42,625 nucleotides of DNA from Komagataeibacter xylinus NBRC 15237 (GTDB lineage: Bacteria; Pseudomonadota; Alphaproteobacteria; Acetobacterales; Acetobacteraceae). Shown here piece by piece: positions 1 through 42,625 of the stretch; position 1 is the first letter of the stretch; each line of letters starts with the position of its first letter. Position numbers and translations under genes: made by a program. The DNA is taken from contig NZ_BCTP01000026.1 of assembly GCF_001571345.1 (NCBI RefSeq), positions 1 through 42,625 on the forward strand. Reading direction: 5' to 3'. The notes under the pieces are model-generated. The model ran no database searches. It saw only the letters and a list, made by a program, of their open reading frames with translations, and was not told the origin of the DNA.

Positions 1-2
1 GG

Positions 3-1235
3 TATGATACGGTAGTGAGCATACTGTCAGCCCGGCCGGAGCATGCGCCTGCGGCCTGCGTGCGCCGTGCCGAACAGGCCTTCGAGCACCTGACCGCGCC
101 GCTGGCCGCCAAATCAACGGAAGATACGGCCTTTTACCGCTACGGGCGCCTGATCTCGCGCAACGAGGTAGGGTCCGACCCGGCACGGCTCGGCCTTGCG
201 GTTGCCGGGTTCCATGCCGGTTGCACCGCACGCGCGCACGCGCGCCCCGCCGCCATGCTCACGACCGCGACCCACGACCACAAGCGTGGCGAGGACAGCC
301 GCGCCCGCCTTGCCGTGCTGAGCGAGATGGCGCCCCGGTGGCACGCGCAGGCCAGCGAATGGTTTGCCCGCAACGGCGCGGAAACAGCGATCGGGCCGGA
401 CCGCATTGATGAGCTGATGCTGTACCAGACCATGCTCGGCGCGTGGCCACTCACTCCCTTCGCCAGCGTAACTACGCGTGAGGCGTGGTGCGAACGCATC
501 GTGCAATGGCAGACCAAGGCCCTGCGCGAGGCCAAGCGCCATACGAACTGGCTCACCCCCGATACGGCATATGAAGACGCCTGCACGGCCTTTGCGCGCC
601 GCCTTGCCGCCAACGGCGCGTTCATGGCGCGGATGGACCAGGTGGTGGCCCGGATGGCCCCGGCAGGCGCGCTCAACGGGCTGGCGCAGACCCTGCTGCG
701 GCTGACCACGCCCGGCGTGCCTGACCTGTATCAGGGCTGTGACCTGTGGGACTTCAGCCTCGTTGACCCCGATAACCGCCGCCCGGTTGATTTCGGCCTG
801 CGCCATGCGCTGCTCGAACACGCTGGCAGTTTTGATGCCTCCGCCGCCACATGGCGCACGGGCCAGGTCAAGTTCGACCTGATCCGGCGCATCCTGTCGT
901 TTCGGGCACGCTATCCCGACCTGTTTGCCAAAGGGCACTACCAGCCGCTGGAGGTGGAAGGGGCGGACCGCGACCATGCCATCGCCTTCCTGCGGCAGCA
1001 TGACGGGTTCAGCCTGCTGGTAGTGGCCCCGCGCCTGCCACTGGGCATGGAAATACAGGCCGATACGCTGGCGCCGGGGCGCGATATGGCGCTGCGCGTG
1101 ACCCTGCCGCAGCCCGTCGGGCCATGGCATAGCCTGCTGGGTGCCTTACCGGTGCAGGCCACCGTGCCGTTTGCGCGCGGGCAGGTGCCCCTTGTCTGCC
1201 TCGTGCATGATGCGGGTGGGCGGGGCCTGCCCTGA
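3..1235 (+). CDS. treY: Maltooligosyl trehalose synthase, C-terminal part (5' truncated by window edge)
   Basis: TreY isomerises the reducing-end alpha-1,4 bond of a maltodextrin to the alpha,alpha-1,1 bond of a maltooligosyl trehalose; TreZ then releases trehalose in the cytoplasm. The frame is open from the first bases of the window, so about 410 C-terminal residues are seen and the true start lies upstream. Recognisable TreY blocks are STEDTAFYRYGRLISRNEVG near the front, TTATHDHKRGEDSRARLAVL further on, and PGVPDLYQGCDLWDFSLVDP with DNRRPVDF in the second half, the conserved C-terminal half of this GH13 family. The GTG at 15 is an internal codon. Its stop lies one base from the stop of the convergent gene at 1237. 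The partner treZ and other glycogen or trehalose genes would be expected just outside the window; that is inference. Confidence 0.93.
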   Translation, partial: YDTVVSILSARPEHAPAACVRRAEQAFEHLTAPLAAKSTEDTAFYRYGRLISRNEVGSDPARLGLAVAGFHAGCTARAHARPAAMLTTATHDHKRGEDSRARLAVLSEMAPRWHAQASEWFARNGAETAIGPDRIDELMLYQTMLGAWPLTPFASVTTREAWCERIVQWQTKALREAKRHTNWLTPDTAYEDACTAFARRLAANGAFMARMDQVVARMAPAGALNGLAQTLLRLTTPGVPDLYQGCDLWDFSLVDPDNRRPVDFGLRHALLEHAGSFDASAATWRTGQVKFDLIRRILSFRARYPDLFAKGHYQPLEVEGADRDHAIAFLRQHDGFSLLVVAPRLPLGMEIQADTLAPGRDMALRVTLPQPVGPWHSLLGALPVQATVPFARGQVPLVCLVHDAGGRGLP

Positions 1236-1236
1236 A

Positions 1237-1788
1237 TCAGGCGGTGGCGAGGGAACGCAGTCCGGTAAAAACGATTTCCTCGCCATCATAAACCGGCCGG
1301 TCATAGCGGAAGCCGGTCAGGCTCTCGATCACGCTGACCGGTATGTCAAAAAACACATCCACGTTCGTGCGCGTGCCCGCCTCGGCGCGGGCGGCTTCGA
1401 TGATGGTCCTGCTTTCAGGCGGAAGGGTGCCGATGCACTCAAGGTTATCGTGCCCCTTGGCGGCCTCGTGGGAAATGTTCCACCTATTGTACATTTTCCC
1501 CTGGTCGTCATAGTCATACCCGAAGCCTATGCTCATCATGGTTGTTTCCAGCACGCAGCAGCCCACAATGCTATGCCGGCATCTGAAAGGCAGGTGAAGC
1601 GGCTCGCTGTCTGGCAGGTATTCACACTGGCTGGACCACAGGATGGTCCACCCCGTAGGCATGTCGGCGATGGAAAAATCGGCCTCGCGTGCCTCATCCT
1701 CGATCCCGGTATCCTCAAATTCCATAAGGGCGAGTATTTCTTCACGGCGCACGCCATGGAACGCCAGATAGGATGCATTAAAACCCAT
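1237..1788 (-). CDS. Hypothetical protein, 183 aa
   Basis: I do not recognise this protein. It is acidic and soluble-looking, with no signal peptide or membrane segment; it has several cysteines and aromatic residues (FRCRHSIVGCCVLE; GFGYDYDDQGKMYNRWNISH). The ATG at 1788 is followed by MGFNASYLAFHGV. Its stop is convergent with treY with a single base between them. The 5' side is a strikingly AT-rich stretch (about 1795-1860) unlike the GC-rich surroundings, and the reading frame uses more A/T-ending codons than its neighbours, which suggests acquisition by transfer. The size and the orphan position would fit an immunity-like or accessory protein, but nothing in the sequence proves that. That it is a real gene is supported by clean non-overlap with treY and a coherent amino-acid composition. 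Confidence 0.7.
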   Translation of the reverse strand: MGFNASYLAFHGVRREEILALMEFEDTGIEDEAREADFSIADMPTGWTILWSSQCEYLPDSEPLHLPFRCRHSIVGCCVLETTMMSIGFGYDYDDQGKMYNRWNISHEAAKGHDNLECIGTLPPESRTIIEAARAEAGTRTNVDVFFDIPVSVIESLTGFRYDRPVYDGEEIVFTGLRSLATA

Positions 1789-2115
1789 TACTTAAATCCT
1801 GAATATTATATTCAACATATATATAAAAATGCCATAATATTAATAATCACGCAACCATGCCCATTACCTGTGCCTGCATGATGTAATGATTGGCCGGGCG
1901 CGTTTTTATCTGGGAGTATGGCATGGTTTTGTCCGCCTCTGGTTTGACGGGGGGATAGAAAAAATTTATTCTGCCGGGTCATTTATGTATTAGCCATGAT
2001 GGCGGATTTGAAAAAGCGGCATACAGAATATTTCCAAAACGCATTTGCATGAATGATCCTGTCATGAAACTGGTGGATTTTTCGTGACAGGCACCCGGCA
2101 AGCAGAGGTTTGAAC
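1789..2115. other. Intergenic region, AT-rich, between divergent genes
   Basis: No convincing gene is seen here. Bases 1795-1860 are markedly AT-rich and probably carry the promoter of the minus-strand gene ending at 1237. The right-hand half contains a plausible plus-strand promoter (listed separately) and the ribosome-binding site CAGAGG at 2103-2108 of the flavoprotein gene. Confidence 0.5.
1944..1972 (+). promoter_or_regulatory. Candidate sigma-70-type promoter for the flavoprotein-cytochrome operon
   Basis: TTGACG at 1944-1949 is followed after 17 bases by TATTCT at 1967-1972. The -35 box differs from consensus at one base and the -10 box at two. It would leave a leader of roughly 135 bases before the GTG at 2116. 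Prediction only. Confidence 0.38.
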
Positions 2116-3399
2116 GTGAACGGTTTTCCTGACGACCCGAAAAACATGCCCACCCGCCTGGGCCGGAGGGGGCTGTTTGCCGGCTCCCTGGCCTTTGGCG
2201 CGCTCGCCGGTGGCCGGTGGGCATCCGTGCCTGCAGCAGCCGCCGCCCTGCGGCGCACGGCGGTGCCCGGCACGGTGCCCCGGCTTGTGCCCATGCGCCC
2301 CCATGCCGACCAGATAGCCGATATCAAGGTCTGCCTACGCCCGTTCCGCGCCGCTGGCCCCCGGCTCGATGTCGAGCGGGTGGGCGGGAAGGTGGTCATC
2401 CATAATTACGGTCATGGCGGCAGCGGGTGGTCGCTTTCATGGGGGTCGGCCGAGATGGCAGTGGGCAAGGCGGCGGCCCTGTCGCCCCGGCGCGTGGCAG
2501 TAGTGGGGTGTGGCGTCATTGGCCTGACCACGGCGCTGACGGCGCAGCGCGCGGGGCTTGATGTCACGATCTATACGCGCGACCTGCTGCCCCACACCCG
2601 CTCGGTCCGCGCCAATGGAAGCTGGACACCGGATTCACGCGTGGCGCTGACCGCCCCCGCAGGCCCGCAATTTGCCGATACATGGGAGCGGATGGCCCGC
2701 TATTCATGGAAAAGCTATCGCGATTACCTCGGCTTGCCTGGCAACCCGATCGACTTCCGGGACAGTTATGTCCTGTCCGACACGCCTTTTGACGCGCCGG
2801 AACCCGAGCCGGAAAATCCGGACCACAAGGGCGACTACGCCACGACCGGCATGCCGCAGCAATCGAGCGAGTTTGCCAGCTATGGCGAACGGATACGCGA
2901 TATCATTCCAGCATCCGAACTGCTTTCCGCACAGGAAAATCCGTTTGCGGTGCCCTATGCCCGGCGCGAGCCGCTGATGATCTTCAATTTCGGGGCATAT
3001 GGTCATCTCCTGCTGTCCGAGTTTTATCAGGCGGGAGGGCGGATCGTCATCCGCGAGTTCCATACACCGGCCGACATGAAGACATTGCCCGAGCCGGTCA
3101 TCATCAATTGCCCCGGCTATGCGGCGCGTGACCTGTGGGGGGACCGCTCGCTCATTCCCGTGCGTGGCCAGACCGCGTGGCTGCCGCCGCAACCCGATGT
3201 GGCTTATGGGGTGCGCTACAAGGGGGCCTCGGCGCTTTCGAAAAGTGATGGCTTGATGATACAGGGGTTTGACATGTCGGGCTTGGGTGAAATGGACGGC
3301 GTGGGCAACAGTTTTGAACATGCCGACCGCAGCGAGGCGGAAAAGGCGATTGGCATATTTGAAAATCTTTTTGCCCGTTTTCCCGCGGGGCAGGGCTGA
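2116..3399 (+). CDS. Tat-exported FAD-dependent D-amino-acid oxidase/dehydrogenase-like protein with permuted domain order
   Basis: A 427-residue flavoprotein of the D-amino-acid oxidase (DAO) superfamily, expected to oxidise a D-amino acid or similar amine in the periplasm. Residues 15-45 form a twin-arginine signal (GRRGLFAGSLAFGALAGG, then an alanine-rich cleavage region). The block LRPFRAAGPRLDVE (residues 74-87) and HNYGHGGSGWSLSWGSA (96-112) follow; in ordinary DAO these lie at the C-terminus (substrate-carboxylate arginine and FAD-contact loop). Only then comes the FAD Rossmann motif VAVVGCGVIGLTTA (127-140), followed by the rest of the fold, with RGQTAWLPP and LMIQGF near the end. The chain thus looks circularly permuted. 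Start: GTG at 2116 has CAGAGG seven bases upstream; TTG at 2110 is too close to it, and ATG at 2146 would also keep the Tat signal. Its stop overlaps the start of the cytochrome gene (TGATG). Substrate unknown. Confidence 0.87.
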   Translation: MNGFPDDPKNMPTRLGRRGLFAGSLAFGALAGGRWASVPAAAAALRRTAVPGTVPRLVPMRPHADQIADIKVCLRPFRAAGPRLDVERVGGKVVIHNYGHGGSGWSLSWGSAEMAVGKAAALSPRRVAVVGCGVIGLTTALTAQRAGLDVTIYTRDLLPHTRSVRANGSWTPDSRVALTAPAGPQFADTWERMARYSWKSYRDYLGLPGNPIDFRDSYVLSDTPFDAPEPEPENPDHKGDYATTGMPQQSSEFASYGERIRDIIPASELLSAQENPFAVPYARREPLMIFNFGAYGHLLLSEFYQAGGRIVIREFHTPADMKTLPEPVIINCPGYAARDLWGDRSLIPVRGQTAWLPPQPDVAYGVRYKGASALSKSDGLMIQGFDMSGLGEMDGVGNSFEHADRSEAEKAIGIFENLFARFPAGQG

Positions 3400-3839
3400 T
3401 GCGCGGCCTGCAGGCAAGGCTGCGTGATGCCGCGCTGGGGGCGGGGCTGCTGGCGCTGAGCGTGCAGGTGGCCCATGCGGCACCGGCGCGGGCTGGTACG
3501 TCCTACTACACCGCCGCGCAGGCCGGGCGGGGGGCTACGGCCTACCAGCAGTTCTGCGCGGTGTGCCATGGGGCGGATCTGGGCGGAGCCTTTGACGTGC
3601 CGCCGCTTGTGGGGCGTTTTGCCGCCAACTGGGCAGGGGCGCCATTGGGCGCACTGTTTGACTACATGTCAAAAGCCATGCCGCTTTTTGCCCCCGGCAC
3701 GCTGACACCTGAGCAGAATGCGGATCTGCTGGCGTTCATGCTGCGTGAAAACGGCGCGCCCGCAGGCAGCCGTGATCTTACCCCCGAGGGGTTGAAAACC
3801 ATGATGTTTCCTAAAATGACGTTCGCCACCGTGAAGTAA
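3399..3839 (+). CDS. Exported c-type cytochrome, monohaem
   Basis: A 146-residue class I c-type cytochrome, presumably the electron acceptor of the flavoprotein encoded just upstream. A Sec signal peptide (LGAGLLALSVQVAHA) is followed by a single haem-attachment motif CAVCH (Cys53, Cys56, His57). The block LFDYMSKAMPLFAPG supplies a likely axial methionine (Met94), and TPEQNADLLAFMLRENG matches the C-terminal helix of small periplasmic cytochromes that serve dehydrogenases in acetic acid bacteria. The ATG overlaps the upstream stop codon (TGATG at 3397-3401), which indicates translational coupling. No separate promoter is seen. The physical pairing of a Tat flavoenzyme and a cytochrome c suggests transfer of electrons from the oxidised substrate to the respiratory chain; the sequence shows the pairing, the electron route is inference. 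Confidence 0.9.
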   Translation: MRGLQARLRDAALGAGLLALSVQVAHAAPARAGTSYYTAAQAGRGATAYQQFCAVCHGADLGGAFDVPPLVGRFAANWAGAPLGALFDYMSKAMPLFAPGTLTPEQNADLLAFMLRENGAPAGSRDLTPEGLKTMMFPKMTFATVK

Positions 3840-3857
3840 AATGAGGGCAGGGCGCGG

Positions 3858-4067
3858 CTAATGGTGGAGCATGCCCATGCCCGCCTGCATGGCGGTATGT
3901 AGCATGTCAGACCACAGGCCGCTCCTGCCGCCTGGCGTCCCGCCTTCGGCCGGGGTGTCCAGTTCCCGGCCGTTTGTAACGGGCAGCCCGTCATCATCAA
4001 GCGGAACGGAGCGGGCAGTACAGCCTGCTACCATCATGAAACAGGCCAGCATGGCGGCAGCCCGCAT
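3858..4067 (-). CDS. Small putative lipoprotein, 69 aa
   Basis: A short protein beginning MRAAAMLACFMMVAGCTARS, which is a lipoprotein signal with a lipobox (VAGC, Cys16). The mature part of about 54 residues is hydrophilic with a glycine/proline-rich middle and a methionine- and histidine-containing tail ending GMGMLHH. No family recognised. It is convergent with the cytochrome gene, 18 bases away. Outer-membrane anchoring is inferred from the signal only; the Met/His tail might bind metal but this is speculation. Confidence 0.6.
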   Translation of the reverse strand: MRAAAMLACFMMVAGCTARSVPLDDDGLPVTNGRELDTPAEGGTPGGRSGLWSDMLHTAMQAGMGMLHH

Positions 4068-4391
4068 TCAACCCGGCCCGCTGATCTGGCTGTTCGATAC
4101 ATCTATTGTCTCTGGTGCCCAGTGAACCAGGAAAAACATGCACGCTCCACGTCATTGCCCAAGACTGACACGATCTTAACCGGTGCGGCTGCGCAACAGC
4201 CGTAACGAAACGTGATGTTTGATTGCGTCATGTAAAAGGGTGCTGCATCACGGTACAGAGAGATTGCAGCCCCGGGCCGGAACCCGTGCTATGCTGCGAC
4301 GTTGGATGCGCGTGGCGGGCATGCCCCACCGCACCCATATAAACCTCGTGACAGTTCCAATACCCACAACGCAGATGCAAGGGAGATGGAC
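4068..4391. other. Intergenic region without a supported gene
   Basis: About 320 bases separate two small genes. Overlapping short open frames exist here but lack ribosome-binding sites and have shadow-like Arg/His/Thr-rich composition. The only clear signal is the GGGAGA ribosome-binding site at 4381-4386 of the gene that follows. TTGCAG (4264) and TATGCT (4290) are 20 bases apart, too far for a confident promoter. Confidence 0.4.
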
Positions 4392-4622
4392 ATGCCGAAG
4401 TCAGATCATGATGTAAACATTCAGGAAGTTGAACTGCGGGCGATCAGCCTGTGGAACAAACAGCACCCTGACCGCCCGTGGCGGCGGTTGAGCAACCTGC
4501 ATCGCTACCGCAGGACCACGCATGCCCTGCAGGGCATGCCCGCCTTTCCTGAAGAACAGGCGCAGTTCCGCTACCTCGCCACCCATGCCATGACCATGTC
4601 GCACGCGAAAAGCTGCGCGTGA
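4392..4622 (+). CDS. Small hypothetical protein, 76 aa
   Basis: The ATG at 4392 has GGGAGA five bases upstream, a better-spaced site than the in-frame ATG at 4386 allows. The protein (MPKSDHDVNIQEVELRAISL at its start) is basic and histidine/arginine-rich, with no signal peptide or membrane helix. The N-terminal part looks helical (ELRAISLWNKQHPDRPW). I do not recognise the family. It stands alone between two minus-strand genes and could be a small nucleic-acid- or protein-binding factor, but no function can be assigned. Confidence 0.55.
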   Translation: MPKSDHDVNIQEVELRAISLWNKQHPDRPWRRLSNLHRYRRTTHALQGMPAFPEEQAQFRYLATHAMTMSHAKSCA

Positions 4623-4681
4623 AGCCGGGGCAGAGCGAACTGCTTCCTGTTCCTGGTTGAAGCGTAACAATATCAGACAAA

Positions 4682-4706
4682 GCGGGGCTGCGTGTAGCAG
4701 CCCCGC
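4682..4706 (-). terminator. Perfect 10-bp hairpin, terminator of the minus-strand gene at 4733
   Basis: GCGGGGCTGC (4682-4691) and GCAGCCCCGC (4697-4706) are perfect reverse complements around a 5-base loop. On the minus strand the stem is followed by TTTGTC, a short U-tract, 27 bases past the stop of the secreted-protein gene. On the plus strand it is followed by A residues, so it is oriented for the minus-strand transcript. Confidence 0.6.
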
Positions 4707-4732
4707 AAAAAGCATGCCGTGACACGTCTGCC

Positions 4733-5041
4733 CTATTGCAGGGCGGACGGACTGTGCAGGTTCTGGTGGTTGGAAGACATACCGGGACTTTCCGGGCCTT
4801 TATTGGCGGCGGGTTGACGGGTCAAAGGCTGGTCGGGCTGGTCCGCGGGGGCGGGCCGTTCGCTCTTTTCAGGCAGTGGCACGGTCTTGCGGTCCTGGGG
4901 ATGCGCCCGCTCGATGGATGAGGGGGAATTATCGCCCGGCAGGTCCACGCTTTTGTCGGTCGGGTGTTTCTGGGCCAGGGCGACCGGCGCGCTGGCCATG
5001 AGCAGTACGCCCGTTACTGCAAGGGCAGAAATAATACGCAT
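4733..5041 (-). CDS. Secreted low-complexity hypothetical protein, 102 aa
   Basis: A small exported protein. The start at 5041 is preceded by AGAGGA at good spacing and gives MRIISALAVTGVLLMASAPV, ALA-Q, a Sec signal peptide cleaved after ALA. The mature part is hydrophilic and rich in Pro, Ser, Asp, Glu, Gln and Lys (KSVDLPGDNSPSSIE; PLPEKSERPAPADQPDQP), so it is probably intrinsically disordered. The same frame is open further upstream, but without a ribosome-binding site. No domain recognised. A terminator-like hairpin lies just downstream. A periplasmic or cell-surface disordered protein is the most that can be said. Confidence 0.65.
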   Translation of the reverse strand: MRIISALAVTGVLLMASAPVALAQKHPTDKSVDLPGDNSPSSIERAHPQDRKTVPLPEKSERPAPADQPDQPLTRQPAANKGPESPGMSSNHQNLHSPSALQ

Positions 5042-5290
5042 GTTGTCCTCTTTCCGTGTAAAGAAGCACGCATGGGTAAAAATGGCTTCGGGGCAGGCGC
5101 CCTGCTGGTCGTATCGTGCGGGCGCGGGCACAGTTCCGGTTGCTGCCTGAATATTATGGAATATGATTTTCCCTGAAATAGTTTGAAACTTCATGAACGT
5201 GATCATGTTTGTGCTGCCATATCCACGCCTTGGTGGCAACGTATGTCATCCATCGCCTGCCACCCCTGAAATGGTAATGGAGAGCAAGAC

Positions 5291-6181
5291 ATGACAATAT
5301 CAGAACAGGAAAAAGCGGATTTCTTTGATTCCGATTTCTGCCAGCACAAGAATTTCTGGCAAAAACGTAAGGTTTCCGTCCTGACGGATATGGTGTTTGA
5401 TTTCCATAACCGGAAGTATTCCCGCCATGTCAGGAATATTGCCCGCAGGCAGCCGGTGCGCAGAATCCTCGTTACATCCGTGCGGGTGCCAAAACGCGAG
5501 CGCATGCTGCATGATGTGTTCAGGCGCCTGAGAAATACAAAGCATAAGGTGGATTTCGTTACAGCCCAGATGCGCGACAGGGGCAAGTTTGGCAATATCA
5601 ATACAGCCCTCGCAACAGTAAAACTGCAGGATTATGACTGGGTGGTCATTACTGATGATGATGTTGCCCTGCCGCCGCGTTTTCTTGATGGGTTCATATC
5701 GCTCTGCGAGGTCATGGGGCTGAAAATATCCCAGCCCGCCCATCGTTACCATTCCTATACATCCTTTACGTTCAATTACCGCAAATGGAACAGCCTCGGG
5801 CGTATTACCCGGTATGTGGAAGATGGGCCGGTGACCGCCTTCCATCGCGATGCCATGGCCTATGTCTATCCTTTCCCCGAATTGCGCTGGGCGTGGGCGA
5901 CGGACATCGCGTTCTGCAACGCGGCACGCCACAACCACCATAATGTCGGCATTGTGGATTATACGGCCATAGAGCACCTCAAGCCCGCGGGGCAGGACTA
6001 CCCCATGCAGGCGGCCAAGGCCGAGGCGCGGGCGTTCCTGTCGCGCCAGGCGCTGCGGCCCGACCGGCGCGAACTGTTTCGCAACATGGAAATCCTGCGC
6101 GATATCCAGCCCGACCACCTGAGCTATGATGTACCCTGCCTGATGGGCATGCCCGCCACATGGCCTGTGGCCCAGCCATGA
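5291..6181 (+). CDS. Putative glycosyltransferase-like protein (GT-A type), 296 aa
   Basis: A soluble 296-residue protein with an alternating hydrophobic strand followed by an acidic triad, DYDWVVITDDDVALPPRFLD (Asp122-124), as in the metal- and nucleotide-sugar-binding DxD motif of GT-A glycosyltransferases. Later blocks (WAWATDIAFCNAARHNHHNV, GIVDYTAIEHLKPAGQDYP) resemble the acceptor side, including a conserved-looking WATDIAF segment and a histidine (EHL) in the position of the second metal ligand. No membrane helix or signal peptide, so cytoplasmic. The start has GGAGAG upstream. The N-terminal half uses more A/T-ending codons than the C-terminal half. It stands alone, with no polysaccharide cluster near it; the closest recognised resemblance is to uncharacterised DUF707-type proteins, with low certainty. 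The donor and acceptor are unknown. Confidence 0.62.
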   Translation: MTISEQEKADFFDSDFCQHKNFWQKRKVSVLTDMVFDFHNRKYSRHVRNIARRQPVRRILVTSVRVPKRERMLHDVFRRLRNTKHKVDFVTAQMRDRGKFGNINTALATVKLQDYDWVVITDDDVALPPRFLDGFISLCEVMGLKISQPAHRYHSYTSFTFNYRKWNSLGRITRYVEDGPVTAFHRDAMAYVYPFPELRWAWATDIAFCNAARHNHHNVGIVDYTAIEHLKPAGQDYPMQAAKAEARAFLSRQALRPDRRELFRNMEILRDIQPDHLSYDVPCLMGMPATWPVAQP

Positions 6182-6228
6182 GGGGCACCGGCCTTTTCAA
6201 TAATACCCTGGAATTGTAAAGGTTCCTG

Positions 6229-6279
6229 ATGAAGCTTTTTTCAAAAAGCTTTGGCAGGCATTGCTTTTTTGAAAAAAGC
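6229..6279 (+). repeat. Dispersed hairpin repeat, copy 1 (tandem palindromes)
   Basis: The core ATGAAGCTTTTTTCAAAAAG (6229-6248) differs at one base from the copies at 35294 and 38448. It forms AAGCTTTTT/AAAAAGCTT (6232-6240, 6243-6251), and a second hairpin GCTTTTTT/AAAAAAGC follows (6263-6270, 6272-6279). It sits just behind the glycosyltransferase-like gene and may also end its transcript. Confidence 0.7.
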
Positions 6280-6305
6280 TTTACAGATCAGGATATGAAA
6301 CCGAC

Positions 6306-6611
6306 ATGACCCAGGGCCACGACCCGCTGTCCACGCTCGAGCAGGAGCGTCTGGCCGTGCAGATCTGGCAGAATGCCTTCCGCGCGGCTGTGCTTGACCT
6401 TGATGAAGCCGGGCGGGCGGCGCTGCTGCGGCGGCTCGGGCGGTTCGGGCAGGTCATGACACAGGGCCGCGAGGGGGCCAGCCGTGTCAACGCCCGCGCC
6501 GTGCGCGACCATGCGCTCGCCGTACTGGCCGAAGTGACGCAGGCCGCACGCGAGCAGGTGCCCCGCGCACATGTGCCCCAATGGTGCCGCGATGTGCCCG
6601 ATTGTGACTGA
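6306..6611 (+). CDS. Hypothetical protein, 101 aa
   Basis: An uncharacterised, mostly helical cytoplasmic protein (LEQERLAVQIWQNAFRAAVL; HALAVLAEVTQAAREQVP). Two amphipathic helices and a C-terminal stretch with two cysteines (QWCRDVPDCD) are visible. The ribosome-binding site is weak: AGGA lies 13 bases before the ATG. The gene follows the dispersed repeat and precedes another unknown gene in the same direction, 93 bases away, so they may share a transcript. No function can be proposed. Confidence 0.6.
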   Translation: MTQGHDPLSTLEQERLAVQIWQNAFRAAVLDLDEAGRAALLRRLGRFGQVMTQGREGASRVNARAVRDHALAVLAEVTQAAREQVPRAHVPQWCRDVPDCD

Positions 6612-6704
6612 TGCTGCATAACCGTATGTATTCACGCGGCTGTTGTCTGCCTGAGCCTGCCGGACCATCATGGCGCGTGTAGGCATGAGGAATGGAGGCA
6701 GGAC

Positions 6705-7163
6705 GTGATTGACCGTGAATTGCAGGGGCAGTTGCTACGCCACATGGCCGATCAGGGCGGCACGACCACCCTGCGGCCCGTGCAGGCGGCTGATGAGGAA
6801 AAATACGCCCGCAACCTGATGGACCTTGAATTGCAGGGCCTGTGCAAGGGCGGGGTGGGCATACGGCCCACGGGGCTTGGCATTACGGGCGAAACCAGCC
6901 TGACGCCTGCCGGACGCGCTTACCTCGACCGGCCTGATGACATGCACGTCACACTATCGGGGCCCGCAACAATAAAAGCGTTGCGTCAGCGTATTGTCGA
7001 TGATCCCGACCTGTCTGATACGGAGCGGCACAGCCTTGACCGTGCGGTTGAGACCATGCACCCGCTGGCGCTCAAGGCGCTGGGGCAGGACCTGCTGGCG
7101 CGAGCCGTGCAGCATGACCCCGATGCCATACCGCTTATTCGCAAGCATGTGGGCAAGCTGTAA
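6705..7163 (+). CDS. Hypothetical protein, 152 aa, possible N-terminal winged-helix fold
   Basis: GTG start at 6705 with GGAGG (6694-6698) six bases upstream. Residues 1-75 (LQGQLLRHMADQGG, then NLMDLELQGLCKGGV and LTPAGRAYLD) have the helix-helix-wing order of small winged-helix proteins, where the phrase LTPAGRAYL is typical of the end of the wing. Residues 85-152 form a helical region (IKALRQRIVDDPDLSDTERH; ALKALGQDLLARAVQHDPDA). No DNA-binding specificity can be derived; it could equally be a protein-interaction module. The neighbour upstream is also unknown. An AT-rich region follows the stop. Confidence 0.65.
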   Translation: MIDRELQGQLLRHMADQGGTTTLRPVQAADEEKYARNLMDLELQGLCKGGVGIRPTGLGITGETSLTPAGRAYLDRPDDMHVTLSGPATIKALRQRIVDDPDLSDTERHSLDRAVETMHPLALKALGQDLLARAVQHDPDAIPLIRKHVGKL

Positions 7164-7207
7164 ACGGATATGGGGCAGATTGATTTATTTTGCGGATATA
7201 AGATACA

Positions 7208-7236
7208 TTGATATAGAATTATCATATAACTATTAT
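7208..7236 (+). promoter_or_regulatory. Candidate promoter for the MscS-type channel gene
   Basis: In the AT-rich intergenic region 7164-7454, TTGATA (7208-7213) and TATTAT (7231-7236) are separated by 17 bases. It would start a leader of about 210 bases before the ATG at 7455. No other feature is seen in this gap. Confidence 0.4.
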
Positions 7237-7454
7237 GTAAATAAAAATTAAGCACGGCAAGTAATTTTAACTGATACAAAGTATAGGACAAAAGGGTAGG
7301 GCAATTTATTGCATATCTGCCCAGCTTCCCCGAGCCTGCGCTTTTGCACCCATCTCTGCGATAAATCGCGCCATCTGTCCGGGTAACGGCGCCTTCCTCG
7401 CCATGTCTGCCCGGGCGGATCGGCAGGATCGAGCAGTCGGGACGGAATTGTAAA

Positions 7455-9932
7455 ATGCGCCATTCAACACAGACCGGCCAGCGGGGCGAGGCGGGGCATT
7501 TTTGCGCAGCGGGCCGGTGGCGCGAGACCTTTGCCACCCTGTTGCGCGCGGCTGTTCTGGGGCTGCTGGTCGTGATGGGGGGCTATGGGCCACACGGGGC
7601 CCGTGCGGCGGATGATGCTGCGGCCCCTGCGCTCACCCATGGCATGACCGCCGATCAGGCGCGGCAGGTACTGGCGGTGATCAATGATCCCGCCCGTCGC
7701 GCCGAGTTTGAAAATACGCTTGCCGCCATTGCCTCCCAGCTTCCGTCAGCACCCGCCCCGGCCCCCGCGGCACCTGCGCACGCGGCGGCCCCGGCGCAGG
7801 CACTGACCGTGCAGCCTGATAGCCTGGGCAGCGACCTGGTGCAGGACACCGAAGCCCTGCGGGCCAGCCTGATCGTGCAGGCGCAGCATTTTGTCGCCCT
7901 GTTCGGGGATCTGGCGTTCGTTGTTCACTGGACCCATACCATCTTCGCCGATCCGCAATCACGGGGCATCCTGCTTGATGCGGTAGGAAGGGCGACGCTG
8001 ATCCTGCTGCTGGCGCTGGCGGCCGAGCATGGCGTCTCGCTGCTGCTGCGCAAGCCCCTGCGCGGGGTGACCGCACGCGCGCTGGCAACTGAAAAGCGCC
8101 TCAACCTGCCCGATGCCGCAACGGCTGCGCCAGCCCCCGCCGCAACAGCCGCGCCCGACGCGGAAGGCACCGGCCAGCAGGCCGCTACCGAGCAGGACAT
8201 GCAGGCCCAGCACGCCACCCTGCGCCTTTTGGCGCGCGTGCCCTATTCGCTCATGCACCTGCTTATCAAGCTGGTGCCGGTAGGGCTGTTCTTTGGCCTG
8301 GGCACCGGTTTTGCCTATATGCTGACCACCACCCACCAGGCCATGCTGGTCACGCTGACGCTGACCAACGCCTATGTGGTGGCGCGGGTGGTCTACCTGC
8401 TCATGGAAACGCTGTTCGTGCCGCATTCGCCTGCCATCCGGCTGTGCGGCGCCAGTGACCAGACGGCCTTCATGGTTACGCGCTGGCTCAACTTTCTGGT
8501 TGCCGCTCCCTCGGTCGTGGTGTGCCTGTCCACGCTGGGCGGCGTGTTTGACATGCCAGGCCGCGGCACGGAGGCCATCATCCGCTCGGTCGTGCTGATC
8601 GAGCATGTGCTGGTGGCCATCTTTACGTGGCGGGTGCGCAGGCATGTCGCCTCGGCGCTGCAACCTTCGGCACACCTGCTCCAGCAGCCGTTCTGGGCGT
8701 TCGTGGGCCGGCTTGTGTACCTGTGGTGGGTGCCAGCCATGTTCTTCAACTTCGCGTTGTGGTTGATCTGGGCCACCCACATCCAGGGTGGGTATGCGTG
8801 GATCATCCGCACGGTCATCCTGACCACGGCGGTCGTGATCCTGTCGCGGCTGTTCTCGGTGCTGGCCTATAATGTGCAGAACCGGCTGTTCCAGATCTCG
8901 CCCGCCATGGAGGCGCGTTATCCCGGCCTGCAGGCGCGGGTAAGTTATTATTATCCGGCCGCGCGCAAGATCCTGTCCTTCCTGCTGTCATTCGCCACCG
9001 CCATCGTGTTCCTGCAGGCACTCGGGCTGCCCGCCATTAATTTCCTGTTCCACGGCAAGCTGGGGCAGAAGGTGATGGGCACGATCAGTTCGGTCATCGT
9101 TGCCTATACGGTGGCGGTGTTCATCTGGGAGGCCGCCAATGCGGTGTTGCAGAGCCAGATCGCGCGCTTCGAGAATTCATCGCAGGAAGGCCGCGCGAGC
9201 CGCCTGCGCACCGTGCTGCCCATCATCAAGACCGTGCTGCTCGCACTGATCATCATCATCGTCGCGGTAACCACGCTGTCACAGATCGGCATCAACGTGG
9301 CCCCCCTGCTGACGGGTGCGGGCATCATGGGTGCGGCCATCGCCTTTGGCGCGCAGAGCCTGGTCAAGGATTTCATCACCGGCTTCTTCATGCTGGTGGA
9401 AAACGCCATACAGGTGGGTGACTGGGTCACGGCGGGCGGCGTGTCTGGCACGGTGGAGCATCTGTCCATCCGCACCCTGCGGCTGCGCTCGGTTAATGGC
9501 GACCTGCATATCATCCCGTTCTCCGGGGTGTCGTCGATTGCCAATACTTCGCGTGATTACAACCTTGTCGTGGTCGATGTCATGATCGACCTCAGCCAAG
9601 ATACGGAGCAGCTGACCAGAATACTGCAAGAAGAACTGGCCGCCCTGCGCAAGATCCCGCGTTTTACGCACCTGATCCTGTCGGACTTCACATTTCTGGG
9701 CATTGAACAGGCTGATGGCAATGGCGCGCGCTTTCTTGGCTCCATCCGCACGGCGCCGGGGTCGAAATGGACCGTGTACCGCCAGTATTACAGCCGCGTT
9801 GCGGTGCGCATGAATGCCGAGGGCATCAAGTTCCCCGTGCCAAGCTATCTCAACTTCGTTGATAACTGGGCAGGCAACGAACTCAAGATCGATGCCGCAC
9901 CCAAGGCGCCCCCACAGCAGGGGCAGGGCTGA
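7455..9932 (+). CDS. Large MscS-family mechanosensitive ion channel, 825 aa
   Basis: An inner-membrane channel of the MscS superfamily, which releases solutes on hypo-osmotic shock. The N-terminus has an export signal ending GARA followed by an Ala/Pro-rich periplasmic region, then about ten hydrophobic segments, then the MscS core near residues 600-720: PLLTGAGIMGAAIAFGAQS (pore helix TM3 with Gly/Ala packing), LVKDFITGFFMLVENAIQVG (start of the cytoplasmic beta domain), and VEHLSIRTLRLRSVNGDLHI. The length and long N-terminal extension resemble the MscM/YbiO type rather than the 286-residue MscS. A low-complexity Ala/Pro/Thr linker lies around residues 218-250. The start codon is ATG, with a poor ribosome-binding site. 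It stands alone, and a minus-strand gene follows at once. Confidence 0.92.
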   Translation: MRHSTQTGQRGEAGHFCAAGRWRETFATLLRAAVLGLLVVMGGYGPHGARAADDAAAPALTHGMTADQARQVLAVINDPARRAEFENTLAAIASQLPSAPAPAPAAPAHAAAPAQALTVQPDSLGSDLVQDTEALRASLIVQAQHFVALFGDLAFVVHWTHTIFADPQSRGILLDAVGRATLILLLALAAEHGVSLLLRKPLRGVTARALATEKRLNLPDAATAAPAPAATAAPDAEGTGQQAATEQDMQAQHATLRLLARVPYSLMHLLIKLVPVGLFFGLGTGFAYMLTTTHQAMLVTLTLTNAYVVARVVYLLMETLFVPHSPAIRLCGASDQTAFMVTRWLNFLVAAPSVVVCLSTLGGVFDMPGRGTEAIIRSVVLIEHVLVAIFTWRVRRHVASALQPSAHLLQQPFWAFVGRLVYLWWVPAMFFNFALWLIWATHIQGGYAWIIRTVILTTAVVILSRLFSVLAYNVQNRLFQISPAMEARYPGLQARVSYYYPAARKILSFLLSFATAIVFLQALGLPAINFLFHGKLGQKVMGTISSVIVAYTVAVFIWEAANAVLQSQIARFENSSQEGRASRLRTVLPIIKTVLLALIIIIVAVTTLSQIGINVAPLLTGAGIMGAAIAFGAQSLVKDFITGFFMLVENAIQVGDWVTAGGVSGTVEHLSIRTLRLRSVNGDLHIIPFSGVSSIANTSRDYNLVVVDVMIDLSQDTEQLTRILQEELAALRKIPRFTHLILSDFTFLGIEQADGNGARFLGSIRTAPGSKWTVYRQYYSRVAVRMNAEGIKFPVPSYLNFVDNWAGNELKIDAAPKAPPQQGQG

Positions 9933-9940
9933 CAAAAAAA

Positions 9941-9966
9941 GCCCCTGCCACGAACCGGGCAGGGGC
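9941..9966 (-). terminator. Rho-independent terminator of the WYL-like gene
   Basis: GCCCCTGCC (9941-9949) pairs perfectly with GGCAGGGGC (9958-9966) around an 8-base loop. On the minus strand it is followed by seven T residues (plus-strand A run 9934-9940), a classic intrinsic terminator 18 bases past the minus-strand stop. It lies between convergent genes. Confidence 0.85.
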
Positions 9967-9984
9967 CTTGCAAGGTGTACTGCG

Positions 9985-10290
9985 TTACGCGACGCGCAGC
10001 GTTACCTTGTGCAGTTCCTTTTCCACCTTCGCATCGGGGTGGCCGACATGGAAGGCTTCAGCGGGCAGCAGCTTGAGGTCGGTGATGGTGTCGAGCGGCA
10101 GGATGCTCCATTCACCCATGGGGGGCACGCGCTTTTCGTGGGCATCCTCGCCACGATAGATCAGCACCTGCGGCTTGCCGTCGCGCTCGCCGAGCGCGTG
10201 GGGGGAGCAGATGTAGTTCTTGGCATCGAAAGTAAAACCGACAACGGTTTTCTTGCTGATGGCATCACGAAGCATGTTTTCAACGGACAT
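9985..10290 (-). CDS. Small WYL-domain-like protein, 101 aa
   Basis: A compact cytoplasmic protein of 101 residues. The pattern VVGFTFDAKNYICSPHALGE, then KPQVLIYRGED and WSILPLDTITDLKLLPAEAF, resembles a stand-alone WYL-like beta-barrel (short-ligand or nucleic-acid sensing domain), but without the helix-turn-helix part found in WYL regulators. The start has GGAAAA at about eight bases. A strong terminator follows. This is a resemblance by eye; the family assignment is tentative and the ligand unknown. Confidence 0.6.
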   Translation of the reverse strand: MSVENMLRDAISKKTVVGFTFDAKNYICSPHALGERDGKPQVLIYRGEDAHEKRVPPMGEWSILPLDTITDLKLLPAEAFHVGHPDAKVEKELHKVTLRVA

Positions 10291-10432
10291 GGCTGTTTTC
10301 CATTCTGGCAGATATTGACACGTTCCCGCATGTTATAACGGGCTGCGAGCGTTATAGCCTGTCTGGCCCGGCACAGAAGGGGCGGGGGTGGTTCATTGTT
10401 GCAATACTGCCCTGCACGGGTCCGTGCCGCAT

Positions 10433-11800
10433 TCAGGAAACCGTATCGAACAGCAGCTTGAAATTGAGCACGAGGATCACCGCCGTCACGATCCATGACA
10501 GGAGGGCCACGGGCCGCGATATGGCAAAAGGCCCCATCTTGCGCCGGTCTGACACGAACATGACCAGTGGCACGACGGCAAAGGGCAGTTGCATGGACAG
10601 GATGACCTGGCTGAGCATGAGCAGCCGCCCCACGCCCTGGTCGCCATAAAGGGCGGTTACCGCCACCACCGGGACGATGGCCAGCCCGCGCGTGAGCAGC
10701 CGCCGCGCCCAGGGCGGCATGTGAAGGCGCAGAAAGCCTTCCATGATGATCTGGCCTGCGAGCGTGCCGGTAATGGTGGAGTTGGTGCCTGCCGCCAGCA
10801 GGGCCACCGCAAACAGCGTGGACGCGATGCCCAGCCCCAGAATGGGGGAGAGAAGGCGGTAGGCATCCTCGATCTCGGCCACGTCCTGATGGCCGCTTGT
10901 GTGAAAGGCCGCTGCCGCCACGATCAGGATGGCGGCGTTGATGAACAGCGCCAGCATGAGCGCGATCGTGCTGTCCCATGTGGCCCAGCGGATTGCGTCG
11001 CGCCGCCCGGGTTCAGTGCGGGGAAAGGCGCGGGTCTGCACGATGGAGGAATGCAGGTAGAGGTTATGCGGCATGACCGTCGCCCCGATGATGCCGATGG
11101 CGATATAGAGCATCTGGCTGTTGGTCACGATCGTGGTGCGGGGGATGAACCCTGCCAGCATGGCGGCGACAGGCGGATGGGCTGCAATAACCTGTACCGC
11201 AAAGCACAGGGCAATGATGCTGAGCAGCCCGATCACGAAGGCCTCGAGGTAACGGAAGCCCCGGTTCATGAGAAAGAGCACGATAAAGACATCGAGCACC
11301 GATATGATCGCCCCCATGAGCAGGGATATGCCAAACAGCAGTTGCAGCGCCACCGCCGTGCCGATGACTTCCGCCAGGTCGCACGCCGTGATGGCCAGTT
11401 CGCAGGCCAGCCACAGCACGATGTTCACGGCAGGGGGGAAGTGGTCGCGGCATGCCTGCGCCAGATCGCGCCCGGTGGCGATGCCCAGCCTGGCCGAGAG
11501 CGATTGCAGCAGCACGGCCATGAAGTTTGACAGCCCGATAACGGCCAGCAGCGTATAGCCAAACTGCGCGCCGCCCTGCAGGTCGGTGGCCCAGTTTCCA
11601 GGGTCCATGTAGCCGACCGAGACCATATAGCCCGGCCCCATGAAGGCAAGCAGCCGCCGCAGCCATGAGGCCCCGGCCTGCGGCACCTGCACGGAGGCAA
11701 ACACTTCGGGCAGGCTGTTCTGGTCAGGCCCGGATGTTTTTTCAAACCGCCAGGCGGCATTCCGGGTAGCGCGGGGCGGGGCAGGGCGGTCTGGCATCAT
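10433..11800 (-). CDS. mntH: Nramp-family divalent metal transporter (Mn2+/Fe2+:H+ symporter)
   Basis: MntH takes up Mn2+ and Fe2+ with protons across the inner membrane. The metal-binding signature of TM1, DPGNW (Asp66, Asn69), and that of TM6, MPHNLYLH (Met243, His245), are both intact. About eleven hydrophobic segments follow a 45-residue hydrophilic N-terminal tail that is longer than in E. coli MntH. The start is taken as the first of two adjacent ATG codons at 11800; a TTG at 11836 is also in frame but has no ribosome-binding site. The upstream region is AT-rich (11830-11880). It contains TGC-AT and AT-GCA half-sites loosely like a Mur/Fur box, but the spacing is wrong, so no operator is claimed. 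The gene is monocistronic. Confidence 0.95.
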
Positions 11801-11936
11801 GGTATGAGTTACATCGTATTTGCCTGAAATATGCAATACGCTATATTAGATAGCACAAGAAAATATTATCAGGCTATGGTATGTTCGGGAGCAGGCGAAA
11901 CGTCCCTTGCAAAACATGGTTGCTGTCTCGATCAGA

Positions 11937-11966
11937 ACCAGTTTGAACGGATAAATTCGAACTGGT
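11937..11966. repeat. Imperfect inverted repeat A upstream of mntH
   Basis: ACCAGTTTGAA (11937-11947) and TTCGAACTGGT (11956-11966) are reverse complements except for one base, with an 8-base loop. It lies in the 380-base gap 11801-12179, which holds no gene. Confidence 0.65.
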
Positions 11967-11986
11967 GAAGATGCTGTGTAAAAATG

Positions 11987-12034
11987 AGTTAGAGTGATTC
12001 CACTGAGCCAGAGTTCAATGGAATTACTCTAACT
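11987..12034. repeat. Imperfect 16-bp inverted repeat B upstream of mntH
   Basis: AGTTAGAGTGATTCCA (11987-12002) pairs with TGGAATTACTCTAACT (12019-12034) with one mismatch around a 16-base loop. The type resembles dispersed palindromic elements seen between genes in several alphaproteobacteria. There is no transposase and no coding capacity. Confidence 0.7.
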
Positions 12035-12179
12035 AGGTATATAGGCCCCCAAAAATAGCTGTGTTTGCGATTATTCCGCAATCAGCGCTTTAGGGTGCCG
12101 CCAGCCTGTACGGGCAGGCATTCATATGGCCACGGGGCATGGGTCTGCCGCATGGCCATATGCGCGCGTCCTGTCGCCG

Positions 12180-12671
12180 TTAGCGTATAGCACTGCCAAG
12201 CGTGGCGCTGACCACGCCTGCGATGACGCCGGTGGTGACAGCGGTCAGCAGGTACTGGTTGCCATAGCGCATCCACTGATAGCCTGAGGGCGGGGCGGAA
12301 AGGCCACGGTGGCTCTGCCAGTCATTGACAATCCAGCGGCTGTTGCGCGGGCCATCATAACGCTCGCCCTGATGCCACACGCGGTTCATGTCCGGGTTAT
12401 TGTCATGCCAGCCGCCATCGCGGTTGCTACCGGGTCCTGCCATGCGGTGGTCGGGGGCGCCATGCGGGGCCGGGCGGTGCGCGGGGCCGGGGGCCGGGCC
12501 ACGATGATCGGGGGCTGCATGGCGATCTTCATGCGGGCCTTCATGGCCAGCGGGGCCACCCATGCCACCCGGACCGGGTGCCTGCGGCCCCCCAAAAGGC
12601 TGGGCCTGGGCAGATGTGGCAAAGCCCATAAGACATGCTGCGCCAAGCGCCAGAAAAGAGTGTTTTTTCAT
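12180..12671 (-). CDS. RcnB-like periplasmic protein, 163 aa
   Basis: A secreted protein of the RcnB/YohN type (periplasmic protein linked in E. coli to Ni/Co homeostasis). Start at 12671 gives MKKHSFLALGAACLMGFATS, AQA-Q, a Sec signal. The middle is rich in Gly, Pro, His and Asp, with many histidines (GHEGPHEDRHAAPDHRG), suitable for metal binding. The C-terminus has the family's conserved end: GERYDGPRNSRWIVNDWQ, then GLSAPPSGYQWMRYGNQYLL and the final TTGVIAGVV. A longer frame upstream (to 12797) lacks a signal and is not used. Nickel or cobalt involvement here is by analogy only. The genomic neighbour is the metal transporter MntH. Confidence 0.75.
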   Translation of the reverse strand: MKKHSFLALGAACLMGFATSAQAQPFGGPQAPGPGGMGGPAGHEGPHEDRHAAPDHRGPAPGPAHRPAPHGAPDHRMAGPGSNRDGGWHDNNPDMNRVWHQGERYDGPRNSRWIVNDWQSHRGLSAPPSGYQWMRYGNQYLLTAVTTGVIAGVVSATLGSAIR

Positions 12672-12879
12672 TATGTTTACAGGCCTGATCCTGAGTGTTG
12701 GGTCAACCCTGATCCCGCGCGCTGCAGGCAGGGTTAAAAAATGATGATTATTCCCGCACGGCATGACGCCATGCCGCGCGCGGAAATCAGAAAGCACAGG
12801 GTTCCGTCCGGTCCATTGTGGTCACGAAATCAGAGGGCAGACTACCAGACCGCATATTCCTATGATCGTGAATATCTGG

Positions 12880-13008
12880 TCATAATGATGCCGCCTGCTG
12901 TTTTGTGCAGCCCCATGCAGACATCACGGCCAGCCCGAGGAATAAAATAATCAGCATTATTCGCTCAATCCGTTGCCGTTGCGCCAATACATATACAGGC
13001 ATATTCAT
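12880..13008 (-). CDS. Candidate small membrane/entericidin-like peptide, 42 aa (or 25 aa from 12957)
   Basis: In the 427-base gap 12672-13098 a short minus-strand frame reads MNMPVYVLAQRQRIERI then MLIILFLGLAVMSAWGC, TKQQAASL and a stop. The second half looks like a very short lipoprotein or entericidin-type signal with a cysteine, although the residues before the Cys (SAWGC) do not form a canonical lipobox. The internal ATG at 12957 is the alternative start. Neither start has a strong ribosome-binding site. The rest of the gap is AT-rich and shows nothing else. Confidence 0.35.
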   Translation of the reverse strand: MNMPVYVLAQRQRIERIMLIILFLGLAVMSAWGCTKQQAASL

Positions 13009-13098
13009 ATCTGGAATATGGCAATTTCAATAAGTTCCGTAATAAGGTATGTCTGCTATTATCATACGCGACTGAAATGAAACCCGCGCAAAGCCTTC

Positions 13099-14259
13099 TT
13101 ATCGCCCCGTGTCAAGCGCGATCCGCCCGGCGGCGGCCAGCGCCACATCGGCCTGCGGGGTATGAATACGCGCGCAGAGCACGTTGCGGTAATGCCGCTC
13201 GAGCGGGTTATCCTGGCTCAGCCCCGGGTTGCCAATGGCGGCAAGGCCGAGTTCGACCGACCTGATGGCGTTTTCCGTGACTACATGCTTGGCCAGATTG
13301 GCCTCATGCGCGGGGTAATTGCCGCTTTCGGCCCTGGTCAGCGCGGTTTCAATCAGGCTTTCATTGACCATCAGCAGGGCATCGATCTCGCCCAGCAGGG
13401 TCTGGAAACGCGGCAGCGTGGCCAGCGGCTTGCCCAGCGCGGTTGGCACGCGCTCATGCAGGAAAGTAATCAGCCAGTCCCGCGCCGCGCGGGCGACGCC
13501 ATCATACAGGCTGGCAATGGCCAGTACATGCCCAAGCACCAGCGAGCCGTCGCGGTTGTGCCATTCTTCAGGCGCGCGCAGGTCCACCAGCGCCGTGTCG
13601 GGCAGTTCCACGTTATCGAACACGACCGTATGGCTGCCGGTGGCGCGCATGCCCATCTGGTTCCAGCTACGCTCTATGCTCACGCCGGGCTGGGTCAGGT
13701 CCACGAGCACCTGCCCCACGCGTGGCTCCGGCTCATCGGTCGCGGCCCAGACCGTGCCCCAGCGCAGGGCGGTGGACCCGGTGGAATAGATCTTGCGCCC
13801 GTTCAGCCGGGGCTTTCCATCAACCCAGGTGATGCGCGTGCCGGGCAGCCCCCCGCGTGAGGGCGTGCCCAGTTCAGGCTCGACCCGCAGCGCGTTGATC
13901 AGCGCGCCCTCGCGCAGGGCGGTCTCGATTACCTGCCTGCGCGCGGCCTGCGGCCAGTTGGCGGCCTTGGCAATGACGGCGTGCTGCAGGTAATGCATGC
14001 CCACAATCAGCGCCGTGGTGGGGTCGCCTTTTGCCAGCGTGCCGATCACCTCGACAATCTGCCGCAGGCCGCCCCCCTGTCCACCATCCGCGCGGGCTAT
14101 GGTCAGGCCCAGCAGGCCAGCTTCGCGCACGTCATCAAGGTTGTCGGTTGCAATCTCCCCCGATCGGTCATAAGCCGCCGCGCGCTGCGCAAAACGGGCT
14201 GCCATGTCCGTCAGGGCGGCTTTGCTCTGTGCCGGGGCGGGGGAGGGCGTTGCGTTCAT
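13099..14259 (-). CDS. Acyl-CoA dehydrogenase-family flavoprotein (SfnB/DszC-like)
   Basis: A 386-residue cytoplasmic FAD or FMN enzyme of the acyl-CoA dehydrogenase fold. The N-terminal helical domain (VREAGLLGLTIARADGGQGG) and middle beta domain (LNGRKIYSTGSTALRWGTVW; WNQMGMRATGSHTVVFDNVE) are followed by the C-terminal helical domain (ARDWLITFLHER; AIRSVELGLAAIGNPGLSQD, HYRNVLCARIHTPQADVALA). The phrase IYSTGS and the missing canonical catalytic-glutamate region favour the SfnB/DszC monooxygenase-like branch, in which a reduced flavin oxidises sulfur compounds, over a true fatty acyl-CoA dehydrogenase. No flavin reductase is adjacent. The operator-like palindrome at 14332 lies 73 bases upstream of its start, so the gene may be specifically regulated. 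Confidence 0.8.
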   Translation of the reverse strand: MNATPSPAPAQSKAALTDMAARFAQRAAAYDRSGEIATDNLDDVREAGLLGLTIARADGGQGGGLRQIVEVIGTLAKGDPTTALIVGMHYLQHAVIAKAANWPQAARRQVIETALREGALINALRVEPELGTPSRGGLPGTRITWVDGKPRLNGRKIYSTGSTALRWGTVWAATDEPEPRVGQVLVDLTQPGVSIERSWNQMGMRATGSHTVVFDNVELPDTALVDLRAPEEWHNRDGSLVLGHVLAIASLYDGVARAARDWLITFLHERVPTALGKPLATLPRFQTLLGEIDALLMVNESLIETALTRAESGNYPAHEANLAKHVVTENAIRSVELGLAAIGNPGLSQDNPLERHYRNVLCARIHTPQADVALAAAGRIALDTGR

Positions 14260-14331
14260 GGATCACCTGTTTCCTTGCTACGGCTGTTCATGCCTGCGTG
14301 TGGGTGAAAGCACGCAGATGGTACCAAATGT

Positions 14332-14348
14332 CGTATCTGACAGATACG
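14332..14348. promoter_or_regulatory. Perfect palindrome, candidate operator upstream of the acyl-CoA-dehydrogenase-like gene
   Basis: CGTATCTG and CAGATACG are perfect reverse complements separated by one A. The site lies in the 399-base gap between divergent genes (14260-14658), nearer the minus-strand gene. The binding protein is unknown and no regulator gene is adjacent. Confidence 0.5.
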
Positions 14349-14377
14349 GCAGAATTATAACGCTATCAATAGTGATT

Positions 14378-14394
14378 TTATGGTTTCACCATAA
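14378..14394. promoter_or_regulatory. Second palindrome in the same divergent gap
   Basis: TTATGGT (14378-14384) and ACCATAA (14388-14394) are perfect reverse complements around TTC. It lies 30 bases right of the first palindrome in an AT-rich patch that could include promoters. The rest of the gap up to 14658 shows no gene. Confidence 0.38.
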
Positions 14395-14658
14395 TTAATA
14401 GTTCCATAAGGACCATTCTGGCCCGGTCGGGCTGAAAGCACGGAAGTATGCGGGCAGGCCGGGGGGCTGCAAAGCGGAAAAAAGATTTTACGCCCAAAAC
14501 GACTGCAGCCCGAAAACGCTTATGTTCCGGTCACTTTTCCGGCCGCCGGATCATCAGGGCGGAAGCTGCGGCAGGCTTCCTGTTTGTTGCTTTAACGATA
14601 TGATAAGGCAAGTAAAAAAATATCCGTTGCGCGCATATGGTTCTGCCGATAGGGCGGG

Positions 14659-16038
14659 GTGCGTGTTATACAATGCTGCATTTATTTTGTGGGTGTTCTG
14701 GTGGTCCTGTTTTTCTCCGGCCTGATTGCGCTTGTGCTTCTGGTCGCGCTCAATATATTTATTTCGCTATCGGAAATATCATTTGCTGCCGCCCGTGATG
14801 CCCGCCTGCGTTCCCGCGCCGAGGCGGGGGATGAGCGGGCCGTGGCCTTCCTGAAATTGCGGCGCAACAGCGGGCAGGTCATGACCGTGTTGCAGATATG
14901 CCTCAACGGCGTGGGCGTGCTGGGCGGCATGATCAGTTCGCAGATGCTCTCCCCCTCGCTCACGCATGGCTTTACGCAGTGGGGCCTGAGCGAGGCTACG
15001 GCCGGGACGCTGGCCTCCGTGCTGGGGTTCATGCTGGTTACCGGCCTGTTCGTGCTGTTTGCCGATCTGTTGCCCAAGCGCATCGCCATGAACGCGCCTG
15101 ACAAGATCGCGCTGGCCGTGGGGTGGTTTCCCGCCCTGGCGTTGCGGCTGCTCTTTCCCATCGTGTGGGTGTTTTCCAAGGTATCGGATGCCATCCTGCA
15201 CGCGCTGCGTATTCCAGCGGCCTCGGCGGTGGAACCCGTAACGCCCGAGGACCTGCGGGCCATTCTGGCTGCCGGTACCGCCTCGGGCGTACTGCTCGAG
15301 CAGGAGCACCAGATGATCCAGAACGTGCTGGGGTTGCAGGACCGCTCCATCACCTCCGCCATGACCCCGCGTGACGAGATCGTGTTCCTCGACCTGCAGG
15401 AAACCACCGAGATGCAGAAGGTCAAGGTGCGCGCCAAGCCTTATTCCCGCTACCCTTTATGCAATGGCGGGCTGGACAACGTGGTGGGCTCCATCCGGGC
15501 GGAAGACGTGCTGGCCGCCGTGGTGGACCGCGACCCCGCCAGCCCTGAGCCGCCCATGCGCAAGGGTGGTCCTTCGGCTGAAAGCCCGATCTTTCAGGTG
15601 CGCCGCGACGTGCTCTCGGTGCCCGAAACCATCAACCTGTGGGACACGCTGGCCCAGTTCGACATCCATGGCGTAGGTTTTGCGCTGGTGGTGAATGAAT
15701 ACGGGCTGGTGGTGGGGCTGATCACCTTCAAGGACATCATGGGGGCACTGATGGGGGGCGTGGCCAATCCGTTCGAGGAGCAGTTGATCGTGCGGCGCGA
15801 CACCAATTCGTGGCTGATTGACGGCGCGGCCTCGATCGGGGATGTGCGGCGCGAACTCGACGCCAGCGACCTTGATGAAGCAGGGCCGTTCGATACGATC
15901 GGCGGCTTCATCATGCACCGCCTGCGGCGCATGGCGCGCAAGGCGGACCGGGTCGAGACGATGGGCTTCCGCTTTGAAGTGGTGGACGTGGAAGGCTTTC
16001 GCATCAACCAGCTTCTCGTGACCCGCCTGAACGGGTAG
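14659..16038 (+). CDS. CNNM/CBS/CorC_HlyC-domain membrane protein (hemolysin-like, UPF0053)
   Basis: An inner-membrane protein of the CorC/TlyC family, linked to Mg2+/Co2+ or other divalent cation handling. The DUF21/CNNM transmembrane domain covers about residues 15-190 (VALNIFISLSEISFAAARDA with the family's SEISFAAAR phrase; LPKRIAMN). Two CBS motifs follow (MTPRDEIVFLDL; VNEYGLVVGLITFKDIMGAL), then a C-terminal CorC_HlyC domain (WLIDGAASIGDVRRELDA; TIGGFIMHRLRRM; VVDVEGFRINQLLVTRLNG). Length and order match E. coli YtfL/YoaE-type proteins without the TerC variant. The start is uncertain: GTG at 14659, or GTG at 14689, which would trim ten residues ahead of the first helix. It is a single gene convergent with the next one. 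Confidence 0.88.
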   Translation: MRVIQCCIYFVGVLVVLFFSGLIALVLLVALNIFISLSEISFAAARDARLRSRAEAGDERAVAFLKLRRNSGQVMTVLQICLNGVGVLGGMISSQMLSPSLTHGFTQWGLSEATAGTLASVLGFMLVTGLFVLFADLLPKRIAMNAPDKIALAVGWFPALALRLLFPIVWVFSKVSDAILHALRIPAASAVEPVTPEDLRAILAAGTASGVLLEQEHQMIQNVLGLQDRSITSAMTPRDEIVFLDLQETTEMQKVKVRAKPYSRYPLCNGGLDNVVGSIRAEDVLAAVVDRDPASPEPPMRKGGPSAESPIFQVRRDVLSVPETINLWDTLAQFDIHGVGFALVVNEYGLVVGLITFKDIMGALMGGVANPFEEQLIVRRDTNSWLIDGAASIGDVRRELDASDLDEAGPFDTIGGFIMHRLRRMARKADRVETMGFRFEVVDVEGFRINQLLVTRLNG

Positions 16039-16056
16039 CGGGCCTGCCCGCAGGCG

Positions 16057-16554
16057 TCAGTTATCTTTTTGGGGCAGGGTGATGGATTGATACTCCAGCA
16101 CCGGACCGTCGTGACGGGTTGATTTTATCTTGTCCGTCAGCGTGACGGACTGCCCCAGATAAGACGTGAACTCGCTGATTGAATTCTTCGGGTCATGTTC
16201 GGTGATCGGGAGGAACGTCGTAGGCGTTACGTTACTGTCGTCAATGAAGTCACCTTCTCCCGTATTTTCAACTTCCTTGAGCCGGTAAGGCGTATCCGTT
16301 TTCAATACAGCGTATTTATAGTAAGAACCTGAGTGTTTATCCCTGGTTTCAACAAACTCTATTGTGCCCTTGAGCGTAATATCGGATCCGTCATCTACAG
16401 TAGTCGTGTAGTTCGGTGCGGAGTATTTAATAACCAGACTGGTGTCATTATCAGTGCCCGCATGGCCCGGGCTTGAAAAACCACAGAGAAGGGAACCAGG
16501 AATGATGAATGATGATGTAAATATCTTGCCCCATGAGACAACAGTGCGGCGCAT
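16057..16554 (-). CDS. Secreted DUF4431-like protein, 165 aa
   Basis: Start ATG at 16554 with GGAACC upstream gives MRRTVVSWGKIFTSSFIIPG, a Sec-type signal (cleavage near GHAG); a GTG at 16620 in frame would hide the signal. The mature part (IKYSAPNYTTTVDDGSDITL, KGTIEF; YYKYAVLKTDTPYRLKE; SYLGQSVTLTDKIK) has the beta-rich order 'tolerated sequence, tlkG..., y.vL..d.Pyrl' that I associate with DUF4431 domains of periplasmic proteins. Base composition is lower in GC than in the neighbours. No function is known to me. It is convergent with the CNNM gene and downstream of oxyR on the same strand, but the gap of about 160 bases argues against a shared transcript. Confidence 0.6.
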   Translation of the reverse strand: MRRTVVSWGKIFTSSFIIPGSLLCGFSSPGHAGTDNDTSLVIKYSAPNYTTTVDDGSDITLKGTIEFVETRDKHSGSYYKYAVLKTDTPYRLKEVENTGEGDFIDDSNVTPTTFLPITEHDPKNSISEFTSYLGQSVTLTDKIKSTRHDGPVLEYQSITLPQKDN

Positions 16555-16716
16555 ATCAGGTTCCGGGCTTGTGTTGCAAGAAAGGGGTGAACCGAACGCC
16601 AGCAGGCGGCGCTCATCCACGTAATAGAGCCTACTCTAAACGGAATTCCCTGATTGTCCAACGCGCTGGCGGCAAAGCCATGCGGCCTGTCCTTGCATGG
16701 CCTGGTTCATGGTCCG

Positions 16717-17697
16717 TCAGTCCATGTGCAACATGTCAGGCTCAGGAGGCTGGCAGGTTTTGGCGGGGAAATGCGGCAGCGCGGTACACCCTTCGGGCGT
16801 GTTGTTGCGCAGGCATGTGGCGAAGTCGGCAAAGGCGGCCCCGCGCGGGTCGGACGCTCGCCAGACCAGCCCGATCGTGCGGCTTGCGGCGGGAATGGGC
16901 TGGACGGTGATCAGTCCTTCCCACTCGCCACGGTTGCGCAGGGCGAGGCGGGGAATGAGCGAGTAGCCTTCGCCCGCGCCAATCATGTGCCACAACATTT
17001 CAAGGCTTGCGGCAAGGCGTTCGGGCTCGTGGTGTGTTGATGACATGCCGCACAGGGCCAGCGCCTGGTCGCGCAGGCAGTGGCCGTCCTCGAGCAGGAG
17101 CAGGTCCGGTCCCTTCAGGTCGGGCATGGTCAGGTTCTTGCGCTCGGCCAGAGCATGCTCGGCGGGGAAGGCGGCGAGGAACGGCTCGCTGAATAGCGGC
17201 ACGCTGTGAAAGCCCTCACCACTGACCGGCAGGGCCGCGAGCACGATATCGAGTTCATCATGGCGCAGCATGCGCAGCATGATGTCGGTCAGGCTGTCGG
17301 TCAGGCGCAGTTGCAACTGCGGGTAGTTGCGGCGCAGCAGCGGCAGCAGGTTGGGCACGTAATAGGGGCCAAGCGTTGCAATCACGCCAATGCGCAGCAG
17401 TCCCTCAAGCGGGCCGGTGCGCACGCGCGCGGCCTCGATCATGGCGCGGGCGGCAGCCAGCACTTCGCGCCCCATGCCGATCAGCCGCGCGCCATCGGGC
17501 GTGGGGGCGACATGGCGGCGCGAGCGTTCAAACAGGACCACGCCCAGCAGGGCCTCGAGCTTGCGCACCTGCTCCGACAGGCCGCCCTGGCTCACGCCGC
17601 ACCGCTCGGCAGCGCGTGAAAAGTTGCGCAGGTCGTCCACCGCCACAACATATTCGATATCACGCAGGGAGAGGCCGGAGAGAGGAATGTAGGTCAT
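16717..17697 (-). CDS. oxyR: LysR-family peroxide-sensing regulator OxyR
   Basis: A 326-residue LysR-type activator that senses H2O2 through a reversible disulfide. Residues 10-70 hold the winged helix-turn-helix (FSRAAERCGVSQGGLSEQVR). The peroxide-sensing segment LLLLEDGHCLRDQALALCG contains Cys207 and Cys216, nine residues apart as in E. coli OxyR Cys199 and Cys208. It is divergent from ahpC; the intergenic region of 142 bases carries an ATAG-N7-CTAT site (17702-17716) immediately upstream of its start, so autoregulation is likely. The short Cys-rich C-terminal tail (residues 290-326) extends beyond the E. coli protein. Target genes visible here are ahpC and ahpF. Confidence 0.95.
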   Translation of the reverse strand: MTYIPLSGLSLRDIEYVVAVDDLRNFSRAAERCGVSQGGLSEQVRKLEALLGVVLFERSRRHVAPTPDGARLIGMGREVLAAARAMIEAARVRTGPLEGLLRIGVIATLGPYYVPNLLPLLRRNYPQLQLRLTDSLTDIMLRMLRHDELDIVLAALPVSGEGFHSVPLFSEPFLAAFPAEHALAERKNLTMPDLKGPDLLLLEDGHCLRDQALALCGMSSTHHEPERLAASLEMLWHMIGAGEGYSLIPRLALRNRGEWEGLITVQPIPAASRTIGLVWRASDPRGAAFADFATCLRNNTPEGCTALPHFPAKTCQPPEPDMLHMD

Positions 17698-17701
17698 GCA
17701 T

Positions 17702-17716
17702 ATAGATAGAACCTAT
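17702..17716. promoter_or_regulatory. Candidate OxyR half-operator at the oxyR start
   Basis: ATAG (17702-17705), seven bases, CTAT (17713-17716) matches one half of the OxyR tetramer consensus ATAG-N7-CTAT-N7-ATAG-N7-CTAT. The second half at the expected spacing is degenerate. It sits five bases from the oxyR start codon, which fits autorepression. Confidence 0.5.
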
Positions 17717-17756
17717 TTTGGATCATTTGTAAAAAGGTTTCTCCTATCACAGACAT

Positions 17757-17774
17757 TGACAGAAACTGTTTCTG
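17757..17774 (+). promoter_or_regulatory. Candidate ahpC promoter -35 box and overlapping palindrome
   Basis: A perfect TTGACA lies at 17757-17762. It overlaps the palindrome CAGAAAC-T-GTTTCTG (17760-17774). No good -10 box is found at 16-18 bases, which is common for promoters that need an activator. The palindrome could be a regulator site. Confidence 0.4.
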
Positions 17775-17839
17775 CGCATTTCGTGAGCGTGGGATAAGAA
17801 CCCGTCGATAACTGACACGCGAAACCAAGGAGCATTCCA

Positions 17840-18403
17840 ATGGCACGCATCAATGACTCGCTGAAACCGTTCGCAACCGACGCTTTCCATAACGGCCAGT
17901 TCATCAAGGTGACCGATGCCGACGTGAAGGGCAAATGGTCCGTTTTCTTCTTCTATCCGGCGGATTTCACCTTTGTCTGCCCGACGGAACTCGAGGACCT
18001 CGCTGATAATTACGCGGCCTTCCAGAAGCTGGGCGTGGAAATCTACTCGGTCTCGACCGACAAGCATTTCACCCACAAGGCATGGCATGACACGTCGCCC
18101 GCCATCAGCAAGATCAAGTATGTCATGCTTGGCGACCCGACGGGCCATATCGCACGTAATTTTGATGTGTATATCGAGGAAGCCGGCGTAGCCGATCGTG
18201 GCGCCTTCCTGCTCGACCCCGAAGGCAAGATCCAGTACATCGAGATCACGGCAGGCAGCGTTGGCCGCAGCGCAGCCGAACTGCTCTCCAAGATCGAGGC
18301 GGCGCAGTATGTCGCCTCCCACCCCGGTGAAGTCTGCCCCGCGAAGTGGAAGGAAGGCAGCGAAACGCTGACCCCCTCGCTCGACCTCGTCGGCAAGATC
18401 TGA
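17840..18403 (+). CDS. ahpC: Alkyl hydroperoxide reductase peroxiredoxin subunit
   Basis: A typical 2-Cys peroxiredoxin that reduces H2O2 and organic hydroperoxides in the cytoplasm and is recycled by AhpF. The peroxidatic cysteine is in [17 protein letters not shown] (Cys47), the resolving cysteine in [10 protein letters not shown] (Cys166); both match E. coli AhpC numbering (46 and 165 after Met removal). Length 187 residues is standard. The ribosome-binding site AAGGAGC stands seven bases before the ATG. It is divergent from oxyR and 87 bases ahead of ahpF, with a strong hairpin between the two. Confidence 0.98.
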
Positions 18404-18411
18404 TCCCGGCC

Positions 18412-18452
18412 TTCTGGCCCGGCCCCGCCTTCTGGTGCGGGCCGGGCCAGAA
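18412..18452 (+). other. Perfect 14-bp hairpin between ahpC and ahpF
   Basis: TTCTGGCCCGGCCC (18412-18425) and GGGCCGGGCCAGAA (18439-18452) are exact reverse complements around a 13-base loop, only nine bases after the ahpC stop. There is no T-run behind it, so it is more likely a partial terminator or an mRNA 3'-end stabiliser than a full terminator. It would give more ahpC than ahpF transcript. Confidence 0.7.
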
Positions 18453-18490
18453 CCCCGCACACCCTGCCTGAAAAAGTGGAGAGACGTGCC

Positions 18491-20074
18491 ATGTTGCAAG
18501 ATGCCATCAAGACGCAGCTCAAGGGTTACCTCGCCAGCCTCGCGCACCCCATCGTGCTCGAAGCCTCGCTGGATGACACCCCGCCCGCGCGTGAGATGCA
18601 TGAACTGCTGCACGAGGTCGCCGCCCTTTCCGACCGGGTGCAGGTCAGTGAACAGGGCGAGGCCACGCGCAGGCCCTCCTTTGTCATCAAGCAGGCCGGG
18701 GCGAAGACGGGGAGCGTGAGCTTTGCCGCCATCCCCATGGGCCACGAATTCACCTCCTTCGTGCTCGCCATGCTGCAGGTGGGGGGACATGCGCCCAAAT
18801 TCTCCGATGACATGGTGACCCAGATCCGCGCCCTGCCGGGGCAGTATGATTTCGAAACCTATGTGGCGCTGTCATGCCAGAACTGCCCGGACGTGGTGCA
18901 GGCGCTCAACGCCATGAGCGTCATCAACCCCAATATCCGCAACGTGACCATCGATGGCGCCCTGTTTCCCGATGAGGTGACGGCGCGCAACATCATGTCG
19001 GTGCCGCAGGTCTACCTCAATGGCAGGCTGTTCGAGACCGGCCGCGCCGATGCGGGGCAGATTCTCGCAAAGCTCGATGCGGAGGCGCCAAAACGTGCCG
19101 CAGCAAAACTGAAGGATATCGCGCCCTTTGACGTGCTGATCATCGGCAGTGGCCCGGCAGGGGCCTCGGCTGCGGTCTACGCGGCGCGCAAGGGCGTACG
19201 TACCGGGCTTGTGGCCGAGCGTTTTGGCGGCCAGATGATGGATACCGAAGGCATCGAGAACTTCATCTCCGTGCCCGAGACCACCGGCCCCAGGCTCTCG
19301 GCGGCACTCGAAGCCCATGTCCGGGCCTATGATGTGGATGTGATACCGGGCGAGATCGCGACCGAACTCTTCCCCGCCGTCCATCCCGGTGGCCTGCATG
19401 GCGTGGCGCTGGAAAGTGGCGCGATCCTGCACGCCCGCACCATTATCGTGGCCACCGGCGCGCACTGGCGCCACCTCGGCGTGCCGGGCGAGGAGGAATA
19501 CCGCAACAAGGGTGTTGCCTACTGTCCGCATTGCGATGGCCCGTTCTACAAGGGCAAGCGCGTGGCGGTGGCAGGCGGCGGCAATAGCGGGGTGGAGGCG
19601 GCCATCGACCTTGCCGGTATCGTGGCGCATGTCACGCTGCTCCAGCGCGGCTCCCACCTCAAGGCCGACAAGGTGCTGTGTGACAAGCTCGCCACCCTGC
19701 CCAACGTGACCGTACTGACCGAGGCGCTGACAACCCGCATCGAGGGCAATGGCCGCAACGTAACCGGCCTGACCTATCGCGGTGGCGACGGGGCGGACCA
19801 TCATGTCGATCTTGAGGGCGTGTTCGTCCAGATCGGGCTGCTGCCCAATACGGACTGGCTGAAGGACACGGTGGAGCGCAACGCGTTTGGCGAGATCGTG
19901 GTCAATGACCATGGCGCGACCTCGGTGCCCGGCGTGTTTGCCGCAGGCGATGCCACCACCACGCCCTACAAGCAGATTGTCATTGCCATTGGCGAAGGTG
20001 CCAAGGCGGCGCTGTCGGCATTTGATTACCTCATCCGCGTACCCGCCGCGGTGGAGAAGAAGGTGCCGGCCTGA
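18491..20074 (+). CDS. ahpF: Alkyl hydroperoxide reductase flavoprotein subunit
   Basis: AhpF passes electrons from NADH to AhpC. The start at 18491 has GGAGAG seven bases upstream; an in-frame GTG at 18476 lacks one. In this 527-residue numbering the N-terminal thioredoxin-like domain has [10 protein letters not shown] (Cys129, Cys132), the FAD domain begins [20 protein letters not shown], the second redox centre is [12 protein letters not shown] (Cys345, Cys348), the NAD motif is [19 protein letters not shown], and the FAD end motif is [20 protein letters not shown]. Cysteine positions are identical to those I know for E. coli AhpF. Same transcript direction as ahpC. Confidence 0.98.
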
Positions 20075-20104
20075 ACAGGGTCTGTTCCCCAAGCTTCGGA
20101 TAAC

Positions 20105-20128
20105 GCCGCCTTTGTGAAAAAAGGCGGC
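20105..20128. repeat. GCCGCCTTT hairpin repeat, copy A
   Basis: GCCGCCTTT (20105-20113) and AAAGGCGGC (20120-20128) pair perfectly around a 6-base loop. The same arms recur at 21713-21736. Sequence before both copies is also related (AAGCT, CGGAT). It may act as a terminator of ahpF. Confidence 0.65.
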
Positions 20129-20149
20129 CTCCAAAACCCTTATTATCCT

Positions 20150-20173
20150 GTTGCCTGCCATATGGCAGGCAAC
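20150..20173. promoter_or_regulatory. Perfect 24-bp palindrome upstream of the aldehyde dehydrogenase
   Basis: GTTGCCTGCCAT (20150-20161) is followed directly by its exact reverse complement ATGGCAGGCAAC (20162-20173), with no loop. This form fits a dimeric protein-binding site (operator) better than an RNA hairpin. It lies 125 bases before the ATG at 20299. Confidence 0.55.
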
Positions 20174-20179
20174 CCGTGC

Positions 20180-20211
20180 TGCTGCCTGCCGTTGGGCCAG
20201 AACAGGCAGCA
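20180..20211. repeat. Nine-base inverted repeat next to the 24-bp palindrome
   Basis: TGCTGCCTG (20180-20188) and CAGGCAGCA (20203-20211) pair perfectly around a 14-base loop. It shares the GCCTG/CAGGC core with the adjacent palindrome, so the four half-sites may bind one regulator or fold into alternative structures. Confidence 0.5.
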
Positions 20212-20298
20212 TGCAGGGGCCAGCTCATACCCTATGAGGGGTCAATCGGGTCGCTACTGCACGAAAGAGCCTGCATCATTTCGTACGGAGGCAGAGCA

Positions 20299-21690
20299 AT
20301 GGCCTACAGGACCATCAATCCGTTTACCAACGAGACCCTCGCTACATTCCCTGACCTGACAGATGCCGAACTGGCGCAGAAGCTCGATTGCGCCCAGGCA
20401 ACCTATAAACAGTGGTCGAAACAGCCCTTCAGCGCACGGGCGGCCATTGTGGGGCGCGCAGCGCAGCTCCTGCGCCAGAACAACGAGCATTACGCCCGCC
20501 TGCTGACACTCGAGATGGGCAAGCTGTACCGCGAGAGCCTGGCGGAAGTCGAACTCTCGGCCGATATCTTGCAATACTACGCCGATCATGCCGAGGAATT
20601 CCTCGCCCCCCAGAAACTGACCGAAAAAAGTGGCCGGGGTGACAATGCCATGCTGGTCAGCCAGCCGCTGGGCATCGTGTTTGCCATCGAGCCGTGGAAC
20701 TTCCCGTATTACCAGCTTGCCCGCGTGGTCGGGCCGCAGTTCATGGCGGGCAACGTGGTGGTGGTCAAGCATGCCTCCAACGTGCCGCAATCGGCTGCCG
20801 CTTTCGAGCAGCTTTTCCGCGATGCTGGCGCGCCGGAAGGGCTTTACACCAACCTGTATGCCACGCGCGACCAGCTTGGCGAGATCATTGCCGATGACCG
20901 GGTGATTGGCGTGGCGCTGACCGGCAGCGAGGGGGCAGGGGCCATTGTGGCGGCGCAGGCGGGCAAGGCGCTGAAAAAAACCACCATGGAACTTGGCGGG
21001 AGCGACGCCTTTATCGTGCTGGATGATGCCGATATGGAAAAAGCCGTCAAATGGGCGGTGTGGGGGCGGATGAACAATGGCGGGCAGTGCTGCGTTGCTT
21101 CCAAGCGCATTATCGTGGCGGACGCGATTGCCGATGAATTTCTTGACCGCTTCGAGACCGCCCTGGCCAAACTCGTGCCCGGCGACCCGATGGATGAGAA
21201 AAGCGGCGTGCCGCCCCTGTCATCCCAGGCGGCGGCCGACCAGTTGAACGATCAGGTCGCCCTTGCCGTCAAGCATGGTGCCATCGCCATCCGCGTGGGC
21301 GAGGCCCCGCCCGAGACCGGCGCTTTCGTGCAGACAACCATCCTGACCGGCGTCACGGCAGAAAACCCGATCTTCCATCAGGAACTGTTCGGCCCCGTGG
21401 CCATGTTCTTCCGCGTGGGCGATGATGAGGAGGCCATAGCGCTTGCCAATGACAACCCGTACGGGCTGGGCGGCTCGGTCTTCACCAGCGATACCGCGCG
21501 CGGCGTGCGGGTGGCCGAGCAGATCGAGACCGGCATGGTCTATATCAACCACCCGACATGGACCACATGCGACCTGCCCTTTGGCGGGGTCAAGCGCTCG
21601 GGGTTCGGCCGCGAACTGTCCTCGCTCGGCATTCAGGAATTCGTCAACAAGAAGCTGATTGACGTGGTGCCGATCGACGCTGCCCCTTGA
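20299..21690 (+). CDS. NAD(P)-dependent aldehyde dehydrogenase, succinate-semialdehyde dehydrogenase-like
   Basis: A 463-residue class I-type aldehyde dehydrogenase that would oxidise an aldehyde to an acid. The start at 20299 has a perfect GGAGG seven bases upstream; longer upstream frames have none. Signature motifs: EPWNFPYYQLARVVGP (cofactor side), VALTGSEGAGA, TTMELGGSDAFIVLDDAD with the general base Glu231, and MNNGGQCCVASKRIIV with the nucleophile Cys265, then HPTWTTCDLPFGGVKRSGFG and ELSSLGIQEFVNKK. The short form (about 460 residues) and GGSDAF resemble the GabD-like/YneI type acting on succinate semialdehyde, but the substrate is not proven. It lies behind ahpF with its own upstream palindromes, so it is probably a separate transcript. 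Confidence 0.9.
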   Translation: MAYRTINPFTNETLATFPDLTDAELAQKLDCAQATYKQWSKQPFSARAAIVGRAAQLLRQNNEHYARLLTLEMGKLYRESLAEVELSADILQYYADHAEEFLAPQKLTEKSGRGDNAMLVSQPLGIVFAIEPWNFPYYQLARVVGPQFMAGNVVVVKHASNVPQSAAAFEQLFRDAGAPEGLYTNLYATRDQLGEIIADDRVIGVALTGSEGAGAIVAAQAGKALKKTTMELGGSDAFIVLDDADMEKAVKWAVWGRMNNGGQCCVASKRIIVADAIADEFLDRFETALAKLVPGDPMDEKSGVPPLSSQAAADQLNDQVALAVKHGAIAIRVGEAPPETGAFVQTTILTGVTAENPIFHQELFGPVAMFFRVGDDEEAIALANDNPYGLGGSVFTSDTARGVRVAEQIETGMVYINHPTWTTCDLPFGGVKRSGFGRELSSLGIQEFVNKKLIDVVPIDAAP

Positions 21691-21712
21691 TTTCCTGATA
21701 AAAGCTGCGGAT

Positions 21713-21736
21713 GCCGCCTTTGTCCGGAAAGGCGGC
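21713..21736. repeat. GCCGCCTTT hairpin repeat, copy B
   Basis: GCCGCCTTT (21713-21721) and AAAGGCGGC (21728-21736) pair perfectly around GTCCGG. The arms are identical to copy A at 20105. It lies between the convergent aldehyde dehydrogenase and glucoamylase-like genes and may terminate both. Confidence 0.65.
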
Positions 21737-21755
21737 GTTACCGGCAAACCCGCCT

Positions 21756-23279
21756 TTACGAGGGATGGGGTGCGGCAGGCAGCGCCGCACTGGCATGCGC
21801 GCCGTCCATCGCCGCGGGCTGTGCCGCAGGCTGCGGGGCGGTTGCGGTGCGCGCAGCCGCTGGCAGCCAGCCGCCCTCGAAGCCCGCGCGTTCAAGCCCT
21901 GTACGGATATAGGGGCTGCGCCTCATCACGTTCCACACCAGCCCGCTGCGCCAGTTTTCAATCATGAGCAGGATCGGCCCCTGGTCGATGCCAAGATATT
22001 CATGGTCGGTCCAGAATGTCTTTCCATCGTGAAAGCTGGGGTTGAACGCATCCACAAAACCGTATTTGCCGTAAATCTGCTGGCCATACCGCGCCTTCAT
22101 GTCGTGCAGGGTGGGCAGCACGATCTCGGGTGCGAAGGCTATGGAACCGGCAGCGGCAGTCGGTGCAATGGTGCCGTCATCGAGCGTGTAGTCACGCCCT
22201 GCGCCACGGGCGGAATAGGCCAGGAAATGCCGTGGCTGCCCGTCAATCTGCTGCGTGGCGTCACCCGGGCCATCACATGCGGTCAGGCCCCACATCGTGG
22301 CGCTGTAGCCCTGCCATTTGCCGGGGTTGGCAACGGCATAGGCCTGCTGGGCATAAACCGCACGGCGGCTGTTCTCGAAATAGTCGATCTGCTTTTCGCG
22401 CGTCCACGCATCATGCAACCCGCGAAAGTCGATCCATGCATGGGTGTACTGGTGGCCGAACAGCGGGGCGAAGTTGAGAAAGGTCTGGCCGTAATAATCG
22501 CCCCAGCGCTGGTTGTTGGTGGCAAGCCAGGCCTGCCACGAGGCGGGTTCCAGCCCGTGGGGCGGCGCGCCGAGGGCAAGGATGTAGGCCATCATGCCCT
22601 CGCTGTAGCCTTCCCAGTAATTGAGGATGAACTGGTGCTCGGGGCTCCAGCCCATGCTCAGCCGGTTATCGGGCCTGCGCATCCACTGCCAGTCCACGCG
22701 CCCGTACAGTTTGTCCGCCAGGGCGCGGATTTCGCGCTCGGGCGCCGTATCGCGCGTGTAATAGGCCTGTGCGAACAGCACGCCCTGCATAAGCAGCGAT
22801 GTATCGATGCTGGAGAGTTCGATATCGCGGTTGAAGCGCAGCCCGGTCGTGCGGTCGAGAAAGTGGTAATAAAAGCCGTGATAGCCAGCGGCTTTGTCCG
22901 GGCTGTCATTCTGCGGGCTCTGCATCAGGTAGCGCAGGGTGGCAAGCGTGCGCTGCACCGCCTGCGTGCGGGTGATATAGCCACGCTCGGCCCCGATGCC
23001 GTAAGCCGTCAGCCCAAACCCCACGGACGCGACACTGCTCAGGGTCTGGGGCGAGGGGTAGCGGTCGGGTATGAGGCCGGTGCGCGGGTCGCCCGCATCC
23101 CAGAACCACTGGAAGGTGCGGCGTTCAAGGTCATTGACCATGATGGTGTCGGCGGCACTGGCCCTGACAGGCGCGGCGGCTGCGGTCTGTGCGGGGACTG
23201 CCGGTGTTGCGGCCCATACGGGTGGCGCGGACGTGCAGCACAGCACTACCGAGAGGGCTATGCCTGCATAGCCCCGCAT
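21756..23279 (-). CDS. Exported glucoamylase-like protein (COG5368/GH144-related)
   Basis: A 507-residue periplasmic or secreted carbohydrate-active protein. Start ATG at 23279 gives a signal MRGYAGIALSVVLCC, followed by a linker rich in Ala and Pro. The catalytic-type domain (residues about 45-470) has the landmarks of the glucoamylase-like PF10091/COG5368 group: ERRTFQWFWDAGDPRTGL, SVASVGFGLTAYGIGAERGY, DTSLLMQGVLFA, MGWSPEHQFILNYWEGYSEG, WATMWGLTACDG-type and YGKYGFVDAFNPSF, then DQGPILLMIENWRSGLVW. The same fold covers GH144 endo-beta-1,2-glucanases, so beta-glucan processing is likely. The C-terminal 40 residues are an Ala/Pro-rich low-complexity tail. A TTG at 23294 in frame is not preferred. 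No other glucan gene is nearby. Confidence 0.82.
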   Translation of the reverse strand: MRGYAGIALSVVLCCTSAPPVWAATPAVPAQTAAAAPVRASAADTIMVNDLERRTFQWFWDAGDPRTGLIPDRYPSPQTLSSVASVGFGLTAYGIGAERGYITRTQAVQRTLATLRYLMQSPQNDSPDKAAGYHGFYYHFLDRTTGLRFNRDIELSSIDTSLLMQGVLFAQAYYTRDTAPEREIRALADKLYGRVDWQWMRRPDNRLSMGWSPEHQFILNYWEGYSEGMMAYILALGAPPHGLEPASWQAWLATNNQRWGDYYGQTFLNFAPLFGHQYTHAWIDFRGLHDAWTREKQIDYFENSRRAVYAQQAYAVANPGKWQGYSATMWGLTACDGPGDATQQIDGQPRHFLAYSARGAGRDYTLDDGTIAPTAAAGSIAFAPEIVLPTLHDMKARYGQQIYGKYGFVDAFNPSFHDGKTFWTDHEYLGIDQGPILLMIENWRSGLVWNVMRRSPYIRTGLERAGFEGGWLPAAARTATAPQPAAQPAAMDGAHASAALPAAPHPS

Positions 23280-23456
23280 GTGGGTAAATCGCAAAGCCCG
23301 GTCTCCTGCCAGATGCTCATGCCGTTATGAATTCAGATCAGGCATGATGGCAAGATGCGGGCATGACTTTGGGCGCCGGAGTTGCATTGCAAATTGTAAC
23401 GTCTTGCCACGCGCTTCATGCATGCCCCGGCATGGAGCACGCAACAGGCGCATACG

Positions 23457-24974
23457 TCAATGCGTGGTGGCCGGGGCGGTGGCTGCTGCCTGCCAGCCCA
23501 GGCCGAGCGCCTTCTGCACGGCGATGTAATCCGTGGTCATGCTGGCACGCGCCTGCCCCTGCTGCTGTTCGATCTGGATGCGCTGGCGTTCAACATCCAG
23601 CGCGTCAATGACCGAGAGCGTGCCCGCGCGCTGGCGCTGCTGGGCCAGTGTCCATGACTGGTCGGAGGCGGTGCGGGCTTCATCGAGCTTGAGCACGTAT
23701 TCGCGCTGGTGGCCAAAGCGCGACAGGCTGCCTTCCGCATCCTGCAGGGCCGCGAGCACGACGCTCTGGTAGTGCGCCAGTGCTGCGTCACGCCCACCCC
23801 TGGCCTGCCCCACGCGCGCATTGGTGCGGGCAAAGTTCAGGATGCTCCATTCCAGCGTTGGTCCACCCATGTAGGAAAAACTGTCACCCGAAAAAAATCG
23901 CTGCCCGTTGGCTCCGGTAAAGCCCACCGTGCCAAACAGGCTGATCTTGGGGAAATACTGGCCAATGGCCTGACCGATCTGGGCATTATTCGCCGCGATG
24001 TCACGCTCGGCTACGCGAATGTCGGGCCGCCTGCGAATCATGTCGGCAGGGTTGCCCACGGGCACGACCGCAGGCGGCACGGGCACGGGGGCGGGGCTGG
24101 CCAGCATGGCGTCAAGCTGGCCGGGTTCGCGGCCCACAAGGGTGGCGAGCGCATCCATGTAGCTGGCCTGCTGGGCCTTCATCGGGGCAATGGCGCCCTC
24201 GACCTGCGCAAGCTGGCCTGCAAAGCGGGCCACGTCCTCCTGTGATACGGTGCCCTGGGCACGGCGCTGGCGGGTCAGGTCGAGCATCTGGCGCTCGATC
24301 GTGATCGTGCGCTCCATCAGCGCCAGGCGGTTCTGCACATCGCGCAGGCTGACATAGTTGCGCGCCACATCGGCCACGAGGCGCAGCCTTGTATCGGCCA
24401 TCTGGGCCAGTTGCGCCTCGCTTTGCGCGCGCGCGCCTTCATAGCCGCGCCGGTTGCCGCCAAAGGGGTCGATTTCCCAGCTTGCGTCAAAACCCGCGCC
24501 ATAGGAATCGGACTTGATGGCTGGCGGCAACGTCAGGGCCTGCTCGGCCCCGCTGCCGCCAAGCACGGACGTAATATCACCGGTGGGGATGCGCGTGCGG
24601 TCCCAGAAGGCGGCTGCCCCACCACCGGGGAAGAAGCCCGCAAAGCGCTCGCGCTGGGTGGCGCGGGCGGTATGCAGGCGGGCTGCGGCCTGCTTCACGT
24701 CCGGGCTGTTTTGCAGCGCGGTGGTGACGAGCGTGTTCAGGGTCGGGTCATTGAGTCCGGTCCACCACTGCGCCAGCGGCTCCTGCGCCGTGGTGCGCGC
24801 GGGATCAGCGCGGTTGAAGGCCCGTGCATGTTCTGCCACGGGGGCCACATGGGGCGGCCCCTTGTAGTCCGGCCCGATCGAGCAGGCGGCAAGGGGGAGG
24901 CTGGCAGCAATACCCAGCGCGAGGCAGCGTGGCGTGCGGCACAGGGAGGGGAAAAGGCGCGTCATATCTATCAT
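23457..24974 (-). CDS. Outer-membrane efflux lipoprotein (NodT/OprM type)
   Basis: The outer-membrane channel of the tripartite efflux system. Residues 1-31 form a lipoprotein signal (LGIAASLPLAAC, Cys31 lipobox). Then come the family's repeated coiled-coil/barrel halves: DPTLNTLVTTALQNSPDVKQ, ARLHTARATQRERFAGFFPG, and later RRPDIRVAERDIAANNAQIG and YFPKISLFGTVGFTGANG, SFSYMGGPTLEWSILNFART. It ends with AAVEALQ-like helices and a QKALGLGW motif. The start ATG overlaps the stop of the emrB gene (ATGA), so it is translated from the same message. Length 505 residues is usual for the family. Confidence 0.93.
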   Translation of the reverse strand: MIDMTRLFPSLCRTPRCLALGIAASLPLAACSIGPDYKGPPHVAPVAEHARAFNRADPARTTAQEPLAQWWTGLNDPTLNTLVTTALQNSPDVKQAAARLHTARATQRERFAGFFPGGGAAAFWDRTRIPTGDITSVLGGSGAEQALTLPPAIKSDSYGAGFDASWEIDPFGGNRRGYEGARAQSEAQLAQMADTRLRLVADVARNYVSLRDVQNRLALMERTITIERQMLDLTRQRRAQGTVSQEDVARFAGQLAQVEGAIAPMKAQQASYMDALATLVGREPGQLDAMLASPAPVPVPPAVVPVGNPADMIRRRPDIRVAERDIAANNAQIGQAIGQYFPKISLFGTVGFTGANGQRFFSGDSFSYMGGPTLEWSILNFARTNARVGQARGGRDAALAHYQSVVLAALQDAEGSLSRFGHQREYVLKLDEARTASDQSWTLAQQRQRAGTLSVIDALDVERQRIQIEQQQGQARASMTTDYIAVQKALGLGWQAAATAPATTH

Positions 24975-26497
24975 CCCACCGTCATGCCGGCGTCTTTGGG
25001 GAGAGGTTTGATCAGCATGACCAGCGGCAGCATGGCCAGCAATGCGATGCCAAATATCCAGAACAGGTCGCTATAGGTCATGACCGTGGCCTGCCGGGTA
25101 ATGAGCGCGCTGAGGCGGGCAAGGCCAAAATGCTGCACGAAGTCCTGCCCGGCCAGGGAGTTGGCGGTGACCGTTTCCTCCAGGCGGGCGGTGTGCAGAT
25201 CCAGCCTGCGGTCATGCAGGGTGGCGACCGCCGCCAGCCCGAACGAGCCGCCAAGGTTGCGCGCGGCGTTGAACAGGCCCGATGCATCCTCGGCATACTG
25301 CATGGGCACGGCGCTGGTCGCGGCCTGGTTGAGGAACAGCAGCGAGAAAAACTGCGCAAACCCGCGCACGATCTGTGACCAGAAAAAGTGCTCGCCCGCG
25401 CTGTCTGGCGAGAGATGGGCATTCATGAAACAGCTCACCACATACAGGAACATGCCAAAGCCGATGGCGAAGCGGATGTCGAGCTTGCGCACCAGAATGG
25501 GAAACACTGCCAGCATGAGCAGCGTGGGCACGCCGCTAATGGCCGCGACCATGCCCGACTGCTCGGAATTGTAGTCCGGCACGGCGGCAAGGAACTGCGG
25601 TATGAGATACAGGATACCATAAAGCGCCCCGCCCACGCCCAGACTGAGGATGAAAACGCCAAAAAAGCTTTTTTGCAGCAGTATCTTAAGATGAATGACC
25701 GGACGGGGCGAGCGGAACTGCCCAATGACCAGCAGCGCCATGCCAATCGCGCACATGACGCTGAGTTCACGGATCATGTCGGATTCAAACCAGCGTTCGC
25801 GCTGCCCTTCCTCCAGCACTACGGTCAGGCCGCCGAGGCCCATGATCAGGCCCGCCAGCCCGTAATAATCCGTCTCGCGAAACGCGCCCCAGTCGACCTT
25901 GCCCGCGGGCAGGCCCACGAACAGCAGCACGCCAAGCCCGATGCTGATGGGCAGGTTGAGGAAGAAGGCATAATGCCAGCTCAGGTTCTCGGTCAGCCAG
26001 CCGCCAATCACCGGCCCGATCACGGGGCCGAGCACGGCGGTCATGCCAAACAGCGCAATGCCCACCGGGCGCTGGGCGGGCGGCAGGCGGGTGGCCACGA
26101 TGGTCATGGCGGTGGGGATCATCGCGCCCCCCGTAAAGCCCTGGCCCACGCGGCCGATGATCATGTGCAAAAGGTTGGGCGACAGCCCGCACCACATGGA
26201 AAAGATGGTGAACAGCACGGCGGCGATGAGCAGGAAGTTGCGCAGCTTGAAAATGCGCTCGAACCAGCCCGCCAGCGGAATCATGACAATCTCGGCCACC
26301 AGATAGGCGGTGGTGACCCATGTGCCCTCGCTGCTGCTGGCCCCGATCTCGCCCTGGATGGTGGGCAGCGCGGAGTTGACGATGGAGGTGTCGAGCGTTG
26401 CCATGAGCGCGCCGATGGTGCCGGCCGCAACCGCCAGCCAGGCGGCGGCATCCGCCTTTTCGGGCGGGGCCTGCCCTTCAGCCGGGGCGGCGGTCAT
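24971..26497 (-). CDS. emrB: DHA2-family multidrug efflux permease (EmrB/QacA type)
   Basis: A 14-helix major-facilitator drug:H+ antiporter of the inner membrane. Visible motifs: LMATLDTSIVNSALPTIQGE in helix 1 (Asp of the D1 motif), WVTTAYLVAEIVMIPLAGWF, GRVGQGFTGGAMIPTAMTIV (motif C-like), FGMTAVLGPVIGPVIGGWLT and WHYAFFLNLPISIGLGVLL. The C-terminal half has the usual extra two helices. It overlaps emrA by four bases upstream (ATGA) and the outer-membrane gene downstream. The three genes thus form a tight operon emrA-emrB-oprM. Substrates unknown; the DHA2/EmrB family typically exports lipophilic acids and uncouplers. Confidence 0.95.
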   Translation of the reverse strand: MTAAPAEGQAPPEKADAAAWLAVAAGTIGALMATLDTSIVNSALPTIQGEIGASSSEGTWVTTAYLVAEIVMIPLAGWFERIFKLRNFLLIAAVLFTIFSMWCGLSPNLLHMIIGRVGQGFTGGAMIPTAMTIVATRLPPAQRPVGIALFGMTAVLGPVIGPVIGGWLTENLSWHYAFFLNLPISIGLGVLLFVGLPAGKVDWGAFRETDYYGLAGLIMGLGGLTVVLEEGQRERWFESDMIRELSVMCAIGMALLVIGQFRSPRPVIHLKILLQKSFFGVFILSLGVGGALYGILYLIPQFLAAVPDYNSEQSGMVAAISGVPTLLMLAVFPILVRKLDIRFAIGFGMFLYVVSCFMNAHLSPDSAGEHFFWSQIVRGFAQFFSLLFLNQAATSAVPMQYAEDASGLFNAARNLGGSFGLAAVATLHDRRLDLHTARLEETVTANSLAGQDFVQHFGLARLSALITRQATVMTYSDLFWIFGIALLAMLPLVMLIKPLPKDAGMTVG

Positions 26498-27624
26498 GGC
26501 CCGCCATCCGCCGCAGGCTCGACCAGCGTATCAACCGCGGCGGTAACCGACAGGCCGGGCACCAGCACGGCGCGTTCGCTGCCTTCAGGCTGGATGCGGA
26601 TGCGCACCGGCACGCGCTGCACCACCTTGGTGAAGTTGCCGGTGGCGTTATCAGGCGGCAGCAGCGCGAACTGCGCGCCGGTGCCGGGGGCGAAGCTCTC
26701 GACCGTGCCCTTGATTTTCGCGCCACCCAGCGCATCGACCGAGACTTCAGCCGGCTGGCCGGGGCGCATGCGGCGGATCTGCGTTTCCTTGAAGTTGGCC
26801 ACGAGGTAGAGGTCCTGCACCGGCACGATGGTCATCATGCGCGTGCCCACGGTGGCGTACTGCCCCACGCGGGCGGTCTTGTCGCCCACCCGGCCATCGA
26901 TGGCCGCGCGGATGGTGGTGGCGTCAAGGTCAACCTGTGCCGTGCGCTGCTGGGCGATGGCCTGCTCGATGCGGGCCTGCGCCTGCAGGATCTCGGCGCT
27001 GTAGGTGGCAAGCTGGCGCTGGGCCGATTGCAGGCCTGCGGTGGCCTGGGCAAGCTGGGCATGCGCCTGCGCGCTGCTGTTGCGCAACTGGTCGTAATGC
27101 TCGCTGGTTTCGGCCCCGGTTGCGGCAAGGGCGCGGTAGCGGGCTACCTCGCGGTCGGCAAAATCGACCTGTGCCTGTGCCGCCTGCACGCGGGCCTGCG
27201 CCTGCGCGATCTGGGCATCCTGCGCATCGATCTGGGCCTTGGTCTGGGTAATGGCGGCCTGTCCCTGATCGGCGAGCGCGCGGGCCTGCTCGAAGCGCGC
27301 GCGGGGGTCGCGCTCATCAAGGCGCAGCAGGACCTGGCCCTTGGTCACTTTCTGGTTCTCGGCCACCAGTACTTCATCCACGAATCCCGCCACACGGGTG
27401 GAAACCGTGACCTGATCCGCCTGCAGGTAGGCATCATTGGTGGACTGGATGAAGCGCCCATGCGTCCACCAATGCACCAGCCATATGGCAAAGGCGATGA
27501 GCGCCACGCCGCCAATACCGGCGAGCACCATCTTGCGGATGGTGGCCTTGCGCGGGTCTGCCGGTTTTTTGGGCGTGGCAGGCTGGCCTGCGGGGGAAGG
27601 GTCGGTCGGGGGGGTATCAGGCAT
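26494..27624 (-). CDS. emrA: HlyD/EmrA-family periplasmic adaptor (membrane fusion protein)
   Basis: Links EmrB to the outer-membrane channel. A hydrophilic N-terminus is followed by one transmembrane helix (GGVALIAFAIWLVHWWTHG, about residues 35-53), a barrel/lipoyl part (VSTRVAGFVDEVLVAENQKV, KGQVLLRLDERDP), a long coiled coil rich in Ala and Gln (about residues 110-220; IDAQDAQIAQAQARVQAAQA), and a second lipoyl/beta-barrel part (RAAIDGRVGDKTARVGQYA; LYLVANFKETQIRRMRPGQP). This order is typical of EmrA. First gene of the operon, divergent from tetR. The ribosome-binding site is weak (GGTGG). Confidence 0.94.
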   Translation of the reverse strand: MPDTPPTDPSPAGQPATPKKPADPRKATIRKMVLAGIGGVALIAFAIWLVHWWTHGRFIQSTNDAYLQADQVTVSTRVAGFVDEVLVAENQKVTKGQVLLRLDERDPRARFEQARALADQGQAAITQTKAQIDAQDAQIAQAQARVQAAQAQVDFADREVARYRALAATGAETSEHYDQLRNSSAQAHAQLAQATAGLQSAQRQLATYSAEILQAQARIEQAIAQQRTAQVDLDATTIRAAIDGRVGDKTARVGQYATVGTRMMTIVPVQDLYLVANFKETQIRRMRPGQPAEVSVDALGGAKIKGTVESFAPGTGAQFALLPPDNATGNFTKVVQRVPVRIRIQPEGSERAVLVPGLSVTAAVDTLVEPAADGGP

Positions 27625-27654
27625 GCGCCACCATTTATGGAACGGGTCGGTACG

Positions 27655-27676
27655 GTTTTGTTAGGATGGACAATAC
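27655..27676. promoter_or_regulatory. Candidate TetR operator between emrA and tetR
   Basis: GTTTTGT (27655-27661) and ACAATAC (27670-27676) form an imperfect inverted repeat, six of seven positions matching, with an 8-base spacer. It lies in the 117-base divergent region, close to the emrA start. The binding protein would be the product of the gene at 27742. Confidence 0.35.
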
Positions 27677-27741
27677 GCTCCGGTCAAGCCACATAAAGCG
27701 CGGGGCCTGTGCCCTGACCGCCGCAGACCGGAAGTTTCACG

Positions 27742-28395
27742 ATGTCGAACGCCATGACCCGACCGCGCCGCTCAGGCCGCCCCACGCCCGCGGATTCAGC
27801 CCAGCTTGACCGTTACCTGCTTGAGGTGGCAGGCGGCCTGTTCATTGCCCATGGCTATGCGGGCACGTCAATGGGGCAGATCGCGCGCGCGGCAGGGGCA
27901 AGCAAACAGACGCTGTACCATCGCTATGCCTCGAAGGAGGCACTGTTCAAGGCGGTGATTACCCATTTATGCGCGCAGCTTCTGGAGCACGACACGCAGG
28001 TTTCGCTGCGTGATCCGCTTCAGGCCCTGCATGCGGTCTGCCGCATGCTGCTCGACTTCATCATGCAGGAAGACGTGATCGCGACCTACCGCATGATGAT
28101 TGCCGATGGCTACCGCTACCCTACCCTGATCGACCATGCGATGGATGAAATCGTGGCGCCCTTTCACCGCCGCATCATCAACCTGCTGCGCGCGGCGGGG
28201 GAGGCGGGGCAGATCCCGCCCGGCCATGACACCGAACACACCGCCCGCCTGCTGACCGGCCTCATGACCGGCTGGGCCATACAGCAGCGCCTGCTCGGGC
28301 GCAATCCGCTGCCCGATACGGCTGCGCGCACGACTTATGTTGATGAAACGTGGCGGTTTTTCCTGCACGGTCTGGGCGAGCGGGCAGGGGCATGA
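27742..28395 (+). CDS. TetR-family repressor, probable regulator of the emrAB operon
   Basis: A 217-residue TetR/AcrR-type regulator. Residues 23-69 hold the helix-turn-helix: LDRYLLEVAGGLFIAHGYAG, then TSMGQIARAAGASKQTLYHR and YASKEALFKAV. The C-terminal helical ligand-binding domain shows AcrR/NalC-like features (LDFIMQEDVIATYRMMIADG; PFHRRIINLLRAAGEAGQIP) of the TetR_C_7-like type. The start has GGAAG in front. Divergent orientation with emrA indicates it represses that operon and responds to a pump substrate; that is the usual logic for this arrangement, not proven here. Its stop touches the stop of the yceI gene. Confidence 0.9.
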   Translation: MSNAMTRPRRSGRPTPADSAQLDRYLLEVAGGLFIAHGYAGTSMGQIARAAGASKQTLYHRYASKEALFKAVITHLCAQLLEHDTQVSLRDPLQALHAVCRMLLDFIMQEDVIATYRMMIADGYRYPTLIDHAMDEIVAPFHRRIINLLRAAGEAGQIPPGHDTEHTARLLTGLMTGWAIQQRLLGRNPLPDTAARTTYVDETWRFFLHGLGERAGA

Positions 28396-29010
28396 TCAGT
28401 CCTGCTTTTCAAATGCGCCAGCGATGGACAGCGTGACCTCGTCGCCCACCATGGGCAGGTAGGTCTTCATGCCGAACGCGCTGCGCTGGATGGTGGCTGT
28501 AGCCTGAAAGCCGACCGTATAGGCCTTGTCGAGCGGGTTGATGCCCGCGCCTACATACTGCACCTGCAACACCACGGGGCGGGTGACGCCATGCAGAGTC
28601 AGGTCGCCCGTAACGCTGGCATGGTCGGCGCCGACCGGCACGACACGGCTGGAAACAAAGGTGGCGGTGGGGTAGCGGGCGGTATCGAACCAGTCCGGTC
28701 CCTTGAGTTCGGTGGTCAGCACGGGGCTGGTGGTGGTGATGCTGTCTATCGGCACGGTTACGTTCAGGCGTGAGGCGGCGGGCAAGGCGGGGTCAAGCCT
28801 CAATGTGCCTGATGCACCCGCGAGCAGGCCCGCATAAGGCGTAAAGCCCATGTGCAGCAGCGAGAAAGTAACCTGCGTGTGGCCTGGCTCGACCCTGTAC
28901 TGGCCCGGACGCACATCGGCCGCAGGGGTTGCGGCGGCAAGCGGGGCAAGGGGCAGGGTGATGGCCAGCGCCGTGAGCATGCAGAGGGGGAATTTCAGGG
29001 TCATGGGCAT
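28396..29010 (-). CDS. YceI-family periplasmic lipid-binding-like protein
   Basis: A 204-residue exported protein of the YceI family (lipocalin-like barrel that binds polyprenoids such as isoprenoid quinones; exact role unclear). Signal peptide MTLKFPLCMLTALAITLPLA, PLAAA-cleaved. Mature part: YRVEPGHTQVTFSLLHMGFT, PYAGLLAGASGTLRLDPALP, LKGPDWFDTARYPTATFVSS, GDLTLHGVTRPVVLQVQYVG, and AFGMKTYLPMVGDEVTLSIA, all family landmarks. Two start codons (29010 and 29004) share AAGGACAGG; the first is given. It ends without any gap against tetR and lies downstream of the dioxygenase on the same strand, 32 bases away, so both are likely co-transcribed. Confidence 0.93.
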   Translation of the reverse strand: MPMTLKFPLCMLTALAITLPLAPLAAATPAADVRPGQYRVEPGHTQVTFSLLHMGFTPYAGLLAGASGTLRLDPALPAASRLNVTVPIDSITTTSPVLTTELKGPDWFDTARYPTATFVSSRVVPVGADHASVTGDLTLHGVTRPVVLQVQYVGAGINPLDKAYTVGFQATATIQRSAFGMKTYLPMVGDEVTLSIAGAFEKQD

Positions 29011-29042
29011 CCTGTCCTTACAGGCGAATGGGGAAGCACGCC

Positions 29043-29849
29043 TTAGCCAAAGCGGAAGCCGGACAGTGCCTTGCCCATGATCGTATCACTGTAATCACGC
29101 CTGCCAAGGTCATTTCCCGCGGCTCCGGCGGCGAAGACCAGCGGCAGAAGATGCTCTGGCGTGGGGTGGCAGATACGCGCGCCGGGTGCCTGCGCCCAGT
29201 GGGTCAGGGCCTCGGCGCGGATGGGGGGCGGGGATTCCACCGCCCGCGCAAGCCATGTGTCAAACGCGCGCGACGGGGCATCGGATTGCGGGTCGCGCCC
29301 CATCAGGTGGCGCACGTTGTGATAGCTCATGCCCGTGCCCACGATCAGGATATTGCGTGCCCGGAGAGGCTGCATGGCGGCCCCCATGTGCAGGGTATGG
29401 GCCGCGCTGCATTCACGCGGGAGCGAAAGTTCCACCACGGGAATATCCGCCTGCGCGAAGGCCAGCATGAAGGGAATGAACACACCATGGTCAAACCCGC
29501 GCCCGGCATCGGCCTCACCGGGCATGCCCGCGTGGGCCAGCAGGTCAAGCACCTCGGCAGCGAGCGCGGGTGCGCCGGGGGCGGGGTATTGCAGGTGGTA
29601 GGTATGGGGGGGAAAGCCGTCATAATCATAGATCAGCGGCGGGTGCGCGGCGGATGTGACCGTTGGCACCCCTGTCTGCCAGTGGCCGGACATGACCACG
29701 ATGCCATCGGGCCGGGCAGGCAGGGTGGCGGCAATGCCGCGCAGATGGGCGGCCATGTGGTCCCACGTGTCGGGCCAGTCCATGAAAAAGCAGGGACCAC
29801 CACCATGCGGCACGAACAGCACCGGCTGGCGGGGTGGGGATGATTCCAT
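29043..29849 (-). CDS. DODA-type class III extradiol dioxygenase family protein
   Basis: A 268-residue LigB-superfamily enzyme of the 4,5-DOPA dioxygenase/YgiD group, which cleaves catechol-like rings with Fe(II) or Zn. Candidate metal and catalytic histidines are all present: VLFVPHGGGPCFF (His15), VVMSGHWQT (His56), GRGFDHGVFIPFMLAF (His121) and IVGTGMSYHNVRHL (His177). The start has GGGAG nine bases away. It precedes yceI on the same strand. Substrate unknown; in bacteria many members are uncharacterised. Cytoplasmic, no signal peptide. Confidence 0.88.
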   Translation of the reverse strand: MESSPPRQPVLFVPHGGGPCFFMDWPDTWDHMAAHLRGIAATLPARPDGIVVMSGHWQTGVPTVTSAAHPPLIYDYDGFPPHTYHLQYPAPGAPALAAEVLDLLAHAGMPGEADAGRGFDHGVFIPFMLAFAQADIPVVELSLPRECSAAHTLHMGAAMQPLRARNILIVGTGMSYHNVRHLMGRDPQSDAPSRAFDTWLARAVESPPPIRAEALTHWAQAPGARICHPTPEHLLPLVFAAGAAGNDLGRRDYSDTIMGKALSGFRFG

Positions 29850-29938
29850 GAGGGCGTTCTCCCTGTGCCGCGTCTGTTCACCAGAAACGTTTTTAATACG
29901 CGCAGGTTCTCTCGGCCAGGCCGCGCCTCATGGCAGAG

Positions 29939-29966
29939 ACAGGGCCGGATAGCATGCCGGCCCTGT
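29939..29966. terminator. Hairpin behind the small secreted-protein gene
   Basis: ACAGGGCCGG (29939-29948) pairs perfectly with CCGGCCCTGT (29957-29966) around an 8-base loop. It lies 9 bases past the minus-strand stop at 29976. The T-tract is poor, so the strength as terminator is doubtful. Confidence 0.45.
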
Positions 29967-29975
29967 CACGGGATT

Positions 29976-30233
29976 TTACTTCCCGCAGCTCTTTTCAAAC
30001 TCGTTATGTACGTCCTGCTCGTTGATTTTTATTTCTCCGCGATAGACCGACTGGGGCTTGAGGTCCACGCGCGCGCCGCCAACCGTGACGGTGGTGTCGG
30101 AATTGACTTTCCACTCGCCTGAAGGCTCCTTGGACACGGACTTGCAGTAATCGGCATGGCCCTGTGCGAAGGCCGGTGTTGCCAGCGCAATTGCGGCGAC
30201 AGTCGCGAGAATGGAAGTGGAGCGGATCATCAT
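29976..30233 (-). CDS. Small secreted protein, 85 aa
   Basis: Start preceded by AGAGGA. MMIRSTSILATVAAIALATP then AFA-Q is a Sec signal; the mature part of about 60 residues is charged, has two cysteines (ADYCKSVS at its start, EKSCGK at the end) that could form a disulfide, and a beta-rich middle (TTVTVGGARVDLKPQSVYRG). No family recognised. It stands alone between two larger minus-strand genes. A periplasmic disulfide-stabilised protein is the best description. Confidence 0.7.
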   Translation of the reverse strand: MMIRSTSILATVAAIALATPAFAQGHADYCKSVSKEPSGEWKVNSDTTVTVGGARVDLKPQSVYRGEIKINEQDVHNEFEKSCGK

Positions 30234-30370
30234 GGTCGGTATTCCTCTTTTATGTGCCTGTTATCGCCGATGCATCGACCCGGGCAGTGTGCCCCGGTAA
30301 TTGTGGCGAGCATTTGGCAACAAAAAGTTACAAACCACATATTCAGGTATAGGAATCGGCCTGCTACCAC

Positions 30371-31636
30371 TCAGAATTTGATCTGGAAAAGCGACATGAT
30401 GGCATGGAAATGCTCAGGCGCCCTGCCGCCGCTTTCCTGTCCGTATTCATACTGCACGGTGGTGCGGATGATGGCGGTGGGCCACCAGTTCAGGGCCAGC
30501 GAGCCGGTCTCCTGGCTGCCGCCGTGCACGGTGGCGGAGTCAAGATTGACCTCGGAGTAGCGGGCCGCAACTTCCAGCACCCCGTAGCCATTGCACAATA
30601 CATCCTGCCCCCGCGCGCATGTGGGGGAAGAAAAGGCGGCGCTTCGCCCCTTCCACTGGCGCGGCGTGCCATTGATCGTATAGGCCAGCATGCCATACCA
30701 GCCATGAAAATTCAGGTTCTGGCTGCCTGTGGCGGGGCTGGTGTCGAGCATGATGTCATAACCCTCGCCCTGAAACAGCAGCCGCTTCCACGCCACGGCG
30801 GCCTCCGCGCCAAAGGCCCCGGCGGATGTGGCAGCAAGGCGGCCGGTATTGAGGTATTTCGAGACCGTGCCGGTATTGAGTTCAGGGTTGTCAGATAACG
30901 CAATGGCCGGGCTGCCATGTGTCATGGAAGCCGGGCGGAACACCCATTCCCCCGAAATACCGGCATGCACCACCACGTCATGGCTGCGCACCGGCAACCC
31001 CACAAGGCGGAAGGCCATGGCGCGCTGGTTGCCATCCTCGCCCGGGCCGGCGGTGCCAGCCGTGGCGGAAAGGGCGAAATGGTAGCGCCTGCCATAGGCC
31101 TCCGCCTGCACGGCCTGGCGTTCGATGCCGGTGGCGAGGTTGCGGGTAATGGTGGAAATGCTGGAGCGCTCGACAAAAACCGTATCGCCCTGCGCCTGCA
31201 TGGATTCAAGGCCGAAGCTGGGTTTGAAGATACCGGCGGTAAAGACAAAATGTTTCAGCCCCGTATAGGAGACCTGCCCCTCGAACAGCCTCATGGGGCC
31301 ATTGGGGGCAGGCCCGAAATCCCAGATCGCTCCGATTTCCACCTGGTCATGAATATTGACGCGCACGCCATTGCGCAGCCGTGCCCCGCGCGCGCCCGTG
31401 CCGGGGTGGGCGGGACCTGCCGAGACAAAGCCGCCCGTATCAAGCTGGTCAGTGGCATAGGGCCGGATGGTAACGCCATGCAGCCTGACCACGGGCACGC
31501 TCTGGGCGTGCGGAGCCGCCACCGGCACACAAGCTGCCGCGATTGCTACCGAGAGGGATGCCAGGCATCCGGTTTGCAGCCTACATGCCAAGGGTGCGTG
31601 CTTTCTCCAGCCATGACCGATGGGGCGGGATAGCAT
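30371..31636 (-). CDS. Phosphate-selective porin O/P-family outer-membrane protein
   Basis: A 421-residue OprO/OprP-type beta-barrel. The N-terminus (LASLSVAIAAACVPVAAPHA) is an export signal with a long, basic leader. Barrel strands are seen throughout (VRVNIHDQVEIGAIWDFGPA; FVFTAGIFKPSFGLESMQAQ; FHGWYGMLAYTINGTPRQWK) and the last residue is Phe (LFQIKF), the outer-membrane insertion signal. The block FGLESMQAQGDTVFVERSSI matches the porin's conserved 'gle' loop. It lies 60 bases downstream of the amidohydrolase gene on the same strand, so it may serve that pathway's uptake rather than phosphate. Confidence 0.86.
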   Translation of the reverse strand: MLSRPIGHGWRKHAPLACRLQTGCLASLSVAIAAACVPVAAPHAQSVPVVRLHGVTIRPYATDQLDTGGFVSAGPAHPGTGARGARLRNGVRVNIHDQVEIGAIWDFGPAPNGPMRLFEGQVSYTGLKHFVFTAGIFKPSFGLESMQAQGDTVFVERSSISTITRNLATGIERQAVQAEAYGRRYHFALSATAGTAGPGEDGNQRAMAFRLVGLPVRSHDVVVHAGISGEWVFRPASMTHGSPAIALSDNPELNTGTVSKYLNTGRLAATSAGAFGAEAAVAWKRLLFQGEGYDIMLDTSPATGSQNLNFHGWYGMLAYTINGTPRQWKGRSAAFSSPTCARGQDVLCNGYGVLEVAARYSEVNLDSATVHGGSQETGSLALNWWPTAIIRTTVQYEYGQESGGRAPEHFHAIMSLFQIKF

Positions 31637-31696
31637 GACAGGCAGGGCGGGGTATCTATCAAAAAGTTGCGTGGATGGCCTGCGCGTGGGTGAAGG

Positions 31697-33631
31697 TTAT
31701 GTGATGGTCGCGCTGTTATTGACCACGCGCTCGTCAACGGCGCAGGCCTGCTGGTGCTCGAGCGGGTGGTCATTGGCGCGCAGCACCCTGCCGTGGCGCG
31801 TCGTGCCAAAGTCCGGCTCATAACGGCCTTCGGTCCACACGGGCTGGCCCGCGATCATGACATGGCGCACCACCCCTGTGGGGCGGTTGATGATCTGGCG
31901 GCAGCCAAATTCGGAGCGGTGCACGAATTCATAGGTTGCCTCCGGGTTCCACCGCCGCAGGGCCTCGGGGTCGATCACGCACAGATCGGCCTGCGCGCCC
32001 ACCCTCAGCCTGCCTGCGTTGAGGTTGAAGAAATCAGCCGGCAGGCCGGTCAGGCGATGGACGGCCAGGGCCACCTTTTCCAGCCCGTCAGGCTGGGCGA
32101 TCTTGAGAAAGCGCAGGTTGCCATCATAAAACGCGATATTGGCCAGATGCGCCCCGCTATCGTTGAACCCGGGCAGGGTCTGCGGGTTGAACAGCAGTTT
32201 TTTCAGTTGCGCGGGATCGCGGTTGGCAAAAGTGGTTTCCCACCGCAGGTCCGTATCCCACTGTCGCAGCAGGTGCAGGATGAAGGTGGCATCATCGCCC
32301 ACGGGGTCGGGGAAGGTGGCGAAGAACGCAGCCTCCGCCATATTGGCAGCGCCCTGGCGGCCCTTCGTGTGCTGCCAGCGCACAAGGCGCTCATAGGGGG
32401 CAAGCAGCGTCTCGCCCTGCCAGTTGGCAAGCGGGCATTCGGCCACTTTCATGTCGGCCAGACTGCGGGTCAGCACGGTTTCTTCCTGGCGCATCAGGCG
32501 GCGCAGGCGGTCGAATGTCCAGCCCGATTTGCCCTTGAGCCACATCTCGCGAAAGCCTGCGATCCATTCCGGGTCATTGAGAATGCGCGCACGCCCCGCG
32601 CGGTCATCAAGCTCGAGTTCGTTCAGGGCGCGCAGTTGCGGTATTTCATCGGCAATGGGGTTGATCGCCCCATCACTCCAGATCCGGAACGAGGCGGCCA
32701 GCACCTGAAAGCGGAACATGCCGCCGAGCAGCCTTGAGTTGAGCATGGCCGAGAGCATGAGGCACATCGAGACGGCGGCGCGGTTGGTCTGCAGGTCGAT
32801 CGCGGCCAGCACCGTGGTCTTGAGCGGGCGGCCAAACAGCCTGCCGCTGGTGAGCAGGAAGCTGCGCACGGCATCGACAACGTCATCCTTGGGCGGCGTG
32901 GCCTGCCACACGCGCCCGTAGCGGCGCACGACCCCGGTCAACTGCTTCAGCTCGCGGAAGCTTGCATATTGCGTGGGGATCTTGCGTTTTTTGTGCGGGT
33001 CGTTTGCCAGGAAATGAAAGGGCAGGGCATCGGTTGAAAAACCGGCATAACCCTGCGCCATGCCTGCATCGACCAGGCGCTCCATGCGCGCGCGCTCGCG
33101 CCGTGTCGGGCGGCGCGAGATGGAATCACGCAGGCCCATCACCTCGATGCGCAGCATGGAATGCGGAATGAGCGGCACCACGTTGGGGCCAAGCTTCAGG
33201 CCCGAAAGGTGGTCGAGATAGCTTTGTGAATCCGACCAGTCACACGCATCGGCCACCTTGGCCAGCACGGTCTTGGGCATGTTCTCCACGCGGGCGAAGC
33301 AGTCCACGATCGGGTCTTCGCCCTCGCGGCGCTGGTTGCCATAGGTCACGCCAATGGAGCAGTTCCCGATCACGACCGTGGTGGTGCCGTGGCGCACGAC
33401 TTCGGGCAGGGCGGGGTCGAGTTCAAGCTCGAGGTCGAGATGGGTGTGAATGTCGAGCAGGCCGGGCATGAGCCACATGCCGTTGCAGTCGATCTCGGTC
33501 GTGTGGCTGTCGGCGACCAGCATATGGCCTACGGCAGAGATCCTGCCTGCTGATACGGCGATGTCGGTTCGGGTAGGGCTGGCGCCCGTGCCATCGAAAA
33601 ATAGCGCATTGCGGTAGATGGTATCGGGCAC
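31697..33631 (-). CDS. N-acyl-D-amino-acid deacylase-like amidohydrolase (D-aminoacylase family)
   Basis: A 644-residue metal-dependent amidohydrolase that would release a D-amino acid from an N-acyl form. The start is chosen at GTG 33631 because GGAG lies seven bases ahead; it gives VPDTIYRNALFFDGTGASPT. The metal motif is LMPGLLDIHTHLDLELELD (His62, His64 in this numbering), followed by VVRHGTTTVVIGNCSIGV, the typical D-aminoacylase metal site. Later landmarks: FNDSGAHLANIAFYDG and LTGLPADFFNLNAGRLRVGA then QADLCVIDP. The family also contains dihydropyrimidinase-like and D-glutamate deacylases, so the substrate is open. It is divergent from a symporter gene and ahead of a porin gene, which suggests an uptake and degradation unit. 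Confidence 0.86.
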   Translation of the reverse strand: MPDTIYRNALFFDGTGASPTRTDIAVSAGRISAVGHMLVADSHTTEIDCNGMWLMPGLLDIHTHLDLELELDPALPEVVRHGTTTVVIGNCSIGVTYGNQRREGEDPIVDCFARVENMPKTVLAKVADACDWSDSQSYLDHLSGLKLGPNVVPLIPHSMLRIEVMGLRDSISRRPTRRERARMERLVDAGMAQGYAGFSTDALPFHFLANDPHKKRKIPTQYASFRELKQLTGVVRRYGRVWQATPPKDDVVDAVRSFLLTSGRLFGRPLKTTVLAAIDLQTNRAAVSMCLMLSAMLNSRLLGGMFRFQVLAASFRIWSDGAINPIADEIPQLRALNELELDDRAGRARILNDPEWIAGFREMWLKGKSGWTFDRLRRLMRQEETVLTRSLADMKVAECPLANWQGETLLAPYERLVRWQHTKGRQGAANMAEAAFFATFPDPVGDDATFILHLLRQWDTDLRWETTFANRDPAQLKKLLFNPQTLPGFNDSGAHLANIAFYDGNLRFLKIAQPDGLEKVALAVHRLTGLPADFFNLNAGRLRVGAQADLCVIDPEALRRWNPEATYEFVHRSEFGCRQIINRPTGVVRHVMIAGQPVWTEGRYEPDFGTTRHGRVLRANDHPLEHQQACAVDERVVNNSATIT

Positions 33632-33919
33632 GCAGGTCTCCAGGGGGATAAGAGGCAGGTTACATGGCGAGACAGCATTGCGGCGTATTGATGGCATCGT
33701 GTCCCGGACCATACCCCTGTTTCAACCGCCTGCGGGGCGCAGGGTTGCACGCAGGGGTGCTGGCGTAAACCTACCCGCCCGTGCGCCGTGGCAACCTCGT
33801 AACGTCAGGACAGGCGCAATACAGGCTGTTCACGCGCAGAGCGGGCCGCTATGCACACCCCGTTGGCCGGTTGGCGGGGGCAGGAAGATGGTGGCGATTG
33901 ATGTCAGGGCAGGACAGAT

Positions 33920-34855
33920 GTGCGGTGCAGGCGCATGCTGACGCGGCTTTTTCCCGTATGGGCGGTGCTGGTTTCGCTCGCGGCGGTGCTCATGCCCGGC
34001 CCCTTCCTGCGCGTGACGCCTGCCATTACCCCGTTGCTGGCCTTCATCATGTTCACCATGGGGGTCACCCTCACGCCTGCTGATTTCGCGCGCATCGCGC
34101 GCAGGCCCGCGCCGGTGCTGGCAGGGGTGGGGCTGCATTATCTTGTCATGCCGCTCGCGGCATGGGGTATTGCGCACATGCTGCGCATGCCGCCCATGAT
34201 TGCCACGGGCATGGTGCTGGTGGGCTGTGTCTCGAGCGGCACGGCGTCGAATGTCATGATCTATCTTTCACGCGGCGACGTGGCGCTTTCGGTCAGCATC
34301 AGCACGCTGTCCACACTGGTCGGCATCATCGCGACCCCGCTGCTGACCCGGCTTTATGTTGCGGCGGGCGTGAGCGTGGATAGCTGGGGCCTGTTTCGCA
34401 GCATCATGGAGATGGTGGCCCTGCCGGTGTGCGGCGGTGTTGCGGTCAATACGCTGTGCCCGCGCCTCATCCGCCGCGTCTCGCCCGCGTTGCCGCTGGT
34501 GGCCATGGTGTCGATCATGATCATCATCGGCAGTATCGTGGCGGGCGTGCGGCCCGCTCTGGCCAGTGTTGGCCCCATCGTGCTGCTGGGCGTGATACTG
34601 CATAACGCCATCGGGCTTGCGGGCGGCTACTGGGGGGGCAGGCTGCTGGGGTTTGACGGGTCCGTATGCCGCACGCTGGCGCTGGAGGTGGGCATGCAGA
34701 ACTCGGGCCTGGCCGCGACACTGGGGCGGGTCTATTTCTCGCCGCTCGCGGCATTGCCCGGCGCGGTCTTTTCGGTATGGCACAACATATCCGGCTCGGC
34801 GCTGGCGGCTTTGTGGGCCGGGCGGCCACCGCGTAAGGGAAGTCAGGCGGATTAG
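33920..34855 (+). CDS. Bile acid:sodium symporter (BASS/SBF)-family transporter
   Basis: A 10-helix inner-membrane transporter of about 311 residues. Landmarks: [20 protein letters not shown] (helix 2), [35 protein letters not shown] (the conserved crossing region with Gly and Ser-Gly), [17 protein letters not shown], and [20 protein letters not shown] with the conserved [10 protein letters not shown]. Bacterial relatives carry organic acids, pantoate and similar anions with Na+. GTG at 33920 has AGGA five bases upstream; ATG at 33935 is an alternative. Divergent from the amidohydrolase gene. Confidence 0.9.
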
Positions 34856-34922
34856 TGTTGTCAGTTCCTGCCGTGACAGGGACGAGGCATGCCGTAACAC
34901 ATGCCCCGTCCGTGCCGGATGG

Positions 34923-35111
34923 TCAGGGCATGGGCGTCGTGTTTGGCGTGTGGAACAGCAGGAACAGTGCTACAATCAGGATGACGATGGGCAACAGTCC
35001 CAGCCCGTTGAACCCCGTACTTCGGGGGCCGCCGTACCAGCCGGAGCGATAGCCATACCCACCCCCGCCAATGGCGAAGATGATGAGTGCGATGACAAGA
35101 AGAGTCAGCAT
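34923..35111 (-). CDS. Small hydrophobic membrane protein, 62 aa (DUF3309-like)
   Basis: Start ATG at 35111 with GGAG eight bases upstream. The protein has two membrane segments (LTLLVIALIIFAIGGGG; LGLLPIVILIVALFLLF) around a Gly/Tyr-rich loop (YGYRSGWYGGPRSTGFNG). The arrangement resembles the tiny two-helix DUF3309-type proteins common in alphaproteobacteria, with modest certainty. It is convergent with the symporter gene. A longer frame starting at 35144 has no ribosome-binding site. Function unknown. Confidence 0.6.
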   Translation of the reverse strand: MLTLLVIALIIFAIGGGGYGYRSGWYGGPRSTGFNGLGLLPIVILIVALFLLFHTPNTTPMP

Positions 35112-35293
35112 GGGATGTACTCCGCAAAATGCCTGCTGACCCAACGTGGTCCCTTATGGATGGTTCCACCCGGCTACCGGTAGCGCGGGGGCGTTTTCCG
35201 TTTTTCAGTGCTTCATGCCTGATGCGCTACAGGCTCGGCGACTGACTGGAAAGTCCGTCCGGAAAACTTCCCACAATCATAAGGAAGTTCCTG

Positions 35294-35349
35294 GTGAAGC
35301 TTTTTTCAAAAAGCTTCAACGAACGCCGCCTTTTCAAAAAGTCTCTCAG
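35294..35349 (+). repeat. Dispersed hairpin repeat, copy 2
   Basis: GTGAAGCTTTTTTCAAAAAG (35294-35313) is an exact copy of the minus-strand sequence at 38448-38467. It forms the 10-bp stem GAAGCTTTTT/AAAAAGCTTC (35296-35305, 35308-35317). It continues with CGCCGCC and TTTTCAAAAAGTCTCTCAG, which overlaps the stop codon of the dehydrogenase gene at 35346. Confidence 0.72.
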
Positions 35350-36281
35350 ACAACAGGGCTGGGCAGGGGCCCGCCGGCAAAATGGGCGGCAAGGTTGGCC
35401 ACCACCAGTTGCCCCATGGCAAGCCGGGTTTCGACCGTGGCGCTGGCGCGGTGGGGTTGCAGCACGGTGCGCGGCGATGTGCGCAGGGCCTCGGGCACGT
35501 CGGGTTCATGCGCAAAGACATCCAGCCCCGCGCCGCCCAGCGTGCCCGCTGCCAGGGCGGCCACCAGCGCTGCTTCATCCACGATCGAACCCCGCGCGAT
35601 ATTGATCAGCACGCCTTCCGGCCCGAGGGCGGCGAGTACGGGCGCATTGACCAGATTGCGCGACCCCACGCCCCCTGATGCCGCAATAACCAGCGTATCC
35701 ACGCCCTGCGCAAGCGTGAGCAGGTCCGGCACGAACAGGCAGCCCGGCAGGTGCTTGTCGTGGCGGTCGGTATAGGCGATGGCCATGTTGAATGCCCGCG
35801 CCCGCGCGGCGATGGCCTGGCCCACATGCCCCATGCCAAAAATGCCCATGCGGCGGCCCGATACCCTGTGGCCCAGCGGCGGGGCCGGGTCGTGGCCCCA
35901 TGCGCCCGCGCGCACGTAGCGATCCGATTCAGGCAGGCCGCGCAGCAGCGACAGCAGCAGCCCCATGGCCATGTCCGCCACGTCATCGGTCAGCACGCCC
36001 GGCGTGGTGGTGACCCGGATGCCCCGCCTGCGGGCTTCAACCAGATCGACCGCATCGGTGCCGATGCCGTTGATGGCGATGATTTCAAGCCCCGGCAGGC
36101 TGTCCATCACCGCGCGGGGCACGCCCGTGCCGCCCCCGGTGGCAATGCCGCGTATGCGCCCGGCAACGTCCGCCGGCACCCCGGCAGGCCCCGCTCGGTG
36201 CACGACATAAGCGGCCTCGAGCTGTTTCTCGATGGCGTCCATCATGGGGTCAAGCAGCAGGATTTCGGGCTTCATGGTCAT
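35346..36281 (-). CDS. NAD(P)-dependent D-2-hydroxyacid dehydrogenase (GhrB-like)
   Basis: A 311-residue cytoplasmic oxidoreductase that reduces 2-keto acids or glyoxylate/hydroxypyruvate. Start ATG at 36281 (ATGACCATG) lies 13 bases past the upstream gene's stop. Cofactor motif RRMGIFGMGHVGQAIA (Gly149, Gly151, Gly154); the substrate/catalytic triad is in place: INIARGSIVDEAAL (Arg230), AGLDVFAHEP (Glu259), VLQPHRASATVETR (His277). TDAVDLVEARRRGIRVTTTP is the usual N-terminal landmark. An upstream open stretch to 36515 is a shadow of the hydratase gene. It forms a two-gene operon with the hydratase. Confidence 0.93.
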   Translation of the reverse strand: MTMKPEILLLDPMMDAIEKQLEAAYVVHRAGPAGVPADVAGRIRGIATGGGTGVPRAVMDSLPGLEIIAINGIGTDAVDLVEARRRGIRVTTTPGVLTDDVADMAMGLLLSLLRGLPESDRYVRAGAWGHDPAPPLGHRVSGRRMGIFGMGHVGQAIAARARAFNMAIAYTDRHDKHLPGCLFVPDLLTLAQGVDTLVIAASGGVGSRNLVNAPVLAALGPEGVLINIARGSIVDEAALVAALAAGTLGGAGLDVFAHEPDVPEALRTSPRTVLQPHRASATVETRLAMGQLVVANLAAHFAGGPLPSPVV

Positions 36282-36294
36282 GTCTTCAGCAGGG

Positions 36295-37056
36295 TCAGGC
36301 AAGGTGGGCGCGCACCGTGCCAATGGAGGGAAAGCTTGCGCGCACATCCGTGTCGTGCACCACGAACATCGTGCCGGTTGTCGAGCCGGTCGTGACCAGG
36401 CACCCTGCCTCGATGCCCGGCCCACGGCGCGCGGCATGATTGGCCAGCCACACCAGCAGGCGCAGCGGATCCCCCGCGCTGTTGCCGCCCACATGCTCGA
36501 CCACCGTGCGCCCATTGATGGTCAGGCTGACCGGCTCGCCAGTGGGGTTGACGCCGCGCCAGTCCGCAAGGCCGGGGCCTGCGATCAGCGCCCCATGGCT
36601 CTGGTGGTCGGCGGTGTGGAGCAGCTTGTGCTGCGAGCCGGGTTTCTCAAACCGCGTATCCACGATCTCAATCATGGGGTGGATCGAGCCGATGGCCGCC
36701 ATCACTTCATCCGCCGTCCAGTCCGCCGCGCGTGGGGGCAGGGCGTGGGCGAAGCGGTAACCGATTTCGGCTTCCACGCCCAGGTGGCGGCAGACATAGG
36801 CGGGCACGGTGTCGCCATCCTCAAAGATCGTGGCGGCATGGATGGGGGCCGCGAAAGGCTCGGACTGCGGGGTTTCGGCGCCCACCTTCCACCCCCGTAT
36901 CGGCCCGAGATGCAGCCCCACCGCATCCTGCACCGCATAGGCATCGGCCAGGGTGCGCGGGGTCAGCGCTTCATGCACGCTGGCGAGAGGGTCGGTTTTC
37001 TGCTGCCTTACCGCAAGAAACAGGTCGGCCAGGCGGGTCGGGGCGGAAGGGGGCAT
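36295..37056 (-). CDS. 2-keto-4-pentenoate hydratase/FAH-superfamily protein
   Basis: A 253-residue enzyme of the MhpD/FAH fold, which adds water to 2-hydroxypenta-2,4-dienoate-like compounds. The start at 37056 has GGAAAAG about six bases upstream; an in-frame ATG at 37092 adds 12 residues and has none. Landmarks: ADAYAVQDAVGLHLGPIRGW, KVGAETPQSEPFAAPIHAAT, VEAEIGYRFAHALPPRAADW (the glutamates of the metal site), and CLVTTGSTTGTMFVVHDTDV near the end. It is followed after 13 bases by the dehydrogenase, and divergent from the CMD-domain gene. The pair may process a ring-cleavage or keto-acid product. Confidence 0.88.
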   Translation of the reverse strand: MPPSAPTRLADLFLAVRQQKTDPLASVHEALTPRTLADAYAVQDAVGLHLGPIRGWKVGAETPQSEPFAAPIHAATIFEDGDTVPAYVCRHLGVEAEIGYRFAHALPPRAADWTADEVMAAIGSIHPMIEIVDTRFEKPGSQHKLLHTADHQSHGALIAGPGLADWRGVNPTGEPVSLTINGRTVVEHVGGNSAGDPLRLLVWLANHAARRGPGIEAGCLVTTGSTTGTMFVVHDTDVRASFPSIGTVRAHLA

Positions 37057-37224
37057 GGGGTCTTTTCCGGGGCGCAGTTTATTGGGTGTCATCCATATGG
37101 TGGCATATCACCCTGCGCATGGCCATACATCCTGCCCGGCATGCGGGCGGCAGCGGTGACGCGGGCCGCCTGCTGCCAGCGGGCCTGATGGCTCCAAACG
37201 CCTTGCGCTGCCTGGTGGCGGAAG

Positions 37225-37261
37225 TCGCAATATCCATATCTGGGTATTTGATGTATTGCGA
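37225..37261. promoter_or_regulatory. Inverted repeat in the divergent hydratase/CMD promoter region
   Basis: TCGCAATA (37225-37232) and TATTGCGA (37254-37261) are perfect reverse complements 21 bases apart. They flank an AT-richer stretch in the 285-base divergent gap, as expected for a regulator dimer or looped site controlling both operons. Confidence 0.42.
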
Positions 37262-37341
37262 TGCACGAAGCGCATGATAGCCTGCGCCGACACCCCACTG
37301 CCGGCCCTTCGGGTAACCGGCCCAGCAGGAAGTGGAAGGCA

Positions 37342-37839
37342 ATGTCCAACCCATTCTCGACATTCGGTTCCTTATCGGCACAATCCCGTTCAGGCGAGGT
37401 ACAGGCAGCGCTGGCCGAACGCGCGAAGATCATGCAGTTGTGTGATGCCAGCGGGCAGGCCGTCGTCACCCCCGCCGCGTGCGGCAACCTGCCCCATGCC
37501 CAGCGCTGCGCCATTGCCATCCGCATTGCGCGGGCCAATGGCAGTGAAGAACTGGCCACGACGTACGCCACCCTGTTCGCCACCATGCAGCCCACTCCCG
37601 AAGTCGCGGCCATTGCGGATGGTGCCGGGGGTGCGGATGCGCGCGGGGCAGCCATCCTGTCCTATGTCGATACGGTAACGCTCACGCCCGCAAAGGCCAG
37701 CCGCGCGCATATTGACGCCCTGCTGGGCGCGGGCCTGACCGATAGCGACGTGGTCAGCCTGGCGGAACTGGTGGCATGCATCAATTTCCAGGCCCGCGTG
37801 CTTGCAGGCGTCCGTCTGGTCGAGGAGACATTCGCATGA
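37342..37839 (+). CDS. CMD-domain protein, Avi_7170-like
   Basis: A 165-residue all-helical protein of the carboxymuconolactone decarboxylase/AhpD superfamily without the redox CxxC motif. Start ATG at 37342 with GGAAGG close by; an in-frame ATG at 37261 is too far from any site. Landmarks: LPHAQRCAIAIRIARANGSE, ILSYVDTVTLTPAKASRAHI, LGAGLTDSDVVSLAELVACI and NFQARVLAGVRLVEE. I associate this with the Avi_7170-type CMD family that pairs with Avi_7169-type alkylhydroperoxidases. The stop overlaps the next gene's start (ATGA). It may bind or shape the partner enzyme. Confidence 0.8.
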   Translation: MSNPFSTFGSLSAQSRSGEVQAALAERAKIMQLCDASGQAVVTPAACGNLPHAQRCAIAIRIARANGSEELATTYATLFATMQPTPEVAAIADGAGGADARGAAILSYVDTVTLTPAKASRAHIDALLGAGLTDSDVVSLAELVACINFQARVLAGVRLVEETFA

Positions 37840-38417
37840 AGCCCGTCACCCGCTTTACCACCGACACGCTTGACTGGGAGCCGTACATCACCCCGGTGGA
37901 TTATGACACGGCAACCCCTGCGCAGCGCGAGGCCCTGCAGGAAACCCCTTCGCACCGCAAGATCTCGAAATACACGCTCACGCTGGCGCATGACCCCGAG
38001 AGCCTGAAATACCGCTCGCCGCTGTTCAACCTGATCATGTACGGCAAGGACGGCCTGCCGCGCGCGGAGCGTGAACTCGCGGCGGTGGCGACATCGGTGG
38101 TGAACCACTGCATTTACTGCGGCTCGGTCCATGCCGCGCGTTATATCGAACTGACCCGGCGGCCCGAGGTCATGGACACGATCTTTGCCGATGGCACCAA
38201 AGCGGAAATCGATGAGTATTCACAGGGCCTGTTCGACTTTGCGGTTGCCCTTTCCAAAACGCCGGTTGCGGCCACGCAGGCTGACATGAACCATGTGCGC
38301 GATCTGGGCTTTACCGCGTTGCAGGCGCTCGACCTTGTGCTGGCCAGCGCCATTTTTGGCTGGGCCAACCGGCTCATGCACACGCTGGGGCAGGCGGTGG
38401 AACCCACGGAATCCTGA
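37836..38417 (+). CDS. Alkylhydroperoxidase-domain protein, Avi_7169-like
   Basis: A 193-residue AhpD-like protein with the redox centre NHCIYCGSVHAARYIELTRR (Cys92, Cys95, His99). ATG at 37836 overlaps the CMD gene's stop by four bases, so both are translated together. Landmarks: FTTDTLDWEPYITPVDYDTA, YTLTLAHDPESLKYRSPLFN, LAHDPESL and LDLVLASAIFGWANRLMHTL with the closing QAVEPTES. In other bacteria the pair sits beside a peptide-type ABC importer and a luciferase-like monooxygenase; the ABC genes are indeed next door here. It may protect against or process a peroxide intermediate. The enzyme's substrate is unknown. Confidence 0.84.
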   Translation: MKPVTRFTTDTLDWEPYITPVDYDTATPAQREALQETPSHRKISKYTLTLAHDPESLKYRSPLFNLIMYGKDGLPRAERELAAVATSVVNHCIYCGSVHAARYIELTRRPEVMDTIFADGTKAEIDEYSQGLFDFAVALSKTPVAATQADMNHVRDLGFTALQALDLVLASAIFGWANRLMHTLGQAVEPTES

Positions 38418-38447
38418 AAAAAACGGATAGAAGTTTTTGGGCGCCGC

Positions 38448-38467
38448 CTTTTTGAAAAAAGCTTCAC
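38448..38467 (-). repeat. Dispersed hairpin repeat, copy 3 (minus orientation)
   Basis: On the minus strand this is GTGAAGCTTTTTTCAAAAAG, identical to copy 2. It lies between the convergent alkylhydroperoxidase and ABC genes and is preceded by GCGCCGCC on the plus strand, as in the GCCGCCTTT repeats. Confidence 0.72.
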
Positions 38468-38485
38468 CAAAAACCTTGTTCTGTT

Positions 38486-39475
38486 TCAAACCTTCCGGTG
38501 TTCCCCGCCAAGCGGATAGTGGCAGGCAGCTTCGTGGCCGGGCCGGATGGCGCGCAGCAGGGGTTCTTCCACGCCACACCGTGCCTGCGCCTGCGGGCAG
38601 CGCGTGTGAAACCGGCAGCCCGCAGGCCGGTTGACGGGGCTGGGCACATCGCCGCGCAGCAGCATGGCAGGGGCCGCTCCCACCACGGGGCGCGGCACGG
38701 CGGCGGTCAGGGCAGCGGTGTAGGGGTGGGCGGGCGCATGCAGCACGGCGTCCGTCTCGCCACATTCCACAATCGCGCCAAGATACATGACCGCGACACG
38801 CGTGGAGATCTGCCGCACCACCGCAAGGTCATGCGCCACGAACACATAGGTCAGCCCCAGCCGCGCGCGCAGGTCGGCAAACAGGTTGACGATCTGGGCC
38901 TGCACCGAAACATCAAGCGCCGAGACCGGTTCATCGGCCACCACCAGCCGGGGCGACAGCGCGAGCGCGCGGGCAATATTGATGCGCTGGCGCTGCCCGC
39001 CCGAGAAGGCATGCGGATACCGCGCAAGCGCCGAGGCAGGCAGGCCGACCAGCGCCATGAGTTCATGCAGCCTGGCGGTAATCGTGGCCGACGTGCGCCT
39101 GCGCCCGTCGGGCGCAGGATGCACGCGCAGCGGCTCGGCCAGCAGGTCGCCAATGCGGCGGCACGGGTTGAGCGCAGCGGTGGAATTCTGGAACACCATC
39201 TGCATGCCCGGACGTAGCGGGCGCAGTTTTCGTTCGCTCAGGGTGGTGATGTCACGGCCTTCAAACAGCACCTGCCCTGATGAAACATCATCGAGGCGCA
39301 GCATGCACCGCCCCAGCGTGGATTTGCCGCAGCCTGACTCTCCCACCAGCCCCAGCATCTCGCCGGGCATGACGCGCAGCGATATGCCATCAACCGCCTT
39401 GAGCTTCTGCCCGCGCGGCAGGCGGTAGGTCTTGCGCACGTCGCGCAGTTCCAGCACGGGGGTGGATGGGTTCAT
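38486..39475 (-). CDS. Peptide/nickel-type ABC importer, ATP-binding protein (DppF/OppF type)
   Basis: A 329-residue cytoplasmic ATPase. Walker A GLVGESGCGKSTLGRCML (residues about 43-60), signature AFSGGQRQRINIARALALSP, Walker B LVVADEPVSALDVSVQAQIV, then the oligopeptide-specific end: AHPYTAALTAAVPRPV and NRPAGCRFHTRCPQAQARCG, an Fe-S-like Cys cluster region of the OppF/DppF family. It overlaps dppD by four bases (ATGA at 39472-39475). It is the last gene of the operon; the convergent side carries a dispersed repeat. Specificity is set by a binding protein not in this window. Confidence 0.95.
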   Translation of the reverse strand: MNPSTPVLELRDVRKTYRLPRGQKLKAVDGISLRVMPGEMLGLVGESGCGKSTLGRCMLRLDDVSSGQVLFEGRDITTLSERKLRPLRPGMQMVFQNSTAALNPCRRIGDLLAEPLRVHPAPDGRRRTSATITARLHELMALVGLPASALARYPHAFSGGQRQRINIARALALSPRLVVADEPVSALDVSVQAQIVNLFADLRARLGLTYVFVAHDLAVVRQISTRVAVMYLGAIVECGETDAVLHAPAHPYTAALTAAVPRPVVGAAPAMLLRGDVPSPVNRPAGCRFHTRCPQAQARCGVEEPLLRAIRPGHEAACHYPLGGEHRKV

Positions 39476-40497
39476 GGTCGCGTGGCCTGTGCGGTGGCGC
39501 GGGGTGGCAGGGGCGTGCCCTCGGCGGGCAGCACGCAGGCTGCCTGCTGCCCCGGCCCGATGCTGGCCAGCGCTGGCGGGGCAGGCAGGCAGGTGGCATG
39601 CACATGCGCGCAGCGCGGGCCGAAGGCGCAGCCTGCCGGGCGTTCCCGCGGCGTGGGCGGCAGGCCCGCAATGGCGGGCAGGCGGGGCGGGCGTGGGCCG
39701 TCAAGCGGGGGGATGGAGTCCAGCAGGGCTGCGGTATAGGGGTGGGCAGGCCGGGCGAACAGGGTGGATGTCGGCCCGCTTTCCGCCATGCGGCCGGAAT
39801 AGAGCACGAGCGTGCGCGCACAGGTCTGGGCCACCACGCCCATGTCGTGCGTGATGAGCAGCACGGAGGAGCCGTGGCTGTGGCGTAGCCCGCGCAGCAG
39901 CTCAAGGATCTGGGCCTGCACGGTTACGTCAAGGGCGGTGGTTGGTTCATCGGCAATCAGCAATGTGGGGTTGCATGACAGCGCCATGGCGATCATGGCA
40001 CGCTGGCGCAACCCGCCTGAAAGCTGGTGCGGGTAGCGTTGCGCCGTGCGCGCGGGGTCGGGCACGCCCATCTCGGCCAGCAGTTGCACCGTGCGTGCCC
40101 GCGCGGCCCGGCGCGAGAGGCGCTCATGCGCGCGGATCTGCTCATCAATCTGCCAGCCAATGGTATAGACCGGCGTGAACGCCGTCATGGGGTCCTGAAA
40201 GATCATGGCAATGTCACGCCCCCGCAAGGCCCGCAGGGCGCGCGGGGCCATGCCCACCAGTTCCTGCCCGCGAAAGCGCGCCGAGCCACGGACCTGCACC
40301 CCGGGGCTGTCGATCAGGCCCATCAGCGCCATGGCCGTGACCGACTTGCCCGAGCCTGATTCGCCCACCAGCCCCACAATTTCGGCTTCATCCACGCAAA
40401 AGGACACGTTCTCGACCAGCCTGATCATGCCGCCATTGGCGGGCACGCTGACGCACAGGTTGCGCACATCAAGCAGGGGCATGCGATCAGCGGGCAT
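39472..40497 (-). CDS. Peptide/nickel-type ABC importer, ATP-binding protein (DppD/OppD type)
   Basis: A 341-residue ATPase and partner of the DppF-like protein. The start at 40497 has AAGGG six bases ahead and overlaps the end of the permease gene by 11 bases; the longer open frame upstream is a shadow of the permease gene. Walker A VGLVGESGSGKSVTAMALMG, Walker B LLIADEPTTALDVTVQAQIL, signature QLSGGLRQRAMIAMALSCNP, and the C-terminal family end AHPYTAALLDSIPPLDGPRP with RPAGCAFGPRCAHVHATCLP. Cytoplasmic face of the importer. Confidence 0.95.
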   Translation of the reverse strand: MPADRMPLLDVRNLCVSVPANGGMIRLVENVSFCVDEAEIVGLVGESGSGKSVTAMALMGLIDSPGVQVRGSARFRGQELVGMAPRALRALRGRDIAMIFQDPMTAFTPVYTIGWQIDEQIRAHERLSRRAARARTVQLLAEMGVPDPARTAQRYPHQLSGGLRQRAMIAMALSCNPTLLIADEPTTALDVTVQAQILELLRGLRHSHGSSVLLITHDMGVVAQTCARTLVLYSGRMAESGPTSTLFARPAHPYTAALLDSIPPLDGPRPPRLPAIAGLPPTPRERPAGCAFGPRCAHVHATCLPAPPALASIGPGQQAACVLPAEGTPLPPRATAQATRP

Positions 40498-41461
40498 CAC
40501 GCACCCTTGGGTCGAGAAGTAAATACACCATGTCCACCACCGCATTGGCCACCACCACGAAAATGGCGGAATACATGACCGTGGCCATGATGACCGGCAG
40601 GTCAAGATTGGTGAGCGCCCGATAGGTCAGCCGCCCCACGCCGGGCAGGCCGAACACCACCTCGGTCAGCAATGCGCCGCCGCCCACAAGCTGCGCGAAA
40701 TCCAGCCCGAACAGCGAGACGAACGTGACAAGGGCCGTGCGCAGCCCGTGGCGCAGCATGACCCGCGTGGGCGAAAGCCCCTTGGCGCGGGCGGTGCGCA
40801 TGAAGTCCTCGCCCGCAAGGGCTACGAGATCAGCCCGCAGCACCCGGCTGTAGATGCCGATGAACATCACCGCCAGCACCACCCACGGAATGACCAGCGC
40901 GCGGAACCATCCGCCGGGGTCTTCGCTGAACGGCACATAGCCCAGACCCGGCACCCATGAGAACAGCCATGTGTCGTGATAGCGGCTCTGCGTGATCAGG
41001 TTGGTGACCTGCCCCAGCCAGAACACGGGTATGGAAATGCCCACCAGCCCCGCCAGCATGAACGTGCGGTCCACCCACGTATCCCTGAAGGCCGCGGCCA
41101 GCGTGCCCATGATGATGGAAGCGCCCACCCAGATGAACGCGGCCCCGCACACCAGGCAGGCCGTGACCGGGGCTGCCTGCTCGATCTGGGGCACCACAAG
41201 CTCGCCCCGGTCGGCGTAGGAGGCAAGGTCGCGGGTGATGAACAGCTTTTTCATCATGGTGGCGTACTGTACCGGCAGGGCGCGGTCGAAACCGTATTCA
41301 CGGCGCACTTTTTCCATGATCTGCGGCGAGGCGTTGCGGCCTGCGATGCGCGCGGTCGGGTCGGCCCCCGGCGTTGCAAAAAACACCGCGAATACCAGCA
41401 CCGACACGCCAAACAGCACGAGCAGCGTCTGGCCCAGCCGACGGAGCAGGGCGGGGATCAT
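40487..41461 (-). CDS. Peptide/nickel-type ABC importer, permease (DppB/OppB type)
   Basis: A 324-residue inner-membrane subunit with six hydrophobic segments. Typical N-terminal DppB start MIPALLRRLGQTLLVLFGVS, then VFFATPGADPTARIAGRNAS, which is the Opp/Dpp N-terminal extension. The coupling EAA-like loop is DLVALAGEDFMRTARAKGLS (with ARAKGLSPTRV), then LVGGGALLTEVVFGLPGVGR. It overlaps dppC by four bases upstream (ATGA) and dppD by 11 bases downstream. All four genes are therefore one tight operon. Confidence 0.95.
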   Translation of the reverse strand: MIPALLRRLGQTLLVLFGVSVLVFAVFFATPGADPTARIAGRNASPQIMEKVRREYGFDRALPVQYATMMKKLFITRDLASYADRGELVVPQIEQAAPVTACLVCGAAFIWVGASIIMGTLAAAFRDTWVDRTFMLAGLVGISIPVFWLGQVTNLITQSRYHDTWLFSWVPGLGYVPFSEDPGGWFRALVIPWVVLAVMFIGIYSRVLRADLVALAGEDFMRTARAKGLSPTRVMLRHGLRTALVTFVSLFGLDFAQLVGGGALLTEVVFGLPGVGRLTYRALTNLDLPVIMATVMYSAIFVVVANAVVDMVYLLLDPRVRDAR

Positions 41462-42453
41462 CGTGCGCCCTCGCGCCCGTCAAGCGCATCGCGCAGGCCA
41501 TCGGCCACGATATTGAGCGCCAGCACCACCGCCACGATGGCAAGCCCCGGGGCTATGGCCACCAGCGGGCGGGTATAGATCAGGCCCTCGCCATCCTGAA
41601 TGATGGTGCCCCACGAGGCCTGTGGCGCCTGCACGCCCAGCGAGAGGAAGGACAACGCGCTCTCCGCCAGCAGGGCCAGCGCCATGAGCAGCGGGCCGAG
41701 CGTTGCCAGCGTGGTGCTGATATTGGGCACGATGTCCAGCAGCATGATGCGCCATCCCGGCACGCCAAGGCTGCGCGCGGCGGTGACGAATTCTGCCTGC
41801 CGCAGCGCCAGCACCCGCCCGCGTATGGGCCGGGCGGCATAGGGCACATAGACCAGCGCTATGATGAAGATGGGAATGAGCAGGCTGTCCGCCTCCAGTG
41901 TAAACGGACCGAGATGGATATTCTGGCTGACCATGACGATGGAAAGCGAGATGGCAAACAGATAGACCGGCACCGCCCACATGATGTCCATGATGCGGGA
42001 CAGGACAGCATCGACCACCCCGCCGCAAAAACCGGCCACGATGCCGGTCAATGTTGCAGCCACAAGGCACAGCACGGCGGCACAGGCCGCAATGAGCAGG
42101 GAATTGCGCCCGCCATAGAGCAGGCGGACGGCAAGGTCACGGCCCTGGCTGTCAGCACCCAGCAGGTAGGCCGCATGCCCCGTTGGCCCGATGGGACTGA
42201 GGCCAAGATGCAGCGGGTTGTCATTGGGCTGCATGATGTCCACCTCCTGGCCGCCGAGCACGATGCTGCCCGCCACGTTTGAGGCGAACGGATCGCTATG
42301 GGCCACGTCATGGGCATAAAGCGGGGCCAGCAGGCAGGCGCAGGTAATGAACGCCAGCACGCCCAGCGCGCCCATGGCCGACCTGTTGCGCCCGAACGCA
42401 CGCGCGGCCAGCCGCCACGGGCCGGATGGAAGGAAGGGGGAAGGCGAAGGCAT
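41458..42453 (-). CDS. Peptide/nickel-type ABC importer, permease (DppC/OppC type)
   Basis: A 331-residue inner-membrane subunit and first gene of the operon as seen. Family landmarks: FGRNRSAMGALGVLAFITCA in the N-terminal helix, YLLGADSQGRDLAVRLLYGG, RNSLLIAACAAVLCLVAATL, the coupling loop VLALRQAEFVTAARSLGVPG, and QASWGTIIQDGEGLIYTRPL near the end. The start at 42453 lacks a strong ribosome-binding site. In the 172 bases upstream to the window edge there is no substrate-binding-protein gene, only a palindrome and a possible repeat. The binding protein must lie further upstream or elsewhere. Confidence 0.94.
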   Translation of the reverse strand: MPSPSPFLPSGPWRLAARAFGRNRSAMGALGVLAFITCACLLAPLYAHDVAHSDPFASNVAGSIVLGGQEVDIMQPNDNPLHLGLSPIGPTGHAAYLLGADSQGRDLAVRLLYGGRNSLLIAACAAVLCLVAATLTGIVAGFCGGVVDAVLSRIMDIMWAVPVYLFAISLSIVMVSQNIHLGPFTLEADSLLIPIFIIALVYVPYAARPIRGRVLALRQAEFVTAARSLGVPGWRIMLLDIVPNISTTLATLGPLLMALALLAESALSFLSLGVQAPQASWGTIIQDGEGLIYTRPLVAIAPGLAIVAVVLALNIVADGLRDALDGREGAR

Positions 42454-42511
42454 GGTTGGCGGCGTACCCGGATGCTGGCAGGACTGGTCGTGCGACTATA
42501 ACCCGACCTGA

Positions 42512-42523
42512 CCCGCATGCGGG
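42512..42523. promoter_or_regulatory. Short perfect palindrome upstream of the ABC operon
   Basis: CCCGCATGCGGG is a perfect 12-base palindrome, 58 bases before the dppC start. A TATAGT on the minus strand just downstream (42497-42502) could be a -10 box, but no -35 box is seen. Confidence 0.3.
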
Positions 42524-42598
42524 AGTGCCTGCGGCAATTTTATGTCACGATCACGCAATGGCCTTGCACCGGGTCGGTATGCGTCACGCGGTTGGCTG

Positions 42599-42625
42599 TC
42601 GCCTTTTTTCAAACGGTCTCTAAGT
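42599..42625 (+). repeat. Possible partial dispersed repeat at the window edge
   Basis: GCCTTTTTTCAAACGGTCTC and TAAG resemble the right-hand part of copy 2 (GCCTTTTCAAAAAGTCTCTC). It is cut by the window end. Confidence 0.35.

Follow-up and report, generated by a model that had tools for sequence, protein, structure and literature searches.

In D-amino-acid oxidase (DAAO) and D-aspartate oxidase, the canonical order of the DAO family is followed, with the FAD-binding Rossmann strand first and the HNYGHGG motif last. DadA, an FAD dehydrogenase of D-amino acids, belongs to the DAO superfamily, and FAD dehydrogenases of acetic acid bacteria, such as gluconate dehydrogenase, have a cytochrome c subunit. 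Engineered permutants of other flavoproteins exist; in searches of open-access literature we found no description of a natural permutant of the DAAO fold. The protein described here departs from the canonical DAO order, and its sequence strongly supports a natural circular permutation of the DAAO fold.

The DNA analysed (the window) is the 42,625 nt contig NZ_BCTP01000026.1 of Komagataeibacter xylinus NBRC 15237 (assembly GCF_001571345.1). The open frame of the flavoprotein begins with a GTG codon at 2116, although a TTG codon at 2110 could also serve. As these codons are kept in three of the four Komagataeibacter loci compared (L001-L003), which lack the internal ATG, GTG 2116 (or TTG 2110) is the likely start. 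Within the 427-residue frame the motifs run in the order twin-arginine leader, LRPFRAAGPRLDVE, HNYGHGG, GCGVIG and RGQ. The positions given for these landmarks by an earlier sequence-only reading (L74-E87, H96-A112, V127-A140, RGQ at 350-352 and LMIQGF at 380-385) were all right. The coordinates of the features are collected in Table 1. The K. xylinus genome has a single copy of the permuted gene. Among four nearby open frames of the window only one, a glycosyltransferase, gave a Pfam match. Residues R17-R18 are present in all 12 rows of alignment A1 and, together with the hydrophobic stretch that was read by eye, suggest that the leader is a Tat signal.

Table 1 Features of the permuted flavoprotein gene and its cytochrome c neighbour in the window
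Feature	Coordinates	Strand	Basis
Circularly permuted DAAO-like flavoprotein gene (putative), 427 aa	2116..3399	+	Open frame and profile matches
Leader carrying GRRGLFAG (residues 16-23, twin-arginine motif) and a hydrophobic stretch	2116..2262	+	Sequence, by eye
Displaced substrate-arginine strand, residues 70-87, IKVCLRPFRAAGPRLDVE	2323..2376	+	Alignment to solved chains, residue comparison
Displaced HNYGHGG FAD-binding loop and next helix, residues 96-121 (canonical C-terminus)	2401..2478	+	Alignments
Rossmann strand and GxGxxG, residues 126-140, RVAVVGCGVIGLTTA (canonical N-terminus)	2491..2535	+	Sequence, Pfam, profile alignment
VNCTG...RGQ (canonical middle), residues 328-352, VIINCPGYAARDLWGDRSLIPVRGQ	3097..3171	+	Sequence, alignments
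Place of the canonical YxxPR...LGGT stretch, residues 371-386, ASALSKSDGLMIQGFD	3226..3273	+	Residue comparison; tyrosine = S372
Mono-haem cytochrome c (CAVCH) with hydrophobic leader	3399..3839	+	PF13442, E 1e-11

Membership of the DAO family is indicated by the Pfam DAO model (PF01266), which matched the protein in two stretches with 77.9 bits against a curated cut-off of 27.9 (E 1.4e-21 for the whole protein); in the better stretch residues 126-423 correspond to positions 1-298 of the 353 in the profile. The GxGxxG FAD motif, VNCTG...RGQ and HNYGHGG were all found. R75 falls on R283 of human DAAO, the arginine of the substrate carboxylate, a pairing that follows from where the aligned stretch begins (query 74 = chain 282). 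At the place of human Y228, the substrate tyrosine of DAAO, the protein has S372.

The sequence-only reading had proposed that a D-amino-acid-oxidase-like fold was circularly permuted, and alignments in swapped order, which became a single collinear alignment upon rotation, strongly support that proposal. In phmmer comparisons with the solved chain 7ct4, query residues 118-360 aligned with chain residues 17-246, and query residues 6-117 aligned with chain residues 256-370. The same swapped order was seen residue by residue with 6rkf, 8hy5 and 1dao. The yeast chain 1c0i gave a single stretch only, both by phmmer and in the profile comparison with alignment A3. This alignment consists of 39 rows of our choosing; hhalign was used to set it against six bacterial proteins of canonical order. 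The unrotated A3 profile aligned in two parts, columns 104-383 with canonical columns 21-275 (score 282, E 2.5e-39) and columns 48-101 with canonical columns 282-335 (score 142, E 3.8e-19). Upon rotation of A3 in steps of eight columns the score reached a maximum of 409 (E 1.4e-57) in one piece when the cut was made at window-protein residue 120, where the GHGG helix has ended and the Rossmann strand has yet to begin. Doubling of the profile gave the same outcome. In the control, three canonical rows compared with three others in 40-column steps, the unrotated profile was the best (score 515). When the window protein on its own was rotated against a six-row canonical HMM, its best stretch scored 36-50 bits at the rotations listed, and only the HNYGHGG end of the profile contributed to this score. 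Against solved structures A3 retrieved DAAO and D-aspartate oxidase chains, mostly as two stretches (best E 1.6e-44, with 7ct4); for this chain profile columns 102-380 aligned with chain residues 20-303 and columns 48-105 with residues 320-377. Likewise, the C-terminal block of a canonical protein (L007) was 69% identical over 48 residues to the N-terminal block of a permuted protein.

The junction between the old ends could also be examined from motif spacings. HNYGHGG and GxGxxG stand 33-41 residues apart in the 70 permuted open frames, with a median of 35. In six canonical open frames the chain ends 26-31 residues past the start of HNYGHGG, and the canonical lead before GxGxxG is short (6 residues in L007). 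As the permuted spacing approximates the canonical tail plus the short Rossmann lead, the old ends appear to have been fused with essentially no linker. The new ends of the permuted chain lie in the loop ahead of the LRPxR strand.

Two AlphaFold models were built from alignments of only seven and nine rows and had mean pLDDT values of 39.4 and 46.1. In the better of these (pLDDT 46.1, pTM 0.52) the ten-residue blocks having a mean pLDDT of at least 69 comprised window-protein residues 85-94, 115-154 and 295-334. These correspond to part of the displaced strand pair, to the end of its helix plus the Rossmann strand-helix-strand, and to the NCPG region, respectively; confidence was lower, below a pLDDT of 69, in the HNYGHGG loop. 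A helix was placed at residues 109-121 in this low-confidence model (pLDDT 46). A Foldseek search with the low-confidence model placed DAAO and D-aspartate oxidase chains at the top, eight of them at E <= 0.001, but with TM values of 0.24-0.27 and an rmsd of about 13, too loose a match to serve as evidence for the permutation.

How wide the family is had been left to a profile search with the permuted order, and this search found the gene in 11 alphaproteobacterial families (f1, f5, f13, f15, f51, f63, f66, f87, f134, f146 and f171) and beyond the class, in one family (f225, locus L089). At the order level 48 of 299 genomes matched the 12-row profile at E <= 1e-20, and at E <= 1e-15 the class-level and phylum-level draws gave 15 of 385 and 20 of 398 matching genomes, the K. 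xylinus genome being included in all three counts. The distribution is patchy within the genus: among the genomes listed, nine of the 17 of the same genus carry the gene and eight do not. Plasmid records having the permuted gene came from Rhizobium, Bradyrhizobium, Kozakia, Niveispirillum and the actinomycete Nonomuraea, the Kozakia and Niveispirillum frames being identical to those of L014 and L077. Three further loci came from viral contigs and carried between them two distinct permuted open frames. In one of these loci (L109:913-4011, IMG/VR) the permuted gene is leaderless and adjoins a phage terminase large-subunit gene (Terminase_6N/6C), and another IMG/VR contig (L110) has the same permuted open frame.

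Among the loci collected, 76 distinct open frames contained both motifs, 70 in permuted and six in canonical order, a ratio that is no census or measure of abundance because most loci were chosen for their resemblance to permuted proteins. None of the 76 carried a second GHGG motif and the window protein has no second HNYGHGG, so the duplicate C-terminal motif that would have spoken against permutation was absent throughout. The motif filter missed L107, L116, L123 and L089. The last of these, from the genome outside the Alphaproteobacteria (G938), has an open frame of 345 codons that runs through RPFR, HNYGHG, GCGAIG and RGQ in the permuted order and lacks a leader, since a stop lies just ahead of it. 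The canonical-order L116 of genome G818 was excluded as, by eye, it resembles a different DAO branch, and L123 was left out as well. The records examined carry no annotation beyond FAD-dependent oxidoreductase, so that databases conceal the rearrangement.

The ATG of the cytochrome c gene overlaps the flavoprotein stop codon by one base. A cytochrome c homologue is encoded directly downstream of 32 of the 70 permuted open frames, and these are found in one clade of acetic acid bacteria, in which the cytochrome c gene directly follows the permuted gene in 32 of 32 open frames. This clade had a support of 100 with 27 rows in a first tree, in which it contained no row that lacked the partner, and 100/100 with 15 rows in a second. 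The remaining 38 permuted open frames showed no cytochrome homologue to either side in the 1.4 kb, or the shorter available sequence, that was searched, a search that would miss a distant cytochrome; nine of the 38 had just 252-1,328 bases downstream. A loose lipobox pattern matched 24 of these 38. Outside the acetic-acid clade, there was no constant neighbour in the gene neighbourhoods examined. In Niveispirillum the gene that follows the permuted one (L131:7213-7914) encodes DsbD_2, a transmembrane domain of cytochrome c biogenesis.

On the Kozakia plasmid and in genome G042, the gene pair lies near the same cassette of LysR, beta-lactamase-fold (serine) hydrolase and DadA-like genes (82, 75 and 64% identity). 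The cassette was found in one of ten acetic-acid stretches searched besides Kozakia and in none of 11 further loci, and its DadA-like protein scored 356.9 against a cut-off of 383. Beside it are a penicillin-acylase domain in G042 and S9 and CocE/NonD hydrolases in Kozakia. The stretch of Kozakia baliensis plasmid pKB14400_3 (L140:4305-17749) encodes LysR, serine hydrolases, an FAD oxidoreductase related to the DadA-like protein, an S9 hydrolase, the permuted DAAO, cytochrome c, a CocE/NonD hydrolase and a TonB receptor, and is possibly a D-amino acid/peptide cluster. TonB receptor genes lie within about 3 kb of the pair in Kozakia, L005, L136 and L137; the L136 receptor belongs to the siderophore type, which gives no pointer to amino acids. 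On two rhizobial plasmids (L104:2420-6747 and L124:2524-6750) an unexported permuted DAAO is encoded between an FAD-binding oxidoreductase and a ThDP-dependent enzyme; the flavoprotein neighbour in L104 is of the berberine-bridge type by Pfam, and the ThDP enzyme could take the 2-oxo acid made by a DAAO-type enzyme.

The order of events was approached with two trees of re-ordered sequences. The first had 72 rows, with five near-copies excluded and L107 added by hand; the second had 54 rows after removal of 16 near-copies and of two long branches, L081 and L107. Permuted and canonical rows were split by one branch having a support of 99 (SH-aLRT) in the 72-row tree and 100/99 in the 54-row tree, and thus the trees fit a single origin of the permutation. 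When the tree was rooted on the canonical proteins, the permuted ones first divided (100/99) into the exported proteins and a group made up of the leaderless L096, L103, L104, L109 and L124 together with L097, which has an RR leader; the root is set by six long canonical branches only, and the first tree was flagged for long branches that meet. Leaderless proteins made up five of the six rows of the deepest permuted branch in the second tree and five of seven in the first, in which the long branch L081 joined this group. By eye, leaderless permuted members include those of Rhizobium, Bradyrhizobium and Nonomuraea plus L096 and L109. On the second tree the presence of the signal requires at least two changes, which fits a leaderless permutant that gained export later. 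As the deepest permuted branch is mostly unexported, permutation probably preceded export. The very divergent permutant L081:784-1965 (minus strand), from a 1.9-Mb alphaproteobacterial genome (G505), forms the longest branch of the first tree and has a leader that by eye is Sec-like rather than Tat.

The arginine aligned with R283 and the FAD-loop residues H96, Y98 and H100 are invariant in all 39 rows, R75 being that arginine in the window protein. The tyrosine aligned with Y228 is present in all 13 early rows and in two of the 26 derived rows, the window protein being among those that lost it. GG(T/S) is likewise gone from all 26 derived rows, in which the motif ends in Q instead, whereas the early branches retain both the tyrosine and GG(T/S). 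Hence, as judged by aligned residues, the FAD motifs and the putative carboxylate anchor are retained and the rest of the predicted pocket is changed. Given the loss of the Y228 equivalent and GG(T/S) in the derived rows, the enzyme might act on something other than an amino acid.

Taking these data together, we think it likely that the protein is a permuted, periplasmic FAD dehydrogenase that passes electrons to its own cytochrome c and descends from one cytosolic origin that preceded export. By sequence, the old C-terminal strand, the HNYGHGG loop and the helix now stand ahead of the FAD Rossmann strand. From the RR leader, the FAD motifs, residue conservation and gene pairing we infer that a folded, FAD-loaded protein would be exported by Tat, that a small carboxylate-bearing substrate of the D-amino-acid kind would be held by R75 and oxidized, and that the electrons would go to the c-type cytochrome encoded downstream. 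The protein would then act as a periplasmic respiratory dehydrogenase rather than as an oxidase, although a cytochrome partner next door is compatible with use of O2 as well. The permutation would have been a single event, probably in a cytosolic bacterial DAAO, with export added afterwards.

Two readings would deny the permutation itself. A frameshift, misassembly or gene fusion could mimic it, a notion for which we found nothing beyond the odd order; the open frames that run through all motifs in 11 alphaproteobacterial families, one family outside the class and one actinomycete, together with the single collinear alignment obtained upon rotation, argue that it is almost certainly wrong, and the conservation of the permuted order refutes it. 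Scarcely more credible is a domain of separate descent at the N-terminus that acquired its RPxR and HNYGHGG motifs by convergence. With so weak a structure model the packing of the N-terminal block cannot be read, which leaves room for such a domain, but the block aligns with the canonical C-terminal block over 53 columns (E 3.8e-19), and if it were a separate domain the FAD-closing loop would otherwise be missing, there being no second motif.

The remaining alternatives accept the permutation and concern what it is for. The derived exported clade might oxidize another carboxylate (a 2-hydroxy acid, an N-substituted amino acid or a peptide end), with electrons again going to cytochrome c. All 26 derived rows have lost GG(T/S), and 24 of them the Y228 equivalent, while the arginine is retained; this pattern, plus the lack of constant D-amino acid gene neighbours in the loci examined, makes the proposal a real contender that we nonetheless hold to be the less probable account, given the DadA-like, serine-hydrolase and penicillin-acylase neighbours in G042, the related cassette in Kozakia and the early branches that kept both the tyrosine and GG(T/S). 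The permutation might instead have been selected because it provided a signal-peptide site that aids folded Tat export, and the sequence-only reading had offered it as possibly such an adaptation. A loose RR pattern does precede the motif block in 65 of the 70 permuted open frames, a pattern that also matches L124, which is counted as unexported. This proposal did not find support and seems unlikely to us, since leaderless permutants dominate the deepest branch and the two-change history fits permutation followed by export.

For the lineage as a whole, we lean slightly towards a flavoenzyme history in which a cytosolic DAAO fold was permuted once, its descendants later gained Tat export and a lipoprotein anchor, and those of acetic acid bacteria became respiratory dehydrogenases with a cytochrome c of their own. 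If a lineage of single permutation is correct, it would be the first natural permutant known in the DAAO flavoprotein fold. The order of permutation, export, electron acceptor and pocket changes would be testable, because unexported, exported and canonical relatives can be compared. A DAAO fold having new ends, and perhaps a cytochrome in place of O2, should be of interest to biocatalysis.

The unpermuted relatives are the canonical bacterial DAAO-like proteins of Daviesbacteria (L007), Streptomyces (L105, L119 and L120) and Nocardia (L122), which have the Rossmann motif first and HNYGHGG last and are leaderless by eye; across the Rossmann part, L007 shares 28-39% identity with permuted proteins from five genomes. 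As to DadA, two loci have a DadA-like gene close to the permuted one, and DadA models match the window protein at the Rossmann motif only (29.3 bits against a cut-off of 383). With dehydrogenases of the gluconate dehydrogenase type the expected logic would be alike, a periplasmic flavoprotein plus a cytochrome c; the window flavoprotein is of the DAAO type. With DAAO and D-aspartate oxidase (PF01266; 7ct4, 6rkf, 2du8 and 1c0i) the window protein shares the FAD motif, VNCTG...RGQ, the LRPxR arginine and HNYGHGG; it differs from them in its permuted order, putative export leader and cytochrome c partner, and the derived permuted clade differs further in the loss of Y228 and LGGT.
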